Part shown: positions 1-55,531 of the stretch, piece by piece
Position numbering within the stretch: the first letter of the stretch is position 1
Layout: each line of letters begins with the position of its first letter
Source: Hylemonella gracilis ATCC 19624
GTDB taxonomy: Bacteria; Pseudomonadota; Gammaproteobacteria; Burkholderiales; Burkholderiaceae_C
DNA length: 55,531 nt
Direction of reading: 5' to 3'
Assembly (NCBI RefSeq): GCF_000211835.1
Contig: NZ_AEGR01000081.1
Location: forward strand, 1-55,531
Notes under the pieces: generated by a model
Databases searched by the model: none
The model's input: only the letters and a program-made list of their open reading frames with translations
Told to the model about the DNA's origin: nothing
Program-made: the position numbers and the translations under genes

Positions 1-578
1 TCCACGATGACCACTTGCCGCGTCGCGCGGGGCGGGCTCGGCTGCTCCAGCGTGCGGCCATCGCTGAGCAGCCAGAGCCAGCCGTCGAACGCTGGCGCTT
101 GGGCGTGCCCGCTGCCCTGGGCCGCATGGGGCGCATGGCGCGCACGGGTGGCCGAGGTGGCGCGAGCAGCGCCGCAGACGCGTGAGGCGGCTTGCAGCAG
201 ACGGTCCGCCTCCGACAGGGCTTGGGCCAAGGGCGTGCCTCCGCCCCCGCCCAGGGGACGCAGGCGATGGCGGGCCGCTGACCGCACCGGCCCGGGGGGT
301 ATCAGCAGCTCCACGCCCCGGCCACCAAAACACAGCACGGCCACGTCGTCACCCTGGCGCGCGGCCTGCTCCAGCATCGCGGCCACCTGCCCCTTGGCCC
401 GGGCCAAGCGGCCCTGCTGGTGCATGGAGCCGGAGGTGTCGAGCACGATGCAGTGCAGCCGCGCGGCGCGCGCGGCCAGGGGGCGATGGCGCAGGTGCTG
501 GCGCCGCAGGGGCGCGGGGCCTTTGGCCAGCAAGGTCGGCAACCAGGCGATGGACGCGCCAGGCGCGCGCGTGCTCAT
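1..578 (-). CDS. VWA-domain (ChlD-like) chelatase subunit, C-terminus off window
   Basis: This is probably the metal-ion-dependent adhesion-site partner of the ChlI-like ATPase encoded just upstream, acting with CobN in cobalt insertion. The translated minus strand carries a VWA start: a hydrophobic strand, then LDTSGSM (MIDAS D-x-S-x-S) about 48 residues in, and later the strand RQVVIVD at the window edge. The gene runs off position 1, so length and C-terminus are unknown. I placed the start at ATG 578, which has a weak GAG upstream; an in-frame ATG at 614 is also possible. The reading frame differs from the upstream ATPase, from which it is separated by about 95 bp, so I treat them as two genes rather than one BchD-type fusion. 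The role is inferred from family and context. Confidence 0.75.
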   Translation of the reverse strand, partial: MSTRAPGASIAWLPTLLAKGPAPLRRQHLRHRPLAARAARLHCIVLDTSGSMHQQGRLARAKGQVAAMLEQAARQGDDVAVLCFGGRGVELLIPPGPVRSAARHRLRPLGGGGGTPLAQALSEADRLLQAASRVCGAARATSATRARHAPHAAQGSGHAQAPAFDGWLWLLSDGRTLEQPSPPRATRQVVIV

Positions 579-673
579 GGCGTGCTCGCTCACACGAGGT
601 CGTGCAGGTCGCATCGTGGCAAGAGGCCACCGCCCGCCGCCCGCCCCGCCTGGGACTGGGCGGCCGGGGTGGC

Positions 674-1891
674 CTAGGCTTTTTTTGCGGGCCACCCCGC
701 AATGCGCGGCGCCGCGACCATGCCGGCCGGCTGGGCGGGCAAGGCGCCCCAATCGCCGTTCGGCTTGGGATTGGGATTGGACCGCGCCCCCGAGTGGCCT
801 GCAGTGGACAGATGATCCTCGGCGGGGCCTGCGCCCTGCGACGGCTGACCAGGCGCGGAGGAAGCGGTAGTGGTAGCAGTGGCAGTGGCGGGGCCGCGTG
901 TCTGAGGACCTGCCGCATTGCGCTCGGCCGCGCGGGCGTGATTCGCCTGGTGCGCCTGATGCGCCAGAGGGTTCGCATCGGCCAGATCGGACGGATCAAG
1001 CCTGCGGTGCGCCAAGGCGAATTCGGCCACCGCGTCCACATCGGCCACCGTCACCGCGTCGCGCGCCTGCAGCGCGGCCAACGCGCGGGCGGCGCGCAGC
1101 ATGACGAGATCGGCGCGCAGGCCGTCCACGCCCGCGTGCAGCGCGCGGTCCGCGGCATGGCGCAGCACCTCGTCCGGCCACGCCAGGCGGGGCAAGGCGG
1201 CGCGGGCCGTGATCAAGGCGGCGCTCAAGGCCTGCTGCCGTGCCGCATGCTGGGCGATGAGCGCGGCGGGGTCGGCGTCGAAGTCCAGGCGCGCGCGCAG
1301 GATGGCGGCGCGCTGTGGTGCGTCCGTCGGGTTGTCCAATGTCACCGAGAGCCCAAAGCGGTCCAGCAGTTGGGGACGCAAGTCGCCCTCCTCCGGGTTC
1401 ATGGTGCCGACCAGCACGAAGCGCGCGGCGTGCTGGTGCGAGATGCCGTCGCGCTCCACGGTGTTGACGCCGCTGGCGGCCACGTCCAGCAGGGCGTCCA
1501 CCAAGGCATCGGCCAGCAGGTTGACTTCGTCCACGTACAGCACGCCCCCGTGGGCGCGGGCCACCAGGCCAGGCGCCAGGCGCAGCTGGCCGTCGCGCAG
1601 CACGTCTTCCACATTGAGCGTGCCCACCACCTGCTCCAAGCTGGCCGCCAGCGGCAGCGTCACGAAGGGCGCGCCGGGCAGCAAGGCCGCCAGCGCGCGC
1701 GCCGCGGTGGACTTGGCCGTGCCGCGCGGTCCGCTGATCAGCACGCCGCCAATGCCGGGGTCGATGGCGGCGAGTTGCAGGGCCAATTGCAGCCGGGGCT
1801 GCCCGATCAGCGCGGTGAAGGGGAAAGGCAGGCGCACGGCGGGCTCGGTCGCTGAACCCGGTGTGTGCGCGGATGCTTGCGGGGTGCTCAT
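674..1891 (-). CDS. ChlI-like AAA+ ATPase, putative cobaltochelatase subunit
   Basis: This is an AAA+ ATPase of the magnesium-chelatase I/D family, 405 aa. Visible motifs are Walker A GPRGTAKS (residues 54-61), Walker B VLYVDE (about 117-122), a sensor-1-like GTMNPEEG (162-169) and LLDRFG with an arginine near 178. After about residue 300 the protein becomes a low-complexity Ala/Pro/Gln/Asn tail. It overlaps the cobN stop by 4 bp (ATGA) and has an AGAAGGA ribosome site, so it is translationally coupled to cobN. CobS and CobT, the usual ATPase partners of aerobic CobN, are not in this window. The likely role is driving cobalt insertion into hydrogenobyrinate a,c-diamide with CobN and the downstream VWA protein. 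Magnesium chelatase is less likely because there is no bacteriochlorophyll context. Confidence 0.85.
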
Positions 1892-4800
1892 GGCAAAGGT
1901 CCTTCTCCGTGTTCTTCGAGGCGGCGCTCCAGCGCCAGCAAATGGTCTTCGATGCGCGCGCGGTGCTCACCGGGCTCGGCCCACAGGCCGCGCTGCATGG
2001 CTTCGAGCAGGCGTTCGCCGATGCCGCGCAAGGCGCCGGGGTTGTGCTGTTCCAGGAAGGCGCGGTTGGTGTCGTCGTGCAGGTAGGCCTCGGCCACGAG
2101 GGCGTACTGGTGGTCACCGACCACGCCGGTGGTGGCGTCGAAGGCGAACAGGTAATCCACCGTGGCGGCCATCTCGAAGGCGCCCTTGTAGCCGTGGCGG
2201 CGCACGCCTTCCAGCCACTTGGGGTTGACCGCGCGTGAACGCACCACGCGCGCCACCTCTTCGCCCAGCGTGCGGATGCGCGGCGCGCCGGGCACGCTGA
2301 AGTCGCCGTGGTAAAGCGCGGCCGCCTTGCCTGCGAGCTGCGCCACCGCCACGGCCATGCCGCCCTGGAACTGGTAGTAGTCGTCCGAGTCCAGCACATC
2401 GTGCTCGCGGTTGTCCTGGTTGTGCAGCACGGCGTCCAGGCCGCTCAGGCGCTGCTCGAAGCTGGCACGCGCGGGCACGCCATGGCCGCCGCCTTGGCCT
2501 TCCTGGTCTGGCCCGTGGCCTCGCCCATAGGCAAAGGCCCCCGCGCGCAGATAGGCTTGGGCCAGGTCGGCGCCATCGTTCCAGCGCCCGCTGGCCATCA
2601 GCTCTTGCAAGCCGGCGCCGTACCCGCCGGGACGCGGGCCGAAGACCCGCCAGGTCGCTTGGCGCTGCGCCGCCTCGGCGTCCATGCCCTGGGCCTGCGC
2701 CTGCGCGGCCTCGCGCCGGATGCGAACACGGATGGGGTTCACGTCGTCGGGCTCGTCGTCTTCGCTGATGGCGGCGACCGCGCGCACGGCGGTGTCGAAC
2801 AGATCGATCACGTTCGGAAAAGCGTCGCGGAAGAAGCCCGAGACCCGCAGCGTCACGTCCACGCGCGGGCGGTTGCGCACGGCCATGGGCAGCACCTCGA
2901 TGTCCACCACCCGGCTGCTGCCCGCCGCCCATTTGGGCCGCACGCCCAGCAAGGCAAAGGCCTGGGCGATGTCCTCGCCGCCCGTGCGCATGGTGCTGGT
3001 GCCCCAGACCGAGAGGCCCACTTGCCCTGGCATCACGCCGTGGTCTTGCAGATGGCGCTCGACCAGGCGCTCGGCCGCGGCGGCGCCCATGGCATAGGCG
3101 GTCGGCGTGGGCACGGCGCGCGTGTCCACCGAATAGAAATTGCGCCCCGTGGGCAGCACGTCGGGCCGTCCGCGCGAGGGCGCGCCACTGGGCCCGGCGG
3201 GCACGTGCCGCCCGTCCAGACCCGCCAGGCATTGCGCGATCTCCTCGGGGCCGCAGGCGTCCAGGCGCGAACGCAGCACGGCGCGCATGCGCTGCAGCAC
3301 GGGGGCGGTGTGCGGCCAGGGGCGCAGTTCATCGGCGCTGGCCTGCGCATCACCCAGCACATGGCACTGCACCAGCTCACGCGCGAGCAGTTCCAGCCGC
3401 TCGCGCGTGTGGCCGGCATGTCGCCAGGCTTCGCTGCTCACGGCTTGCAGCACGGCCGGGCGCGGTCCCTTCCAGGGTGTGGCCCATTCGGGGTTCAGGA
3501 CGTGGAAGCCGTCCAGGCCCTCCAGGCCCAGGTCGTGCGCCAGCGCCACCAGCAGGCTGCGCTGGCCCGGCGCGGTGCCCGAGGGGAAGCGCGCCAAGGC
3601 CACCAGCGTGTCGATGCGTTGGCGGCCCTGGGGTGAGCTGCCCAGGATGTGCAGGCCATCGCGAATCTGCGACTCCTTGATCTCGCAGAGGTAGGCGTCC
3701 AGGCGCCGCAGCAGCGCTTCGCGGCCCTCTTCATCGGTGCCGTTGTTGCTGTTGCTGGTGTTGCTGTTGTTGGCGGCTCCGGTGAAGCCCAGCTCGGTGT
3801 GCAGCCCCTCGCGCAGCACGTGGTCGAGGATGTCGTTGCGCAGGCGCTGGGCGCGGCGCGGGTCCAGCGCCAGGGCCTCGTAGTACTCGTCCATCTGGCG
3901 CTCCAGCGCCTGTAGCGGCCCGTAGGTCTCGGCGCGCGTCAGGGCCGGCATCAGGTGGTCAATGATCACGGCCTGCGCGCGGCGCTTGGCCTGGCTGCCC
4001 TCGCCCGGATCGTTGACGATGAAGGGGTAGAGATGCGGTAAGGGGCCCAGGATCGCGTCAGGCCAGCAGGCCGCGCCCAGGGCCACGCTCTTGCCGGGCA
4101 GCCACTCCAGGTTGCCGTGCTTGCCCACATGCACCACGGCGTCCACCGCGAACTGGCGGCGCAGCCAGAAGTAAAAGGCCAGGTAGCCGTGCGTGGGCAC
4201 GAGGTCGGCGTCGTGGTAGCTGGCGACCAAGTCCAGGTCGCGCCCACGCGCGGGCTGGATGCCCACGAACACGTTGCCCAGGCGCAGGCCCGCGACCATG
4301 AAACGGCCGCTGCGCACCATGGGGTCGTGCTCGGGTTCGCCCCAGAGCGCGTTGACCGCGTCGCGGCTGGCTACATCAAGGCGGTTGAAATCAGTCAGGT
4401 AGTCGGCCAGGGACAGGCTCTGCCCCGCCGGTCGGGCGTCATTCGCATCGAGGTTGTTGGTCACGCCCGCGACCAGGGCGGCGATCAGCGCGTCGCCGCT
4501 GTCGGGCAGGTCGCCTGTCGCGTATCCAGCACCTTGCATGGCGCGCAGCAGGGCCACGGTGGAGGCCGGGGTGTCCAGGCCCACGCCGTTGGCCAAGCGC
4601 GCGTCGTCGTTGGGATAGTTGGCGAGGATGAGGGCCACGCGTTTGTCCGCGTTCGGCTTGTCGCGCAAGACGCACCAGCGGCGCGCGAGTTCGGCCACGA
4701 AGGCGATGCGCTCGGGCTCAGGCTGGTAACGCGCCACGTCGACCTCGGTGCGCTCGCAACGCCAGGCCAGGCCCTTGAAGCTGATGGCGCGCGTGACGAT

Positions 4801-5790
4801 GCGGCCGTCCACCTCGGGCAGCACCACCTGCATGGCCAGGTCGCGCGGGCTCAGGCCGTGCGGGTCGGCCTGCCATTGCTCTTGGGCGCAGCCCGCGGTG
4901 ATGAGCTGCAATACCGGCGCGTCACCGGCCAATGCCTGGGTGCGCGCATCCAGCACGCCGTCGCCATCCGCCGCATCCAGGCTGCTCAAGGCGAAGCTGG
5001 TGGCGTTGAGCACCACGCCCGCGCGGTGTTGCCGCGCCAGCTCGCGCAGCAAGGACAGGCTGGTCGGGTTCTTGAGCGAGTCCACTGCCACCGCCAGGCT
5101 GTTGAGCCCGCGCTCGGACAGCGCGGCCTGCAAGGCCTCGAACACCGCCGTGTTGCCAGATTGCCAATGCGCGCGGTAGTACACCAGCAGCGCCATCGGT
5201 GCGCCATCGTGACTAGGCAGATCGGCCGCCGCGCCCTGGGGCGGCACCACGAGCGCGGGCGGCAGCGAGACGGGTGGCTCGGGCCGCTCCCCGATGCCAA
5301 ACACGGCATGGCCGATCAGGGCGTAGAAACTGCGCGCGTGGTCGGGCCCGCCTTCGCGCAGGCAGCGCCAGAGGTGGCGGCAGTCGTCGTGCGCGGCCGT
5401 GCTGCGCAAGAGCAATTGCAAGTCTTCGCCGAAGTCCCCCGAAAACAGGGCCAGCCATTGGCGTCGTGCACGGGCCTGTTCCTGCGCGCGCTCCACCAGA
5501 TAGGCCCAGTCACTGGCCGCGCCCAGGTGGTCAATCACCACCACGCGGGCGTGCCGCAGCACCTCGTCCACGTAGAGGTCCACCGACGCGGGCTGGCGCA
5601 GCCACATCAGGTTGGCCAGACGGACCGTCGGAAAATCGGCGGGCAAGGCCCGCGCCGCGTCGGCCAGCAAGGCCAGCGTGGTGTCGGCCGCGCTGAGCAC
5701 CACGATGTCGCCCGGCGTCTGGGCCACGCGCACCACGCCTTGGCCCCCGTCGTCGACGTGGCCGCCTGGGCGGGTGGAGAGCAGATGCAT
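1888..5790 (-). CDS. cobN: Cobaltochelatase large subunit CobN
   Basis: CobN is the porphyrin-binding, metal-inserting subunit of aerobic cobaltochelatase. It converts hydrogenobyrinic acid a,c-diamide to cob(II)yrinic acid a,c-diamide at the cost of ATP. The 1300-residue length fits the family, and the characteristic [15 protein letters not shown] block is present mid-protein, along with C-terminal segments such as [17 protein letters not shown]. It lies 33 bp downstream of cobW, the usual neighbour, and overlaps the ChlI-like gene by 4 bp. An Asn/Ser-rich stretch ([12 protein letters not shown], encoded near 3.75 kb) interrupts otherwise conserved sequence and is probably a surface loop. 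The start is ATG 5790; no strong ribosome site is visible. Confidence 0.95.
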
Positions 5791-5823
5791 GAGAGATTGA
5801 TCCGGGTGCGTGGGACCGCGCGC

Positions 5824-6885
5824 TCACGCGGTCACGGGCGCGGCCAGTGCCGCTTCCAGCTCGGCCTGAAGCGAGGCTTCGTCCAGCGCCGAACCAATCA
5901 AAACCAGGTGTGACTGACGGTTCTCGCCGAAACTCCAGGGCCGGTCGAAATAGCTGTCAAACCGCGTTCCCACGCCCTGCACCACCAGGCGCATGGTCGC
6001 GTTCGGCAAGGCCACGAAGCCCTTCACACGGTAGATCTCGTGACGCGCCACCAGCGCCTGCAAGGCCTCCAGCAGCTGTTCGCGGCTGGGGACGTCCAGC
6101 GCCACCTGCACCGAGTCAAAGGCATCGTGGTCGTGGTCCTCTTCGTCGTCGTGGTGGGTCTTGCGCTGGTCGATCTGGTCTTCCACCGCGCGCTTCAAAC
6201 CCAGCAGCACGTCGATGTCGACACGGCCGTGCTGGGCATGCACCAGCTTCACGCCGGGCAGGGTTTCGGCGCGGATGGCGGCCTCAACGCGGGCCAGTTC
6301 CTCGGCACCGAGGCCATCGGTCTTGTGCACCACCACCAGATCGGCGGTAGCCAGCTGGTCTTCGAACAGCTCGTGCAAGGGCGAGTCATGGTCCAGGTTC
6401 TCGTCGGCGCGGCGCTGGGCGTCCACGGCCACGGGGTCGTCGGCGAAATCGCCCGCGGCGACGGCGGGCGCGTCCACCACGGTGACGACGGCGTCCACCG
6501 TGAAGGTGTTGCGCAGGGCGGGCCACTGGAAGGCCTGCACCAGGGGCTTGGGCAGGGCCAGGCCCGAGGTCTCGATGACGAGGTGGTCGATCTGGTCGCG
6601 GCGCGCGGCCAGCTGCTCCATCACGGGCGCGAACTCTTCCTGCACGGTGCAGCACAGGCAGCCATTGGCCAGCTCGTAGAGCTGGCCGTTGTCCTGACCG
6701 TTCTCATCGCAGCCGATGCCGCAGCCGCGCATGATTTCGCCGTCGATGCCCAGTTCACCGAACTCATTGACGATGACCGCGATGCGGCGGCCCTGGGCGT
6801 TGGCCAGCAGGTGACGCAGCAGCGTCGTCTTGCCGCTGCCGAGGAAGCCGGTGACGATGGTGGCGGGTATTTTTCGAGATGGCAT
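5824..6885 (-). CDS. cobW: CobW family GTPase / metallochaperone
   Basis: CobW is a G3E P-loop GTPase thought to deliver cobalt to CobN. From ATG 6885 (353 aa) it shows Walker A GFLGSGKTT (about residues 13-20), the metal-site motif CLCC (about 76-79), the GTPase motif HKTD in place of NKxD, and a His/Asp-rich loop (HHDDEEDHDHD) typical of the family. AAGGA lies 8 nt before ATG 6885, so I prefer this to the GTG two codons upstream. It sits directly upstream of cobN. The 48 bp between it and the BtuF-like gene hold an AT-rich patch but no clear promoter. Confidence 0.93.
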   Translation of the reverse strand: MPSRKIPATIVTGFLGSGKTTLLRHLLANAQGRRIAVIVNEFGELGIDGEIMRGCGIGCDENGQDNGQLYELANGCLCCTVQEEFAPVMEQLAARRDQIDHLVIETSGLALPKPLVQAFQWPALRNTFTVDAVVTVVDAPAVAAGDFADDPVAVDAQRRADENLDHDSPLHELFEDQLATADLVVVHKTDGLGAEELARVEAAIRAETLPGVKLVHAQHGRVDIDVLLGLKRAVEDQIDQRKTHHDDEEDHDHDAFDSVQVALDVPSREQLLEALQALVARHEIYRVKGFVALPNATMRLVVQGVGTRFDSYFDRPWSFGENRQSHLVLIGSALDEASLQAELEAALAAPVTA

Positions 6886-6939
6886 GCGCACAGTCCTTGA
6901 ATTAAAAAATGTCAGCGAAGGTTGAGGTATTTCGGCGCG

Positions 6940-7815
6940 CTACTCACGCGGGGGCAAGGCCATGAGGCAATCGACCAGCATCTGCGCGGCTTCGCCCAAG
7001 CGCGGGCCGGGGCGCGAGAGCAGGTCCATGCGGTCCGCGTCCAGCAGGCACAACTGCTGCTGGCGCAGGGCGGGCAAGGCGCTCCAGCCTGGGCGGTCCG
7101 CCGCGTGGGCCAGCGTGGCGCGCGGGCCGATGATGAGGTCCGGCGGCTTGCGCAGCAGCAGCTCGGGGTTGATGCGGGGGAACAATCCCAGCTCGCCCCC
7201 CACCACATTGACCAGACCCAGCCGGGCCACGGTCTCGCCGATGAAGCTCTTGTCGCTGGCGGCCGATCCGGGCGCCACTTCGACGTAGACGGAACGCCCG
7301 CGCAGCGCGGCGGGCAAGCGCGCGGCGGCCGCGGCCAGCTCGGCGTCGATGCGCGCCACCAGCTCGGCGGCGCGGTCCGGCTCGCCCAGGGCCTCGCCCA
7401 ACTTGAGCAACATCCGCTTGAGGTCGGCGTGGGTGCGGCCATCCAGCGTCAGCACGGGCACGCCCAAGGCCTGAAGTCGTTCGCCCGCGCGGCTGCGCGG
7501 CCCCAGCAGCACCATGTCGGGCCGCAAGGCGACGATGCCTTCGATGTCCGCGTCCTCCAGCCCACCCATCCGGGGCAGCGGCAACACGCTGAGGGGCCAG
7601 CTCGAATGGCGGTCGGCACCCACGAGCTGCGCGCAGTGCCCCAGAGCGCAGACGGACTCGGTCAGCGAAGGCGCGAGCGTGACGATGCGCTGCGGCGGCT
7701 GGGCCGAGGCCACGCACGACAGCAGGCTCCAGGCCGCCACCGAGGACAGGCGGGACAGTCTGAAACGCGTGGGGGGCAGCGCAGCACACGCAGTGGCCAG
7801 CGTGGGGGCGAACAT
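6940..7815 (-). CDS. BtuF-like periplasmic cobalamin-binding protein (second copy)
   Basis: This is a helical-backbone metal receptor, class III ABC solute-binding family (PF01497), 291 aa. A signal peptide precedes the mature start near QPPQRIVTLAPSLTESVCALG. It closely resembles the btuF at 18351-19298, sharing PSLTESVCALG, ALRPD and FIGETVARLG/FIGETLARLG. Unlike that copy it has no permease or ATPase beside it and sits between cobO and cobW. The start ATG 7815 lies 4 bp after the cobO stop; an upstream in-frame extension would overlap cobO and lacks signal-peptide character. It probably shares the BtuCD of the other copy or binds a different corrinoid. Specificity cannot be read from the sequence. 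Confidence 0.85.
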   Translation of the reverse strand: MFAPTLATACAALPPTRFRLSRLSSVAAWSLLSCVASAQPPQRIVTLAPSLTESVCALGHCAQLVGADRHSSWPLSVLPLPRMGGLEDADIEGIVALRPDMVLLGPRSRAGERLQALGVPVLTLDGRTHADLKRMLLKLGEALGEPDRAAELVARIDAELAAAAARLPAALRGRSVYVEVAPGSAASDKSFIGETVARLGLVNVVGGELGLFPRINPELLLRKPPDLIIGPRATLAHAADRPGWSALPALRQQQLCLLDADRMDLLSRPGPRLGEAAQMLVDCLMALPPRE

Positions 7816-7819
7816 GTCC

Positions 7820-8389
7820 CTAGTCCTCGATGCCGCGCTGCGCCGGCACACCCGCGTTGAAGTGGTGCTTGATGAGGGTCATCTCGGTCACGGTGTCGGC
7901 CAGTTCCACCACCTCCGCGGGCGCGTTGCGCCCCGTCAACACCACGTGCACATGCGCCGGCCGCTCGCGCAGGCAGGCAAGAACGGACTCCAGCGCAATC
8001 CACCCATAGCGCAGCGGGTACATGATCTCGTCGAGCACCACCATGAAGTGCTCACCCGCGCGGATCGTGGCCTCGGCCTTGGCCCAGCCTTCTTGCGCCA
8101 ACTGGGCCGAGTGGTCCAGATCGCGGCTCTTCCAACTGAAGCCGTCGCCCAGGCCTTCGATGGGGATGCCCAGCTGCTCGAACAAGCGGTGTTCGCCAAA
8201 GCGGGCCGTCGGCACTTTCATGAACTGGTAGACCTTGACGGCCTTGCCGCGGCCATGCGCGCGCAAGGCCAGGCCGAAGGCGGCGGTGCTCTTGCCCTTG
8301 CCGGTGCCGGTGTGCACCAGCACCAGGCCCCGGCGTTCGCCCTGGGGCTTGGGGGTGTCGCGGTGGATGGGAGGGGTTTCAATCTGCAT
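7820..8389 (-). CDS. cobO: Cob(I)yrinic acid a,c-diamide adenosyltransferase
   Basis: CobO (BtuR/CobA family) transfers the 5'-deoxyadenosyl group from ATP to the reduced cobalt of corrinoids. The 189-aa protein has the family P-loop HTGTGKGKS (about residues 26-34), then FGLALRAHGRG, VYQFMKV and the late VLDEIMYPLRYG and VVLTGRNAP segments. The ATG at 8389 fits family length; it overlaps the cobF 3' end by 11 bp. The stop at 7820 lies 4 bp before the BtuF-like start. Confidence 0.95.
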   Translation of the reverse strand: MQIETPPIHRDTPKPQGERRGLVLVHTGTGKGKSTAAFGLALRAHGRGKAVKVYQFMKVPTARFGEHRLFEQLGIPIEGLGDGFSWKSRDLDHSAQLAQEGWAKAEATIRAGEHFMVVLDEIMYPLRYGWIALESVLACLRERPAHVHVVLTGRNAPAEVVELADTVTEMTLIKHHFNAGVPAQRGIED

Positions 8390-9161
8390 GGTGTTCAACG
8401 GTGTTGCGTGCCCGCCTGAGCAGGTAGGTGTCCATGAGCCAGCCGTGCCGCGCGCGCGCTTGCTCCCGCTCCCGCACGATGGTAGCGGACACCTCGGCCA
8501 GCGGACCGCTGATGCACAGCTGGTGCGGCATGCCCAGGAAGGCGCCCCACCAGATGTGCAGGCCCACGGGGTCCAAGTGCTGGAAGGACCCCTGCCCGTC
8601 GAGCAGCACGGCCACGGTTTCGGCGCTGGCGGGCCAGCCATCGGCGCGCAACTGGCGTCCGGTGGTGATCAGCACCGGCGCGTTGATCTCGTTGAGCGGG
8701 ATGGCGTGCGCCGCCGTCAGCGCCTGCAGCGCGGTGATGCCCGGCACCACCGTGACGGACAGGTCCACGCGCGAGGCCAGGCGCTGGGCGATGCGCAAGG
8801 TGCTGTCGTAGAGCGAGGGGTCCCCCCAGACCAGCAAGGCCACGGCGCCGCCTTCGGGCAGGTGACGCGCGATGGTGTCCAGCCAGACCTGGGCAATCGC
8901 GTCGTGCCAGCGGTCCACCGCGCCCAGGTAATCCGTCTCGCCTCCTTGGCGTACCGGCATGTCGAACGGGGCCAGCACCGCGGCGCCGGGCGGCAGCAGT
9001 TCGCGGCACAGGCTCAGGCGCAGATCGGCCAGGTCCGCCTTGTCCGCGCCCTTGCGCGGCACCAGCACCAGCTGCGCGCGGCGCAGCGCCGCCACGCCTT
9101 GAAGGGTGATGTGATCGGGGTGGCCCGCGCCCATACCGATCAGGCTGAGGTGGACTTTCAT
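8379..9161 (-). CDS. cobF: Precorrin-6A synthase (deacetylating) CobF
   Basis: CobF methylates C1 of precorrin-5 and releases acetate to give precorrin-6A, a step specific to the aerobic pathway. The 260-aa sequence has the SAM-dependent tetrapyrrole methyltransferase layout: an N-terminal glycine-rich loop ([15 protein letters not shown]-like), [12 protein letters not shown], and [10 protein letters not shown]. The ATG at 9161 overlaps the cobM stop by 4 bp. Longer in-frame extensions run through cobM in another frame and are artefacts. Confidence 0.94.
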
Positions 9162-9943
9162 TCGCCCTCCTCGGGGAAACGCGGCACCGGGCCCAGCGGG
9201 CGGTAGCGGCGGTCGTAGTCCGCCGCATAGAGGCGGCTGTGGCCGAAATCCACCGCCCCCAGGTTGCGCCCCACCAGGATCAGCGCGGTGCGGTCGATCT
9301 CTGGCGCGATGGCGGCTTCGATCATCGCCAGGCTCGCGCGCACCACCCGCTCGTCGGGCCAGCTGGCGCGCCAGACCACGGCCACTGGACAGTCGGCTCC
9401 ATAGTGCGGCAGCAAGTCCTTCACCACGCGCGGCAAGACGTGAATGGACAGGTGGATCGCCAGCGTGGCCCCCGTGCGCGCGAAGTTCGCCAGGGCCTCC
9501 CCTTCGGGCATGGGGGAAGCACGGCCGCTGGTGCGCGTGAGCACCACCGACTGGCTCATGCCCGGCAGCGTCAGCTCGGCACCGAGCGTGGCGGCGGCCG
9601 CGGCGAACGAGGGCACACCGGGTGTGACGGTGTAGGGAATGCCAGCCTCGCGCAGGGCCCGCATCTGCTCGCCCAGGGCCGACCAGACCGACAGGTCGCC
9701 CGAGTGCAGTCGGGCCACGTCCTGCCCGCGCGCGTGGGCCTGGCGCATCTCTTGCACGATCTGCTCCAGCGACAACGGTGCGGTGTTGACGATGCGCACG
9801 CCGAGCGGGCAATGGGCGAGCACGCCTTCGGGCACGAGCGACCCGGCGTACAGGCACACCGGGCTGGCGGCGATGAGGTCGCGGCCACGCAGGGTGAGCA
9901 GATCGGGAGCGCCGGGTCCGGCACCGATGAAGTGGATGGTCAT
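9158..9943 (-). CDS. cobM: Precorrin-4 C11-methyltransferase CobM
   Basis: CobM methylates C11 of precorrin-4 to form precorrin-5. The 261-aa protein shows [16 protein letters not shown] at the N-terminus, the SAM-site loop [14 protein letters not shown], and [12 protein letters not shown], all typical of the CobM/CbiF branch. Start and stop each overlap the neighbour by 4 bp (cobE upstream, cobF downstream), so the block is translationally coupled. Confidence 0.95.
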
Positions 9944-10389
9944 GGGGTCGGGGGCTCGGACGAAGGGTCGGCGATGGCGATGGCGGCCGTGGCGCTGCCA
10001 TCGGCGCTGACGTGGCGGCCACCGGCCAGCACCGCTGCGGGACCGGCGGCAGCCAGGGCCGCAGCTTCGGCCACGCTGCGTGCGCCATAACGCGCGGGCA
10101 CATGGGCGCTGGGCCGCGCGGCCTGCAAGGGCAACTGGTCAAGCGCCACGGCACGCAGCGGCAAAGCCGATTCGCGGGCCAGTTGCAGCAGGGCCGGGTG
10201 CTCGCATTTGTCGGCCGCGCTGGCCAGCGCGCACAGCCTCAGCGGCGCCCCGACCTGCTGCCCGGCCTCGGCCAGAGCCACGGACAGGACCTGGCGCAAG
10301 GCCTGCACACTGGCCTGCTGACGCAGACCGATGCCAGCGATCACGTGGGTCACTTCGGTCAGTTCGGTCACATGGGTCCGGACGGTCAC
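9940..10389 (-). CDS. cobE: CobE / CbiG C-terminal-like protein
   Basis: This is a small protein (149 aa) resembling CobE, which corresponds to the C-terminal domain of CbiG. The core is [12 protein letters not shown] near the start, then [16 protein letters not shown] and [10 protein letters not shown]. In the aerobic pathway the precise biochemical role of CobE is uncertain; the gene is usually found beside cobL/cobM. The likely start is GTG 10389, which overlaps the cobL stop as GTGA. No ATG fits the N-terminal alignment, and upstream in-frame sequence lies inside cobL. Confidence 0.85.
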
Positions 10390-11570
10390 AGCACAACACT
10401 CCACTGCACCACCGGGCGCACCGGCTGCCAGCCACGCATGTTGCCCAAGGACTCGGCATGGGCCAGCGACACCTGCAGCAGTTCGCCACCGTGGCGCGCG
10501 TGCAATTGCAGCAGCAGGGTCTCGGTCTCCAGGGTCACGCTGTTGACGACCAGGCGGCACCCCGGGCGCAGCAGCGCCCGCAGGGCGTCGAACAGGGTGG
10601 CGTCCATGCCGCCGCCCACGAACACCGCGTCGGCGGCGGGCAGCGTGGCCAATACATCGATGGAGGCCGCGTGATGCACCCGCAGGCGATGCGGCACCCC
10701 CAGTTGCTCGGCGTTGCGGTGGATATTGGCCACGCGCGAGGGCGACCGCTCCACGGCGTGACACACACCGCCGGCCAGGCACCATTCCACGGAAACGGAG
10801 CCCGAGCCGGCCCCCAGGTCCCACAGACATTCGCCGGGGCGCGGCGCCAGCGCGCGCAGGGTCAGCGCGCGCATCGGCGACTTGGTGATCTGCCCATCAT
10901 GGGCAAACCATTCGTCGGGCAGACCGCCGCTGGCGGGCAGGCCAGCGGGGCCATCGTGCAGGTCCAGCGCGAGTGCCACGGGTGCTTGCGGGGGCGGGAT
11001 GTCTGGCGCGTCCAGGCGCAAGCGCTGGATGCGTTCGCGCGGTCCGCCCAAGCGCTCCAGCGCCCAGCCGCTGCTCGCGCCGAATCCGTGACCGCTGACC
11101 AAGGCGGCCAGCGCGAGCAGGGCTTCGCCGTCGCGCACCAGGCTAATCAGGCGCTGGCCACGCCGCAGCCAGGGCCGCGCCGCCGCCAGCGGCAGCGCGT
11201 GCAAGCCCAGGCAAGCCAGCGTTTCCAGCCGCCAGCCCAGCGCCGCGGCGGCGAGCGAAAAGGTGGACGGCGCGGGATGGGCCACCCATTCGCCGGGCTG
11301 CAAGCGCTGCGCCAGGCTGCCACCCGCGCCAAACCAGAAGGGATCGCCCGAGGCCAGCACGGCCACGGCTTGCCCGCGCAGGGCCAGCACCGGCGCCACG
11401 TCAAAGGGCACGCCCCATTCGGTGCCGCGCGCCGCGACCCCGGCCAGGGCCAGGTGACGCGCGCCCCCAAAGACGTGGCGGGCCGAGGCCAGCGCGGCGC
11501 GGCTACCATCGTCGAGACCCGCCAGCCCCTGCTCTCCCATGCCGATGATCGACAGCCAAGCCTCAGCCAT
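10386..11570 (-). CDS. cobL: Precorrin-6Y C5,15-methyltransferase (decarboxylating) CobL
   Basis: CobL methylates C5 and C15 of precorrin-6B (6Y) and decarboxylates the C12 acetate. The 394-aa protein has two parts. The N-terminal CbiE-like domain shows IIGMGEQGLAGL, LASGDPFWFGAG and PSTFSLAAAALGW. The C-terminal CbiT-like methyltransferase shows the SAM motif LWDLGAGSGSVSVEW and later VFVGGGMDATLF. AGGAGGA lies about 8 nt before ATG 11570 and fixes this start over an upstream alternative. The first 32 bp overlap cobK, which is read in the opposite direction. Confidence 0.95.
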   Translation of the reverse strand: MAEAWLSIIGMGEQGLAGLDDGSRAALASARHVFGGARHLALAGVAARGTEWGVPFDVAPVLALRGQAVAVLASGDPFWFGAGGSLAQRLQPGEWVAHPAPSTFSLAAAALGWRLETLACLGLHALPLAAARPWLRRGQRLISLVRDGEALLALAALVSGHGFGASSGWALERLGGPRERIQRLRLDAPDIPPPQAPVALALDLHDGPAGLPASGGLPDEWFAHDGQITKSPMRALTLRALAPRPGECLWDLGAGSGSVSVEWCLAGGVCHAVERSPSRVANIHRNAEQLGVPHRLRVHHAASIDVLATLPAADAVFVGGGMDATLFDALRALLRPGCRLVVNSVTLETETLLLQLHARHGGELLQVSLAHAESLGNMRGWQPVRPVVQWSVVL

Positions 11571-12339
11571 ACAACGTGTCCTCCTGCTGGGGGGCACCAC
11601 CGAAGCCCGCCTGCTGGCCCAGGCCCTGGCCTTGGCGAAGGTGGACGCAGTGTTTTCCTATGCGGGCCGCACCGAGGCTCCTGTGGCCCAGCCCCTGCCC
11701 ACCCGCGTGGGCGGCTTCGGCGGCGTGGGCGGTCTGAGCGACTATCTGCGGCGCGAAGCCATCACCCACGTGATCGACGCCACCCACCCGTTCGCTGCCC
11801 AGATGAGCCAGCATGCGGTGCAGGCCTGCGCCGATCTGGCGCTGCCCCTGCTGGCGCTGGAGCGCCCCGCTTGGCAGGCCCAGCCGGGTGACCGCTGGCA
11901 TCAGGTGCCCGATCTGGCCGCCGCGGTGGCCGCCCTGCCCGCCGAGCCGGCGCGTGTGTTCCTGGCCATCGGCCGCCAGCAGGTCCAGCCCTTTCTGGAT
12001 GCGGGCCGGCACTGGTTCTTGCTGCGTCTGGTGGACTCGGGCTTTGACTTGCCCGAGGAACGCGGCGCGGTGGTGCTGGACCGAGGCCCATTCACCGTGG
12101 ACCAGGACCTGGCCCTGCTCAAGCGCCACGGCATCACCCATGTGGTGGCCAAGAACTCGGGGGGCCAGGGCGCGCAAGCCAAACTGCACGCCGCGCGCCA
12201 ACTGGGCTGTCCGGTGATCCTGATGGCTCGCCCAGCCATGGCCCCGCGCCCGGTCGTGGACTCGGTGGCGCAGGTGCTGCGGTGGCTGGGGGTGTCGGCG
12301 GTTCATGACCCTGCCCCCGGCACCGAACGCGGTGTGTAG
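11539..12339 (+). CDS. cobK: Precorrin-6A reductase CobK
   Basis: CobK reduces precorrin-6A to precorrin-6B (dihydro) with NADPH. The 266-aa protein has LLLGGTTEARLLAQAL near the N-terminus, HVIDATHPFAAQMS, and THVVAKNSGGQGAQAKL, all hallmarks of CobK/CbiJ. It is the only plus-strand gene of the cobalamin region. Its 5' end overlaps the cobL 5' end by 32 bp and its 3' end overlaps the cobJ 3' end by 37 bp. Starts ATG 11539 and ATG 11545 are both possible; neither has a clear ribosome site. Its promoter must lie inside the cobL coding region. Confidence 0.95.
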   Translation: MPMIDSQASAIQRVLLLGGTTEARLLAQALALAKVDAVFSYAGRTEAPVAQPLPTRVGGFGGVGGLSDYLRREAITHVIDATHPFAAQMSQHAVQACADLALPLLALERPAWQAQPGDRWHQVPDLAAAVAALPAEPARVFLAIGRQQVQPFLDAGRHWFLLRLVDSGFDLPEERGAVVLDRGPFTVDQDLALLKRHGITHVVAKNSGGQGAQAKLHAARQLGCPVILMARPAMAPRPVVDSVAQVLRWLGVSAVHDPAPGTERGV

Positions 12340-13049
12340 ACAAAGCGCCCCACGCGGCGCGTGGTCGAACTGCCGACGATGACCAGGGTGCCCATGTCGG
12401 CCATGTCGGCCCGCGCCTCGGACAAGGACACGCAAATCAGGTGCTCGCGCGGCGTGCTGACGGCGCGCGCGAACAGCAGCAGGCGCTCGGGTTCGCAGGT
12501 CTCGCGCAGCACGTTCAGGGTCTGCTCGAAGCCCTGCGGGCGACTGGCCGAACGCGGGTTGTAGAAGGCCATGGCCATGTCGGCGCCCACGGCGGCGCGC
12601 AAGCGCTTTTCGATCAGTGCCCAGGGCTTGAGGTTGTCGCTGAGGTTCAGCGCACAGAAGTCGTGACCCAGGGGCGCGCCCGCGCGCGCGGCGGCGGCCA
12701 GCATGGCGGTGATGCCAGGCAGCACGCGCACGTCCAGCGACTGCCAGTCGGCGCGGCCTTCCATGACCTCGAACACGGCCGAGGCCATGGCGAACACGCC
12801 CGGGTCGCCGGACGACACCACCACCACCCGGCCCCCGGCGGCGGCGAGCGCCAGCGCCGAACGCGCGCGGTCCAGCTCCTCGCGATTGTCCGAGGGGTGC
12901 AGGGTGAGGCCCGCGCGCGGCGCCACACGGGCCACGTAAGGGATGTAGCCCAGCACGTCGGTGGCCTCGGCCAAGGCGTCACGCACCTCGGGCGTCACCA
13001 GCGCCTCGCTGCCCGGCCCCAGACCGGCGATGCACAGCCACCCTGTCAC
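12303..13049 (-). CDS. cobJ: Precorrin-3B C17-methyltransferase CobJ
   Basis: CobJ methylates C17 of precorrin-3B with ring contraction to give precorrin-4. Motifs are CIAGLGPGSEALVTPE at the N-terminus, DVLGYIPYV, VVSSGDPGVFAMASAV, and AFYNPRSASRPQG. I chose GTG 13049, which follows a GGGGGAGGG ribosome site by about 7 nt and gives 248 aa beginning at the conserved strand. An upstream GTG at 13082 would add 11 residues without family support. It is separated from cobI by about 73 bp and its 3' end overlaps cobK. Confidence 0.93.
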   Translation of the reverse strand: MTGWLCIAGLGPGSEALVTPEVRDALAEATDVLGYIPYVARVAPRAGLTLHPSDNREELDRARSALALAAAGGRVVVVSSGDPGVFAMASAVFEVMEGRADWQSLDVRVLPGITAMLAAAARAGAPLGHDFCALNLSDNLKPWALIEKRLRAAVGADMAMAFYNPRSASRPQGFEQTLNVLRETCEPERLLLFARAVSTPREHLICVSLSEARADMADMGTLVIVGSSTTRRVGRFVYTPRSVPGAGS

Positions 13050-13122
13050 GCGACGGCCCTCCCCCCGCGCGACCACCCCCACGGGGCAGGCGCGTGGCCG
13101 ATTCGCGGCAGTCCGCGCGCGC

Positions 13123-13854
13123 TCATGGCGCCACCTCCGGCCTGCGCCCCTGACCGTGCACGAGCACGATGGCGAAATACGGGCACACCTCCATCGAGGT
13201 GTCGACCAAGCGGCTGATCTGCTGCTGCGGCATGGTGCCGTGCTGCACCAGCCACGCCTGCTCCAACTTGCCCGCGCGCGCCAAGGCCCGGCGCACGCGC
13301 GGCAGGTTGCGGCCGGTTTTCATGATGGCGATCGCGTCGGCCGCCTGCATGTGGCGCGTCAAGTCATCTTCCGGCAGCGTGCCCATCAGCACGGTCAGCA
13401 CATCGTCGCCCCAGGTCATGGGCAAGCCGGTGGCCCACCAGCACCCGACCATGCCCGGAACGCCCGGCACCACCTCGACCGTCGCCCGCCCCTGCAAGCG
13501 GGTGTAGAGGTGCATGAAGGAGCCATAGAAAAACGGGTCACCCTCGCACAAGACCACGATGTCCCGCGTCTGAGCCTGTTCGGCCAGGCGGTCGGCCCAG
13601 CCATCGTAGAAACGGGCCAGGCAATCGTTGTAGTCCGCGCTGTCAAAAGGCAGCTCCGTGGTGACGGGGTACTCCATCGGATATTCGGTCACATCCGGGG
13701 CCAATAGACCGTCCACCATCTTGCGGGCCTGGCCGGGGCGGCCCTGCTTGCGGAAATAGGCCACATGCCGCGCGGACCGCACCAAGCGGTCGGCGCGCAC
13801 GCTCATCAGCTCGGGATCGCCCGGGCCCAGGCCGGCGCAAATGATGCGTCCCAT
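13123..13854 (-). CDS. cobI: Precorrin-2 C20-methyltransferase CobI
   Basis: CobI methylates C20 of precorrin-2 to form precorrin-3A. The 243-aa sequence carries ICAGLGPGDPELMSV, FRKQGRPGQA, VLCEGDPFFYGSFMHLY and VVPGVPGM, which are diagnostic of CobI/CbiL. The ATG at 13854 shares one base with the cobH stop (TGATG), so coupling is expected. Longer in-frame extensions into cobH are out-of-frame noise. Confidence 0.95.
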   Translation of the reverse strand: MGRIICAGLGPGDPELMSVRADRLVRSARHVAYFRKQGRPGQARKMVDGLLAPDVTEYPMEYPVTTELPFDSADYNDCLARFYDGWADRLAEQAQTRDIVVLCEGDPFFYGSFMHLYTRLQGRATVEVVPGVPGMVGCWWATGLPMTWGDDVLTVLMGTLPEDDLTRHMQAADAIAIMKTGRNLPRVRRALARAGKLEQAWLVQHGTMPQQQISRLVDTSMEVCPYFAIVLVHGQGRRPEVAP

Positions 13855-14486
13855 CAGATCTCCTTCTCGCTGGCCAGCGCGTTGATGGCGGCGGCCGTGA
13901 TGGCCGAGCCCCCCAGGCGGCCATGCACCACCAGGGCGGGCAGACCCTGGGTGTCCATCAGCGCGGCCTTGGATTCGGCGGCCCCGACAAAGCCCACCGG
14001 GCAGCCGATGATGGCGGCTGGTCTCGGACAAGCAGGCTCTTGCAGCAGGTTGAGCAGATGGAACAGCGCCGTGGGCGCATTGCCGATGGCCACCACGGCC
14101 CCAGCCAGGTGCGGCCGCCACAGTTCCACCGCGGCGGCGCTACGCGTTGTGTCCATCTCACGGGCCAATTCGGGCACCTGCGGTTCCTGCAAGGTGCAAA
14201 TCACGGGGTTGTCCGCCGGCAGCCGTTTGCGGGTGATGCCCACGCTGACCATGCGCGCGTCGCACAAGATGGGCGCGCCGTCGCGCAGCGCGAGGCGCAC
14301 GGTTTCGGCCGCGCCGGGCGTGAAGGCCACGTGCTGCTCCAGTCCAACGAGGCCAGCGGCGTGGATCATGCGAACGACCGCGAGTTGTTCCAGCGGCGTG
14401 AAGCGGTCGAGCGCGGCCTCGGATCGGATGATGGCGAACGACTGCCGGTAGATGGCGTCGCCATCGCGTTCAAAGCGGTGCGGCAT
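13854..14486 (-). CDS. cobH: Precorrin-8X methylmutase CobH
   Basis: CobH moves a methyl group from C11 to C12 of precorrin-8X, yielding hydrogenobyrinic acid. The 210-aa protein has YRQSFAIIRSEA, the active-site VRMIHAAG segment with its conserved histidine, ILCDARMVSVGI and IIGCPVGFVGAAESK. I chose ATG 14486 because family members start about here (MPHRFERDG). An upstream ATG at 14525 would add 13 Asn/Cys-rich residues. The chosen start overlaps the cobG end by 17 bp. Confidence 0.94.
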   Translation of the reverse strand: MPHRFERDGDAIYRQSFAIIRSEAALDRFTPLEQLAVVRMIHAAGLVGLEQHVAFTPGAAETVRLALRDGAPILCDARMVSVGITRKRLPADNPVICTLQEPQVPELAREMDTTRSAAAVELWRPHLAGAVVAIGNAPTALFHLLNLLQEPACPRPAAIIGCPVGFVGAAESKAALMDTQGLPALVVHGRLGGSAITAAAINALASEKEI

Positions 14487-15681
14487 GGGGACGTTCTTGT
14501 TGTTGGAGCAGTTGCATGAGGGCATGGCGGTCCAGGCCGCGGTGGTCAGGCAGGCTGTCGGCCTTGCCCCGCCAGATCAGGTCCAGCCCGTTCGCGGTGG
14601 TGACCACGGTGGTGGCCTCCCTCGGGTGGGCGCAGCCCTTGGGGCAGCCGGAGACATGCAGGCCCAGCCCCTCGGGCAGCAGAGGTGCCCAAGGCGCCAG
14701 GGCCAGCGCCAGGGCGCGCGGCGAGCCCTGGGCCTGCGCCGCCTGCTCGCAGTCAGGGGCGCCCGTGCAGGCGGCCACGCGCAGCCGGGCATCGCCAGGA
14801 GCGGTGATGAGGTCGGGCAAGGCGGGAACAGGTCCCGCCGTTTCGAGCAGCAGGCAGCGCCAGGGCGACAGCCGCAGGGCGCCACGGCGGCCCAGCGCCG
14901 CCAACGTGTCGGCCTGCACCAAGCCAAAGGCGAATCCCACCAGCTGGCCCGCCGCATGGGGGCCCAGAGCGGGCGTGCCTGCGGCGACGTCGGGCACGGG
15001 CACCACGCGCCAGTCTTCGGGCAGCGCGCGATGGCGCAGCGCATCGGCCATGCGGCCGCGCCCCTGCGTCACGGCGCCCGACGCCAAAAACCAACGCGCC
15101 AGCGCCAGCGCGGCGGAGGTAGCCTCGTCCAGCGGCACCACGCGGCCATGGACGGCGCCGTCGGCCCAGACCAGCACGGCGTCGCCGTGGCGTTCCAGGC
15201 GCACGTCGGCCGGCGCGTCACGCAGGCAGGGATGGGGCCCCGTGTCCACCGCGAAGCCGAACTTGGCGGGCAGCCGCGGCGCATCGCCGCGCACCAGCCG
15301 ATCAGACAGCTCGCGGGCCAATGCGGGCGTGGGGTCACCGTCGGTCCACAGCGGTTGCACCTGCACGTTGCGCCGGGCTTCGGCCTCCGAGTCCGCGTCC
15401 AGCACACCGAGCGCGCGCAAGCCGTCCAGCAGCGCCGGGTGCTGCGCGGCGTGCACACCGCGCAGCTGCAGATTGGCCCGGTTGGTCAATTCAAGCTGAG
15501 GCCGCGCATACCGCAGGGCCAGCGCGGCCAGGCCCTGGGCCTGTTCACCGCTGAGCCGCCCCGCGTGCGGGCGCACGCGCACCACCAGCCCGTCGCTCGC
15601 CGCCATGGGCCGCAAGGCGCCGGGGCACCAGCCCTTGACCCGGACGGCGGCGTGGGCCTGCGTTGGCAATGGCTCGGTCAT
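14470..15681 (-). CDS. cobG: Precorrin-3B synthase CobG
   Basis: CobG is an O2-dependent Fe-S monooxygenase that converts precorrin-3A to precorrin-3B, so its presence marks the aerobic cobalamin route. The 403-aa protein is a member of the nitrite/sulfite reductase hemoprotein-like family. Four cysteines that would bind the [4Fe-4S] cluster are visible: C305 and C311 (ACTGAPDCE) and C346 and C350 (GCPKGCAHP). The N-terminus shows VKGWCPGALRPM and LTNRANLQLRG. The start is ATG 15681 after AAGGCAGG. The 88 bp separating it from the CbiM-like gene hold no obvious signal. Confidence 0.94.
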   Translation of the reverse strand: MTEPLPTQAHAAVRVKGWCPGALRPMAASDGLVVRVRPHAGRLSGEQAQGLAALALRYARPQLELTNRANLQLRGVHAAQHPALLDGLRALGVLDADSEAEARRNVQVQPLWTDGDPTPALARELSDRLVRGDAPRLPAKFGFAVDTGPHPCLRDAPADVRLERHGDAVLVWADGAVHGRVVPLDEATSAALALARWFLASGAVTQGRGRMADALRHRALPEDWRVVPVPDVAAGTPALGPHAAGQLVGFAFGLVQADTLAALGRRGALRLSPWRCLLLETAGPVPALPDLITAPGDARLRVAACTGAPDCEQAAQAQGSPRALALALAPWAPLLPEGLGLHVSGCPKGCAHPREATTVVTTANGLDLIWRGKADSLPDHRGLDRHALMQLLQQQERPHAAPL

Positions 15682-15769
15682 GCCTGCCTTGAACCCGCGC
15701 TCACGCGAACCGCTCGCGAAGAGCAGGCCGTGCGACGCAATCCGATCTGCGGGACCATGGCCCTCGACC

Positions 15770-16447
15770 TCAGGCGGCAGCGAACAGGCGCTGCTCGACC
15801 CAGGCGCTGCCCTTGAGGCGGTGCACGGTCTTGGCCAAGGCCAGCACGCCCAGGTCCACCAGGGGCTCCAGCAGCACCACCGTCATGTAGGCGGCGCCAA
15901 AGCTGCCGATCTGGGCCAGATTGGCCGCGCTGAATCCATGGCCGTACAGCGCCCAGAACGCCACCCAGGCCACGATGCCGCCTTGGTAGGCCACCGACAG
16001 CTTGAAGGCCTGCTGGTAACTCAGGTCCACATAGGCCATGTGCTCGGGCACGATGCGGCGCGCCAGGGCGTGGGTCACAAACAAGGGCACGAGCAAGGTG
16101 GTGACGTTCATGCCGTACTGCGGCAGGTCTTGCTGCGCGAAGAACAGGCTCTGGATCGCGAGACCGCCCGCGAGACCCAGCGCGGCGGGTGCCACGCCGA
16201 AGACCAGCAGCAAGGTGGTGCCCAGGATCAGGTGCACCTCCGACACGCCCACCGGATGGTGGGGCAGCACCTCGAAGAAGCAGAACACGAGGGCCACGCA
16301 CAGCAGGCTGCGCGCGAGCACGGACAGCGGGCCGTCTTTCTTGAGGGCCTGCCAGGCCAGCTTGCTGGCGTAAAGGGCGGCGGCGGTGCCCGTGGCGTAA
16401 CTCAGGAAGATCTTGGTTGCATCAACCAGTCCGGGTTCGATGTGCAT
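15770..16447 (-). CDS. CbiM-like energy-coupling-factor cobalt transport permease
   Basis: This is an integral membrane protein of 225 aa in the CbiM family (PF01891), the substrate-binding membrane subunit of ECF-type cobalt importers. The N-terminus MHIEPG carries the His that forms part of the metal site in this family. Several hydrophobic segments follow, including LLCVALVFCFFEVLP and HLILGTTLLLVFGVAPAAL. No CbiN, CbiQ or CbiO is next to it. It sits between btuD and cobG, so cobalt supply to the pathway is the natural role. Spacing to btuD is 57 bp. Confidence 0.85.
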   Translation of the reverse strand: MHIEPGLVDATKIFLSYATGTAAALYASKLAWQALKKDGPLSVLARSLLCVALVFCFFEVLPHHPVGVSEVHLILGTTLLLVFGVAPAALGLAGGLAIQSLFFAQQDLPQYGMNVTTLLVPLFVTHALARRIVPEHMAYVDLSYQQAFKLSVAYQGGIVAWVAFWALYGHGFSAANLAQIGSFGAAYMTVVLLEPLVDLGVLALAKTVHRLKGSAWVEQRLFAAA

Positions 16448-16504
16448 GGTCTGACTCCTTGGTGAAAATGGAAAAACGAAGGACGGAAAAAAACGCAGCC
16501 CGGC

Positions 16505-17347
16505 TCAGCCAGGTCGCTCGGGCGGTGTCACGGGCAGCGCCACCCACTGCCCTTGCAAGGCATGCAGGGTAATGCGGTGTTCGAAGACGTCTCTCAACGC
16601 GGCATGGGTGGCACTGTCGCCGCTGGCACCGTGGTGAGTCACCCGGCCCTGCGCCATCACCACCAGGGCGTCGGCCTGCAAGGCCATGCTGAGTTCGTGC
16701 AGCACGCTGACCACGGTGCCGCCGCGCGCCACCAGGGCGCGCACCACGACCAGCCAGTCGGCCTGGTGCGGCGGGTCCAGATTGGCCAGCGGTTCGTCCA
16801 TCAGCAGCACTTCGGCCTCGACGGCCAGCGCACGCGCCAACAGCACGCGCTGGCGCTCGCCGCCCGAGAGCTGACCCAGCGGACGTTCGCGCCAGTCCCA
16901 GGCCTGGGTGGACCGCAAGGCGCGCTCCACGGCCGCGTGGTCGGCCGCGCTGGGCGGGGCCAACCAGGCCTGGTGCGGCAGGCGGCCCAGCATGGCCACG
17001 TCATGGACCGGGAGATCATCCGTCACGCTTTCGTTCTGGCCCAGCCACGCCAGGCGGCGCGCGCGGGCACGGGCCGGCAAGTCATTGAGCGTCGTGCCCA
17101 TCAGCCGGACCTCGCCCCGGGCCTGGGGCAGCAAACCCGCCAGGGCCTTGAGCAGCGTGGACTTGCCCGCGCCATTCGGGCCCACGATGCTGGTCCACCG
17201 GCCCGCGCTCAGGTCCAGGTCGACCGCATGCAGCACCTCGGTGGAACCCAGGCTGACGCGCAGGCCACGCGCGCTCAAAGCCGGCACGGCCACCGGTGCG
17301 GAAGGGGACGCGGCCGGGGATGCAATGTGGGGGGCACTCGGCGTCAT
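16505..17347 (-). CDS. btuD: Cobalamin ABC transporter ATP-binding protein BtuD
   Basis: This is the ATPase of a BtuCDF-type corrinoid importer, 280 aa. It shows Walker A GPNGAGKST (residues 56-64), signature LSGGERQR, Walker B VLLMDEPLANLD and the switch histidine in SVLHELS. The first ~25 residues are Ala/Pro/Ser-rich and not part of the fold. ATG 17347 overlaps the btuC stop by 4 bp. A siderophore or heme substrate is possible by fold alone, but the operon makes corrinoid transport likely. Confidence 0.92.
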   Translation of the reverse strand: MTPSAPHIASPAASPSAPVAVPALSARGLRVSLGSTEVLHAVDLDLSAGRWTSIVGPNGAGKSTLLKALAGLLPQARGEVRLMGTTLNDLPARARARRLAWLGQNESVTDDLPVHDVAMLGRLPHQAWLAPPSAADHAAVERALRSTQAWDWRERPLGQLSGGERQRVLLARALAVEAEVLLMDEPLANLDPPHQADWLVVVRALVARGGTVVSVLHELSMALQADALVVMAQGRVTHHGASGDSATHAALRDVFEHRITLHALQGQWVALPVTPPERPG

Positions 17348-18354
17348 GCCAGCCCTCCCCCGCTGCGCGTGCGCCGGTGCATCAGCCACAGCAAGTAGCT
17401 GCCGCCCAGCACCGCGGTGAGCACGCCCACGGGCAGTTCTTGCGGCGCGATCAACCAGCGCGCCAGGATGTCGGCCGCCATCAACAACACGCCGCCCATG
17501 CCAGCCGACAGCAGCAGCAAGCGGTCGTGCGTGGTCTTGACGATGGAGCGCACCAGGTGCGGCGCGGCCAGGCCGACGAAGGCGATCAAGCCGGTCTGGG
17601 CCACCGCCGTGCCCGTGGCCAGCGCGAGCACGGCCACCAGCACCCGGCGCATGCGCGCCAGCGGCAGGCCCAGGCTGGCCGCCGTGGCCTCCCCCAGGCT
17701 GAGGCCGTCGAGCGCGCGCGCGCAGACCCAGGCCGCCAGGGCGCACAGCAGCCCCAGGCTGGCCATCAGCGCGCAGCCCGACCAGCCCACGAAGCCCGCG
17801 CTGCCGAGGTTGAAGCCCAGCATGGCGGGCACGATGTCGGGCGCCGCCAGCGTGATCAAGTCCTTGGCCGCGCCCAGCACCACCCCGACGATGACGCCGG
17901 CGAGCAGCAGGCGCAGCGTGTGCTGCACACCGCGCGCGAGCTGCAAGGTCAGCAGCACCGCGAGCACCGCGCCCGCGAAAGCCGCGCCCGTGAGACCCAG
18001 GCGCGTGAGCCACGCCAGGCTGGACGTCCCCCCCAAGGTGGTGCCCAGCAAGGCCATGGCCGAGGCCACGCCCAGCGAGGCCCCCGAAGCACTGCCCAGC
18101 AGAAAGGGATCGGCCAGCGGGTTGCGGAACAAGCCCTGTGCCACCGCCCCGGCCAAGCCCAGCAGCGCGCCAGCCAGCCAGGCGCCCAGGGTGCGGGGCA
18201 AGCGAATCTGCCCGACGATCTGCGCGGCCACCGGGTCCTGCGCGGCGCGCAGCACGCTCTCGAAGCCCGTGCTGCCCACGCTGGCGCCCAGCACCATCAG
18301 CACCAGGGACAGAAGCAGCAGCGCCAGACCGAGCAGGAAGGCCTTGCGTCTCAT
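17344..18354 (-). CDS. btuC: Cobalamin ABC transporter permease BtuC
   Basis: This is a FecCD/BtuC family permease, 336 aa, with about ten predicted membrane helices. Characteristic segments are IRLPRTLGAWLAGALLGLAGAV, NPLADPFLLGSASGASLG and LIAFVGLAAPHLVR. I use ATG 18354, which overlaps the btuF stop as ATGA. Upstream in-frame sequence is Arg-rich and lies within btuF. It forms the transmembrane channel with BtuD. Confidence 0.93.
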   Translation of the reverse strand: MRRKAFLLGLALLLLSLVLMVLGASVGSTGFESVLRAAQDPVAAQIVGQIRLPRTLGAWLAGALLGLAGAVAQGLFRNPLADPFLLGSASGASLGVASAMALLGTTLGGTSSLAWLTRLGLTGAAFAGAVLAVLLTLQLARGVQHTLRLLLAGVIVGVVLGAAKDLITLAAPDIVPAMLGFNLGSAGFVGWSGCALMASLGLLCALAAWVCARALDGLSLGEATAASLGLPLARMRRVLVAVLALATGTAVAQTGLIAFVGLAAPHLVRSIVKTTHDRLLLLSAGMGGVLLMAADILARWLIAPQELPVGVLTAVLGGSYLLWLMHRRTRSGGGLA

Positions 18355-19298
18355 GGGCGCGCTCCCGGCGACGTGGACGTGGAGGACGTGGAGGACGGGC
18401 CGGAGGGCACGGGCAAGGCCAGCTTCTCGGCGATGCAGCGCGCCATGATGCGCGCCGCCTCGGCCATGCGCGGGCCGGGCCGCACGACCACGTCCGAGTC
18501 GTCCACGCCGTAGACGCACAAGCGCTGGCCGCGCACCGCGCGCATCTGGTCCCAGCCCGGATACGGCGAGCGCGACTGCATGCTGCGGTTGCCAATCATG
18601 ATGAGGTCAGGGTCGGCGCGCACGACGAACTCGGGGTTGAGGCGCGGGAAGGGCCCCAGCTCCGCCGGGATCACGTTCTTCACGCCCAGGCGCGCCAGGG
18701 TCTCGCCAATGAACGACACCTCACCCGCGCCGTAAGGGCCGCGGCTGACCTCGAAGTACACACGCAGGCCCCGCGCGGCGGGCGGCAGGCCGCGCGCGGC
18801 GGCGTCCACGCCGTCCTGGATCTCGCGCCAAAGCCGCTCGGGCTCGGTCGCGGGCACGTCCAGCAGCACGCCCAGGACCTGCAGCACACGGTGCACATCG
18901 GCATGGGTCTTGGGCTCAAGCGCCACCACCTTGAGGCCCAAAGCCTCCAGGCGTTCGCTCGCGCGCGAGGAGACCGACAGCAGCACCACGTCGGGCCGCA
19001 GGGCCACCACGGCCTCGATGCTCGGGTCCAGGCCGCCGCCGAGGCGGGGCAGGCGCGCGATGCTCGGCGGATGGTTCGAGTAACGGTCCACGCCGACCAG
19101 GCGCGGGCACTGGCCCAGGGCGCACACGCTTTCGGTCAACGACGGCAGCAGGCTGACGATGCGCTGCGGGCTCTGCGAGAAACGCACGGTGACGCCGCGC
19201 TGGTCGGTGATTTCCAGCGCTTGGGTTTGGGTTTGCGCATGTCCGGCCTGGGCCATCAGCAGCGGGACGACGAGCGCGAAGGCAAGGCGCAATCTCAT
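18351..19298 (-). CDS. btuF: Cobalamin-binding periplasmic protein BtuF
   Basis: This is the solute-binding component of the BtuCDF importer, 315 aa, with a signal peptide (MRLRLAFALVVPLLMAQA) ending near GHA. The mature part has SPQRIVSLLPSLTESVCALG, VVALRPDVVLL, FIGETLARLGVKNV and WDQMRAVRGQ. The C-terminus is an unusual Ser/Thr/Pro tail (PSGPSSTSSTSTSPG). The ATG at 19298 overlaps the cobU stop. It is paralogous to the BtuF-like gene at 6940-7815. Confidence 0.92.
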   Translation of the reverse strand: MRLRLAFALVVPLLMAQAGHAQTQTQALEITDQRGVTVRFSQSPQRIVSLLPSLTESVCALGQCPRLVGVDRYSNHPPSIARLPRLGGGLDPSIEAVVALRPDVVLLSVSSRASERLEALGLKVVALEPKTHADVHRVLQVLGVLLDVPATEPERLWREIQDGVDAAARGLPPAARGLRVYFEVSRGPYGAGEVSFIGETLARLGVKNVIPAELGPFPRLNPEFVVRADPDLIMIGNRSMQSRSPYPGWDQMRAVRGQRLCVYGVDDSDVVVRPGPRMAEAARIMARCIAEKLALPVPSGPSSTSSTSTSPGARP

Positions 19299-19867
19299 GC
19301 GTTTCCCTTCAGCGTGAGCGGCAAACCCGCGGCCATGAAGGTCACGCGCTCGCACAGGGCGGCCACCTCCTGGTTGAGACGGCCCAGGGCGTCGACGAAC
19401 TGCCGCACCTCGCGCCCGAGCGGGATCACGCCCAGGCCGATTTCATTGCCCACCAGCACCACCGGCCCGGGCGCGGTGCGCAGCGCCTGCAGCAGCGCGT
19501 CCACGGGCGCTTCCCCCGCGACGCCGTCCATGGGCATCAGGTGGTTGGTCAGCCACAGGGTCAGGCAGTCCACCACGAGCAGGGTGTCAGCGCGGCTGTG
19601 CGCCACGATGGCCTGGTTCAGTCGCAAGGGTTCTTCCACCGTGCGCAGGCCAGGCACGCGCTGCGCACGGTCCCGCTGGTGCCGTTCGATGCGCGCGCAC
19701 ATCTCCTCGTCGTGCGCGCGCCCCGTGGCGATCAGCACGGCGTGATGATCCGCAGACACGGCCAGCCAGTCACGCGCCAGCAGCTCGGCCCGGCGCGACT
19801 TGCCGCTGCGCTGGCCGCCGAGGATGAGTTCGCTGCGCGCGAAGGGCGAGGGCAAGGACCTGCTCAT
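19295..19867 (-). CDS. cobU: Adenosylcobinamide kinase / adenosylcobinamide-phosphate guanylyltransferase
   Basis: This bifunctional enzyme (CobU, also named CobP) phosphorylates adenosylcobinamide and attaches GMP. The 190-aa protein shows the P-loop ILGGQRSGKS, the second motif IATGRAHDEEM with the family HxxRR region replaced by HQRDRAQR, VVDCLTLWLTN, and VVLVGNEIGLGVIP. ATG 19867 overlaps the cobB stop by 4 bp. Extension further upstream falls in cobB and is not supported. Confidence 0.93.
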   Translation of the reverse strand: MSRSLPSPFARSELILGGQRSGKSRRAELLARDWLAVSADHHAVLIATGRAHDEEMCARIERHQRDRAQRVPGLRTVEEPLRLNQAIVAHSRADTLLVVDCLTLWLTNHLMPMDGVAGEAPVDALLQALRTAPGPVVLVGNEIGLGVIPLGREVRQFVDALGRLNQEVAALCERVTFMAAGLPLTLKGNA

Positions 19868-21252
19868 GCGGCCAGCGCTCCTGACTGCGCACCCAGTACG
19901 GACAGGCCACCTCGCCCGCCGAATATGCGTGCTACCAAGGCCGGGGCCGACGGGAACCAAGCGTGGAAGTAGCTGGCCGCGATGCTGCCGTGCAGGTACA
20001 CCGCCTCGCCCTCCCCGACCACGCCCGCCGCGGCACCGGGCGGGTGGGTGCGCCAGCGTGCTGGCAAAGGGGTGTCGCAGGTGGAGTAATGGAAGGTGTG
20101 GCCACGCAACTCATCGGCGCCGATGCGCAGACCTTGCGGGCCGAGGGCGGCCAGGCGTTTGTGCAAGGTCACGCTGCCAGGCAGCAGGCCCCAGAGCGCA
20201 TGCGTGACGCCCTGCCCGTCGGTGAGTCGCTCGAACAAGGCCATCATGCCGCCGCATTCGGCCCACACGGGCCGGTCTGCCGCGACGTGAGCGCGCAGGC
20301 TGTCGCGCAGGCCGTGGTTGGCGGCCAAGCGCGCGGCATGCAGCTCGGGATAACCGCCGGGCAGCCAAACGGCATCGCAGTCGGGCAAAGCCTGGCCGGC
20401 CAGCGGCGAGAAGAACACCAGGCGCGCGCCCAAGGCTTGCAGGCAATCCAGGTTGGCGGCGTACACAAAACAAAAGGCGGCATCGCGGGCCACGGCCACG
20501 GTGCGGCCCTGCAAGCAGGGCGTCGCAGGCACCGCAGGCGGCGCGGCGGCTGGCTCGGGAAAGTCCACGGACCAGCGCTCTTGCCATTCGCGCGGCGTCA
20601 TGCGCCCCAACGGGGTGTCGGCCAGCGCATCGGCGGCGGCGTCCAGCCGTTGCAAGGCGTCCTCCAGCTCCGTCGCGGCCACCAGGCCCAAATGGCGTTC
20701 GGGCAGCACCAGGGCCGGGTTGCGCCACAGGGCCCCCAGCCAGTGCCCAGGCTCACGCAAGCCCTGCTGCAACATGCCCGAGTGGCGCTCGCTGCCGACG
20801 CGGTTGGCCAGCACGCCCGCCCAACGCAGGCCGTCCTGGTAATGCTGCAGGCCATGCGCCAGCGCGCCGAAAGTGCCGGCCATGGCCGAGGCGTCGATCA
20901 CGGCCAGCACCGGCAGGCCGAAGCGCCTCGCCAGATCGGCCGCGCTGGGCTGGCCGTCGTAGAGGCCCATCACGCCCTCGACCAAGACCAAGTCGGCCTC
21001 TTGCGCGGCCGCGTGCAAGCGCGCGCGACAGTCGGCCTCGCCCGTCATCCAGAGGTCGAGCTGGTGCACGGGCGCGCCGCTGGCCATCGTATGCCAGAAC
21101 GGGTCCAGGAAGTCCGGTCCGCACTTGAAGACCCGCACGCGACGCCCCTGGCGCGTGTGCAGGCGCGCCAGGGCCGCCGTGACCGTGGTCTTGCCCTGGC
21201 CCGAGGCCGGGGCAGCGATCAGCAATGCAGGACAGCGTGCGACGGAGGTCAT
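19864..21252 (-). CDS. cobB: Hydrogenobyrinic acid a,c-diamide synthase CobB
   Basis: CobB is a glutamine-dependent amidotransferase that amidates the a and c carboxylates of hydrogenobyrinic (or cobyrinic) acid. The 462-aa protein has an N-terminal dethiobiotin-synthetase-like P-loop domain (LIAAPASGQGKTTV, FKCGPDFLDP) and a C-terminal class I glutaminase domain (VWLPGGYPELHA, and the nucleophile region VWAECGGMM). It lies 28 bp downstream of btuB on the same strand. Confidence 0.95.
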   Translation of the reverse strand: MTSVARCPALLIAAPASGQGKTTVTAALARLHTRQGRRVRVFKCGPDFLDPFWHTMASGAPVHQLDLWMTGEADCRARLHAAAQEADLVLVEGVMGLYDGQPSAADLARRFGLPVLAVIDASAMAGTFGALAHGLQHYQDGLRWAGVLANRVGSERHSGMLQQGLREPGHWLGALWRNPALVLPERHLGLVAATELEDALQRLDAAADALADTPLGRMTPREWQERWSVDFPEPAAAPPAVPATPCLQGRTVAVARDAAFCFVYAANLDCLQALGARLVFFSPLAGQALPDCDAVWLPGGYPELHAARLAANHGLRDSLRAHVAADRPVWAECGGMMALFERLTDGQGVTHALWGLLPGSVTLHKRLAALGPQGLRIGADELRGHTFHYSTCDTPLPARWRTHPPGAAAGVVGEGEAVYLHGSIAASYFHAWFPSAPALVARIFGGRGGLSVLGAQSGALAA

Positions 21253-21280
21253 GGGGCGAGCTTAACGGGACATCCCGCCT

Positions 21281-23089
21281 TCAACGAGGCGCCCAGCGCA
21301 GGGTCAGGTAACCCGCGCGGCCGGGCTGGTTGTAACCATTGGCCGTCTGGTACTCCTTGTCGGCCAGGTTGTTCAGGCGGGCTTGCACGGACCAGTCGGG
21401 ATGGAGGGCGTAGTCGACATGGAGGTCGAGCGTGGCGTAAGCGGGCAGCTCGACGGTGTTTTTTTCATCGTCATACCGCTCGGACGCCGCCAGCACGGTG
21501 GCGCCGTACTTCCATGCGCCGGTGCGGTAGTCCGCCCCCAAGTTCAGTTGTTCGTCAGCGCGGCGGCGCAACTGCTTGCCCGTGACCTCGTTGCGGGCGT
21601 CCAGCAGATCCAGCGTGGCGCGCAGGTCCAGCGCATCGAATTGGCCGTTGTAGCTCAGCGTCCAGCCCTGGATGCGTGCCCGAGGAATGTTCGTGACCGC
21701 GGGCTGCGTCGTGATGAACCCCTTGATCCGGTTGTCGAAGTAAACCGCCTGGTAGGTCTGCGTGCCCGGTGTGTACGCCAAACCGGCCTCGCGGTTGCGC
21801 CCTTCCTCGGGCTGGGTGGTCACGTTGCCGTAGCTGGGGTAGTAGAGCTGATTGAACGACGGTGCCTTGAAGGAGGTGCCATAGGAGACATGGGCACGCC
21901 ACTCAGACGTGAGCTTGTATCCATACCCCGCGAAACCGGTGTTGGCCTCGCCAAACTGCGAGTTGTCGTCCCTGCGAACATTGAGTTGCCAGCCATGGGC
22001 GCCAGCGTCGCCATTGAGACCGGCGAACACGGAGTCCGTGGTGCGGTGATCCACCGTGTATGCGGTGGTTCCGCTCACCCGCTGCTCGACAGTTTCCAGC
22101 CCCAGCAACAGCACACCTAGGGGTGTGCCGATCTCGTTGAGCCAGGTCCATTGGTCTTGATGCGTGTCGAAGCGGGTCGGTTGGCTGCCCGTGTGATTGG
22201 TGGAGTTGTCATCGCTGCCGCCATAAGCGAGGCGCGATTTCCAGTTCGGCACCAGCCGCCCTTCCAGACCCATGGCATAGCCTTGGGTCAGGACATCGGC
22301 ATGCGTGTCATAACTGCCGCTGCCGCTGTCGTAGTTGTTGACGCCGTCGGCGTGGAGCCAACGTGCGTCGAACTTCCATCCTGGCGCAAAACGCCAGTCT
22401 GCGGAGGCATTCACGCTGTGTTGAGAAAAGCCATCACGGTCGCTGTTATGACTGCTACCCACGTTGGAGTTGGTCGCCGAGAAGCCATCTTCGCGCAGCG
22501 TTTGCACGCCCAAGCTGTAGGACACGTCATGGGAGCCACCACTCAGGCCCGCGCTGGCCTCGCGCCGCCCGGCACTGCCCGCCGTGGCAGAGGCGTAAGG
22601 GAAAAAGCCCTCGCGACCCTGGCGGGTGAAGATCTGGATCACGCCGCCGACGGCATCGCTGCCATACAGGGCCGAGGCCGGTCCCTTGAGCACTTCGATG
22701 CGTTCGATGCTCTCGAGTGGAATGCTGTCGAAGTTGGGGGTGCCGGTGGTGGCCGAACCCACGCGCACACCGTCGACCAGCAGCAGCACATGGCGGCTCT
22801 CGGTGCCGCGGATGTAGACGCTGGACGTCTTGCCCAGGCCGCCATTGGACGAGATCTGCACGCCGGCCACGCGGGCCAGCAGCTCGGCCACGGTGCGGCC
22901 CGTGCCCTGTTCGATCTCATCGCGGGTGATGACGGTGATGTCGCTGAGCACCGCGTCGGCGCGCGATTCGGTGCGCGTGGCGGTCACGACGGTGGGTGGA
23001 AGTTCAGCCGTCTGGGCCTGCAAGGAAGCCGCGGCGGCCAAGGTCAGCGCGAACACAGCTGGGCGCTGAAACGAAACGCTTTTTTTCAT
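21281..23089 (-). CDS. btuB: TonB-dependent vitamin B12 receptor BtuB
   Basis: This is the outer-membrane receptor for cobalamin, 602 aa. A signal peptide (about residues 1-26) is followed by a TonB-box-like ELPPTVVTATR and a plug domain with IERIEVLKGPASALYGSDAVGGVIQI, then a barrel ending in NNLADKEYQTANGYNQPGR. ATG 23089 fits the signal peptide; in-frame codons upstream lie in the riboswitch leader. No ordinary Shine-Dalgarno is seen; a GGAAGG/CCTTCC inverted repeat abuts the start. It is the first gene of the riboswitch-controlled series. Confidence 0.95.
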   Translation of the reverse strand: MKKSVSFQRPAVFALTLAAAASLQAQTAELPPTVVTATRTESRADAVLSDITVITRDEIEQGTGRTVAELLARVAGVQISSNGGLGKTSSVYIRGTESRHVLLLVDGVRVGSATTGTPNFDSIPLESIERIEVLKGPASALYGSDAVGGVIQIFTRQGREGFFPYASATAGSAGRREASAGLSGGSHDVSYSLGVQTLREDGFSATNSNVGSSHNSDRDGFSQHSVNASADWRFAPGWKFDARWLHADGVNNYDSGSGSYDTHADVLTQGYAMGLEGRLVPNWKSRLAYGGSDDNSTNHTGSQPTRFDTHQDQWTWLNEIGTPLGVLLLGLETVEQRVSGTTAYTVDHRTTDSVFAGLNGDAGAHGWQLNVRRDDNSQFGEANTGFAGYGYKLTSEWRAHVSYGTSFKAPSFNQLYYPSYGNVTTQPEEGRNREAGLAYTPGTQTYQAVYFDNRIKGFITTQPAVTNIPRARIQGWTLSYNGQFDALDLRATLDLLDARNEVTGKQLRRRADEQLNLGADYRTGAWKYGATVLAASERYDDEKNTVELPAYATLDLHVDYALHPDWSVQARLNNLADKEYQTANGYNQPGRAGYLTLRWAPR

Positions 23090-23164
23090 TGGAAGGGAAA
23101 CGCAAACGAAGTCCTTCCCCGGCTTCCCCGCCAGGGCATGGACGTCACGGATGCACATAGACAC

Positions 23165-23391
23165 GCGCATCCACCTCGTTGGCCGGTATCCGGGCTGGTG
23201 GAAACGACCTTCCTCGCCTTCCCGACGGCTTGTTCAGGGCTGTCAGTGGCCATTGAGGGAAGCGGCGCCTCGTTGTTGATTCGAGGCGCGTCCACTTACC
23301 GTTGCGGGGGCAGCGCAGGTTGGGCTAGCCGCGAAACGACGCGCCTTCCTGCTTCCCGTTGAACTGCGGCCTGTGAACCACGCCGCGAGCA
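23165..23391 (-). promoter_or_regulatory. Cobalamin (AdoCbl) riboswitch upstream of btuB
   Basis: On the minus strand the leader shows the conserved cobalamin-riboswitch elements in order. These are GGTTCACAGGCC near 23370-23381, GCTGCCCCCGCAACGGTAAG around 23295-23314, the B12 box GCCACTG at 23244-23250, CGGGAAGGCG, and CGGATACCGGCC at 23181-23192. Ligand binding is expected to repress btuB and linked genes. The expression platform is probably translational: 23113-23118 can pair with 23091-23096, immediately before the btuB start, and no U-rich terminator is seen. Confidence 0.93.
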
Positions 23392-23403
23392 CCAACGGCG
23401 GAG

Positions 23404-23438
23404 ATTCTACGTTCGAAATCTCTCGCAAACCCTAGAAT
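23404..23438. promoter_or_regulatory. Divergent promoter pair between btuB leader and zapB-like gene
   Basis: TAGAAT occurs on the minus strand at 23404-23409 and on the plus strand at 23433-23438, forming an outward-facing pair 23 bp apart. The minus-strand element would start RNA near 23397, just before the riboswitch. The plus-strand one would start just upstream of the zapB-like gene. Neither has a good -35, so this rests on position and -10 similarity. Confidence 0.4.
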
Positions 23439-23461
23439 GGGAACACTTTCATCGGCGATCC

Positions 23462-23692
23462 ATGTCTGAACCCACTCCCATCGAAGCACTGGTCGAACGC
23501 GTCGACCGCCTGCTCGTGCGCTACGAAGAATTGCAACGCACCAATCAACTGCTGGTTGGACAGGTCAACGAGCTGACCACGGAGCGTGATCAGCTCAAGC
23601 AGCGCCTGGTGGCGGCGCGCACGCGCGTGGATGCTCTGCTGGAGCGCATCGGCGAGCCGGGCCACAAGGAAGACCTGAAGGACACCCCATGA
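23462..23692 (+). CDS. Small coiled-coil protein, ZapB-like
   Basis: This 76-aa, highly charged protein is predicted to be almost entirely coiled coil (residues about 8-62, heptads with Leu/Val: VERVDRLLVRYEELQ, LLVGQVNELT). It is encoded directly upstream of zapA, overlapping its start by 4 bp. Small coiled-coil genes in this position are commonly annotated as TIGR02449 or ZapB-like cell division proteins. A role at the FtsZ ring is inferred from context only. Confidence 0.8.
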   Translation: MSEPTPIEALVERVDRLLVRYEELQRTNQLLVGQVNELTTERDQLKQRLVAARTRVDALLERIGEPGHKEDLKDTP

Positions 23693-24042
23693 AACAGCTC
23701 GAAGTTCAGATCATGGGGCAAAGCTACCTGCTGGGCGCGCCCGAGGGCGGTGAGGAACGCCTGCGCCAGGCGGTGCAGCGGGTGGATGACGCCATGTGCA
23801 AGATCCGGGACGCCGGCAAGATCAAGGCGCGCGAGCGCATTGCCGTGCTCGCGGCCCTTAACCTGGCGTTTGACCTGGGCGCGTCCGCCGCGGCCAACGA
23901 AAGGCCGAACGCCGCTGAAGTCATCGCGCCCCCCACGCCCTCCCCTGACTTCTCGCAGGCCTCCGCCCAGGCCGATGCGGCATTGAACGCCTTGATCGGA
24001 CGGCTGGACACTGCTCTGGGCGAAGACGGTCGGCTGATCTGA
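23689..24042 (+). CDS. zapA: Cell division protein ZapA
   Basis: ZapA binds FtsZ and promotes Z-ring bundling in the cytoplasm. The 117-aa protein begins with the family's MKQLEVQIMGQSYLLGAPEGGEE-type strand, followed by the helix RVDDAMCKIRDAGKIKARERIAVLAALNLAFDL (given here in parts: DDAMCKIRDAG, RERIAVLAALNL). The C-terminal half is longer and more Pro/Ala-rich than in E. coli ZapA. It is coupled to the coiled-coil gene and followed by the 6S RNA, a conserved arrangement. Confidence 0.92.
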   Translation: MKQLEVQIMGQSYLLGAPEGGEERLRQAVQRVDDAMCKIRDAGKIKARERIAVLAALNLAFDLGASAAANERPNAAEVIAPPTPSPDFSQASAQADAALNALIGRLDTALGEDGRLI

Positions 24043-24076
24043 GAACGTCAGCCTGTGCAGGGCCGCGTGCTGCGCC

Positions 24077-24082
24077 TACAAT
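24077..24082 (+). promoter_or_regulatory. -10 element of the 6S RNA promoter
   Basis: TACAAT ends 7 nt before the first base of the 6S closing stem (24089). The region around 24055-24060 has only a poor -35 match. The precise spacing to the RNA 5' end supports this as the promoter. Confidence 0.6.
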
Positions 24083-24088
24083 GTGCTG

Positions 24089-24262
24089 GTCTGCAATGCC
24101 TGCCGGGCTTTATATTTCCTTGAACCAATGCTCATTGAGCAAGGGCTTGGAACATTGCCCTGCCAGCGTGATCGTCTCGCGTCAGATGAACCCAAGGCAG
24201 GGTTGACCTCGCCCACCTGAACCCCTGGTTCAGGATGCCGGTCCGGTGGGACCATTGCAGAC
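24089..24262 (+). ncRNA. ssrS: 6S RNA
   Basis: 6S RNA binds the housekeeping RNA polymerase holoenzyme and represses it in stationary phase. The 174-nt segment starts with GTCTGCAATG and ends with its exact complement CATTGCAGAC, giving the long terminal stem. The interior contains the further paired stretches expected of the central bubble and apical arm, including CTTGAACC near the 5' side and a CTGAACCCCTGGTTCAGG hairpin on the 3' side. Length, the location immediately after zapA and a -10 at the right spacing all agree. Confidence 0.85.
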
Positions 24263-24336
24263 ACCCTCTTTTCGCGCCGCTGCCGCCCCGCGCAACGGCT
24301 CTTCTCCCAGCGACACGACCTTCCCCCGCTCACCTC

Positions 24337-25296
24337 ATGCGCATCGCCCTCATCGGTCAACAGGATTTTGGCAAGGCCGTGCTGCACGCCTTTCTCGCGC
24401 GCGGCGCATCCCAGGGCGACACCGTCGTCGGCGTGTTCTGCAAACCCGAGCAGCCCGGCGAGAAACCGGACGCCCTGCGCGAGGCAGCGCAGGCCGCCGG
24501 CCTACCCGTGTTTCAGTTCGCCAGCCTCAAGAGCGAGGAAGCACACGCCGCGCTGCGTGCGCTCGACGCGGACCTGGGCGTGATGGCCTATGTGCTGCAG
24601 TTCGCCCCGCAGAGCTTCGTGAAGCTTCCGAAGCACGGCACCATCCAATACCACCCTTCCCTGCTGCCCCGGCATCGCGGCCCCTCCTCCATCAATTGGC
24701 CGATCGCGCTGGGCGCGACCGAAACCGGCCTGACCATCTTCCGGCCCACCGATGGACTCGACGAAGGCCCCGTCATCCTGCAAAAGCGTTGCGCGATCGA
24801 AGCCGATGACACGCTGGGCGAGGTGTACTTCAACAAGCTCTTCCCCCTGGGCGTGCAAGCTTTGCTGGAAGCCGCCGACCTGGTTGTCGCGGGCCGGCAC
24901 ACCGAGCATGTCCAAGACGAAAGCCAAGCCAGCTACGAAGGCTGGTTCAAGTCCGAGGAAGCGCGCATCCACTGGGCCCAGCACGTCGACCAGGTGTACA
25001 ACCTGATCCGTGCCTGCAATCCCGCGCCAGGCGCATGGTTCGAGATGAGCGATGCCCACGGTCGCCCGATGAAAGTCTCGGTCTATGACTGCCGCAAGCA
25101 TGTGACCCGCACCTTCGCTGCGGTGCGAGGCAAGCCGGGCGACATCGTGGAAATCGCGACGCAGTCCCTCTTCATCGCGGCACATGGCGGCGAAATCGAG
25201 GTGCTGCGGGTCAAGGCGCAGATCGCGGGGGCAAGCGGCAAGAAGGTGGACGCCGCCGCCTTCGCTCGCGAACACGGGCTGCGCGCCGTGTGCTGA
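24337..25296 (+). CDS. Stand-alone formyltransferase (10-formyl-THF hydrolase-like)
   Basis: This is a formyltransferase-family protein, 319 aa, most like the N-terminal hydrolase domain of 10-formyltetrahydrofolate dehydrogenase (ALDH1L1). It has a Rossmann-like formyl_trans_N domain (residues 1-190) and a C-terminal domain of the Fmt type (about 205-310). The motif QYHPSLLPRHRG places the catalytic His at 106, and DGLDEG the catalytic Asp at 142, the same numbering as in ALDH1L1. No aldehyde dehydrogenase domain follows. It could release formate from 10-formyl-THF or transfer formyl to an unidentified acceptor. It is not the housekeeping methionyl-tRNA formyltransferase by motif. It lies between the 6S RNA and the oxalate cluster. 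Confidence 0.85.
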   Translation: MRIALIGQQDFGKAVLHAFLARGASQGDTVVGVFCKPEQPGEKPDALREAAQAAGLPVFQFASLKSEEAHAALRALDADLGVMAYVLQFAPQSFVKLPKHGTIQYHPSLLPRHRGPSSINWPIALGATETGLTIFRPTDGLDEGPVILQKRCAIEADDTLGEVYFNKLFPLGVQALLEAADLVVAGRHTEHVQDESQASYEGWFKSEEARIHWAQHVDQVYNLIRACNPAPGAWFEMSDAHGRPMKVSVYDCRKHVTRTFAAVRGKPGDIVEIATQSLFIAAHGGEIEVLRVKAQIAGASGKKVDAAAFAREHGLRAVC

Positions 25297-25422
25297 ATCA
25301 GGCGGTTCGCGTGGCACATGGAGAGATGACTTTTTGCCAACTGCAAGAGTCAGCGAGATGACACAGGGAATGCACAGGCATCGCTGAAGTCAGCTTACGA
25401 ATTTTTGAAGAGCACACTGCAG

Positions 25423-25455
25423 GGCAGTCCCGTCACGCGATGGGACTGCCTTTTT
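25423..25455 (+). terminator. Rho-independent terminator
   Basis: GGCAGTCCC and GGGACTGCC form a perfect 9-bp stem with a 10-nt loop, followed by TTTTT. It lies 126 bp after the formyltransferase stop and separates it from the oxalate cluster. The stretch between 25297 and 25422 shows nothing else recognisable. Confidence 0.85.
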
Positions 25456-25577
25456 GTTGCGCCTGCGAAACGCACTTTCATTGGTGTTTGCCCTTGCTTT
25501 GGTCACGGATGCGATCCGCCACACTCGGAGAAGCCCCAATCACGGAAACCCTAGGGGACCTCTTAAAAATAAAGAAA

Positions 25578-25593
25578 GTTGACCGCAATCAAG
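25578..25593. promoter_or_regulatory. Putative Crp/Fnr-type operator upstream of the Bug-tctBA operon
   Basis: GTTGACC-GC-AATCAAG resembles an FNR-type half-site pair (TTGAC-N4-ATCAA) and the perfect palindrome upstream of oxc. Its centre (25585.5) lies 28.5 bp before a -10-like TAGAGT at 25614-25619, which puts it near -40.5 of a start at about 25626, the class II activator position. The link to the regulator at 29087-29695 is inference. Confidence 0.55.
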
Positions 25594-25730
25594 AGGATTT
25601 CAGCACCAAAATTTAGAGTACGCCCCATCGATTGGTGCTGATGCGAATGAGTCCATTCGATGAGGCTATCGAAGAAGAAATCCACGTCCTAAAACCGTCC
25701 GCGACGGTGCAACGTCAACAGGAGACAAAG

Positions 25731-26753
25731 ATGAAGAGCTTTCATGCCAGACTGAAAACCAAGGTGGCCACGGTGGCCGCCGCTGTCATCGCGGCCGCCG
25801 GCCTGGTCGCCCCGATGGCGGCGCAGGCCTGGGAACCGAGCAAGCCGGTCGAGTTCGTGGTGCCCGCTGGCACGGGTGGCGGCGCTGACCAGATGGCCCG
25901 TCTGATCCAGGGCATCATCGTCAAGCACAACCTGATGAAGCAGTCGCTCATCGTCGTCAACAAGTCGGGCGGCGCGGGCGCGGAAGGTTTCTTGTCCGTC
26001 AAGGAGGCCAAGGGCGATCCGCACAAGATCATCATCACCCTGTCCAACCTGTTCACGACACCGCTGGCCACCGGCGTGCCCTTCAACTGGAAGGAGATGA
26101 CCCCGGTGTCGATGATGGCGCTGGACCAATTCGTCCTGTGGGTCAACGCCGACACGCCCTACAAGACCGCCAAGCAGTACATCGATGCCGTGAAAGCCGC
26201 TGGCCCGAACAAGATGAAGATGGGCGGCACGGGCTCCAAGCAGGAAGACCAGATCATCACCGTGGGTCTTGAAAAGGCCACCGGCACCAAGTTCATTTAC
26301 GTGCCCTTCAAGGGCGGCGGCGAAGTGGCCGTGCAACTCGTGGGCGGCCACATTGACTCCACCGTGAACAACCCCGCCGAGGCCGTGGCGCAGTGGCGCG
26401 CGGGCAAGCTGCGCGCATTGTGCGTCTTTGATGACCAACGCCTGCCCTACAAGGCCAAGGTGACGGACACGCAGAGCTGGAACGACATCCCGACCTGCAA
26501 GGAATCGGGCGTGCCCACCGACTACGTGATGTTGCGCGGCATTTTCACCTCCCCGGGCGTCAGCGCCGACCAGATCAAGTACTACGTGGACTTGCTGGCC
26601 AAGGTGCGTGAAACACCGGACTGGAAGGCCGCCATGGAACAGGGCGCTTTCAATCAGACCAGCATGAGCGGCGCCGACTTCACGAAGTGGCTGACCACAG
26701 CTGAAGCGAACCACCGCCAATTGATGACTGAGGCCGGCTTCCTGGCGAAGTAA
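25731..26753 (+). CDS. Bug-family solute-binding protein (TctC-like) of the oxalate cluster
   Basis: This is the periplasmic receptor of a tripartite tricarboxylate transporter, 340 aa. The signal peptide (about residues 1-32) ends in APMAAQA. The mature protein starts with WEPSKPVEFVVPAGTGGGADQMARL, the standard Bug ligand-binding loop (shown here only in part), and continues with VVNKSGGAGAEG and YVPFKGGGEVAVQLVGG. GGAG lies 8 nt before ATG 25731. It is followed by tctB and tctA, and together with oxc and frc the context suggests oxalate or a related small dicarboxylate as substrate. The substrate is not provable from sequence. Confidence 0.9.
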   Translation: MKSFHARLKTKVATVAAAVIAAAGLVAPMAAQAWEPSKPVEFVVPAGTGGGADQMARLIQGIIVKHNLMKQSLIVVNKSGGAGAEGFLSVKEAKGDPHKIIITLSNLFTTPLATGVPFNWKEMTPVSMMALDQFVLWVNADTPYKTAKQYIDAVKAAGPNKMKMGGTGSKQEDQIITVGLEKATGTKFIYVPFKGGGEVAVQLVGGHIDSTVNNPAEAVAQWRAGKLRALCVFDDQRLPYKAKVTDTQSWNDIPTCKESGVPTDYVMLRGIFTSPGVSADQIKYYVDLLAKVRETPDWKAAMEQGAFNQTSMSGADFTKWLTTAEANHRQLMTEAGFLAK

Positions 26754-26783
26754 ACCGGTAGACCTACGGAAGTAGACAGCACG

Positions 26784-26832
26784 CCGGGCCTTGAAGGACG
26801 ACACAGCAACGTCAGCGAGGCCCGGTTTTTTT
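26784..26832 (+). terminator. Intercistronic attenuating terminator between Bug gene and tctB
   Basis: CCGGGCCT at 26784-26791 pairs with AGGCCCGG at 26818-26825, followed by a run of seven T. It lies between the binding-protein gene and tctB. Partial read-through would give more binding protein than membrane subunits, the usual stoichiometry of such systems. Confidence 0.75.
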
Positions 26833-26863
26833 GAAGTCAGTAATCGACAGAAGTTATCTCGTC

Positions 26864-27394
26864 ATGGAATCCAATCAAACTTCCGAGGAGGGCAGCGCCC
26901 TCGCCACCAACGGCACGGTGGACGCCGTGGTCGCGGTGTTGATCTTTCTCCTGGGCGCCCTCGTGGTTTTCGGCAGCCGACAACTCGGTGCCGAGTGGGG
27001 CGACGACGGCCCCGGACCGGGCTATTTCCCCTTCTACATCGGCGTCATCCTGTGCATCTCTGGCTTGGGCGTGCTCGCTCAAAGCCTGCTGGCCAAGGGC
27101 AAGGCCAAGGAAAAGAACGCCGAGGCTTTCGTGGACCGTGAGTCCATGGGCCGCGTGCTGGCCGTGCTGATTCCCGCCATCTTCTACGTGGCCGCGGTGG
27201 ATCTGATCGGCATCTACGTCGCTTCGGCCGTCTACATCGTCCTCTTCATGGTGTATCTGGGCAAGTATGGGTGGATCAAGAGCGTGATCGTCGGCCTGGC
27301 AGTGAACGCCCTGTTCTTCCTGATGTTCGAAGTCTGGTTCAAGGTGCCGCTGCACAAAGGCACCTTTGATCCGCTGAGCTTCCTGGGTTATTGA
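26864..27394 (+). CDS. tctB: Tripartite tricarboxylate transporter small membrane subunit TctB
   Basis: TctB is the small membrane component of the TTT transporter, 176 aa, with four hydrophobic helices (AVVAVLIFLLGALVVFG, FYIGVILCISGLGVL, VLAVLIPAIFYVAAV, and a paired C-terminal stretch). The family signature GPGYFPFYIGV is present. I chose ATG 26864; an upstream in-frame TTG overlaps the attenuator T-run. It is followed after 37 bp by tctA. Confidence 0.9.
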   Translation: MESNQTSEEGSALATNGTVDAVVAVLIFLLGALVVFGSRQLGAEWGDDGPGPGYFPFYIGVILCISGLGVLAQSLLAKGKAKEKNAEAFVDRESMGRVLAVLIPAIFYVAAVDLIGIYVASAVYIVLFMVYLGKYGWIKSVIVGLAVNALFFLMFEVWFKVPLHKGTFDPLSFLGY

Positions 27395-27431
27395 AGACAA
27401 ACACGCGGATCAATCTCGGAGACACAAGAAA

Positions 27432-28961
27432 ATGGAAGAACTCAACGCACTGTTCCACGGGTTTGCGACCGTCATATCGCCGATGAACTTCCTGCTGATG
27501 CTCGTAGGCATCATCCTGGGGGTTCTGATCGGCGTGCTGCCCGGCCTGGGCGGAGCCAATGGCGTGGCCATCCTGCTGCCGCTGACCTTCAGCATGAACC
27601 CGACCTCGGCCATCATCATGCTGTCGTGCATCTACTGGGGTGCGCTGTTCGGCGGCGCGATCACCTCGGTGCTGTTCAATATCCCGGGAGAGCCCTGGTC
27701 GGTGGCCACCACCTTCGATGGCTATCCCATGGCCCAGCAGGGCAAGGCCGGCGAGGCGCTCACGGGAGCCTTCACTTCGTCCTTCATCGGTGCTTTCATC
27801 GCGGTGGTCATGATCACCTTCATGGCACCGCTGGTCGCCAAGTTCGCGCTGAAATTCGGCCCGCCGGAATTCTTCTCGGTCTACCTGCTGACCTTCTGCT
27901 CCTTCGTCGGCATGGGCAAGGGCTCGCCGTTCAAGATCCTGGCCTCGATGACCTTGGGCTTCGCCCTGGCCTGCGTCGGCATGGACACCGTGACCGGACA
28001 GCTGCGCCTGACTTTCGGTTTCCACGAGCTGATGCGCGGCTTCGACTTCCTGATCGCGGTGATCGGCCTGTTCGGCATCGGCGAAATCCTGCTGTCGATG
28101 GAAGAAGGCCTGGCCTTCAACGGCAAGAGCGCGCGCATTGACCCCAAGGTCGTGTTCAACACCTGGAAGCAGCTCCCAGCCTATTGGGCGACATCGCTGC
28201 GCGCTTCCCTGATTGGCATCTGGATGGGCATCACACCCGGTGGCGCGACGCCGGCCTCCTTCATGAGCTATGGCGTGGCCAAGAAGATGTCCAAGAACGG
28301 CAACAACTTCGGCAATGGTGAGCTGGAGGGCGTGGTCGCTCCGGAAACCGCAGCGCACGCGGCTGGCACCAGCGCCCTGCTGCCCATGCTGGCCCTTGGC
28401 ATCCCCGGCTCCCCGACAGCGGCCGTGCTGCTGGGCGGTCTGCTGATCTGGGGCCTGCAGCCCGGTCCGTTGCTCTTCGTCGAGCAAAAGGACTTCGTCT
28501 GGGGCCTGATCGCTTCGATGTACCTGGGCAACCTGGTGGGATTGCTGGTCGTGCTGACGACGGTGCCGCTGTTCGCCTCGATCCTGCGCATCCCCTTCTC
28601 GATCATTGCGCCGGTGATCATCGTGATCTGCGCGATCGGCGCCTACACCGTGCACAACGCCATGCTCGACATCTGGTTCATGCTGCTGTTCGGCGTGGTG
28701 GGCTACGTGTTCAAGAAGCTGGATTACCCGCTCGCGCCGCTGGTGCTGGCCCTGGTGCTCGGCGACAAGGCGGAAGACGCGTTCCGGCAGTCCATGCTGC
28801 TGTCGCAGGGCGATCTGTCCATCATGTTCTCCAATGCCCTGGTCGGCGGCATCACCGCCCTGGCGCTGGTCATGCTGTTCTGGCCGCTGATTTCTAAGCT
28901 GATCGCCTTGGTCAAAGCCCCCAAGCAGCAGCAGTTCGCGGCGGAACGTCCGGTGGATTGA
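27432..28961 (+). CDS. tctA: Tripartite tricarboxylate transporter large membrane subunit TctA
   Basis: TctA is the main translocation subunit, 509 aa, with about 11-12 membrane segments. The conserved N-terminal GVLIGVLPGLGGANGVAILLPLTF-type loop is present (GVLPGLGGANG), together with CIYWGALFGGAITSVLFNIPGEP and, in the middle, IPGSPTAAVLLGGLL, all diagnostic of TctA. GGAG precedes ATG 27432. A strong terminator follows, so the transporter forms a three-gene unit. Confidence 0.95.
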   Translation: MEELNALFHGFATVISPMNFLLMLVGIILGVLIGVLPGLGGANGVAILLPLTFSMNPTSAIIMLSCIYWGALFGGAITSVLFNIPGEPWSVATTFDGYPMAQQGKAGEALTGAFTSSFIGAFIAVVMITFMAPLVAKFALKFGPPEFFSVYLLTFCSFVGMGKGSPFKILASMTLGFALACVGMDTVTGQLRLTFGFHELMRGFDFLIAVIGLFGIGEILLSMEEGLAFNGKSARIDPKVVFNTWKQLPAYWATSLRASLIGIWMGITPGGATPASFMSYGVAKKMSKNGNNFGNGELEGVVAPETAAHAAGTSALLPMLALGIPGSPTAAVLLGGLLIWGLQPGPLLFVEQKDFVWGLIASMYLGNLVGLLVVLTTVPLFASILRIPFSIIAPVIIVICAIGAYTVHNAMLDIWFMLLFGVVGYVFKKLDYPLAPLVLALVLGDKAEDAFRQSMLLSQGDLSIMFSNALVGGITALALVMLFWPLISKLIALVKAPKQQQFAAERPVD

Positions 28962-28995
28962 CATTCGACGACATCGCCTGCAACACAAGGCAAAA

Positions 28996-29025
28996 GGCCC
29001 GCTTCGATTGAAGCGGGCCTTTTTT
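28996..29025. terminator. Bidirectional terminator after tctA
   Basis: GGCCCGCTTC-GATT-GAAGCGGGCC is a perfect 10-bp stem followed by TTTTTT on the plus strand and by TTTT on the minus strand. It separates tctA from the convergently transcribed Crp/Fnr-type regulator and can serve both. Confidence 0.9.
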
Positions 29026-29086
29026 CATGCAGGAGCAGCACGGTGGCGTGCCGGAAAGACTTCAAGCCAAGTGGCTTGACCGAGGC

Positions 29087-29695
29087 TCAAATCTTGCCGC
29101 GCTGTTTCAGGCGGCTGAGCGTCTCGGCGGAGAGGTTGAGGTAAGCCGCCAATTCCTTCTTGGGAATGCGGTCAAACAGCTCACCATGCTTGCGAAGAAA
29201 GCGGTGCACCCGACCTGGCGCGTCCAACAGGTGCAGGGTGATCGTGTGCGCCATGATCTCGCTCATATGGCTCATCACGCTGTGCTCGAACAAGCGCTTT
29301 TCCTCGGCATGTTGCTCCAGGAAGGCGATCCATTCCGGCATGGGCAGCTTGACGACTCGCGCCTTGGTGACGGACACGATGCTGTAAGGCGCCGGAGTCT
29401 TCAGCATCCAGGCGGCGTAGCTGGTTTCCATCTCGCGCTCCGCCGCGAAGCGCAAGATCATTTCCTTGCCCTGGGGATTGGCCACGACGCGTTTGAGGAC
29501 ACCATCCAGGATGAAATACTGTTCCATCTCGTGCACGCCCTGGTGCAGCAGGAAATCGCCCTTGCTGCAATCCACGACGGTCAAGTGGGGTTCGAGCGAC
29601 TGGTGCGCATCCACGCCCAAATCCTTGAGCACTTGGTTTTGGCGCAATTGGACCCGGATGACGTTTTTTTCCGGGTGATTCTCGATACTGCTCAT
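29087..29695 (-). CDS. Crp/Fnr-family transcriptional regulator of the oxalate cluster
   Basis: This is a 202-aa Crp/Fnr-type protein with a cyclic-nucleotide-binding-like beta-barrel (about residues 35-120), a dimerization helix (about 125-160) and a C-terminal winged HTH (about 165-200). The recognition helix SAETLSRLKQ holds E191, S194 and R195, matching the E--SR pattern by which FNR reads TTGA half-sites. The N-terminus has only one cysteine in the region, so the FNR [4Fe-4S] cluster is absent; the signal is unknown. It is divergent from oxc, and TTGAC-type palindromes lie in the shared 227-bp spacer and upstream of the transporter. I chose ATG 29695 over GTG 29710. Confidence 0.9.
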   Translation of the reverse strand: MSSIENHPEKNVIRVQLRQNQVLKDLGVDAHQSLEPHLTVVDCSKGDFLLHQGVHEMEQYFILDGVLKRVVANPQGKEMILRFAAEREMETSYAAWMLKTPAPYSIVSVTKARVVKLPMPEWIAFLEQHAEEKRLFEHSVMSHMSEIMAHTITLHLLDAPGRVHRFLRKHGELFDRIPKKELAAYLNLSAETLSRLKQRGKI

Positions 29696-29754
29696 GCTTT
29701 CCACGCGCACACGCCCTCCGCGCCGGCACGGGGCTCCGGGTTAGCGCTACTCTG

Positions 29755-29770
29755 ATTGACCAAGGTCTTT
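29755..29770. promoter_or_regulatory. Second, imperfect Crp/Fnr-type site near the regulator
   Basis: ATTGACC-AA-GGTCTTT matches the left arm and four bases of the right arm of the perfect palindrome 25 bp away. It lies nearer to the regulator start, so it could serve autoregulation. Weak evidence. Confidence 0.35.
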
Positions 29771-29778
29771 GTCCCGAA

Positions 29779-29794
29779 ATTGACCGTGGTCAAT
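29779..29794. promoter_or_regulatory. Perfect Crp/Fnr-type operator upstream of oxc
   Basis: ATTGACC-GT-GGTCAAT is a perfect 7-2-7 inverted repeat. Its centre (29786.5) is 29.5 bp before TATCAT at 29816-29821, a good -10, which places the operator at -41.5 of a start at about 29828. That is the classical class II activation position. The -10 has no fitting -35, consistent with an activator-dependent promoter. Confidence 0.7.
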
Positions 29795-29815
29795 GGAGCC
29801 TCCATAACAGCTTCC

Positions 29816-29821
29816 TATCAT
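29816..29821 (+). promoter_or_regulatory. -10 element of the oxc promoter
   Basis: TATCAT matches five of six bases of the sigma-70 consensus and lies 102 bp before the oxc start, giving a leader of about 95 nt. No -35 hexamer is seen at 17 bp; the palindrome upstream takes its place. Confidence 0.5.
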
Positions 29822-29922
29822 ACCCCCGCGTTGCACCTTCGCGTGCCGGCCACCCTGGCGCGGCCAGGCGCGCGCGCAATGGCCAACGATAACTTTTACA
29901 GCTACTAGCAGAGAGACGCACC

Positions 29923-31659
29923 ATGTCCAACGACGCCCAAACCAGCACGCTGACCGATGGTTTCCACCTCGTCATCGATGCGCTCAAGCTCAACGGCATC
30001 AGCAACATCTACGGCTTGCCCGGCATCCCGGTCACCGACCTGACCCGCATGATGCAGGCCGAAGGCATGCGGGTGATCTCATTCCGCCACGAAGCCAATG
30101 CGGGCAATGCGGCCGCGATCGCCGGTTTCATGAATGGCGCCAAGGGCGTGCCCGGCGTGTGCCTGACGGTGTCCGCGCCTGGTTTCCTGAATGCTTTGGT
30201 CGCACTGGCCAACGCAACGACCAACTGCTGGCCCATGATCCTGATCTCGGGCTCCTCCGAGCGTGAAATCGTCGACCTGTCCCAAGGCGACTATGAGGAG
30301 ATGGACCAACTCGCCATCGCCAAGCCACTGTGCAAAGCGGCGTTCCGCGTGCTCAATGCCGAGGACATCGGCGTGGGCATCGCCCGCGCCATCCGTGCCG
30401 CGGTCTCCGGTCGCCCTGGCGGTGTCTACCTGGACCTGCCGGCCAAGCTGTTCTCGCAAACCATGGACGCCGCCGCGGGCAAGGCCTCGTTGATCAAGGT
30501 AGTGGACCCGGCCCCGCGCCAGATCCCCGCGCCCGAATCCATCGCCCGCGCACTGAACCTGCTCAAGGGTGCGAAGAAGCCGCTGATCCTGCTGGGCAAG
30601 GGCGCGGCCTACGCGCAGGCTGACGCCGACATCCAGGCCCTGGTCGAGAAGACGGGCATCCCCTACCTGCCCATGTCCATGGCCAAGGGCATCTTGCCCG
30701 ACACCCACCCGCAATCGGCCGCCGCCGCGCGTTCCTTCGTGCTGCCCGAGGCCGACGTGGTGCTGCTGATCGGCGCGCGCCTGAACTGGCTGCTCTCGCA
30801 CGGCAAGGGCAAGACCTGGGGCGGCAAGGACCACAAGGACTGGGGTGGCCAGAAGTTCATCCAGATCGACATCGCCTCCACCGAGTTCGACAGCAACGTG
30901 CGCATCGACGCACCCATCGCGGGCGACATCGGTTCCTGCGTCTCGGCCCTGTTGGCCGGCGTGGGCAACAGCTGGGCCAAGCCGCCCGCTGAGTGGACCA
31001 ACGCCATCAACGACAAGAAGAGCAAGAACATCGCGAAGATGGCCGAAACCCTGGCCAAGGACCCCAAGCCGATGAACTTCCACAGCGCGCTCAACGTGGT
31101 GCGCGACATCTTCAAGGCCCATCCCGACACGCTGCTGGTCAACGAAGGCGCGAACGCGCTGGATTTCACCCGTTCCATCGTGGACATGTACAAGCCGCGC
31201 AAGCGCCTGGACGTGGGCACCTGGGGCGTGATGGGCATCGGCATGGGCTTCGCCGTCGCCGCCGCCGTCGAGAGCAATCAGCGCGTCGTCGCCGTCTGCG
31301 GTGACAGCGCCTTTGGCTTCTCCGGCATGGAGGTGGAAACCATCGCCCGCTACAACCTACCGGTCTGCGTGGTGATCTTCAACAACAACGGCGTCTACCG
31401 CGGCACCGACGTGAACCCGACCGGCGGCGCCGACGTGGCCCCGACCGTGTTCGTCAAGGATGCGCGTTACGAGAAGCTGATGGAAGCCTTCGGTGGCGTG
31501 GGCGTCTATGCCCAGACCTCGGCCGAGTTGCGCAAGGGCATCGAGGACGCCCTCAAGTCGGGCAAGCCCACACTGATCAACGCCATCATCGACGAGACGG
31601 CCGGCACGGAAAGCGGACGCATCACGAGCCTGAACCCGGCCGCCGCGATCAAGAAGTAA
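29923..31659 (+). CDS. oxc: Oxalyl-CoA decarboxylase
   Basis: Oxc is a thiamine-diphosphate enzyme that decarboxylates oxalyl-CoA to formyl-CoA and CO2 in the cytoplasm. The 578-aa protein aligns along its whole length with my recollection of Oxalobacter formigenes Oxc. It has the ThDP-activating glutamate in SFRHEANAG (E57), GDYEEMDQ with its active-site Tyr-Glu pair, [22 protein letters not shown], and the cofactor motif [11 protein letters not shown] ending in NNN. The C-terminus [10 protein letters not shown] is also typical. It is followed by frc after 67 bp. Confidence 0.96.
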
Positions 31660-31726
31660 TCCTAGACACAACACCCATTCAAAACCCGTTCCGCATCCAC
31701 GGGACCTATCTCAGAAGGAGCAGAAA

Positions 31727-32992
31727 ATGTCCGGAAACAAACCCCTCAAGGGCATCAAGATCATCGACTTCACGCACGTGCAAGCCGGTCCCGCCTGCAC
31801 GCAGTTGCTGGCTTGGTTCGGCGCCGACGTGATAAAGGTCGAGCGCCCGGGTGCCGGTGACGTGACGCGCAGCCAACTGCGTGACATCCCCGATGCCGAC
31901 GCGCTCTACTTCACGATGCTCAACAGCAACAAGCGCTCGCTGACGCTGGACACCAAGACCCCCGAGGGCAAGGAAGTGCTGGAGAAGCTGATCAAGAAGT
32001 CCGACGTGATGGTCGAGAACTTCGGCCCCGGCGCCCTGGACCGCATGGGCTTCACGTGGCAGCGCATCCAGGAGCTGAACCCCGGCATGATCCTCGCATC
32101 CGTCAAGGGCTTCTCCGACGGCCACCACTACGAAGACCTCAAGGTTTATGAAAACGTGGCGCAGTGCGCGGGCGGCGCGGCCTCCACCACCGGCTGGTGG
32201 AAGGGAGAGAACGCTGGCCCGACGATCTCGGCCGCGGCCCTGGGTGACTCCAACACCGGCATGCACTTGGCCATCGGCATCCTGACCGCCATCATCGGCC
32301 GTCAGCAAACCGGCAAGGGCCAGAAGGTGGCCGTGTCCATGCAAGACGCCGTGCTCAACCTCTGCCGCGTCAAGATGCGCGACCAACTGCGTCTGGACAA
32401 GGTCGGCTACCTGGAGGAGTACCCCCAGTATCCGCACGAGAAGTTCGGCGACGTGGTGCCGCGCGGCGGCAATGCGGGCGGCGGTGGCCAGCCGGGCTGG
32501 ATCCTGAAGTGCAAGGGCTGGGAAACCGACCCCAACGCTTACATCTACTTCACGATCCAAGGCCATGCCTGGGAGCCGATTTGCGACGCGCTGGGCAAGC
32601 CGGAATGGAAGACGGACCCCAACTACACCACGGCGAAGGCGCGTCAACCGCACATCATGGACATCTTCGCCACCATCGAGAACTTCATCAAGGACAAGAC
32701 GAAGTTCGAGGCCGTGGACATCTTCCGCAAGTTCGACATTCCTTGCGCGCCGGTGCTGTCCATGAAGGAACTGCTGCACGACAAGTCGCTGCGCGCTTCG
32801 GGCTCCATCGTCGAAGTGCCGCACAAGGTGCGTGGCAGCTACTGGACGGTGGGCAGCCCGATCAAGTTCTCCGACCTCAAGCCCGAGGTGACGGCCTCTC
32901 CGCTGCTGGGCGAGCACACCGACGAAGTGCTGGCTGAGCTGGGCTACAGCAAGGACCAGATCGGCAAGATGCACAGCAACAAGGCGGTCTGA
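31727..32992 (+). CDS. frc: Formyl-CoA:oxalate CoA-transferase (first copy)
   Basis: Frc transfers CoA from formyl-CoA to oxalate, giving oxalyl-CoA for Oxc and releasing formate. The 421-aa class III CoA-transferase has the catalytic aspartate D174 in [10 protein letters not shown], and the glycine loop [12 protein letters not shown] that clamps the acyl-aspartyl intermediate is intact. AAGGAG lies 8 nt before ATG 31727. Its position right behind oxc and its intact glycine loop suggest it is the catabolic enzyme. A terminator follows. Confidence 0.94.
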
Positions 32993-33016
32993 CCCTCCCC
33001 GTCACCCAGCCTGAGA

Positions 33017-33049
33017 CGGCGCCGCTCCTTCGGGAGGGCGCCGTTTTTT
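33017..33049 (+). terminator. Rho-independent terminator after frc
   Basis: CGGCGCC (33017-33023) pairs with GGCGCCG (33037-33043), followed by six T. It closes the oxc-frc unit. The rest of 33050-33390 holds the frc2 promoter and the repeat listed separately. Confidence 0.85.
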
Positions 33050-33181
33050 CATGGTCAGCTCTCTTCTCGCTTTTTCCTTTAACGAAACCCTTTTTCACTG
33101 CGCAGCAACACATCCAAAAAAGCAAAAGTGTTCTGCATGGAACATCGCCGTCGCGCAGGCTGCGCGCGCAAGGGTGCTCCC

Positions 33182-33187
33182 TATAAT
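33182..33187 (+). promoter_or_regulatory. Candidate -10 of the second CoA-transferase gene
   Basis: TATAAT is a perfect -10 about 200 bp before the gene, without a recognisable -35 and without the ATTGACC-type palindrome seen at the other two promoters. The gene may therefore be regulated separately. Confidence 0.45.
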
Positions 33188-33270
33188 CATTTGGAATATT
33201 TGACATGCCGATGACCATGGGTCCTTGGCCTGGTGAAGTGCGCATTCCAAGCAACAATTGAATGAATGCT

Positions 33271-33315
33271 CCCACGCTCCGCCGCTGTGCGGGTCGCTAC
33301 CCCCCGAGGGGGTGC
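33271..33315 (-). repeat. Dispersed GC-rich intergenic repeat, copy 1
   Basis: Read on the minus strand, the element contains CCCCCTCGGGGGG followed by TAGCGACCC and GGAGCGTGGG. The same blocks occur in the same order at 38436-38479 on the plus strand. The first block is self-complementary. It lies between the frc2 promoter candidate and the gene start, so it is part of the leader. I associate this element with Comamonadaceae genomes from memory, not from a search. Confidence 0.7.
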
Positions 33316-33390
33316 TTCTTGCCTTGGGGCGGTCCGACGGCAAAAATGCCGCATTCACCACAAGAGTTTTTAACTTCTGGAGTTTTTTTC

Positions 33391-34638
33391 ATGACCAAGG
33401 CGCTCGAAGGAGTCCGCATCCTCGACTTCACGCATGTGCAGTCGGGCCCCACCTGCACGCAATTGTTGGCGTGGTTTGGCGCGGACGTGATCAAGGTGGA
33501 AAAGGCCGGCGAAGGCGATGCGACGCGCGGACAGCTGCGCGACATTCCAGGCGCGGACAGCCTGTACTTCACCATGCTCAACCACAACAAGCGGTCCATC
33601 ACGCTCAACACCAAGGACCCCAAGGGCAAGGACGTGCTGGTGGATCTGATCAAGCAATGCGACGTCATGGTCGAGAACTTCGCACCGGGCGCGCTCGATC
33701 GCATGGGCTTCAGCTGGGAGCGGATTCAGGAAATCAACCCGCGCATCATCCTCGCCTCCATCAAGGGCTTCGGTCCCGGTCCCTACGAGGATTGCAAGGT
33801 CTACGAGAACGTCGCGCAATGCACGGGCGGCGCAGCCTCCACCACGGGTGACCCGGACGGCCTGCCCACGGTGACAGGCGCTCAGATCGGCGACAGCGGC
33901 ACCGGTCTGCACCTGGCCCTGGGCATCGTGACCGCCCTCTTTCAGCGCGAGAAGACCTGCCGCGGACAGAAGGTCAGCGCCGCCATGCAAGACGCCGTGC
34001 TCAATCTCTGCCGCGTCAAGCTGCGTGACCAGCAGCGGCTGGAACGCACGGGCGTGCTGAAGGAATATCCGCAGTACCCGGACATCGAGTTCGGAGAGGC
34101 CGTGCCCCGCGCCGGCAATGCCTCGGGCGGCGGCCAGCCCGGCTCCATCCTCAAGTGCAAAGGCTGGCAGAAGGACCCGAACGCCTACATCTACTTCATC
34201 ACGCAAGGCGCGGTCTGGCCCGCCATCTGCAAGGTCATTGGCGAGGAAGACTGGATCACCAATCCGCACTTCGCCACACCCGAGGCTCGACTGCCACACC
34301 TGAAGATGATCTTCGCCCGCATCGAGGAATGGACCAAGACCAAGACCAAGTTCGAGGCCATGGACATCCTCAACGAGCATGACATCCCTTGCGGCCCCAT
34401 CCTCTCGATGAAGGAGATCGCAGAAGACAGCTCCCTGCGCGCCACCGGCACCATCGTGGAGGTGGACCATCCCGTGCGCGGCAAGTACCTGACCGTGGGC
34501 AACCCGATCAAGCTCTCGGACAGTCCCGTGGACGTGACGCGCTCACCGCTGCTGGGCGAGCACACCGAGGAGGTGCTGGCCCAGATGGGCTATGGCAAGG
34601 CTCGGATCGAAGAACTGCGCAGCGCGAAGGTGATCTGA
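33391..34638 (+). CDS. frc: Formyl-CoA:oxalate CoA-transferase paralog (second copy)
   Basis: This is a class III CoA-transferase, 415 aa, clearly a paralog of the gene at 31727 with long identical blocks ([40 protein letters not shown]). The catalytic aspartate is D168 in [12 protein letters not shown]. The glycine loop reads [10 protein letters not shown]: its first Gly is Ser and the following Trp is Ser, so loop closure or acyl specificity may differ. I chose ATG 33391, which has TGGAG upstream; the in-frame extension runs through the repeat and is not coding by character. A stem without T-run (34641-34670) follows. Confidence 0.9.
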
Positions 34639-34739
34639 AACCCCGCAGGGTCCGTATCGAACGTGCGGGGCGAGGCGCCCATCCCGAACTCTGCGGGCCG
34701 CGCCCGCCCTTGCACCTGAGAAACCACCTGACAAACGAC

Positions 34740-34997
34740 ATGAAACCCCTTGATCGCGACGACCGGCCGCGGACCTTCCCGCACCTCACGCTGCTGGCAG
34801 TCCTGGCTTGCGTGCCGCTGCTGAACGCATGCACCTCGCAAGCCTGGTACGAAGGTTCGCGCGCCAGCGCCCGGCAGCAATGCAATCAGCAACCCCCGGG
34901 CGCGTACGAAGACTGCATGCGCCGCGTGAACGAAGGCGTGGGCAGCAAGAGCTACGACAGCTACGAACGCGAGCGCGAGGAATTGCGGCGCAAGTAG
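34740..34997 (+). CDS. Small lipoprotein of unknown function
   Basis: This 85-aa protein has a hydrophobic signal segment (LTLLAVLACVPLL) and lipobox LLNAC, so it is probably anchored to a membrane through C31. The mature part is short and charged (YEGSRASARQQC, YEREREELRRK), with two further cysteines in QQCNQQ and YEDCMRR. I do not recognise a family. It lies 101 bp after the CoA-transferase paralog. The 200 bp that follow show no clear signal. Confidence 0.75.
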   Translation: MKPLDRDDRPRTFPHLTLLAVLACVPLLNACTSQAWYEGSRASARQQCNQQPPGAYEDCMRRVNEGVGSKSYDSYEREREELRRK

Positions 34998-35199
34998 GTC
35001 CCAAGAGAGGGGTGGAGGGACAAGGGCGGCAAGGAGCTGGCAGAGACGGGAAGGCCGGCAATCCATCGTCCAGTCGGGATGAACTTGGTGCGCGCCTGAC
35101 GGTATCGCGCCCCTGACACGCAGCGTTGGTTTCAGTGGTCGCCAGCACGCTCGCGCAGGGCATGCCACAATCCGCCCCCGCTGTCCTCCGCGCCTTTTC

Positions 35200-36459
35200 A
35201 TGCAACAGAACTTCTTGCGCACGGCCCTCGTCCTGGGCCTGCTGTCCGCCGTCGGCCCCCTCGGCATCGACCTCTACCTCCCCGCCCTGCCCCTGATCGG
35301 GCATGAACTCCAGGCCTCCATCGGCGCGGTCCAAGCCAGTTTGATGATCTTCTTCATCGCGCTGGGCGTTGGGCAGCTGGTCTATGGCCCGGTCTCGGAC
35401 ATGCTGGGGCGCAAGCCGCCGCTGTACTTCGGCCTGGTTCTGTTCGCGGTCGGCAGCGTGGGCTGCGCCTTCGCGCCCAACGTGGAATTCCTGCTGTTCA
35501 TGCGCTTCTTTCAAGGGCTGGGCGCCTGCGCCTGCACGGTCATTCCGCGCGCCGTGGTGCGTGACCTCTACACCGGCCACGAGGCCTTGCGCATGATGTC
35601 CATGCTCATGCTGGTCTTCAGCGTCGCGCCCATCCTCGCACCGCTGCTCGGCAGCTTCCTGATCGATGCACTGGGCTGGCGCAGCAGCTTCTGGGGCATG
35701 CTCGGGGCCAGCCTGCTGGGCCTTGTGCTGATGGCGACCCAACTGCGTGAAACGCGTCCCGCCGAGGTTCGCGCGGCGGAACGCGAGGCGCGCAACGCCC
35801 CAGGTACACGGCGGCCAACAGGTGACTGGTCGATGGTGCTTGGCAGCTACCGCACGCTGCTGTCGGATCGGCATTTCCTCGGCTTGGTCTTCATCGGTGC
35901 CTTTGGCATCGCCGCCTTCTTCACCTACCTCGCGAACTCGTCCTTCGTGCTGATCAACCACTACGGACTCACGACGCGACAGTTCAGCATCGCCTTCGCC
36001 TCGAACGCGGCGGCCTTCATCGGAATGTCGCAACTGACCAGCCGCTTGAGCCGACGCTTCGGACTCAAGCCCATGGTGCGCGTGGCCGCGCACGGCCACG
36101 CCGCGGTGATGCTCACCCTGCTGCTGCTGTTTGCCCTGGGCGTCGAAGCCCTGCCCGTGATGCTGGTGTTGCTCTTCATCGGGTTTGGCTTTCTCGGCCT
36201 CATCGTGCCCACCTCGGCCATCCTGGCGCTCGAAAGCCACGGACCGATCGCCGGCACGGCCTCGGCACTCCTGGGCACCCTGCAGTTCGGCACTGGCGCG
36301 CTGATGATCGCTGTCTCCGGCCAAGTGGCCAATGGCACCGGCCTGCCCATGGTGGCCTGCATCGCGGGCGCCGCGACCATGACATGGCTCTTCGCGCAGA
36401 CCACGCTGCGCAAGGGCAGCGCCACGGAGAACGCTAGGAGTGCCTCGGCGCGAACATGA
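35200..36459 (+). CDS. Bcr/CflA-family multidrug efflux MFS transporter
   Basis: This inner-membrane drug:H+ antiporter of the DHA1 group is 419 aa with 12 predicted helices. It has the Bcr-type first helix ([13 protein letters not shown]), the loop 2-3 motif [14 protein letters not shown], and [20 protein letters not shown]. Helix 7 begins near [16 protein letters not shown]. The substrate is unknown; Bcr homologs export bicyclomycin and other compounds, and some exchange small organic anions. The 3' end overlaps ynfA by 26 bp. The leader (34998-35199) has no recognisable promoter. Confidence 0.9.
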
Positions 36460-36766
36460 TGATGGCCATGCCAGCCAGGGCCACACCACCTCCGACGACA
36501 TCCCACACGCCCGGGCGAATGCCCTCCACCGCCCAAAGCCAGAGCAAGGCGGCGCAGATGTACACACCGCCATAGGCGGCGTAGACACGCCCCGCCGCGG
36601 CGGGATGCAGAGTGAGTAACCAGGCAAAAAACGCCAGGCAGAGCGCGCCGGGCAGCAGCAGCCAGACGCTTTTGCCCTCACGCAGCCACAGCCAGGGCAA
36701 GTAGCATCCCGCGATTTCAGCCAGCGCGGTCAGGAAAAACAGAGCCAGGGTCTTGAGTTCGGGCAT
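36434..36766 (-). CDS. YnfA-family (UPF0060) membrane protein
   Basis: This 110-aa small inner-membrane protein has four helices and resembles E. coli YnfA, with family blocks [22 protein letters not shown] (in part [12 protein letters not shown]), [11 protein letters not shown] and [18 protein letters not shown]-like transport is proposed for the family but not established. I chose ATG 36766 because the protein then starts at the family N-terminus. Its 3' end overlaps the MFS gene. Confidence 0.9.
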
Positions 36767-36832
36767 GGGCGCGATCGTAAACGAGCGCCTCCTGCCTGCC
36801 AGCGTCAACCAGCCAGCCAGAACGGCAGCGAC

Positions 36833-37570
36833 TCAACCCATGTGCAGGCCGCCGTTGACCGAGAAGTCGGCACCGGTCGAGTACCCACTTTCGTCACTCG
36901 CGAGCCAGGCGATGATGGACGCAATCTCGCCCGGCTCCCCCAGACGCTTGACCGGGATGGTGCCCACGATCTTCTCGAGCACGTCGGGGCGGATGGCCTT
37001 GACCATGTCGGTGCCGATGTAGCCTGGGCTGACCGTGTTCACCGTCACGCCCTTGCCCGCGAGTTCCTGGGCCAAGGCCATCGTGAAACCGTGCATGCCC
37101 GCCTTGGCGGCGGAGTAGTTGGTCTGGCCGGCCTGGCCTTTTTCGCCATTGACGCTGCTGATGTTGATGATGCGACCCCAGCCCTTTTCGACCATGTCGC
37201 CCACGACCTGCTTGGTCACGTTGAACATGGAGGTGAGGTTGGTGTTGAGCACGGCATCCCAGTCCTCGCGCGTCATCTTGAGGAACATGCGGTCGCGGGT
37301 GATGCCCGCGTTGTTGACCAGCACGTCGATCGAACCGTGCGCCGCCTTGGCCTTGGTGAAGGCCTCCACGGTCGACTCCCAGACACCGACGTTGCCCACC
37401 GAGGCATGGAAGGTGTACCCCAAGGCCTGCTGTTCGGCCAGCCACTTGGCATGGTCGCGCGTGGGACCGCAGCCGGCAATGACCCTGAAACCATCACGGT
37501 GCAGGCGCTGGCAAATCGCGGTGCCGATGCCGCCCATGCCGCCGGTCACGTAAGCGACTTTCTGTTGCAC
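36833..37570 (-). CDS. phaB: Acetoacetyl-CoA reductase PhaB
   Basis: PhaB is an SDR enzyme that reduces acetoacetyl-CoA to (R)-3-hydroxybutyryl-CoA with NADPH for polyhydroxybutyrate synthesis. The 245-aa protein has the nucleotide motif YVTGGMGGIGTAI, NNAG (in LVNNAGITRD), the catalytic Ser in INISSVNGEKGQ, and YSAAK with Tyr/Lys. GTG 37570 follows AGAGGAGG by 7 nt. The 279 bp on its upstream side hold three tandem GATGTGC repeats but no clear promoter. phaC is 3.5 kb away, beyond the TRAP genes, on the same strand. Confidence 0.95.
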   Translation of the reverse strand: MQQKVAYVTGGMGGIGTAICQRLHRDGFRVIAGCGPTRDHAKWLAEQQALGYTFHASVGNVGVWESTVEAFTKAKAAHGSIDVLVNNAGITRDRMFLKMTREDWDAVLNTNLTSMFNVTKQVVGDMVEKGWGRIINISSVNGEKGQAGQTNYSAAKAGMHGFTMALAQELAGKGVTVNTVSPGYIGTDMVKAIRPDVLEKIVGTIPVKRLGEPGEIASIIAWLASDESGYSTGADFSVNGGLHMG

Positions 37571-37583
37571 GGTGTCCTCCTCT

Positions 37584-37604
37584 GATGTGCGATGTGCGAT
37601 GTGC
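37584..37604. repeat. Short tandem repeat (GATGTGC)x3
   Basis: Three perfect 7-bp direct repeats just upstream of the phaB ribosome site. Possibly slippage-prone; no function is apparent. Confidence 0.6.
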
Positions 37605-37849
37605 CTTGAATCTCCGCAAGAACTGTACCCAAAACCCGGGGGCTGTCTCCCTAGGAAAACACGGGGACGGTCGCGCGACGCCCGGACTAGCGGCTGAGAT
37701 GCCGTGTCCTAGAATGCCCGCGTCCCACAACGGCATTTGCCGGCGCCCCGGTCACAAGCTGGAAGGCCCGCGTTTTTCCGCGTCCCTGCAGGCTACAGCC
37801 CCGCAAGCGGTTCTCATCGCCACGCCATTCCAATTTCCAACAGCGCCTT

Positions 37850-38509
37850 GTGAACTCCGTCCCTGCAAAGACCCCGGCAACGCCCGTCGCCGCGCCCACT
37901 CTCGACGCCGACCTCGACCCATCCGCGCCATCGGATCCTCCTAAACTCGAAGACCGGCTCACCGTCATCGTGATGGCACTGCTGGCACTCATCACCTTCG
38001 CGAACGTGCTGGTGCGTTATTTCACCAACCAGTCGTTTGCGTGGACCGAGGAAATCTCGGTCTTCCTGATGATCGTGCTGGCCCTGGTCGGAAGTGCGGC
38101 CGCGGTGGCGCGCAACAGCCACATCCGCATCGAATTCTTCGCCGACAACGGGCCAGCGCGCCGCCGTCGCCTGCTCGCGCGCTTTGGAGCGCTGATGACA
38201 GCCCTGCTCTTCACCCTGATCGCCGTGCTGAGCAGCCGCACGCTCTACGACGACCTCCGCTACGGCGAAACCTCGCCCGGCATCGGCGTGCCCCAGTGGT
38301 GGTACACGGTCTGGCTACCCCTGCTCTCCGCCGTGATCGCGCTGCGAGCGTTCGGCATCTTCTTGCGCCATGGCAAGAAGGGCGAAGACGAGCGACAAGA
38401 CGGGCCACCGACGGGCCGTTCCCAAGGTGGCCCAGCCCCCTCGGGGGGCAGCGACCCACACGCAGTGGGGGAGCGTGGGGGCCCACCATCAGGGGGGCAA
38501 GCCACATGA
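37850..38509 (+). CDS. dctQ: TRAP transporter small membrane subunit DctQ
   Basis: This is the small permease of a TRAP transporter, 219 aa, with four hydrophobic helices (about residues 35-175) including LTVIVMALLALITFANVLVRYF (as LLALITFANVLVRYF) and the family segment FAWTEEISVFLMI. After residue about 180 the protein continues as a Gly/Pro-rich tail that coincides with the dispersed repeat. The start is GTG 37850; no ATG fits. It overlaps dctM by 4 bp. Confidence 0.88.
   Translation: MNSVPAKTPATPVAAPTLDADLDPSAPSDPPKLEDRLTVIVMALLALITFANVLVRYFTNQSFAWTEEISVFLMIVLALVGSAAAVARNSHIRIEFFADNGPARRRRLLARFGALMTALLFTLIAVLSSRTLYDDLRYGETSPGIGVPQWWYTVWLPLLSAVIALRAFGIFLRHGKKGEDERQDGPPTGRSQGGPAPSGGSDPHAVGERGGPPSGGQAT
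38436..38479 (+). repeat. Dispersed GC-rich repeat, copy 2, inside dctQ
   Basis: CCCCCTCGGGGGG, CAGCGACCC and GGAGCGTGGG appear in the same order as in copy 1 (33271-33315, opposite orientation). This copy is translated as part of the DctQ C-terminus, around [15 protein letters not shown], just before the dctM start. Confidence 0.7.
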
Positions 38510-39804
38510 TCGCCATCCTGCTCTTCTCAGCCTTCCTGGCGCTGCTGTTCCTCGGCGTGCCCATCGGGGCGGCTCTGGGCCTGGCGGGCGCGGTCTGTAT
38601 CGCCCTGGCCAATCTGGACGCGCCCTGGTTCGGCCTGCTGGCCGTGCCGCAGAATTTCTACGCCGGTCTGGGCAAGTACCCCTTGCTGGCCGTGCCCATG
38701 TTCGTGTTGGTGGGCAGCATCTTCGACCGCTCGGGCGTGGCCTCTCGCCTGGTGAATTTCGCGGTGGCCATCGTCGGACGCGGCCCCGGCATGCTGCCGC
38801 TGGTGGCGATCGCGGTGGCCATGTTCCTGGGCGGCATCTCGGGCTCGGGCCCGGCCAATGCCGCCGCAGTGGGCGCGGTGATGATCGCGGCGATGAAACG
38901 CGCGGGTTACCCGCCCGCCTTTTCGGCGAGCATCGTCGGCGCGGCGGCCGCGACGGACATCCTGATTCCGCCCTCGGTGGCCTTCATCGTTTATTCGGTG
39001 CTGGTGCCGGGCGCCTCCGTGCCCGCGCTCTTCGCCGCCGGCATGGTGCCGGGGGTGCTCGCGGGGCTGGCCCTGATGGTTCCCGCCGTGTGGCTGGCGC
39101 GCAAGCACAAGATGGGGCTGCTGGAGGCCGAGCTGCCACGCCCGCCGTTTTGGCGCAGCCTGCGCGCATCGCTCTGGGGCTTGGCCGCGCCAGTGCTCAT
39201 CCTGGGCGGCATGCGCGCGGGCTGGTTCACGCCCACCGAGGCCGCCGTGGTGGCGGTGTTCTACGGCCTCTTTGTCGGCATGGTGGTCCACCGCACCATC
39301 CGGGTTCGCGACCTCTGCGGCATCCTGCGCGAGTCGGGCGAACTGTCGGCCGTGCTGCTGTTGGTGATCTCCCTGGCCGGCATCTTTGCTTTCTCGCTCT
39401 CGACCCTGGGCGTCATCGACCCGGTGACGAACGCCATCGTGCATTCGGGTCTGGGTGAATACGGCGTGCTGGCGCTGCTCATCGTGCTGTTGGTCACGGT
39501 GGGCATGTTCCTCGACGGCGTGTCCATCTTCCTGATCTTCGTGCCACTGCTGCTGCCCATCATGCGCCACTACAACTGGGACCCGGTGTGGTTCGGCGTG
39601 GTGCTCACGCTCAAGGTGGCGCTGGGCCAGTTCACGCCGCCGCTGGCGGTCAACCTGATGGTGTCCAGCCGGATCGCCGGCATCCCGATGGAAGCCACGG
39701 TACGTTGGGTGGGCTGGCTGCTGGTGTCCATGGCCTTGGTCATGGTGCTGGTCATCGCCTTCCCGCAGCTCGCATTGTGGCTGCCCAACGTGTTGGGCTA
39801 CTGA
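38506..39804 (+). CDS. dctM: TRAP transporter large membrane subunit DctM
   Basis: This is the translocation subunit, 432 aa, with about 12 helices. Typical segments are FLGVPIGAALGLAG, GKYPLLAVPMFVLVG, GGISGSGPANAAAVG, ATDILIPPSVAFIVYSV and DGVSIFLIFVPLLLPI. ATG 38506 overlaps the dctQ stop as ATGA. The substrate is probably an organic acid; the neighbouring PHA genes do not define it. Confidence 0.94.
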   Translation: MIAILLFSAFLALLFLGVPIGAALGLAGAVCIALANLDAPWFGLLAVPQNFYAGLGKYPLLAVPMFVLVGSIFDRSGVASRLVNFAVAIVGRGPGMLPLVAIAVAMFLGGISGSGPANAAAVGAVMIAAMKRAGYPPAFSASIVGAAAATDILIPPSVAFIVYSVLVPGASVPALFAAGMVPGVLAGLALMVPAVWLARKHKMGLLEAELPRPPFWRSLRASLWGLAAPVLILGGMRAGWFTPTEAAVVAVFYGLFVGMVVHRTIRVRDLCGILRESGELSAVLLLVISLAGIFAFSLSTLGVIDPVTNAIVHSGLGEYGVLALLIVLLVTVGMFLDGVSIFLIFVPLLLPIMRHYNWDPVWFGVVLTLKVALGQFTPPLAVNLMVSSRIAGIPMEATVRWVGWLLVSMALVMVLVIAFPQLALWLPNVLGY

Positions 39805-39886
39805 GTTCGAGACCTGGCCCCACACGCCCTGATTTTTGACCCGAGTTTCACGCGATCACACAACGCAACCCCAAGGAGACAAAACC

Positions 39887-40918
39887 ATGACACTGCATCG
39901 CATCGTCCAAACGCTGACCGCCGGCCTGGCAAGCGCCTTGCTGGCCTGCGCCGCGCTGGCCCAGAGCAACTACAAGCCCGAGTACCGCATGTCGCTGGTG
40001 CTGGGCCCGCCCACGCCCTGGGGCCAGTCCGGCCAGATCTGGGCTGACCTGGTGAAGGAGCGCACGCAAGGGCGCATCAACATCAAGCTCTACCCCGGGG
40101 TCTCGCTGATCCAAGGTGACCAGACGCGCGAGTTCAGCGCCATCCGCCAAGGCATCATCGACATGGCCGTGGGCTCCACCATCAACTGGTCGCCCCAGGT
40201 CAAGCAGCTCAATCTGTTCTCGATGCCCTTCCTGATGCCGGACTACAAGGCGGTGGACGCACTCACGCAAGGCGAGGTGGGACTAGAGATCTTCGCCGCC
40301 ATCGACAAGGCGGGCGTGCTGCCCCTGGCCTGGAGCGAGAACGGCTACCGTGAGCTGACCAACTCCAAGCGCGCGGTCCGCTCGCCGGCAGACCTCAAGG
40401 GCATGAAGATCCGCGTGGTCGGCTCGCCGCTGTTCGCCGACATGTTCACGGCCCTGGGCGCCAACCCCACGCAGATGAGCTGGGCCGACGCGCAGCCTGC
40501 GCTGGCCAGCGGCGCGGTGGACGGGCAGGAAAACCCGCTCTTCATGTTCCCCTTGCTCAAGCTGCACAACCTCGGCCAGAAGTTCGTCACCACCTGGGGC
40601 TACATGGCCGACCCGCTGGTCTTCGTGGTGAACAAGGACGTCTGGTCTTCGTGGACGCCGGCCGACCAAGCCATCGTGCGCCAGGCTGCCATCGACGCGG
40701 GCAAGCAAGGCGTGGCCATCGCCCGCAAGGGGTTGGTCGAAGCCGACAAGCCGCTGCTCAAGGAGATCGCAGGCTTTGGCGTGACCGTGACCCAACTCAG
40801 CCCCGCCGAGCGCGACGCCTTCGTGAAGGCCACGCGCCCGGTTTATGACAAGTGGAAGCAGACCATCGGCGTCGATTTGGTCAACGCGGCGGAAAAGGCC
40901 ATCGCCGCGCGGAAATAA
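39887..40918 (+). CDS. dctP: TRAP transporter solute-binding protein DctP
   Basis: This is the periplasmic receptor of the TRAP system, 343 aa, with a signal peptide ending near AALAQ. The mature part has YRMSLVLGPPTPWGQ, the TRAP-specific arginine region SPADLKGMKIRVVGSPLF, and AVDGQENPLFMF. GGAG lies 8 nt before ATG 39887. The order Q-M-P with the receptor last differs from the common P-Q-M layout. A terminator follows. Confidence 0.93.
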   Translation: MTLHRIVQTLTAGLASALLACAALAQSNYKPEYRMSLVLGPPTPWGQSGQIWADLVKERTQGRINIKLYPGVSLIQGDQTREFSAIRQGIIDMAVGSTINWSPQVKQLNLFSMPFLMPDYKAVDALTQGEVGLEIFAAIDKAGVLPLAWSENGYRELTNSKRAVRSPADLKGMKIRVVGSPLFADMFTALGANPTQMSWADAQPALASGAVDGQENPLFMFPLLKLHNLGQKFVTTWGYMADPLVFVVNKDVWSSWTPADQAIVRQAAIDAGKQGVAIARKGLVEADKPLLKEIAGFGVTVTQLSPAERDAFVKATRPVYDKWKQTIGVDLVNAAEKAIAARK

Positions 40919-40943
40919 ACGCGCACGACACCTCAGACGACGG

Positions 40944-40967
40944 GGGGAGCCACGGCTCCCCTTTTTT
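40944..40967 (+). terminator. Rho-independent terminator after dctP
   Basis: GGGGAGC (40944-40950) pairs with GCTCCCC, followed by six T. It closes the TRAP operon. The remaining 90 bp to phaC, which is convergent, show nothing else. Confidence 0.8.
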
Positions 40968-41057
40968 CTGCCCTGCCCCCCGCGCCTGAGGTTGTGCGCT
41001 GGCTTTGGGCCTCGATTCTGATTCGGACCCGCGCCCAGCCAGGCCAATGTTTGAGGC

Positions 41058-42944
41058 TCAGGCCTGCTGCCGAACGTAGCGCCCCGGCGCCGGCTCAAGG
41101 GCCTTGTATTTGCCCTTGCCAAACTTCTTCGGGGCCGGGACCAGGGGGCCGGCGTGCTGGTCCAGCCACGCCGCCCAGTCAGGCCACCAGCTGCCGGGTT
41201 GCTCTTGCGCGCCCGCCAGCCAATCGTCCAGCCGTGGTGGCAACTGTCCATCGGCACGCACCCAATGGCTGCGCTTTTTTTTCTCGGGCGGGTTGATGAC
41301 GCCCGCGATGTGCCCCGACGCGCCCATCACGAAACGCCGCGGTCCGGACAAGACCTGGGTGCTGGCATAGGCGCTGCCCACGGGCACGATGTGGTCCTCG
41401 CGCGAGCCGTAGAGGTAGGCCGGCAGGTCGACGCTGCGCAGATCGACCGCCTCGCCGCAAACGGTCAGCCGCCCAGGCTGGGCCAGATTGTTCTCAAGGT
41501 AGGTGTTGCGCAAGTACCAAGCGTACCAAGGGCCAGGCAGGTTGGTGCTGTCACCGTTCCAGTACAGCAGGTCAAAGGGCGGCGGCGTCTCGCCCTTCAA
41601 GTAGTTGCGGGCCACATAGTTCCAGACCAGTTCAGAAGGACGCAGGAAACTGAAGGTGGCGGCCAGCTCGCGCCCGGGCATCACGCCCCCTTGCGCGAAT
41701 TGCTGCTCACGCAAGCGCACTGCCGCCTCGTCGATGAACACATCGAGCACGCCGGTGTCGGAGAAATCCAGGAAGGTGGTGAGCAAGGTGAGGCTGGCCA
41801 CCGGCTTCTCTCCGCGCGCCGCCAGCACCGCGAGGGCCGTGCCCAGCAAGGTGCCGCCGACGCAAAAACCCAGCGCATTGATCTGGCCCTGACCGTCGGC
41901 CTGCTCCGGGTCTGAACCTGAGGCGTCGCTCTTGTGGGGCTTCTGGGGCTTGTGCGCGGCAATCTCCCGCGTCACGGTGATGGCGCGGATGACGGCGTGC
42001 TCCACATAGTCGTCCCAGGTCTTGGTCGCCAGGCTGGCGTGGTCAGGATCGGCCGGGTCGACCGGCGGATTGCGCCAACTGATGACGAACACGCGGTGGC
42101 CCTGCGTGAGCGCGTAGCGGATCAAGGAGTTGCCGGGCTGCAAGTCCAGGATGTAGAACTTGTTGATGCACGGGGGCACCAGCAGCAGAGGTCGGGCGTG
42201 CACCTGCTCCGTCAGGGGCTGGTACTCGATCAACTGGAACAGTTCGTTCTCATAGACCACCGCGCCCGGCGTGGTGGCGACATTGCGGCCCACCTCGAAC
42301 TGACTCGCGTCCGTCATGCTCACTTGGCCTCGCCCCAAGTCATGCAAGAGGTTCTGCAGGCCTTGGGCCACGCTGCGCCCCTGGGTTTCGATGGCCTTGC
42401 GCTGGGCCTCCCGGTTGAAGGCCATGAAGTTGGCGGGCGCGCTGGCAGCCACCCATTGATCGACCCCAAAACGGATGCGCGCACGGGTCTTGGCATCGGC
42501 CTGCACGGCCTCGGCCATCTGCGTGAGCAGGCGCGCATTGAGGGCGTGCAAGGCCTGGGCCGTGTCTTCCTTCCAGCCTTCACGGCCCAGCTGGACGCAG
42601 TCGTTCACGTACTGCTGCTGCAAGGACTGCAAGGTGTCGGTCGGAATGCGCGGCAGCTCGTGCAAGGGAAAGGCTGACGCTGGGATGCCTGGCGTCAAGC
42701 TGCCCCCGGCGGGAGGCACGGCCGCCGGGAAGGTCGCTGCCCCGGGCGCTGCGCCAGCAGGCCAGCTGAACAGCCCTTGCAGCCCCGGAGCCACCCCCTG
42801 CGCCATGGCGGCGGCGTACGTGGCCAACTGCGCCTGCTGGGCCTGAACCACGGCGTGCATCCACGCCGACCAGGACGACATCGCATCGGCGGTATGCTCA
42901 TGCCCCCGCGCATTCTGGCCTTCTGCCCCGCTCGCCCCGTTCAT
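41058..42944 (-). CDS. phaC: Class I poly(3-hydroxyalkanoate) synthase PhaC
   Basis: PhaC polymerises (R)-3-hydroxyacyl-CoA into PHA granules. The 628-aa protein has the lipase-like box GFCVGG with the catalytic Cys at about 361, the catalytic Asp in GSREDHIVP and His in GASGHIAGV. The N-terminal region (about 1-100) is Ala/Pro/Gly-rich. Just before the lipase box the sequence carries an extra polar stretch, HKPQKPHKSDASGSDPEQAD. GAGGAG precedes ATG 42944; longer in-frame starts are less likely. PhaB is encoded on the same strand beyond the TRAP genes. Confidence 0.94.
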   Translation of the reverse strand: MNGASGAEGQNARGHEHTADAMSSWSAWMHAVVQAQQAQLATYAAAMAQGVAPGLQGLFSWPAGAAPGAATFPAAVPPAGGSLTPGIPASAFPLHELPRIPTDTLQSLQQQYVNDCVQLGREGWKEDTAQALHALNARLLTQMAEAVQADAKTRARIRFGVDQWVAASAPANFMAFNREAQRKAIETQGRSVAQGLQNLLHDLGRGQVSMTDASQFEVGRNVATTPGAVVYENELFQLIEYQPLTEQVHARPLLLVPPCINKFYILDLQPGNSLIRYALTQGHRVFVISWRNPPVDPADPDHASLATKTWDDYVEHAVIRAITVTREIAAHKPQKPHKSDASGSDPEQADGQGQINALGFCVGGTLLGTALAVLAARGEKPVASLTLLTTFLDFSDTGVLDVFIDEAAVRLREQQFAQGGVMPGRELAATFSFLRPSELVWNYVARNYLKGETPPPFDLLYWNGDSTNLPGPWYAWYLRNTYLENNLAQPGRLTVCGEAVDLRSVDLPAYLYGSREDHIVPVGSAYASTQVLSGPRRFVMGASGHIAGVINPPEKKKRSHWVRADGQLPPRLDDWLAGAQEQPGSWWPDWAAWLDQHAGPLVPAPKKFGKGKYKALEPAPGRYVRQQA

Positions 42945-43061
42945 GTCCGCTCCTCGCATCCAGCACGGCAACATGCCGCGCCCTCGGTTCGGTGCCCAGT
43001 ATTGCAGGCGCCGCCCGCCGTGCCAAGGCACGGCCTGCTTCATTCCTCGGGTATAGCCCCC

Positions 43062-43394
43062 ATGTTCCTGCCCCTGATCGCGATCGCGTGGCTTTATGTC
43101 GCCCTCATGATGGCCGTGGCCGAGGCCAGCAGCCCGATCGGCAGCCTGCTGGGCGCCATCGTCACCTTCCTGCTCTACGGCGTGGGCCCGGTGGCGCTGC
43201 TGCTCTACATCCTGGGAACACCACTGCGCAAGAAGCTGCGGCGACTGAGGGACAGCCGCGAGGACCAGGTGAGCGAGTCGGCCACGACCGAGGGCTCCCA
43301 GCCAGCCGCCGGGGACTCACCAGCCTCAGCCCAGCCAGATGCAGGCGGCCATGCGGCCGCTGACGCGGTCGCGCCGGTGCGAAAAGAACCGTGA
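43062..43394 (+). CDS. Small predicted membrane protein
   Basis: This 110-aa protein has two hydrophobic helices (about residues 3-20 and 28-50), then a basic stretch (RKKLRRLRD) and an Ala/Ser/Glu-rich tail (about 65-110) that is probably disordered. I do not recognise the family, though small proteins of this design are common in Burkholderiales. Its 3' end overlaps pgeF by 69 bp on the opposite strand. The ATG at 43062 has no evident ribosome site. Confidence 0.65.
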   Translation: MFLPLIAIAWLYVALMMAVAEASSPIGSLLGAIVTFLLYGVGPVALLLYILGTPLRKKLRRLRDSREDQVSESATTEGSQPAAGDSPASAQPDAGGHAAADAVAPVRKEP

Positions 43395-44138
43395 ACGCTG
43401 GGTGACGGTGCACCAGCTGTCCGAGCCGTTGTTGCCATAGATCTGCTGCACGCCCAATGCGTGCAGGCGCTGCCGTGCCAGGCCAGGCAGATCGGCCAGC
43501 CACTTGCCGGTCTTGCCGGGCACGGGCCGGAACAGGGACGCAGCCTGCCGGTCCCAAGCCTCGAACGCGGATCGCACGTCCGGCCCCACCTCGTAGGCCA
43601 TGGGGCCGATGCAAGGCCCCAGCCAGGCCAGCAAATCGCTGGGCAACAGCCTCTGCCCCTGCGTGCGCAACTGGGTCAGCACGGCCCGTTCCAGGGTTTC
43701 CAGCACACCATCGCCCCCTTCGCCCGACAGACCGCGCCAACCCGCGTGGGCCGCCGCCACGAAGCGGCCTTGCCGGTCGGTCAGCAGCACGGGCAGGCAA
43801 TCGGCGATCAGCACCGTGCAGACCACGCCGCGCTCTTGTGTCCAGCAGGCATCGGCCTCATTGCCCTGGGATGTGAAACGGTCCAGACGCAGCACCTTGT
43901 TGCCGTGCACTTGCTGCATGAAGACCGGATGGGCCTGCAGCGCCTGGGCCAGCCGGGCCCGATTGCGGCCCACGGTCAGCACATCGTCACCCACGTGATC
44001 ACCCAGGTTGAGGCTGTCATAAGGCGACACGGACTGCCCCCCCGAACGCGTGGTGCAGAGGGCGTGCACCGCGGCAGGCACGGGCCATTGGGGACGAAGC
44101 CAGTCGGGATGGGGGCCAGGGCGGGAAGCGGAATTCAT
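43326..44138 (-). CDS. pgeF: PgeF/YfiH-family (laccase-domain, purine nucleoside-acting) protein
   Basis: This is a multicopper-polyphenol-oxidoreductase-like fold protein, 270 aa. The family has zinc-dependent purine nucleoside phosphorylase/adenosine deaminase activity, and E. coli YfiH edits peptidoglycan precursors. Metal-ligand motifs are seen in QQVHGNKV, VLIADCLPVLLTD and AAAHAGWRGLSGE. The C-terminus GNNGSDSWCTVTQRSRFFSHRRD is typical (in part SHRRD). The start is ATG 44138. It overlaps the small membrane gene at the 3' end. Confidence 0.92.
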   Translation of the reverse strand: MNSASRPGPHPDWLRPQWPVPAAVHALCTTRSGGQSVSPYDSLNLGDHVGDDVLTVGRNRARLAQALQAHPVFMQQVHGNKVLRLDRFTSQGNEADACWTQERGVVCTVLIADCLPVLLTDRQGRFVAAAHAGWRGLSGEGGDGVLETLERAVLTQLRTQGQRLLPSDLLAWLGPCIGPMAYEVGPDVRSAFEAWDRQAASLFRPVPGKTGKWLADLPGLARQRLHALGVQQIYGNNGSDSWCTVTQRSRFFSHRRDRVSGRMAACIWLG

Positions 44139-44210
44139 GCCGCAAAGGATAAGCGAGAATGCCAGCCATCCCAACCCGGAAAAAGCCATCAGCGCAGGAG
44201 CACTCGACCC

Positions 44211-44513
44211 ATGATTCTGGAACTCGCCGACATCCGCATTCAACCCGGCCAGCAGGCCGCCTTTGACGAGGCGATCCAGCGCGGCTTGGCCACCGTGATC
44301 AGCCAGTCGCGGGGCTACCGCGGCCACAAGGTCAACAAGGGCGTGGAAAGCCCCGAGCGTTACATCCTGATGATCTTCTGGGAGACCCTGGAAGACCACA
44401 CCGTGCACTTCCGCCAATCCCCCGCCTTCACCGCCTGGCGCGCCATCGTGGGCCCCTTCTTTGCCCAGCCGCCCCAGGTGGAACACTTCACGCTGCTGTC
44501 GAAAAGCAACTGA
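44211..44513 (+). CDS. Antibiotic biosynthesis monooxygenase (ABM)-domain protein
   Basis: This 100-aa ferredoxin-like-fold protein of the ABM family has the dimer-strand patterns ILELADIRIQPG, VISQSRGYRGH and YILMIFWETLEDHTVHFRQS. GCAGGAG precedes ATG 44211. The family includes quinone monooxygenases and heme-degrading enzymes; the reaction here is unknown. It is divergent from pgeF, with 72 bp between them. The 129 bp after it contain nothing I recognise. Confidence 0.85.
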   Translation: MILELADIRIQPGQQAAFDEAIQRGLATVISQSRGYRGHKVNKGVESPERYILMIFWETLEDHTVHFRQSPAFTAWRAIVGPFFAQPPQVEHFTLLSKSN

Positions 44514-44642
44514 CCCTGCCCAGGCCAGGCTCGGTACCCCGCCGGGCGCCGCGTCGTCCCGCACGGGGCGATGTCTGTGGCCTGACGACGCCGGTGACTC
44601 GCCCCCCTCGCACAGAACCCTCCCGATAAGGAATTGGCTTCC

Positions 44643-45341
44643 ATGTCTTACGTCATCCCCGCCCCCGCACCCGTCTCCGTGCCCGTCGTCGGCCGCGCCG
44701 AGCGCTTCCCCGTCAACCGGGTTTACTGCGTGGGCCGCAACTACGTGGCGCATGCCCAGGAAATGGGCTTCACGGGCCGCGAACCGCCCTTCTTCTTCAT
44801 CAAACCGGCCGACAGCTGCCTGGTGGTGGAGGCGGGCCAAACGGCGCGGCTGCCCTACCCCAGCCTGACCCAGGATTACCAGCACGAGATCGAACTCGTG
44901 GCCTGCATCGGCAAGGGCGGCATGAACATTCCCGCGGACCAAGCCCGCCAGCACATCTGGGGTTACGCCGTGGGCCTGGACATGACGCGCCGCGATCTGC
45001 AGGGTGAGCAGAAGAAACAAGGCCGCCCCTGGTGCATCGGCAAGACCTTCGAGGCCGCCAGCCCCATTGGCCCCATCACACCCGCGGCGGACGTGGCCGC
45101 CCAGATCGAAAGCGCCGAGATCACGCTCGCGGTCAACGGACAGACGCGCCAAAAAAGCGACGTGTCCAAGCTGATCTGGAACCTGGGCGAGATCATCGAG
45201 CACCTCAGCCGGGCCTGGCTGCTCAAGCCTGGTGACCTGATCTACACGGGCACGCCCGAAGGCGTGGCGGCGCTCCAGCCAGGTGACGTGCTGGCGGGCC
45301 AGGTCAGCGGGCTGACGCCGATCCAACTGCAGGTGGTGTGA
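44643..45341 (+). CDS. Fumarylacetoacetate hydrolase-family protein (fumarylpyruvate hydrolase-like)
   Basis: This 232-aa FAH-family protein resembles fumarylpyruvate/acylpyruvate hydrolases of gentisate-type pathways. It has VYCVGRNYVAHAQEMG, the metal-binding EIELVACIGKGG, and DMTRRDLQ followed by KTFEAASPIGP. The ATG at 44643 is preferred to the TTG nine bases upstream. There are no aromatic-ring-cleavage genes nearby, so the substrate remains open; an oxaloacetate decarboxylase/tautomerase activity is another possibility in this family. Confidence 0.9.
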   Translation: MSYVIPAPAPVSVPVVGRAERFPVNRVYCVGRNYVAHAQEMGFTGREPPFFFIKPADSCLVVEAGQTARLPYPSLTQDYQHEIELVACIGKGGMNIPADQARQHIWGYAVGLDMTRRDLQGEQKKQGRPWCIGKTFEAASPIGPITPAADVAAQIESAEITLAVNGQTRQKSDVSKLIWNLGEIIEHLSRAWLLKPGDLIYTGTPEGVAALQPGDVLAGQVSGLTPIQLQVV

Positions 45342-45349
45342 GGCGCAGG

Positions 45350-45427
45350 GGGCTTGACTTGAGTCGCACCGGGCGCGGCCCCGCCGTGGGGCCCGTGCTC
45401 ATCGCCTCTGTGGCTTAAGTCAAGCCC
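45350..45427. repeat. Long inverted repeat between convergent genes
   Basis: GGGCTTGACTT (45350-45360) and AAGTCAAGCCC (45417-45427) are perfect complements separated by 56 nt of GC-rich sequence. They lie between the FAH gene and the convergent DUF1566-like gene, so they may act as a bidirectional terminator or mRNA end. No T-run follows either arm. Confidence 0.55.
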
Positions 45428-45441
45428 GGGTCTGGCCCGAA

Positions 45442-45467
45442 CCCTGAACAGCGATGCAGGTTCAGGG
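45442..45467 (-). terminator. Hairpin at the 3' end of the DUF1566-like gene
   Basis: CCCTGAAC (45442-45449) pairs with GTTCAGGG (45460-45467) with a 10-nt loop. It includes the stop codon of the minus-strand gene. No T-run follows, so it is more a stabilising or terminator-like stem than a canonical terminator. Confidence 0.4.
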
Positions 45468-46169
45468 CTGGTAGGGCCGCACCAGGCGGACCACCAAGGC
45501 CGTGCCGCGCGAGACATCGCCCCTCGACTCCCCATTGCCGAGATGCACGGCCCAACCCAGGCGAGCCGAGAGGCGTTCCTGGCGGTTGGTGCTGCCGCTG
45601 GCGATGTTGTCGTAGTTGTAAGGGTTGGTCTGCGCGACGTTGATGCTGGCGTTGCCGCTCCAGGTCCAGTCCCTCGGATCGCCTGGGAAGAGCGTGGCGC
45701 TGGCGGGGTCGTCCTTGAGGCGACGCAGCTCGTGGATGCGCGGCAGGCGCCACGCCACACCGTCGGCCTTGGCGCGCGCGGTGGCCAAGGCCTGGGCGGT
45801 GGTGTAGGTCATCAAACGCGCTTCACCTGCGCATTGGTGGCCGTTCCAGGTCATGCCCTCCACGCAGCGCAGCCACGCCAGCTTGTTCTGCGCATCGAGC
45901 ACGTAGGCACCGTCGGCGCTGAGCACCAGGGCAGGGCCTGCCGCCGCACCCTCGGGCTTGAGCTTGGGCGTGGGCTTGGACTCCACCTTGCCTTGAGTCT
46001 TGCTTTCAGCCGGCGCCGCAGTCACCTCGCCCCCGACGGGCGGTGCGCTATCGGGCGTGGCCTGGGCCCGTGCCTGGAGGTGCGCCGCCCCGATGCCTAG
46101 CCCCACGGACAGGACCAGCAGCGCAAGCCGATGTCTGTGCAGGCGTCTCAGGCTCATGGTGCGGTTCAT
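45462..46169 (-). CDS. Exported protein with a DUF1566/Lcl-type domain
   Basis: This 235-aa secreted protein has a signal peptide (RLALLVLSVGLGIGAAHLQARA region, ending ARA), then a Pro/Lys-rich linker (KVESKPTPKLKPEG) and a C-terminal domain of about 140 aa. That domain has WRLPRIHELRRLKD, TWTWSG-like DWTWSGNAS, and VRLVRPYQP at the end, a pattern typical of DUF1566 (Lcl C-terminal-like, possibly collagen-binding or sulfatase-modifying-like fold). GAGGAG precedes ATG 46169. No partner gene is evident. Confidence 0.8.
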   Translation of the reverse strand: MNRTMSLRRLHRHRLALLVLSVGLGIGAAHLQARAQATPDSAPPVGGEVTAAPAESKTQGKVESKPTPKLKPEGAAAGPALVLSADGAYVLDAQNKLAWLRCVEGMTWNGHQCAGEARLMTYTTAQALATARAKADGVAWRLPRIHELRRLKDDPASATLFPGDPRDWTWSGNASINVAQTNPYNYDNIASGSTNRQERLSARLGWAVHLGNGESRGDVSRGTALVVRLVRPYQP

Positions 46170-46234
46170 GCCAGGGGCTCCTCTGTCTGGTGATCGCGGA
46201 CCACGCAGCCCACGCATCGTCTCATTGTCCAACT

Positions 46235-46882
46235 TCACGCCACCGCCGCTTTGACGATGCGCAAGGTTTCGGCGAAGGCCGGGTGCTCGGCCGAGCGCAG
46301 CCACTCAAAAGCCACCATCTCGGTCGTCACCAGTTCCGCCCCAGCCCCCGCCAAGCGATCGAAGGCGGCATCTCGGTTACGTTCCGTGCGCGAGGCACAG
46401 GCATCGGTCACCACCCAGACATCGAACTCCTCTTCGAGCAAGGCCAAGGCCGTCTGCATGAGGCAGACGTGGGTCTCGCACCCCGCCAGCACCAGGGTGC
46501 CCCGCTCGGGAACCGCCTCCGGCTTTTTCTGCAGGTGTTTGGGCAGACTGCGGGCATTCCCGCCTTGGGCTTGCTGGGTCTTTGCAGGTGGGCGCAGCAA
46601 TTCACCCAGGCCGTCGGCGACGGCATTGAAACTCATCTTGGCGAAGGACTTGCCACCTGCGACCTGTTGGGTCTGGGCCACGAGCGTCTGCAGATCGGCT
46701 GACGTGGCGCCCAGTCCGCCGGGGTTCTCCTCGGTCAGCCAGACCGGCACCTTGAACAAGCGCGCCAGTTGCGCCAGGCGTCGGGCATTGGCCAGGGCCA
46801 GCGCGCCCTCGTGCAAGGCAGGCAGCAGCTTGGCCTGGTAATCCACCAGCAGCAGTTGAGAGTCGTCGCGTTCCAGCAGCAT
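46235..46882 (-). CDS. Isochorismatase-like cysteine hydrolase
   Basis: This 215-aa protein of the isochorismatase superfamily is cytoplasmic. The expected catalytic triad is visible: D14 in LLVDYQ, K82 in AKMSF, and C140 in CETHVCLMQ. About 20 residues (KTQQAQGGNARSLPKHLQKK region, 101-120) form an insert between the triad elements. AGGAA precedes the ATG. It lies 27 bp downstream of the MDR gene on the same strand, so the two may be co-transcribed. The substrate is unknown. Confidence 0.88.
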   Translation of the reverse strand: MLLERDDSQLLLVDYQAKLLPALHEGALALANARRLAQLARLFKVPVWLTEENPGGLGATSADLQTLVAQTQQVAGGKSFAKMSFNAVADGLGELLRPPAKTQQAQGGNARSLPKHLQKKPEAVPERGTLVLAGCETHVCLMQTALALLEEEFDVWVVTDACASRTERNRDAAFDRLAGAGAELVTTEMVAFEWLRSAEHPAFAETLRIVKAAVA

Positions 46883-46909
46883 GTCGTGTGTGTTCCTGAA
46901 AAAAATTCG

Positions 46910-47911
46910 TCAAGCCGTGATTCTGACAACGATGCGGCCGCGCACCTGCCCCGCCATCAGCTGTTGGGCTTTTTCCAGCGCCGCGGACAGCGGCACCTCC
47001 TCGGTCATGTGTTCCAGCAAGGCCGGGTCGAGGTCGCGTGCCAGCCGATCCCATGCGCGCTGGCGCTTCGCGCGGGGCGCCATCACCGAGTCGATGCCCA
47101 CCAGTGTGACCCCGCGCAAGATGAAGGGGGCCACCGTGCCCGGCAGGTCCATGCCCTGCGCGAGACCGCAGGCGGTCACCACGCCGCCATAACGCGTCTG
47201 GGCCAGGGCGTTGACCAGGGTGTGCGAGCCCACGGCGTCCACCACCGAGGCCCAGCGCTCTTTCTGCAAGGGCTTGCCAGGCGTGGCGAGTTCGGCGCGG
47301 TCCATCACGGCCGCGGCCCCCAAGGCCCGCAGGTAATCCGACTGCGCCGACTTGCCGGTCGCGGCGGTGACCTGGTAGCCCAGTCGGCTCAACAAGGCCA
47401 CGGCGATGCTGCCCACCCCGCCGGTCGCGCCGGTCACCAGCACCTCGCCCGAAGCCGGGGTGATGCCCTGATCTTCCAAGGCCAGCACACTGAGCATGGC
47501 GGTGTACCCGGCCGTGCCGATGGCCATGGCTTGACGGGGCGTAAAGGCCGTGGGCAGGCGCACCAGGCCATCCCCCTTCAGGCGCGCCGTGGCGGCCAGG
47601 CAGCCCCACAGCGTCTCGCCCACGCCCCAGCCGTTGTGGATGAAGGCATCGCCCGCGCGCCAATCCGCGTGGCGCGATTCGAGTACCGTGCCCGCGCCAT
47701 CGATGCCCGGCACCATGGGCCACTTGCGCACCACGGGGCCCTTGTTGGTCAGCGCCAAACCGTCCTTGTAGTTGAGCGTGGAGTACTGCACGGCCACCGT
47801 CACATCGCCTTCGTTCAGGGGCGGCAGACTCGCCTCGTCCAGGGTCGTCAGACGCGCGGTGAAGCCTTCGGGCCGGCCGTTGGCTTGGTCCAACAAAATT
47901 GCCTGAAACAT
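46910..47911 (-). CDS. Acrylyl-CoA reductase-like zinc-independent MDR (YhdH/AcuI)
   Basis: This 333-aa medium-chain reductase of the YhdH/AcuI group reduces activated double bonds, acrylyl-CoA to propionyl-CoA in AcuI, with NADPH. It begins with MFQAILLDQ and has YSTLNYKDGLALT, PMVPGIDGAGTV, the nucleotide loop VTGATGGVGSIAV, and GLAQGMDLPGTVAPFILRGV (in part AQGMDLPGT). GGAG lies before ATG 47911. The pairing with an isochorismatase-like gene does not point to a known pathway. Confidence 0.92.
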   Translation of the reverse strand: MFQAILLDQANGRPEGFTARLTTLDEASLPPLNEGDVTVAVQYSTLNYKDGLALTNKGPVVRKWPMVPGIDGAGTVLESRHADWRAGDAFIHNGWGVGETLWGCLAATARLKGDGLVRLPTAFTPRQAMAIGTAGYTAMLSVLALEDQGITPASGEVLVTGATGGVGSIAVALLSRLGYQVTAATGKSAQSDYLRALGAAAVMDRAELATPGKPLQKERWASVVDAVGSHTLVNALAQTRYGGVVTACGLAQGMDLPGTVAPFILRGVTLVGIDSVMAPRAKRQRAWDRLARDLDPALLEHMTEEVPLSAALEKAQQLMAGQVRGRIVVRITA

Positions 47912-47977
47912 GTCTTTTCTCCTCGTAAAAAAGCCTTGGAATGCGGCAGGATCGGCGCCGAACCCTATGCTAACCGG

Positions 47978-48541
47978 ATGCCTTGCGCGCCCCACCCGAA
48001 GATGCCCCTGACCCGCGCCCACCCAACCGCGACGCTGAGTGCCCTTGCGCTGACCTTGGCCGTGACGGCACTGCTGCACGGTTGCGCTTCGCCGCAGCGC
48101 TGGGCCGGCGAAACCTATGACGACGGCCCGCATGCCGCGGTGCACGACGGCGCGGAAGACCGCCGCGCCGAGATCGTGGTCGCCGCCATGGGTGCCCTGG
48201 GCACCCCCTACCGCTATGGCGGCGGCAGCTACGAAGGCGGCTTTGACTGCAGCGGCTTCGTGCGCGCGGTCTACCAGCAAACCTGGGGGGTGACCCTGCC
48301 CCGCCAGTCCGCGCAGCAGGCCCGCGCCACGCGCGCCATCACGCGGCGTGATCTGCAACCGGGCGACCTGGTCTTCTTCAACACCGTGGGCCAAGCCTTC
48401 AGCCACGTGGGCATTTACGTGGGCGATGACCGCTTCATCCATTCGCCCAAGGCGGGGGCCAGCGTGCGCATCGAAAACATGCGTCTGCGCTACTGGGACG
48501 ACCGCTTCAACGCCGCGCGGCGTGTCAGCCCCCCGAGTTGA
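47978..48541 (+). CDS. NlpC/P60-family lipoprotein (peptidoglycan endopeptidase)
   Basis: This is a cell-wall cysteine peptidase, likely cleaving D-Glu-mDAP stem peptide bonds, 187 aa. A signal peptide ends in lipobox LLHGC (C36). The catalytic residues are C91 in FDCSGF, H143 in SHVGIYVG and H155 in FIHSP. The conserved GTPYRYGG and LQPGDLVFF are present. Starts at ATG 47978 and ATG 48002 are both plausible; the latter gives a tighter signal peptide. It is divergent from the MDR gene. Confidence 0.92.
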   Translation: MPCAPHPKMPLTRAHPTATLSALALTLAVTALLHGCASPQRWAGETYDDGPHAAVHDGAEDRRAEIVVAAMGALGTPYRYGGGSYEGGFDCSGFVRAVYQQTWGVTLPRQSAQQARATRAITRRDLQPGDLVFFNTVGQAFSHVGIYVGDDRFIHSPKAGASVRIENMRLRYWDDRFNAARRVSPPS

Positions 48542-48660
48542 AAGGCCGCCAGGGTGCAGGCCAAGGTTATGCTCGCGCCTTCCCGCTGGGGCTCCTGCCC
48601 GCGCAAACCGCCGTGCACCTTCGCCGCTTTCCCTGTTTTTCCTACACGTTGAGCTTTCCC

Positions 48661-49707
48661 GTGCCACGATTTTTCCTTCGTTATTGTCTCCTCGCGGCCT
48701 TGCTGACCTCTTGCGTCTGGCTGCCGGCCCGCGCTCAGTTGCTCAATTTCCTGCAACCGTCCGACCCAAGCTACCTGACCGCCGAGCCCCTGAGCATCAC
48801 GCTCGAAGGCTGGCCCTACCCCTACCCGGTGAGCCTGCTGCAAATCTCGCTGGAGGGGCAAACCGTGCGCATGGCGTACATGGACGTGCGCCCCAAGAGT
48901 CCCAACGGCCAGACCCTGTTGCTGCTGCATGACCAGTACTACAGCAGCGACTACTGGGAGCGCACGCTGCGCACCCTCAGCGACTATGGCTATCGGCTCA
49001 TCGTGCCCGACCAAATCGGTTTCGGCCGCTCCTCCAAGCCGGACATGCCCTACCGTTTTGGTCTGCAAGCCCAGTCCACGCTGCGCCTGCTGGACCACCT
49101 GCAAATTCCTCAAGTGGCCGTGATCGGCCATGGGATGGGCGGCATGCTGGCCGTGCATTTCGCGCGGCGCTACTCGCAGCGCGTGAGCGCGCTGGTGCTC
49201 GAGAACCCCGCGGGACTGGAAGACTACGCCGCGCTGCCGCCGGTCAACACCGAGGTCATGACACGGCAGAATTTGCTGCTCACGCCCACGGCGTACCGGC
49301 GCGAACTCAAGTCTCAGTTCGCGACTTGGCGTCCGACCTACGAGCGCCACGTCGAGCAGTTCGCGCGCCTGCAACTCAGCAGCGAGTACCCGCGGCATGC
49401 ACAGGTCGCCGCGCAAACGCAGCAAATGATCCTCGAAGGTCCGATCCTCAACGAGATGCCGCGCCTGCTGGCCCCCACCTTGCTGATCATCGGACTGAAA
49501 GACCGCACCGTGCCGGGCCAGCGCTACTACCCGGCCGACGTCATCAAGAACTTGGGCGACTTTTCCAAGCTCGGCAAGGACGCGCAAGCCCGCATTCCCG
49601 GCGCGCAACTGCGCGAACTGCCGGACATCGGGCACACACCTCACCTGGAAGACCCGGACTATTTCATCGCGCTGGTGACGGATTTTCTGTACAGCAAGAA
49701 ACCTTGA
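48661..49707 (+). CDS. Exported alpha/beta-hydrolase-fold protein lacking the nucleophile
   Basis: This 348-aa exported protein has an alpha/beta-hydrolase fold. The N-terminal signal (RYCLLAALLTSC) contains a possible lipobox C18, or cleavage after ARA. The fold is clear: LIVPDQIGFGRSSKP, the elbow VIGHGMGGMLAVHFARRYS, VLENPAGL and the late DIGHTPHLEDP with its histidine. In the elbow the residue normally Ser is Gly158 (G-H-G-M-G), and the oxyanion HG motif reads HD (H90-D91). The start is GTG 48661; no ATG precedes the signal peptide. It may be inactive or use another mechanism. Confidence 0.85.
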   Translation: MPRFFLRYCLLAALLTSCVWLPARAQLLNFLQPSDPSYLTAEPLSITLEGWPYPYPVSLLQISLEGQTVRMAYMDVRPKSPNGQTLLLLHDQYYSSDYWERTLRTLSDYGYRLIVPDQIGFGRSSKPDMPYRFGLQAQSTLRLLDHLQIPQVAVIGHGMGGMLAVHFARRYSQRVSALVLENPAGLEDYAALPPVNTEVMTRQNLLLTPTAYRRELKSQFATWRPTYERHVEQFARLQLSSEYPRHAQVAAQTQQMILEGPILNEMPRLLAPTLLIIGLKDRTVPGQRYYPADVIKNLGDFSKLGKDAQARIPGAQLRELPDIGHTPHLEDPDYFIALVTDFLYSKKP

Positions 49708-49771
49708 TTCAGGCGACGCCGGAAACCCGCCTCTTTTGTCAACGTCGCTGACGCTGAAGCGAGTTTCTCGA

Positions 49772-52165
49772 CTACCAACGGTACGTTGTGGTCATCACGA
49801 CCTTGCGCTGTGTTCCGAAGTAGCAACTGCCGTAGCCGCAATTGGCGATGTACTCCTTGTCGGTCAAGTTGCTGGCATTCAACGCCACGCTCCAGTGATC
49901 AATGTCATACCCGAGCATGGCATCCAACAGGGTGTAGCCGGGTATTTCGGTCGTGGCCGTCTCGTAGTTGCCGTTCGTCGGGCCGACATGGCGCACTCCC
50001 AGACCCAACTTGAGGCCGGTGGAGAACCGGTAGTCCCCCCAAAGCGAAAGACGTTGCTTGGAAACGGCCGAAGCCTGCTTACCGACTTCGGCGGGATCCT
50101 CGCTGCGGGTCACGTCAGCCTTGGGCGTGTAGGCATAGGCCACAGTCAGGTTCAAGCCTGCCATGGGCGTGACCACGGCTTCGAGCTCAAGACCGCGCAC
50201 GACGATTTCCCCCGTCTGCTTGGGCGTTCCGGTCGCTGGCTCGTAGGTGACGTACTTCTGGCGGCGCAAATCAAACATCGCGGCGCTGTAAATGGCTTTG
50301 AGGTTTGCGGGCTGGTAACGGACGCCCGCTTCGATCTGGCGCCCGGTTTCGGGATCAAAGGCATCCCCCGTGTCCGGGTTGATGGTCGTGCTCGGGATGA
50401 AGGAGGTGGCGTAACTCGCATACGGCGCCCAGCCACTCGGGTGTAGATAGACGAGACCAGCACGACTGCTGAACTGGCCGTCAACCTGGGATGACCTGGC
50501 ATCCGCCAGGTGATCGTCGACGTCGATCGTGGCACGGTCGTAGCGACCGCCCACCGTGGCCACCCAGTTTCCCCACTTGGCCTGGTCTTGCAGATAGAGC
50601 CCGGCTTGCACGAGTCGGGTCCGCAGATCCATGTCCGCGGGGCCAATCGTCACCGGTCCGCCATACACCGGGTTGTAGAGGTCGAAATCGGTGGCTGTAC
50701 CGCTGAAATAGCTGGTCTGGTCAAAGCGTCCGTTCTGATAGTCGAAGCCAGCGAGCAGGGTGTGATGCACCGTCGCGCCGTTGATCTCCAGCTGGGCTTG
50801 ATGGTCCATCGTGAACAAGTTGGTCTTTTCCTTGCTCGCATGCACCCGACGCGTGATCTGACGATAGTTGACGGGGTCGCTTGGGTCGGAATTGACGGTC
50901 ACGAAATCACGCAGCGAGACCTGGCCGAAGTCCATGTCCAAGTGGGCGTAGCGCACGTTCTGGCGCAGGGTCACGACGTCGTTCGGCTTGTGCTCAAGCA
51001 GGTAGCCCACCGACCACTGGTCTTGATCCAGGTGATTGAAATCGGGTTCGCTGATGTAGGTGTTGGTGGGCAACTTCGTCCCGGCGGGGGTCTTCACCAG
51101 GGTCCCCTGCTCTGGCAAGCTGCGCACATAGGTGCCTGCGCGGCTGCGCAGGACATGCGATAAGAGCGTGAGCGAGGTTTGCGCGGAAGGCTTGAGCGTC
51201 AGCGAGGGCGCCAGATAGAACCGGTCGTCGGGCATGTCGCCCTGGGGCAACTCCGCGTCGCGTACCAGACCGACCACGCGGTACAGCGCCGTGCCATCCT
51301 CACCCACGGACCCAGAGAAATCTCCCGCAAGCTGCTTGCGCGCATCGCTGCCGACTTGCACCTGCACCTCATTGCGCTGCTCGCCCAAGGGCTGCTTGCT
51401 GACCAAATTGACCATGCCGCCAGGACCATTCTGGCCATAGAGCACCGAAGAAGGCCCTCGCAGGATTTCAATGCGTTCGAGGCCGTAGTTTTCGGTCTGC
51501 CAAATCGCCCAATAACCGTTGTTGCGCAGTTGCAGACCATCCTGATAGAAGCCCGGCGCATAGGCTTCGAAGCCTCGGATGACCATCCAGTCGTAGCGCG
51601 AGTCCGTGCCGTAGGGAGCGATCTCAACACCCGGCGTGAAGGCCAGCACGTCCTTGATGTTGGTCGCGCCCATGGCTTCGATGCGATCCGCCGTGATCAC
51701 GGACACCGACTGAGGCGTTTCGACCAGAGGCGCGCCCGTCTTGGTGCCCGCGGCGCTTTGACGTGCCACATACGCCACGCTGCCCTCCGTGGCCGAGACG
51801 CGAACTTCGGGCAGGGGACGTGGCGTGCTCGGCGGCGAGCGACGCAGCTGATAGCTTCCGTTGGCACCGGGCACGGCTTCCAGCCCGCTGTCTTCCAGCA
51901 GTTTGCTCAGAGCGGCAGCGGGGGTGTAGTTGCCCTCCAGCATCGGCGCCTGCTTGCCCGTGAGCAGACTGCTGTCGGCGCCAATCAGCAAACCGGTCTT
52001 CGCTGCCAGCTCGGTCAGCGCTCTGTCCAGCGATTGAGCCGGGATGCGCAGTGGGATGGCAGTCTGCCCAGTGGTTGAAGACTGGGACCAAACTGGCAAG
52101 GTAAGACCCAGGCACAAGGCCAAGCAGGCCAGCCGAAACGGGGGACGGCGGAACGCAGGTCGCAC
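49772..52165 (-). CDS. TonB-dependent ferric-siderophore receptor with STN signalling domain
   Basis: This 797-aa outer-membrane transducer resembles FpvA/FecA. It has a signal peptide (LACLALCLGLTLPVWS), an STN domain (IPAQSLDRALTELAAKTGLLIG through LLEDSGLEAV), a plug with ETPQSVSVITADRIEAMG and IERIEILRGPSSVLYGQNGPGG (shown in part), and a barrel ending in TTYRW. The STN domain would contact the FecR-like protein next to it. GAGGAG lies 6 nt before GTG 52165, so I prefer this to ATG 52228, which adds residues ahead of the signal peptide. The ligand is probably an Fe(III)-siderophore; none is made in this window. Confidence 0.93.
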   Translation of the reverse strand: MRPAFRRPPFRLACLALCLGLTLPVWSQSSTTGQTAIPLRIPAQSLDRALTELAAKTGLLIGADSSLLTGKQAPMLEGNYTPAAALSKLLEDSGLEAVPGANGSYQLRRSPPSTPRPLPEVRVSATEGSVAYVARQSAAGTKTGAPLVETPQSVSVITADRIEAMGATNIKDVLAFTPGVEIAPYGTDSRYDWMVIRGFEAYAPGFYQDGLQLRNNGYWAIWQTENYGLERIEILRGPSSVLYGQNGPGGMVNLVSKQPLGEQRNEVQVQVGSDARKQLAGDFSGSVGEDGTALYRVVGLVRDAELPQGDMPDDRFYLAPSLTLKPSAQTSLTLLSHVLRSRAGTYVRSLPEQGTLVKTPAGTKLPTNTYISEPDFNHLDQDQWSVGYLLEHKPNDVVTLRQNVRYAHLDMDFGQVSLRDFVTVNSDPSDPVNYRQITRRVHASKEKTNLFTMDHQAQLEINGATVHHTLLAGFDYQNGRFDQTSYFSGTATDFDLYNPVYGGPVTIGPADMDLRTRLVQAGLYLQDQAKWGNWVATVGGRYDRATIDVDDHLADARSSQVDGQFSSRAGLVYLHPSGWAPYASYATSFIPSTTINPDTGDAFDPETGRQIEAGVRYQPANLKAIYSAAMFDLRRQKYVTYEPATGTPKQTGEIVVRGLELEAVVTPMAGLNLTVAYAYTPKADVTRSEDPAEVGKQASAVSKQRLSLWGDYRFSTGLKLGLGVRHVGPTNGNYETATTEIPGYTLLDAMLGYDIDHWSVALNASNLTDKEYIANCGYGSCYFGTQRKVVMTTTYRW

Positions 52166-52255
52166 AAGAAACTCCTCAAAGTTGGTGAAAACAGCTGTCT
52201 CACCAACAATGACCGGCGACACCGGCATTCGGGCAGTCCCAGACCGTAAAAATTT

Positions 52256-53185
52256 CTACGGCGCTTCCAGCCACACCACATAGGGTGTCAGTTGGTCGAT
52301 CTTGAGCTGGAGGTTCTGGGCCACGATGCGCAAGGCGGCGTCGGTGTCATCGAGTGGCAGCACGCCCGTGAAACGCAAGTTCTTGAGCTTCTCTGCATCC
52401 CTGATCGTCAGCATGCCGGAGCGGTAACGCGACAGTTCCGCGACGACCTTCTCCACAGGCGCCTCGTTGAAGACCAGTCGCGCTCTGGTCCAGGCCAGCG
52501 CCGCCGTCGTCGTCAGGACCGCGGTTCTCGCGCCGACCGCTTGATCGGTGTAGTCAACGCCCTCGCCTTCTTTCAGCACGATGGGCTCGTCCGGATGCAG
52601 GCGACTGGCCACCGCTACGGTGGACTCCAAGACCTCCACGCGCGTGTCCGTCGCTCGCTGATCGACGATGTAGCGCGTACCCAAGGCGCGCGCTGATCCG
52701 TCACGGCCGGTGACCACGAACGGCCGACCGGTCTGGTCCTTGGCGACCTCGGCCAGGACCCTGCCCGCATGCAGGCGGATTTCTCGCTTGTGCGCATCCA
52801 TGCGCACATCGACCGCCGTGCCGCTGTCCAGCGTCAACGCACTGCCATCCAGCAAGACGACGCGGCGCACCTCGCCCAGCGCGGTACGCTGATCGGCCAT
52901 CCAGCGCTCCGTCGGCAGCAGCACCCATGTCACGAGCATCAGGACGATGGCAACGGCGACCGATGCCTTGCGACGAGGCTTGGGTGCGTCCACCGCCTGC
53001 CACATCTGCCGCATCTGCCGGAACACGCGTTCGTGGCGCGCGTCCTCGGCGCACCATGCGCGACAGGCCTCCTCGCTGGCGGCACGTTCCTGCTCGGTGC
53101 CCGCGCCCTCGATTTCGACGATCCACTCGGCCGCGCGGTCACGCAGGGCGGTCAGCGGATCCGAAAGAGGCCGCTCTTCAGCCAT
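52256..53185 (-). CDS. fecR: FecR-family anti-sigma / sigma regulator
   Basis: This 309-aa transmembrane regulator has an N-terminal cytoplasmic DUF4880 (ALRDRAAEWIVEI, CRAWCAEDARHERVFRQM), a membrane segment at about 75-93 (SVAVAIVLMLVTWVLL) and a periplasmic FecR domain with VVLLDGSALTLDSGTAVDV and RPFVVTGRDGSARALGTRY. It passes the signal from the receptor's STN domain to the sigma factor. It overlaps the sigma gene by 8 bp. Confidence 0.93.
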   Translation of the reverse strand: MAEERPLSDPLTALRDRAAEWIVEIEGAGTEQERAASEEACRAWCAEDARHERVFRQMRQMWQAVDAPKPRRKASVAVAIVLMLVTWVLLPTERWMADQRTALGEVRRVVLLDGSALTLDSGTAVDVRMDAHKREIRLHAGRVLAEVAKDQTGRPFVVTGRDGSARALGTRYIVDQRATDTRVEVLESTVAVASRLHPDEPIVLKEGEGVDYTDQAVGARTAVLTTTAALAWTRARLVFNEAPVEKVVAELSRYRSGMLTIRDAEKLKNLRFTGVLPLDDTDAALRIVAQNLQLKIDQLTPYVVWLEAP

Positions 53186-53699
53186 GGGCGTTCAAGGCAT
53201 GAAGACGCGCATGGCAGTGCGCCAGTACCTTGGCAAGGTACTGCTTGACGCTGCTCTCGGAAACGCCCAACTCGGCGGCGATCTCGGCGTACGACTGGCC
53301 GTCGACGCGCGCCATGAGAAAGGCGCGCCGAGGTTTTTCGTCAAGCTCGTCCATCAGCAGGAGCATGGTGTGCCCCAGCAACTGACGCGTCGCGACGATG
53401 TCCTCCGGGCTGTGGGCCAGGCTGTCCTCGGCAAGGACCGCCATGGCGCGTAATGCCTCTTCCTCGAGCTTGCGCCGGTGAAACTGGTTGATGAGCAGAT
53501 GGTTGGCCGTCACCAGCAAATAAGCGCGCGGCTCGCGCAGCACCGGCAGTTGCGGCAAGGCCAGCAGCTTGACGAAGGTGTCCTGCACGATATCGGCCGC
53601 CTGATGCAGACAGCCCAACTTCTTGCGCAGCCAACCTTGCAACCAGCCTCGGTGGTTGGCGTACAGAGTGGCGAGGGGATCGACGGAATTCGTGGACAC
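53178..53699 (-). CDS. fecI: FecI-family ECF sigma factor
   Basis: This 173-aa iron-starvation-type ECF sigma has region 2 with ADIVQDTFVKLLALP and EPRAYLLVTANHLLINQFHRR, and region 4 with DGQSYAEIAAELGVSESSVKQYLAK. With FecR and the receptor it forms a surface-signalling unit that should activate the receptor gene. The start is GTG 53699. A perfect Fur-type palindrome lies 60 bp upstream. Confidence 0.94.
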   Translation of the reverse strand: MSTNSVDPLATLYANHRGWLQGWLRKKLGCLHQAADIVQDTFVKLLALPQLPVLREPRAYLLVTANHLLINQFHRRKLEEEALRAMAVLAEDSLAHSPEDIVATRQLLGHTMLLLMDELDEKPRRAFLMARVDGQSYAEIAAELGVSESSVKQYLAKVLAHCHARLHALNAHG

Positions 53700-53758
53700 G
53701 GCGGCTAGAGATCACACCGACTGATGAGCATGGACGCATGCAGCCCAACAGTATTAAT

Positions 53759-53773
53759 TGAGAATTATTCTCA
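53759..53773. promoter_or_regulatory. Fur box upstream of fecI
   Basis: TGAGAAT-T-ATTCTCA is a perfect 7-1-7 palindrome close to the Fur consensus core, in an otherwise AT-rich patch of a GC-rich region. It lies just upstream of fecI, so iron-replete Fur would repress the fec unit. Confidence 0.75.
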
Positions 53774-53860
53774 TATTTGACACGAAAAACCTCTGGCCGT
53801 CAATCCGTCAGCCCTGAGTCCGCGCCAGCAGACGCAGAAGACGCAGCGGTTCAAGCAATG

Positions 53861-53904
53861 AAAAGCCCAAAGCCCAGGCGGTTACCCGCCTGGGCTTTGG
53901 GCTT
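53861..53904 (-). terminator. Terminator after lpdA
   Basis: A 19-bp perfect stem with a 4-nt loop, from about 53863 to 53904, contains the AAGCCCAAAGCCCAGG arm. On the minus strand it is followed by TTTT and lies 19 bp after the lpdA stop. The interval to the Fur box holds nothing else. Confidence 0.85.
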
Positions 53905-53922
53905 GAGCAGCTTCAGAACCGC

Positions 53923-55531
53923 TTATTTCTTCTGCGGCGGCACGTCCGTGCAACTGCCGTGGGCGATCTCCGCCGCCATGCCGATACTCTCGCCCAGCGT
54001 GGGGTGCGGGTGGATGGTCTTGCCGATGTCCACGGCGTCGGCGCCCATCTCGATGGCCAGGACGATCTCGCCGATCATGTCACCCGCGTGCGTGCCGACG
54101 ATGCCGCCGCCCACGATGCGGTGCGTCTCCTCGTCGAACAGCAGCTTGGTGTAGCCCTCGTCACGCCCGTTGGCGATGGCGCGGCCGGAGGCGGTCCAGG
54201 GGAACAGGCCCTTCTTGACCTTCACACCCTGCGCCTTGGCCTGGTCTTCGGTCAGACCCACCCAGGCCACTTCGGGGTCGGTGTAGGCCACGCTGGGGAT
54301 CACGCGCGCGTCGAAAGCGCTGCTGGCCAGCTCCGGGTTGCCCTGCAATTCACCGGCGATGACTTCCGCCGCCACATGCCCTTCGTGCACGGCCTTGTGC
54401 GCCAGCATGGGCTGGCCCACGATGTCGCCGATGGCGAAGATGTTCGGCACATTGGTGCGCATCTGCACGTCGACATTGATGAAACCCCGGTCCGTGACGG
54501 CGATGCCGGCCTTCTCGGCGGAGATTTTCTTGCCATTGGGCGTGCGGCCCACGGCCTGCAGCACCAGGTCGTAGACGCCTTCGCTCTTGGTGCCGTCCAG
54601 GCCTTCGAACTGGACCTTGATGCCTTGCGGCGTGGCTTGCGCGCCCACGGTCTTGGTCTTGAGCATCACATTGTCGAAGCGATGCTTGTTCATCTTGTCC
54701 CAGACCTTGACCAGGTCGCGGTCGGCCCCCTGCATCAAGCCGTCCATCATCTCCACCACGTCCAGGCGCGCGCCCAGGGTGCTGTAGACCGTGCCCATCT
54801 CCAGGCCGATGATGCCGCCGCCGACGATCAGCATCTTCTTGGGCACCTGCGTCAAGGCCAACGCGCCTGTGGAATCCACCACGCGCGGGTCCTCGGGCAT
54901 GAAGGGCAAACGCACGGCTTGCGAGCCCGCCGCGATGATGGCCTTCTTGAAGGCCACCACCTGCTTCTTGCCGGTTTTTTGCTGGGCCGCGCCCGAGGTC
55001 TCTTCCACTTCGAGGTGGTTGGCACCCGCGAAGGAACCGTAACCGCGCAGCACCGTGACCTTGCGCATCTTGGCCATGGCACTCAGACCGCCGGTCAGCT
55101 TGCCGATCACCTTTTCCTTGTGGCCGCGCAACTTGTCGATGTTGAGCACCGGCTTGCCAAATTCCACGCCCAGGTCGGCCATGTGGCTGACCTCATCCAT
55201 CACGGCCGCGACGTGCAGCAGGGCCTTGGACGGAATGCAACCCACGTTCAGGCAGACACCGCCCAGGGTGGCATAGCGCTCGACCAGAACGACCTTGAGG
55301 CCCAGATCGGCCGCGCGGAAGGCCGCCGAATAACCGCCGGGGCCGCCGCCGAGCACCAGCACGTCGCACTCCACGTCGGCGCTGCCACCGAAGCTGGCCG
55401 CCACGGGGGCTGGCGCAGCAACGGGTGCGGGCGCCGAGGCCGCGGCGGGGGTGGCAACAGGGGCCGCCGGTGCCGGCGTGGCTGCAGCACCCGCCGCCTC
55501 CAGCATCAGCACCACCGAGCCTTCCTTCACC
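53923..55531 (-). CDS. lpdA: Dihydrolipoyl dehydrogenase (E3) with N-terminal lipoyl domain, start off window
   Basis: This is the FAD-dependent E3 component of 2-oxoacid dehydrogenase complexes. The visible part (about 535 aa) starts inside the end of an N-terminal lipoyl domain (VKEGSVVLMLEAAG), followed by an Ala/Pro linker and the full E3: FAD motif VLVLGGGPGGYSAAFRAADLG, redox disulfide GGVCLNVGCIPSK, NAD motif MLIVGGGIIGLEMG, and C-terminal HPHPTLGE with the catalytic His-Glu. Lipoyl-E3 fusions usually follow aceE/aceF, which would lie beyond the right edge. The true start is outside the window. Confidence 0.95.
   Translation of the reverse strand, partial: VKEGSVVLMLEAAGAAATPAPAAPVATPAAASAPAPVAAPAPVAASFGGSADVECDVLVLGGGPGGYSAAFRAADLGLKVVLVERYATLGGVCLNVGCIPSKALLHVAAVMDEVSHMADLGVEFGKPVLNIDKLRGHKEKVIGKLTGGLSAMAKMRKVTVLRGYGSFAGANHLEVEETSGAAQQKTGKKQVVAFKKAIIAAGSQAVRLPFMPEDPRVVDSTGALALTQVPKKMLIVGGGIIGLEMGTVYSTLGARLDVVEMMDGLMQGADRDLVKVWDKMNKHRFDNVMLKTKTVGAQATPQGIKVQFEGLDGTKSEGVYDLVLQAVGRTPNGKKISAEKAGIAVTDRGFINVDVQMRTNVPNIFAIGDIVGQPMLAHKAVHEGHVAAEVIAGELQGNPELASSAFDARVIPSVAYTDPEVAWVGLTEDQAKAQGVKVKKGLFPWTASGRAIANGRDEGYTKLLFDEETHRIVGGGIVGTHAGDMIGEIVLAIEMGADAVDIGKTIHPHPTLGESIGMAAEIAHGSCTDVPPQKK

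Follow-up and report, generated by a model that had tools for sequence, protein, structure and literature searches.

FNR, the global anaerobic regulator, recognizes TTGA half-sites by using an E--SR recognition helix, favours T and A at the inner half-site positions, and acts from the class II placement. CRP, whose half-site is TGTGA, follows the same class II activation model that is proposed below for a different member of the Crp/Fnr superfamily. This regulator is encoded beside oxalate catabolism genes of Hylemonella gracilis ATCC 19624, within a stretch of 55,531 nucleotides (contig NZ_AEGR01000081.1) that is hereafter called ‘the window’.

The predicted structure of the regulator aligns with CRPs and FNR along almost its entire length and exhibits a CRP-type fold, with TM scores of up to 0.82 (Mycobacterium tuberculosis CRP, 4a2u, which shares the beta-roll domain) and 0.81 for Aliivibrio fischeri FNR (5e44). 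Its best sequence match in the PDB is a short Crp-like protein from Cytophaga hutchinsonii (3dn7; 57.7 bits by profile), whose chain is similarly short (194 residues) and is 19% identical to the regulator in the fold alignment. The E--SR helix, a TTGA-N6-TCAA operator core, and the predicted class II placement are common to FNR and the regulator. However, the regulator carries no FNR-type cysteine cluster and no invariant cysteine across 54 orthologues (29 of which are cysteine-free), its predicted operator has C and G at the inner half-site positions, its chain stops 7 residues past R195, and its regulon would be local. The Arg-Ser contacts that CRP makes with cAMP (R82 and S83, within ERSAW) lie opposite PAPYSI in the profile alignment, and P103 of this stretch is invariant.

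No Crp/Fnr regulator of oxalate catabolism appears in the titles or abstracts of the literature matches listed, a coverage that leaves out many subscription papers. Judged in the same way, the one match pairing the topic with ‘Fnr’ concerns an engineered therapeutic strain (PMC8899768). From sites, spacing, conservation, co-occurrence, and a predicted fold, all computed here, we propose that the regulator is a dedicated class II activator of an oxalate regulon at oxc(-frc) and bug-tctBA, a reading to which we assign a probability of roughly 0.87.

A Crp/Fnr-superfamily regulator beside oxalate genes

The regulator gene is divergent from a gene for oxalyl-CoA decarboxylase (OXC), and genes for a tripartite tricarboxylate transporter lie on its other side.

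24337..25296, plus strand: cluster-linked formyltransferase (PF00551/PF02911)
25731..26753, plus strand: bug, solute-binding protein of the tripartite tricarboxylate transporter (PF03401, 106.8 bits)
26864..27394, plus strand: tctB, small membrane subunit (PF07331, 85.8 bits)
27432..28961, plus strand: tctA, large membrane subunit (PF01970, 502.8 bits)
29087..29695, minus strand: Crp/Fnr-superfamily regulator, 202 amino acids (PF00027, 36.3 bits, cut-off 27.5)
29923..31659, plus strand: oxc, oxalyl-CoA decarboxylase (TIGR03254, 960.4 bits, cut-off 739.4)
31727..32992, plus strand: frc1, formyl-CoA transferase (TIGR03253, 728.6 bits, cut-off 504.2)
33262..34638, plus strand: frc2, formyl-CoA transferase (TIGR03253, 717.9 bits, cut-off 504.2)

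The N-terminal cNMP-binding beta-roll domain of the superfamily is present in the window protein, and PF00027 is matched by 54/54 orthologues at E<=0.1. By profile, the helix-turn-helix is weak (16 bits for PF13545, against a cut-off of 27, with weak matches at E<=0.1 in 54/54 orthologues). A PF13545 search listing the Crp/Fnr genes of the genome missed the window regulator. The domain is clear in the predicted model, where helices span residues 179-185 and 190-198 (pLDDT 92.9). A prior sequence-only reading of this DNA had noted both the residues E191, S194, and R195 and the absence of the FNR cysteine cluster. Both observations hold for the window protein and its orthologues, in which the three residues are invariant (54/54), and ETLSR is present in the regulators of all 80 named loci.

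Predicted operators and promoters

Two predicted operators, each followed by a candidate -10 hexamer, precede the enzyme and transport operons.

29779..29794, plus strand: predicted oxc operator, 7-2-7 palindrome ATTGACC-GT-GGTCAAT, core TTGACCGTGGTCAA at 29780-29793
29816..29821, plus strand: predicted oxc promoter -10, TATCAT, 22 bp behind the operator core
25578..25593, plus strand: predicted bug-tctBA operator, GTTGACC-GC-AATCAAG, core TTGACCGCAATCAA at 25579-25592
25614..25619, plus strand: proposed bug-tctBA -10, TAGAGT, 21 bp behind the operator core, weak

All four elements named in the sequence-only reading carry these letters at these places. If transcription starts 7 bp behind each -10 (~29828 for oxc and ~25626 for bug), then the operator centres lie at -41.5 and -40.5, respectively. 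The oxc operator attains the highest PWM score (31.4) among the 21 TTGACNNNNRTCAA sites of the genome, and the bug operator ranks second (29.5). The position of the former is occupied by an operator in 9/9 aligned close relatives, and the latter is also kept in these nine. The two -10 assignments fared differently. TATCAT fits a conserved TA...T spacing (see below), whereas TAGAGT is present but weak: among 10 close relatives it is confined to the window and L114, the nearest relative, the other eight having CACAGT (five), CACGAT (one), or GACCAT (two) at offset 22, and a TA...T form is found in just 2 of 49 non-redundant bug promoters.

A third, imperfect operator copy had been proposed nearer the regulator (29755-29770). 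The match exists, but its PWM score is 1.9, compared with a mean maximum of 4.6 for 60 shuffles, and it is not conserved, being degenerate in L114 and by eye unrecognisable in the other eight aligned close relatives. We therefore rejected it as a functional site. A window scan for TTGACCNNNNTCAA with <=1 mismatch yields six matches against a shuffle mean of 1.47, a number reached in 2 of 100 shuffles. No strict operator lies in front of the formyltransferase gene in the window. The motif in the window alone is modestly beyond chance; window-only statistics are too weak to serve as proof, and comparative evidence carries the case.

Operator spacing across species

A TA...T -10 lies at offset 21-23 behind the operator in 102 of 111 non-redundant enzyme promoters, and at any offset outside 21-24 this form occurs in no more than 3 of the 111. 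Thus, these 102 promoters exhibit the class II arrangement, in which the operator is centred close to -41.5 with a constant spacing to the -10. The class II position put forward in the sequence-only reading is borne out by this cross-species spacing, with start sites predicted from the -10 elements. The inner half-site positions are C in 84% and G in 80% of cases, within the pattern used.

In the proposed mechanism, the regulator would act as a CRP-like dimer that reads TTGAC-N4-GTCAA, or in its wider form AAA-N-TTGACCGNGGTCAA, with DNA contacts predicted to be made by the FNR-type E--SR recognition helix. Located at about -41.5 in place of a -35 region, the bound protein is predicted to recruit RNA polymerase, and activation of oxc(-frc) and bug-tctBA would jointly raise breakdown and uptake of what is presumably oxalate.

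The same operators could instead be bound by a repressor that oxalate or a CoA ester releases. In 11 of 42 order-level rows, under 42 bp separate the operator centre from the regulator start codon, and autorepression is therefore plausible. However, the oxc operator takes up the -35 region and keeps a constant spacing to the -10, which is the geometry of class II activation, and we consider a regulator that functions as a repressor of the regulon to be unlikely. On the regulator side there is no -10 enrichment (no offset exceeds 5 of the 82 named rows, and that maximum falls outside 21-23), so class II activation of the regulator’s own gene is unsupported. At that gene, the activator of the two operons would more likely be repressing or neutral through the shared operator than activating.

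Co-occurrence of regulator, operator, and enzyme genes

Among 300 genomes of the order, the regulator is found in 54 and OXC in 51, with both present in 46; five genomes carry OXC without the regulator. The converse holds for 8 of the 54 regulator genomes, and in seven of these a 2-hydroxyacyl-CoA-lyase-like (HACL-like) enzyme resides behind the same operator instead. Genera with the system include Hylemonella, Variovorax, Polaromonas, Ramlibacter, Herminiimonas, and Oxalicibacterium, as well as Collimonas and others. An operator is located ahead of an enzyme gene in 49 of 53 order-level neighbourhoods and in 77 of 80 named loci, the remaining three of which (L125, L140, and L162) have the regulator <=350 bp from the locus end. 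Of the four neighbourhoods scored operator-negative by script, two (L071 and L086) have a site before frc2 by coordinates, and two (L051 and L054) have no enzyme-gene operator beside the regulator.

In a presence test, a strict core <=500 bp from oxc was found in 17/17 genomes with the regulator, all from one genus, and in 0/54 without it, 52 of these being from the same family. Three of the 17 genomes are among the PWM training sites, and the strict-core count is independent of the PWM. Where oxc resides on a separate contig from the regulator, an operator-like site precedes it in 5/5 genomes, with a strict core in three and a TA...T -10 at offset 21-23 in only two (L200 and L201). Among distant relatives, the link to transport is less consistent: a strict operator precedes bug in 45 of 53 named loci, compared with 14 of 34 bug-bearing neighbourhoods in the order sample.

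Cross-species footprinting, -10 spacing, regulator/operator co-occurrence, and the sites at separate-contig oxc genes together support the activator reading. Very probably, one operator serves to switch on both oxalate uptake and breakdown via the adjoining regulator. The dedicated oxalate regulon proposed in the sequence-only reading is thus upheld, at the level of sequence comparison, as an activator system for enzyme and transport operons. It is not strictly an oxalate regulon, given the regulator genomes that lack OXC and the HACL-like enzyme found in most of them.

Genome-wide specificity

The genome of the window contains 21 distinct TTGACNNNNRTCAA sites and nine TTGATNNNNATCAA sites, which rules out a half-site exclusive to the regulon. 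Only the composite of operator plus -10 is nearly exclusive, with three matches (oxc, bug-tctBA, and a chemoreceptor gene) and none for the reversed control.

One of the 21 sites precedes a COX1-family oxidase gene (genes around these sites were called with a crude codon model), a location that fits FNR. The FNR that this genome also encodes (L001) has an E--SR helix and is rich in cysteine at its N-terminus, and FNR shares the TTGA half-site with the operator. It could therefore be argued that global anaerobic FNR uses the sites described above and that the adjoining Crp/Fnr protein has other targets. However, the operator tracks the regulator across the order, and its inner half-site positions carry C/G where FNR favours T/A. 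Moreover, the five regulator-less genomes of the order sample with OXC, each with an FNR-type homologue (E<=1e-40), have no operator before oxc, these homologues being assigned by sequence match and not by Cys cluster (the match in G293 starts at residue 73, and those in G119 and G255 each contain one stop). We regard control by FNR as highly improbable, and we retain the adjoining regulator as the activator.

Candidate signals

The regulator is not expected to sense O2 via an FNR-type Fe-S cluster or cAMP via CRP contacts. Its predicted beta-roll pocket is conserved but of a different kind, and its ligand is probably a small pathway metabolite. Because the HACL-like enzyme replaces OXC in seven of the eight OXC-less regulator genomes, the signal may be something other than oxalate itself.

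A possibility that we hold tentatively, and that is compatible with the activator model, is that the regulator responds to formyl-CoA or to an oxalyl-/2-hydroxyacyl-CoA, and controls a formyl-CoA regulon whose commonest form is oxalate use. A gene for OXC, an HACL-like enzyme, or formyl-CoA transferase is present in 53/53 order-level neighbourhoods and 77/80 named loci, and the placement of the HACL-like gene behind the same operator likewise favours this proposal. A formyltransferase homologue is found in 50/53 of these neighbourhoods, but in only 16/80 named loci, which have shorter flanks. Against the proposal, the putative HACL-like enzyme is without the OXC tyrosine, carries Ile at the HACL E493 position, and could itself decarboxylate oxalyl-CoA. 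Formyl-CoA is the leading candidate ligand. The more specific scheme, in which an intermediate of the CoA pathway (oxalyl-CoA, formyl-CoA, or a formyl-CoA-derived product) occupies the beta-roll pocket and OXC and lyase-like modules are interchangeable behind one operator, is rather doubtful. If true, the regulator would be the first Crp/Fnr-superfamily member known to run a formyl-CoA regulon.

Implications

Oxalate catabolism connects the oxalate of plants and fungi with the formation of carbonate in soils and with research on kidney stones. The outcome of our analysis is a precise regulon prediction that comprises one protein, one operator, and two operons in many genera, and the operator and promoter might find use as an oxalate-responsive promoter part. 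Because the same regulator also appears to govern clusters without OXC, its distribution points to a common signal and to an uncharacterised lyase-like enzyme.

A probable oxalate regulon and its operators

The comparisons reported here indicate that the Crp/Fnr-superfamily regulator is very probably (about 0.87) a dedicated class II activator of an oxalate regulon comprising oxc(-frc) and bug-tctBA. Its gene stands in the order fmt > bug > tctB > tctA (plus strand), regulator (minus strand), oxc > frc1 > frc2. In profile searches, oxalyl-CoA decarboxylase (OXC) and both formyl-CoA transferases (FRC) pass NCBIfam equivalog cut-offs; the regulator carries a cNMP-binding domain and reaches no NCBIfam cut-off. 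The window sequence holds both operators and both -10 elements where the sequence-only reading had placed them:

24337-25296, plus strand, formyltransferase (fmt); nearest among PDB sequences, a 10-formyl-THF dehydrogenase domain (178.8 bits)
25578-25593, operator before bug-tctBA, with -10 element TAGAGT at 25614-25619
29087-29695, minus strand, regulator (202 aa)
29779-29794, operator before oxc, with -10 element TATCAT at 29816-29821

FNR recognizes TTGAT-N4-ATCAA, the CRP half-site is TGTGA, and class II activation occurs near -41.5. When the window alone is counted, the motif exceeds chance modestly. Across the whole genome, TTGACNNNNRTCAA gave 30 matches representing 21 distinct sites, since palindromic sites are counted twice, versus one match for the reversed control. 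Combining TTGACNNNNRTCAA with a TA...T -10 element 21-23 bp behind the operator core (the offset) left three genomic sites (control, zero): those of oxc and bug, and one upstream of a gene whose product has methyl-accepting chemotaxis domains. When the 21 sites are scored by a 20-column matrix, that of oxc comes first (31.4) and that of bug second (29.5); the next (24.8) has no -10 element behind it.

Two side observations concern sites on other contigs of this genome. The third composite match, the one just mentioned at the chemotaxis-type gene (L095/L204, C25:6686-6727), precedes a reading frame that encodes MCP signalling, HAMP and four-helix sensory domains, and possibly reflects a chemotaxis link or an FNR site. 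The second, TTGACCTGGATCAA (L105, C61:18796-18809), precedes a sodium:sulfate/carboxylate-type symporter gene (PF00939) and has no matching -10 element in the genome composite scan.

Conservation of regulator and operator

Of 300 genomes sampled from the order, 54 contain a single orthologue each; the window's own is among them, and identity in the others is 56-73%. A phylum-wide draw found the regulator in 8 of 398 genomes, every one from the same order. Among the 53 order-level neighbourhoods (the orthologue-bearing genomes besides the window's own), a script located a strict operator upstream of an enzyme gene in 49 and of some cluster gene in 51. It misses L071 and L086, where a site before frc2 is present by coordinates; L051 and L054 have no operator beside the regulator. 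Among the named loci (best 80 of at least 524), 77 carry the operator before an enzyme gene, and the other three have a locus end less than 350 bp from the regulator. The operator occurs at bug in 45 of 53 named loci versus only 14 of 34 order-level loci.

Two observations concern neighbouring DNA. A AAACCCTA box (25546-25553), 33 bp upstream of the bug operator core, is shared by 15 of the 47 named bug promoters, at 32-33 bp in 14 of them and at 72 bp in one, and by none of 70 named oxc or 14 order-set bug promoters; it is possibly the site of a second regulator. The 269-bp frc1-frc2 gap (32993-33261) contains no operator among the top matrix matches of the window scan, and several relatives have an operator of their own at frc2 (L141, L142, L150, L156, L158).

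The 300 order genomes include 46 with regulator and OXC, eight with the regulator alone and five with OXC alone (G119, G158, G247, G255, G293). Within the family of G119, OXC occurs in 82 of 200 genomes and the regulator in 17, all of which also have OXC. All 17, from one genus, have a strict core within 500 bp of oxc and a -10 element at offset 22. No strict core was found within that distance in 54 regulator-less genomes (52 of 65 in this family plus two from other families), and the best matrix score near oxc was 2.4 without the regulator versus 23.6-29.2 with it. Because FNR-type homologues were detected in all 11 genomes examined, including five OXC-positive, regulator-less ones (one match being partial and two having a stop inside the matched stretch), having an FNR relative does not by itself account for the operator.

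In all five genomes whose oxc and regulator occupy different contigs (L199-L203), oxc has an operator-like site upstream, with a strict core in three and one letter off the TTGA/TCAA core in two. A TA...T -10 element at 21-23 bp follows in only two (L200, L201), which tells slightly against the dedicated activator.

Promoter geometry

Order-level and named loci were pooled and near-duplicates removed, yielding 111 enzyme promoters. TA...T lies at 21-23 in 102 of these (43 at offset 22, 59 at 23), and its count never exceeds 3 outside offsets 21-24. Since.A...T occurs at 21-23 in 43 of 49 bug promoters and TA...T in only two, the bug-tctBA -10 element is predicted to be weaker than that of the enzyme genes, at about the same position;.A[CG].AT accounts for 16 promoters at offset 22 and a further 14 at offset 23. 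The window's TAGAGT (offset 21) is a weak form, shared among the close relatives compared only with L114, whose regulator is 97% identical; the other eight have CACAGT, CACGAT or GACCAT at offset 22. On the regulator side no offset is enriched for a -10 element; among 82 named rows, no single offset collects more than 5. Directional activation predicts this combination of a symmetric site with a -10 element on one side only.

The regulator protein

An AlphaFold model (pLDDT 92.9, pTM 0.87) resembles CRP and FNR across almost the whole chain (TM up to 0.82). The recognition residues named earlier, E191, S194 and R195, lie in helix 190-198 and are invariant in 54/54 orthologues, and ETLSR is found in all named loci (80/80, these being the top 80 from 524 or more). 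The FNR cysteine cluster is absent, as had been noted, and the Arg-Ser phosphate contacts of CRP align with Pro-Tyr. Twelve other residues (K68, R69, R82, T91, A94, A95, W96, P103, I106, H150, T153, H155) are invariant in the 54 orthologues, which may point to a ligand pocket particular to this regulator. The chain ends seven residues past R195 and therefore has little or no wing; its best PDB sequence match, 3dn7, is similarly short.

Genomes lacking OXC and the candidate signal

OXC is absent from 8 of 54 regulator genomes. Seven of these (G007, G036, G048, G081, G092, G132, G280) have, next to the regulator and behind the same operator, a gene for a thiamine-diphosphate enzyme that shares 24-27% identity with the OXC of the window. 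Those searched have 2-hydroxyacyl-CoA lyases (HACL) as closest PDB entries and, among the matches listed, fall below all NCBIfam cut-offs. HACL-like enzymes occupy the oxc slot at:

L041:10103-11866
L046:7500-9218
L073:4842-6533

They carry NN(S/R/A)(A/S)(M/W)NQIR versus NN(N/G)GxYxG in OXC, lack the OXC tyrosine motif, and by alignment place Ile opposite E493, named as the catalytic residue in an HACL structure paper (PMC8760513). This uncharacterised enzyme group may comprise lyases yielding formyl-CoA, or provide another route from oxalyl-CoA.

The formyltransferase gene is present in 50 of 53 order-level neighbourhoods and 16 of 80 named loci, and by coordinates the operator lies directly upstream of it in five loci (L044, L045, L089-L091). 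Its product may transfer formyl from formyl-CoA onto tetrahydrofolate, or else set it free. All 53 order-level loci and 77 of the 80 named ones retain a gene for OXC, a lyase-like enzyme or a formyl-CoA transferase.

Among the matches listed in a literature search, judged by title and abstract start, none reported a Crp/Fnr regulator of oxc/frc. We therefore regard the regulator as apparently new, with a regulon well supported by sequence comparison. Given the lyase-like enzymes found in place of OXC and the genes retained around the regulator, formyl-CoA or a derivative would be the leading candidate for its signal.
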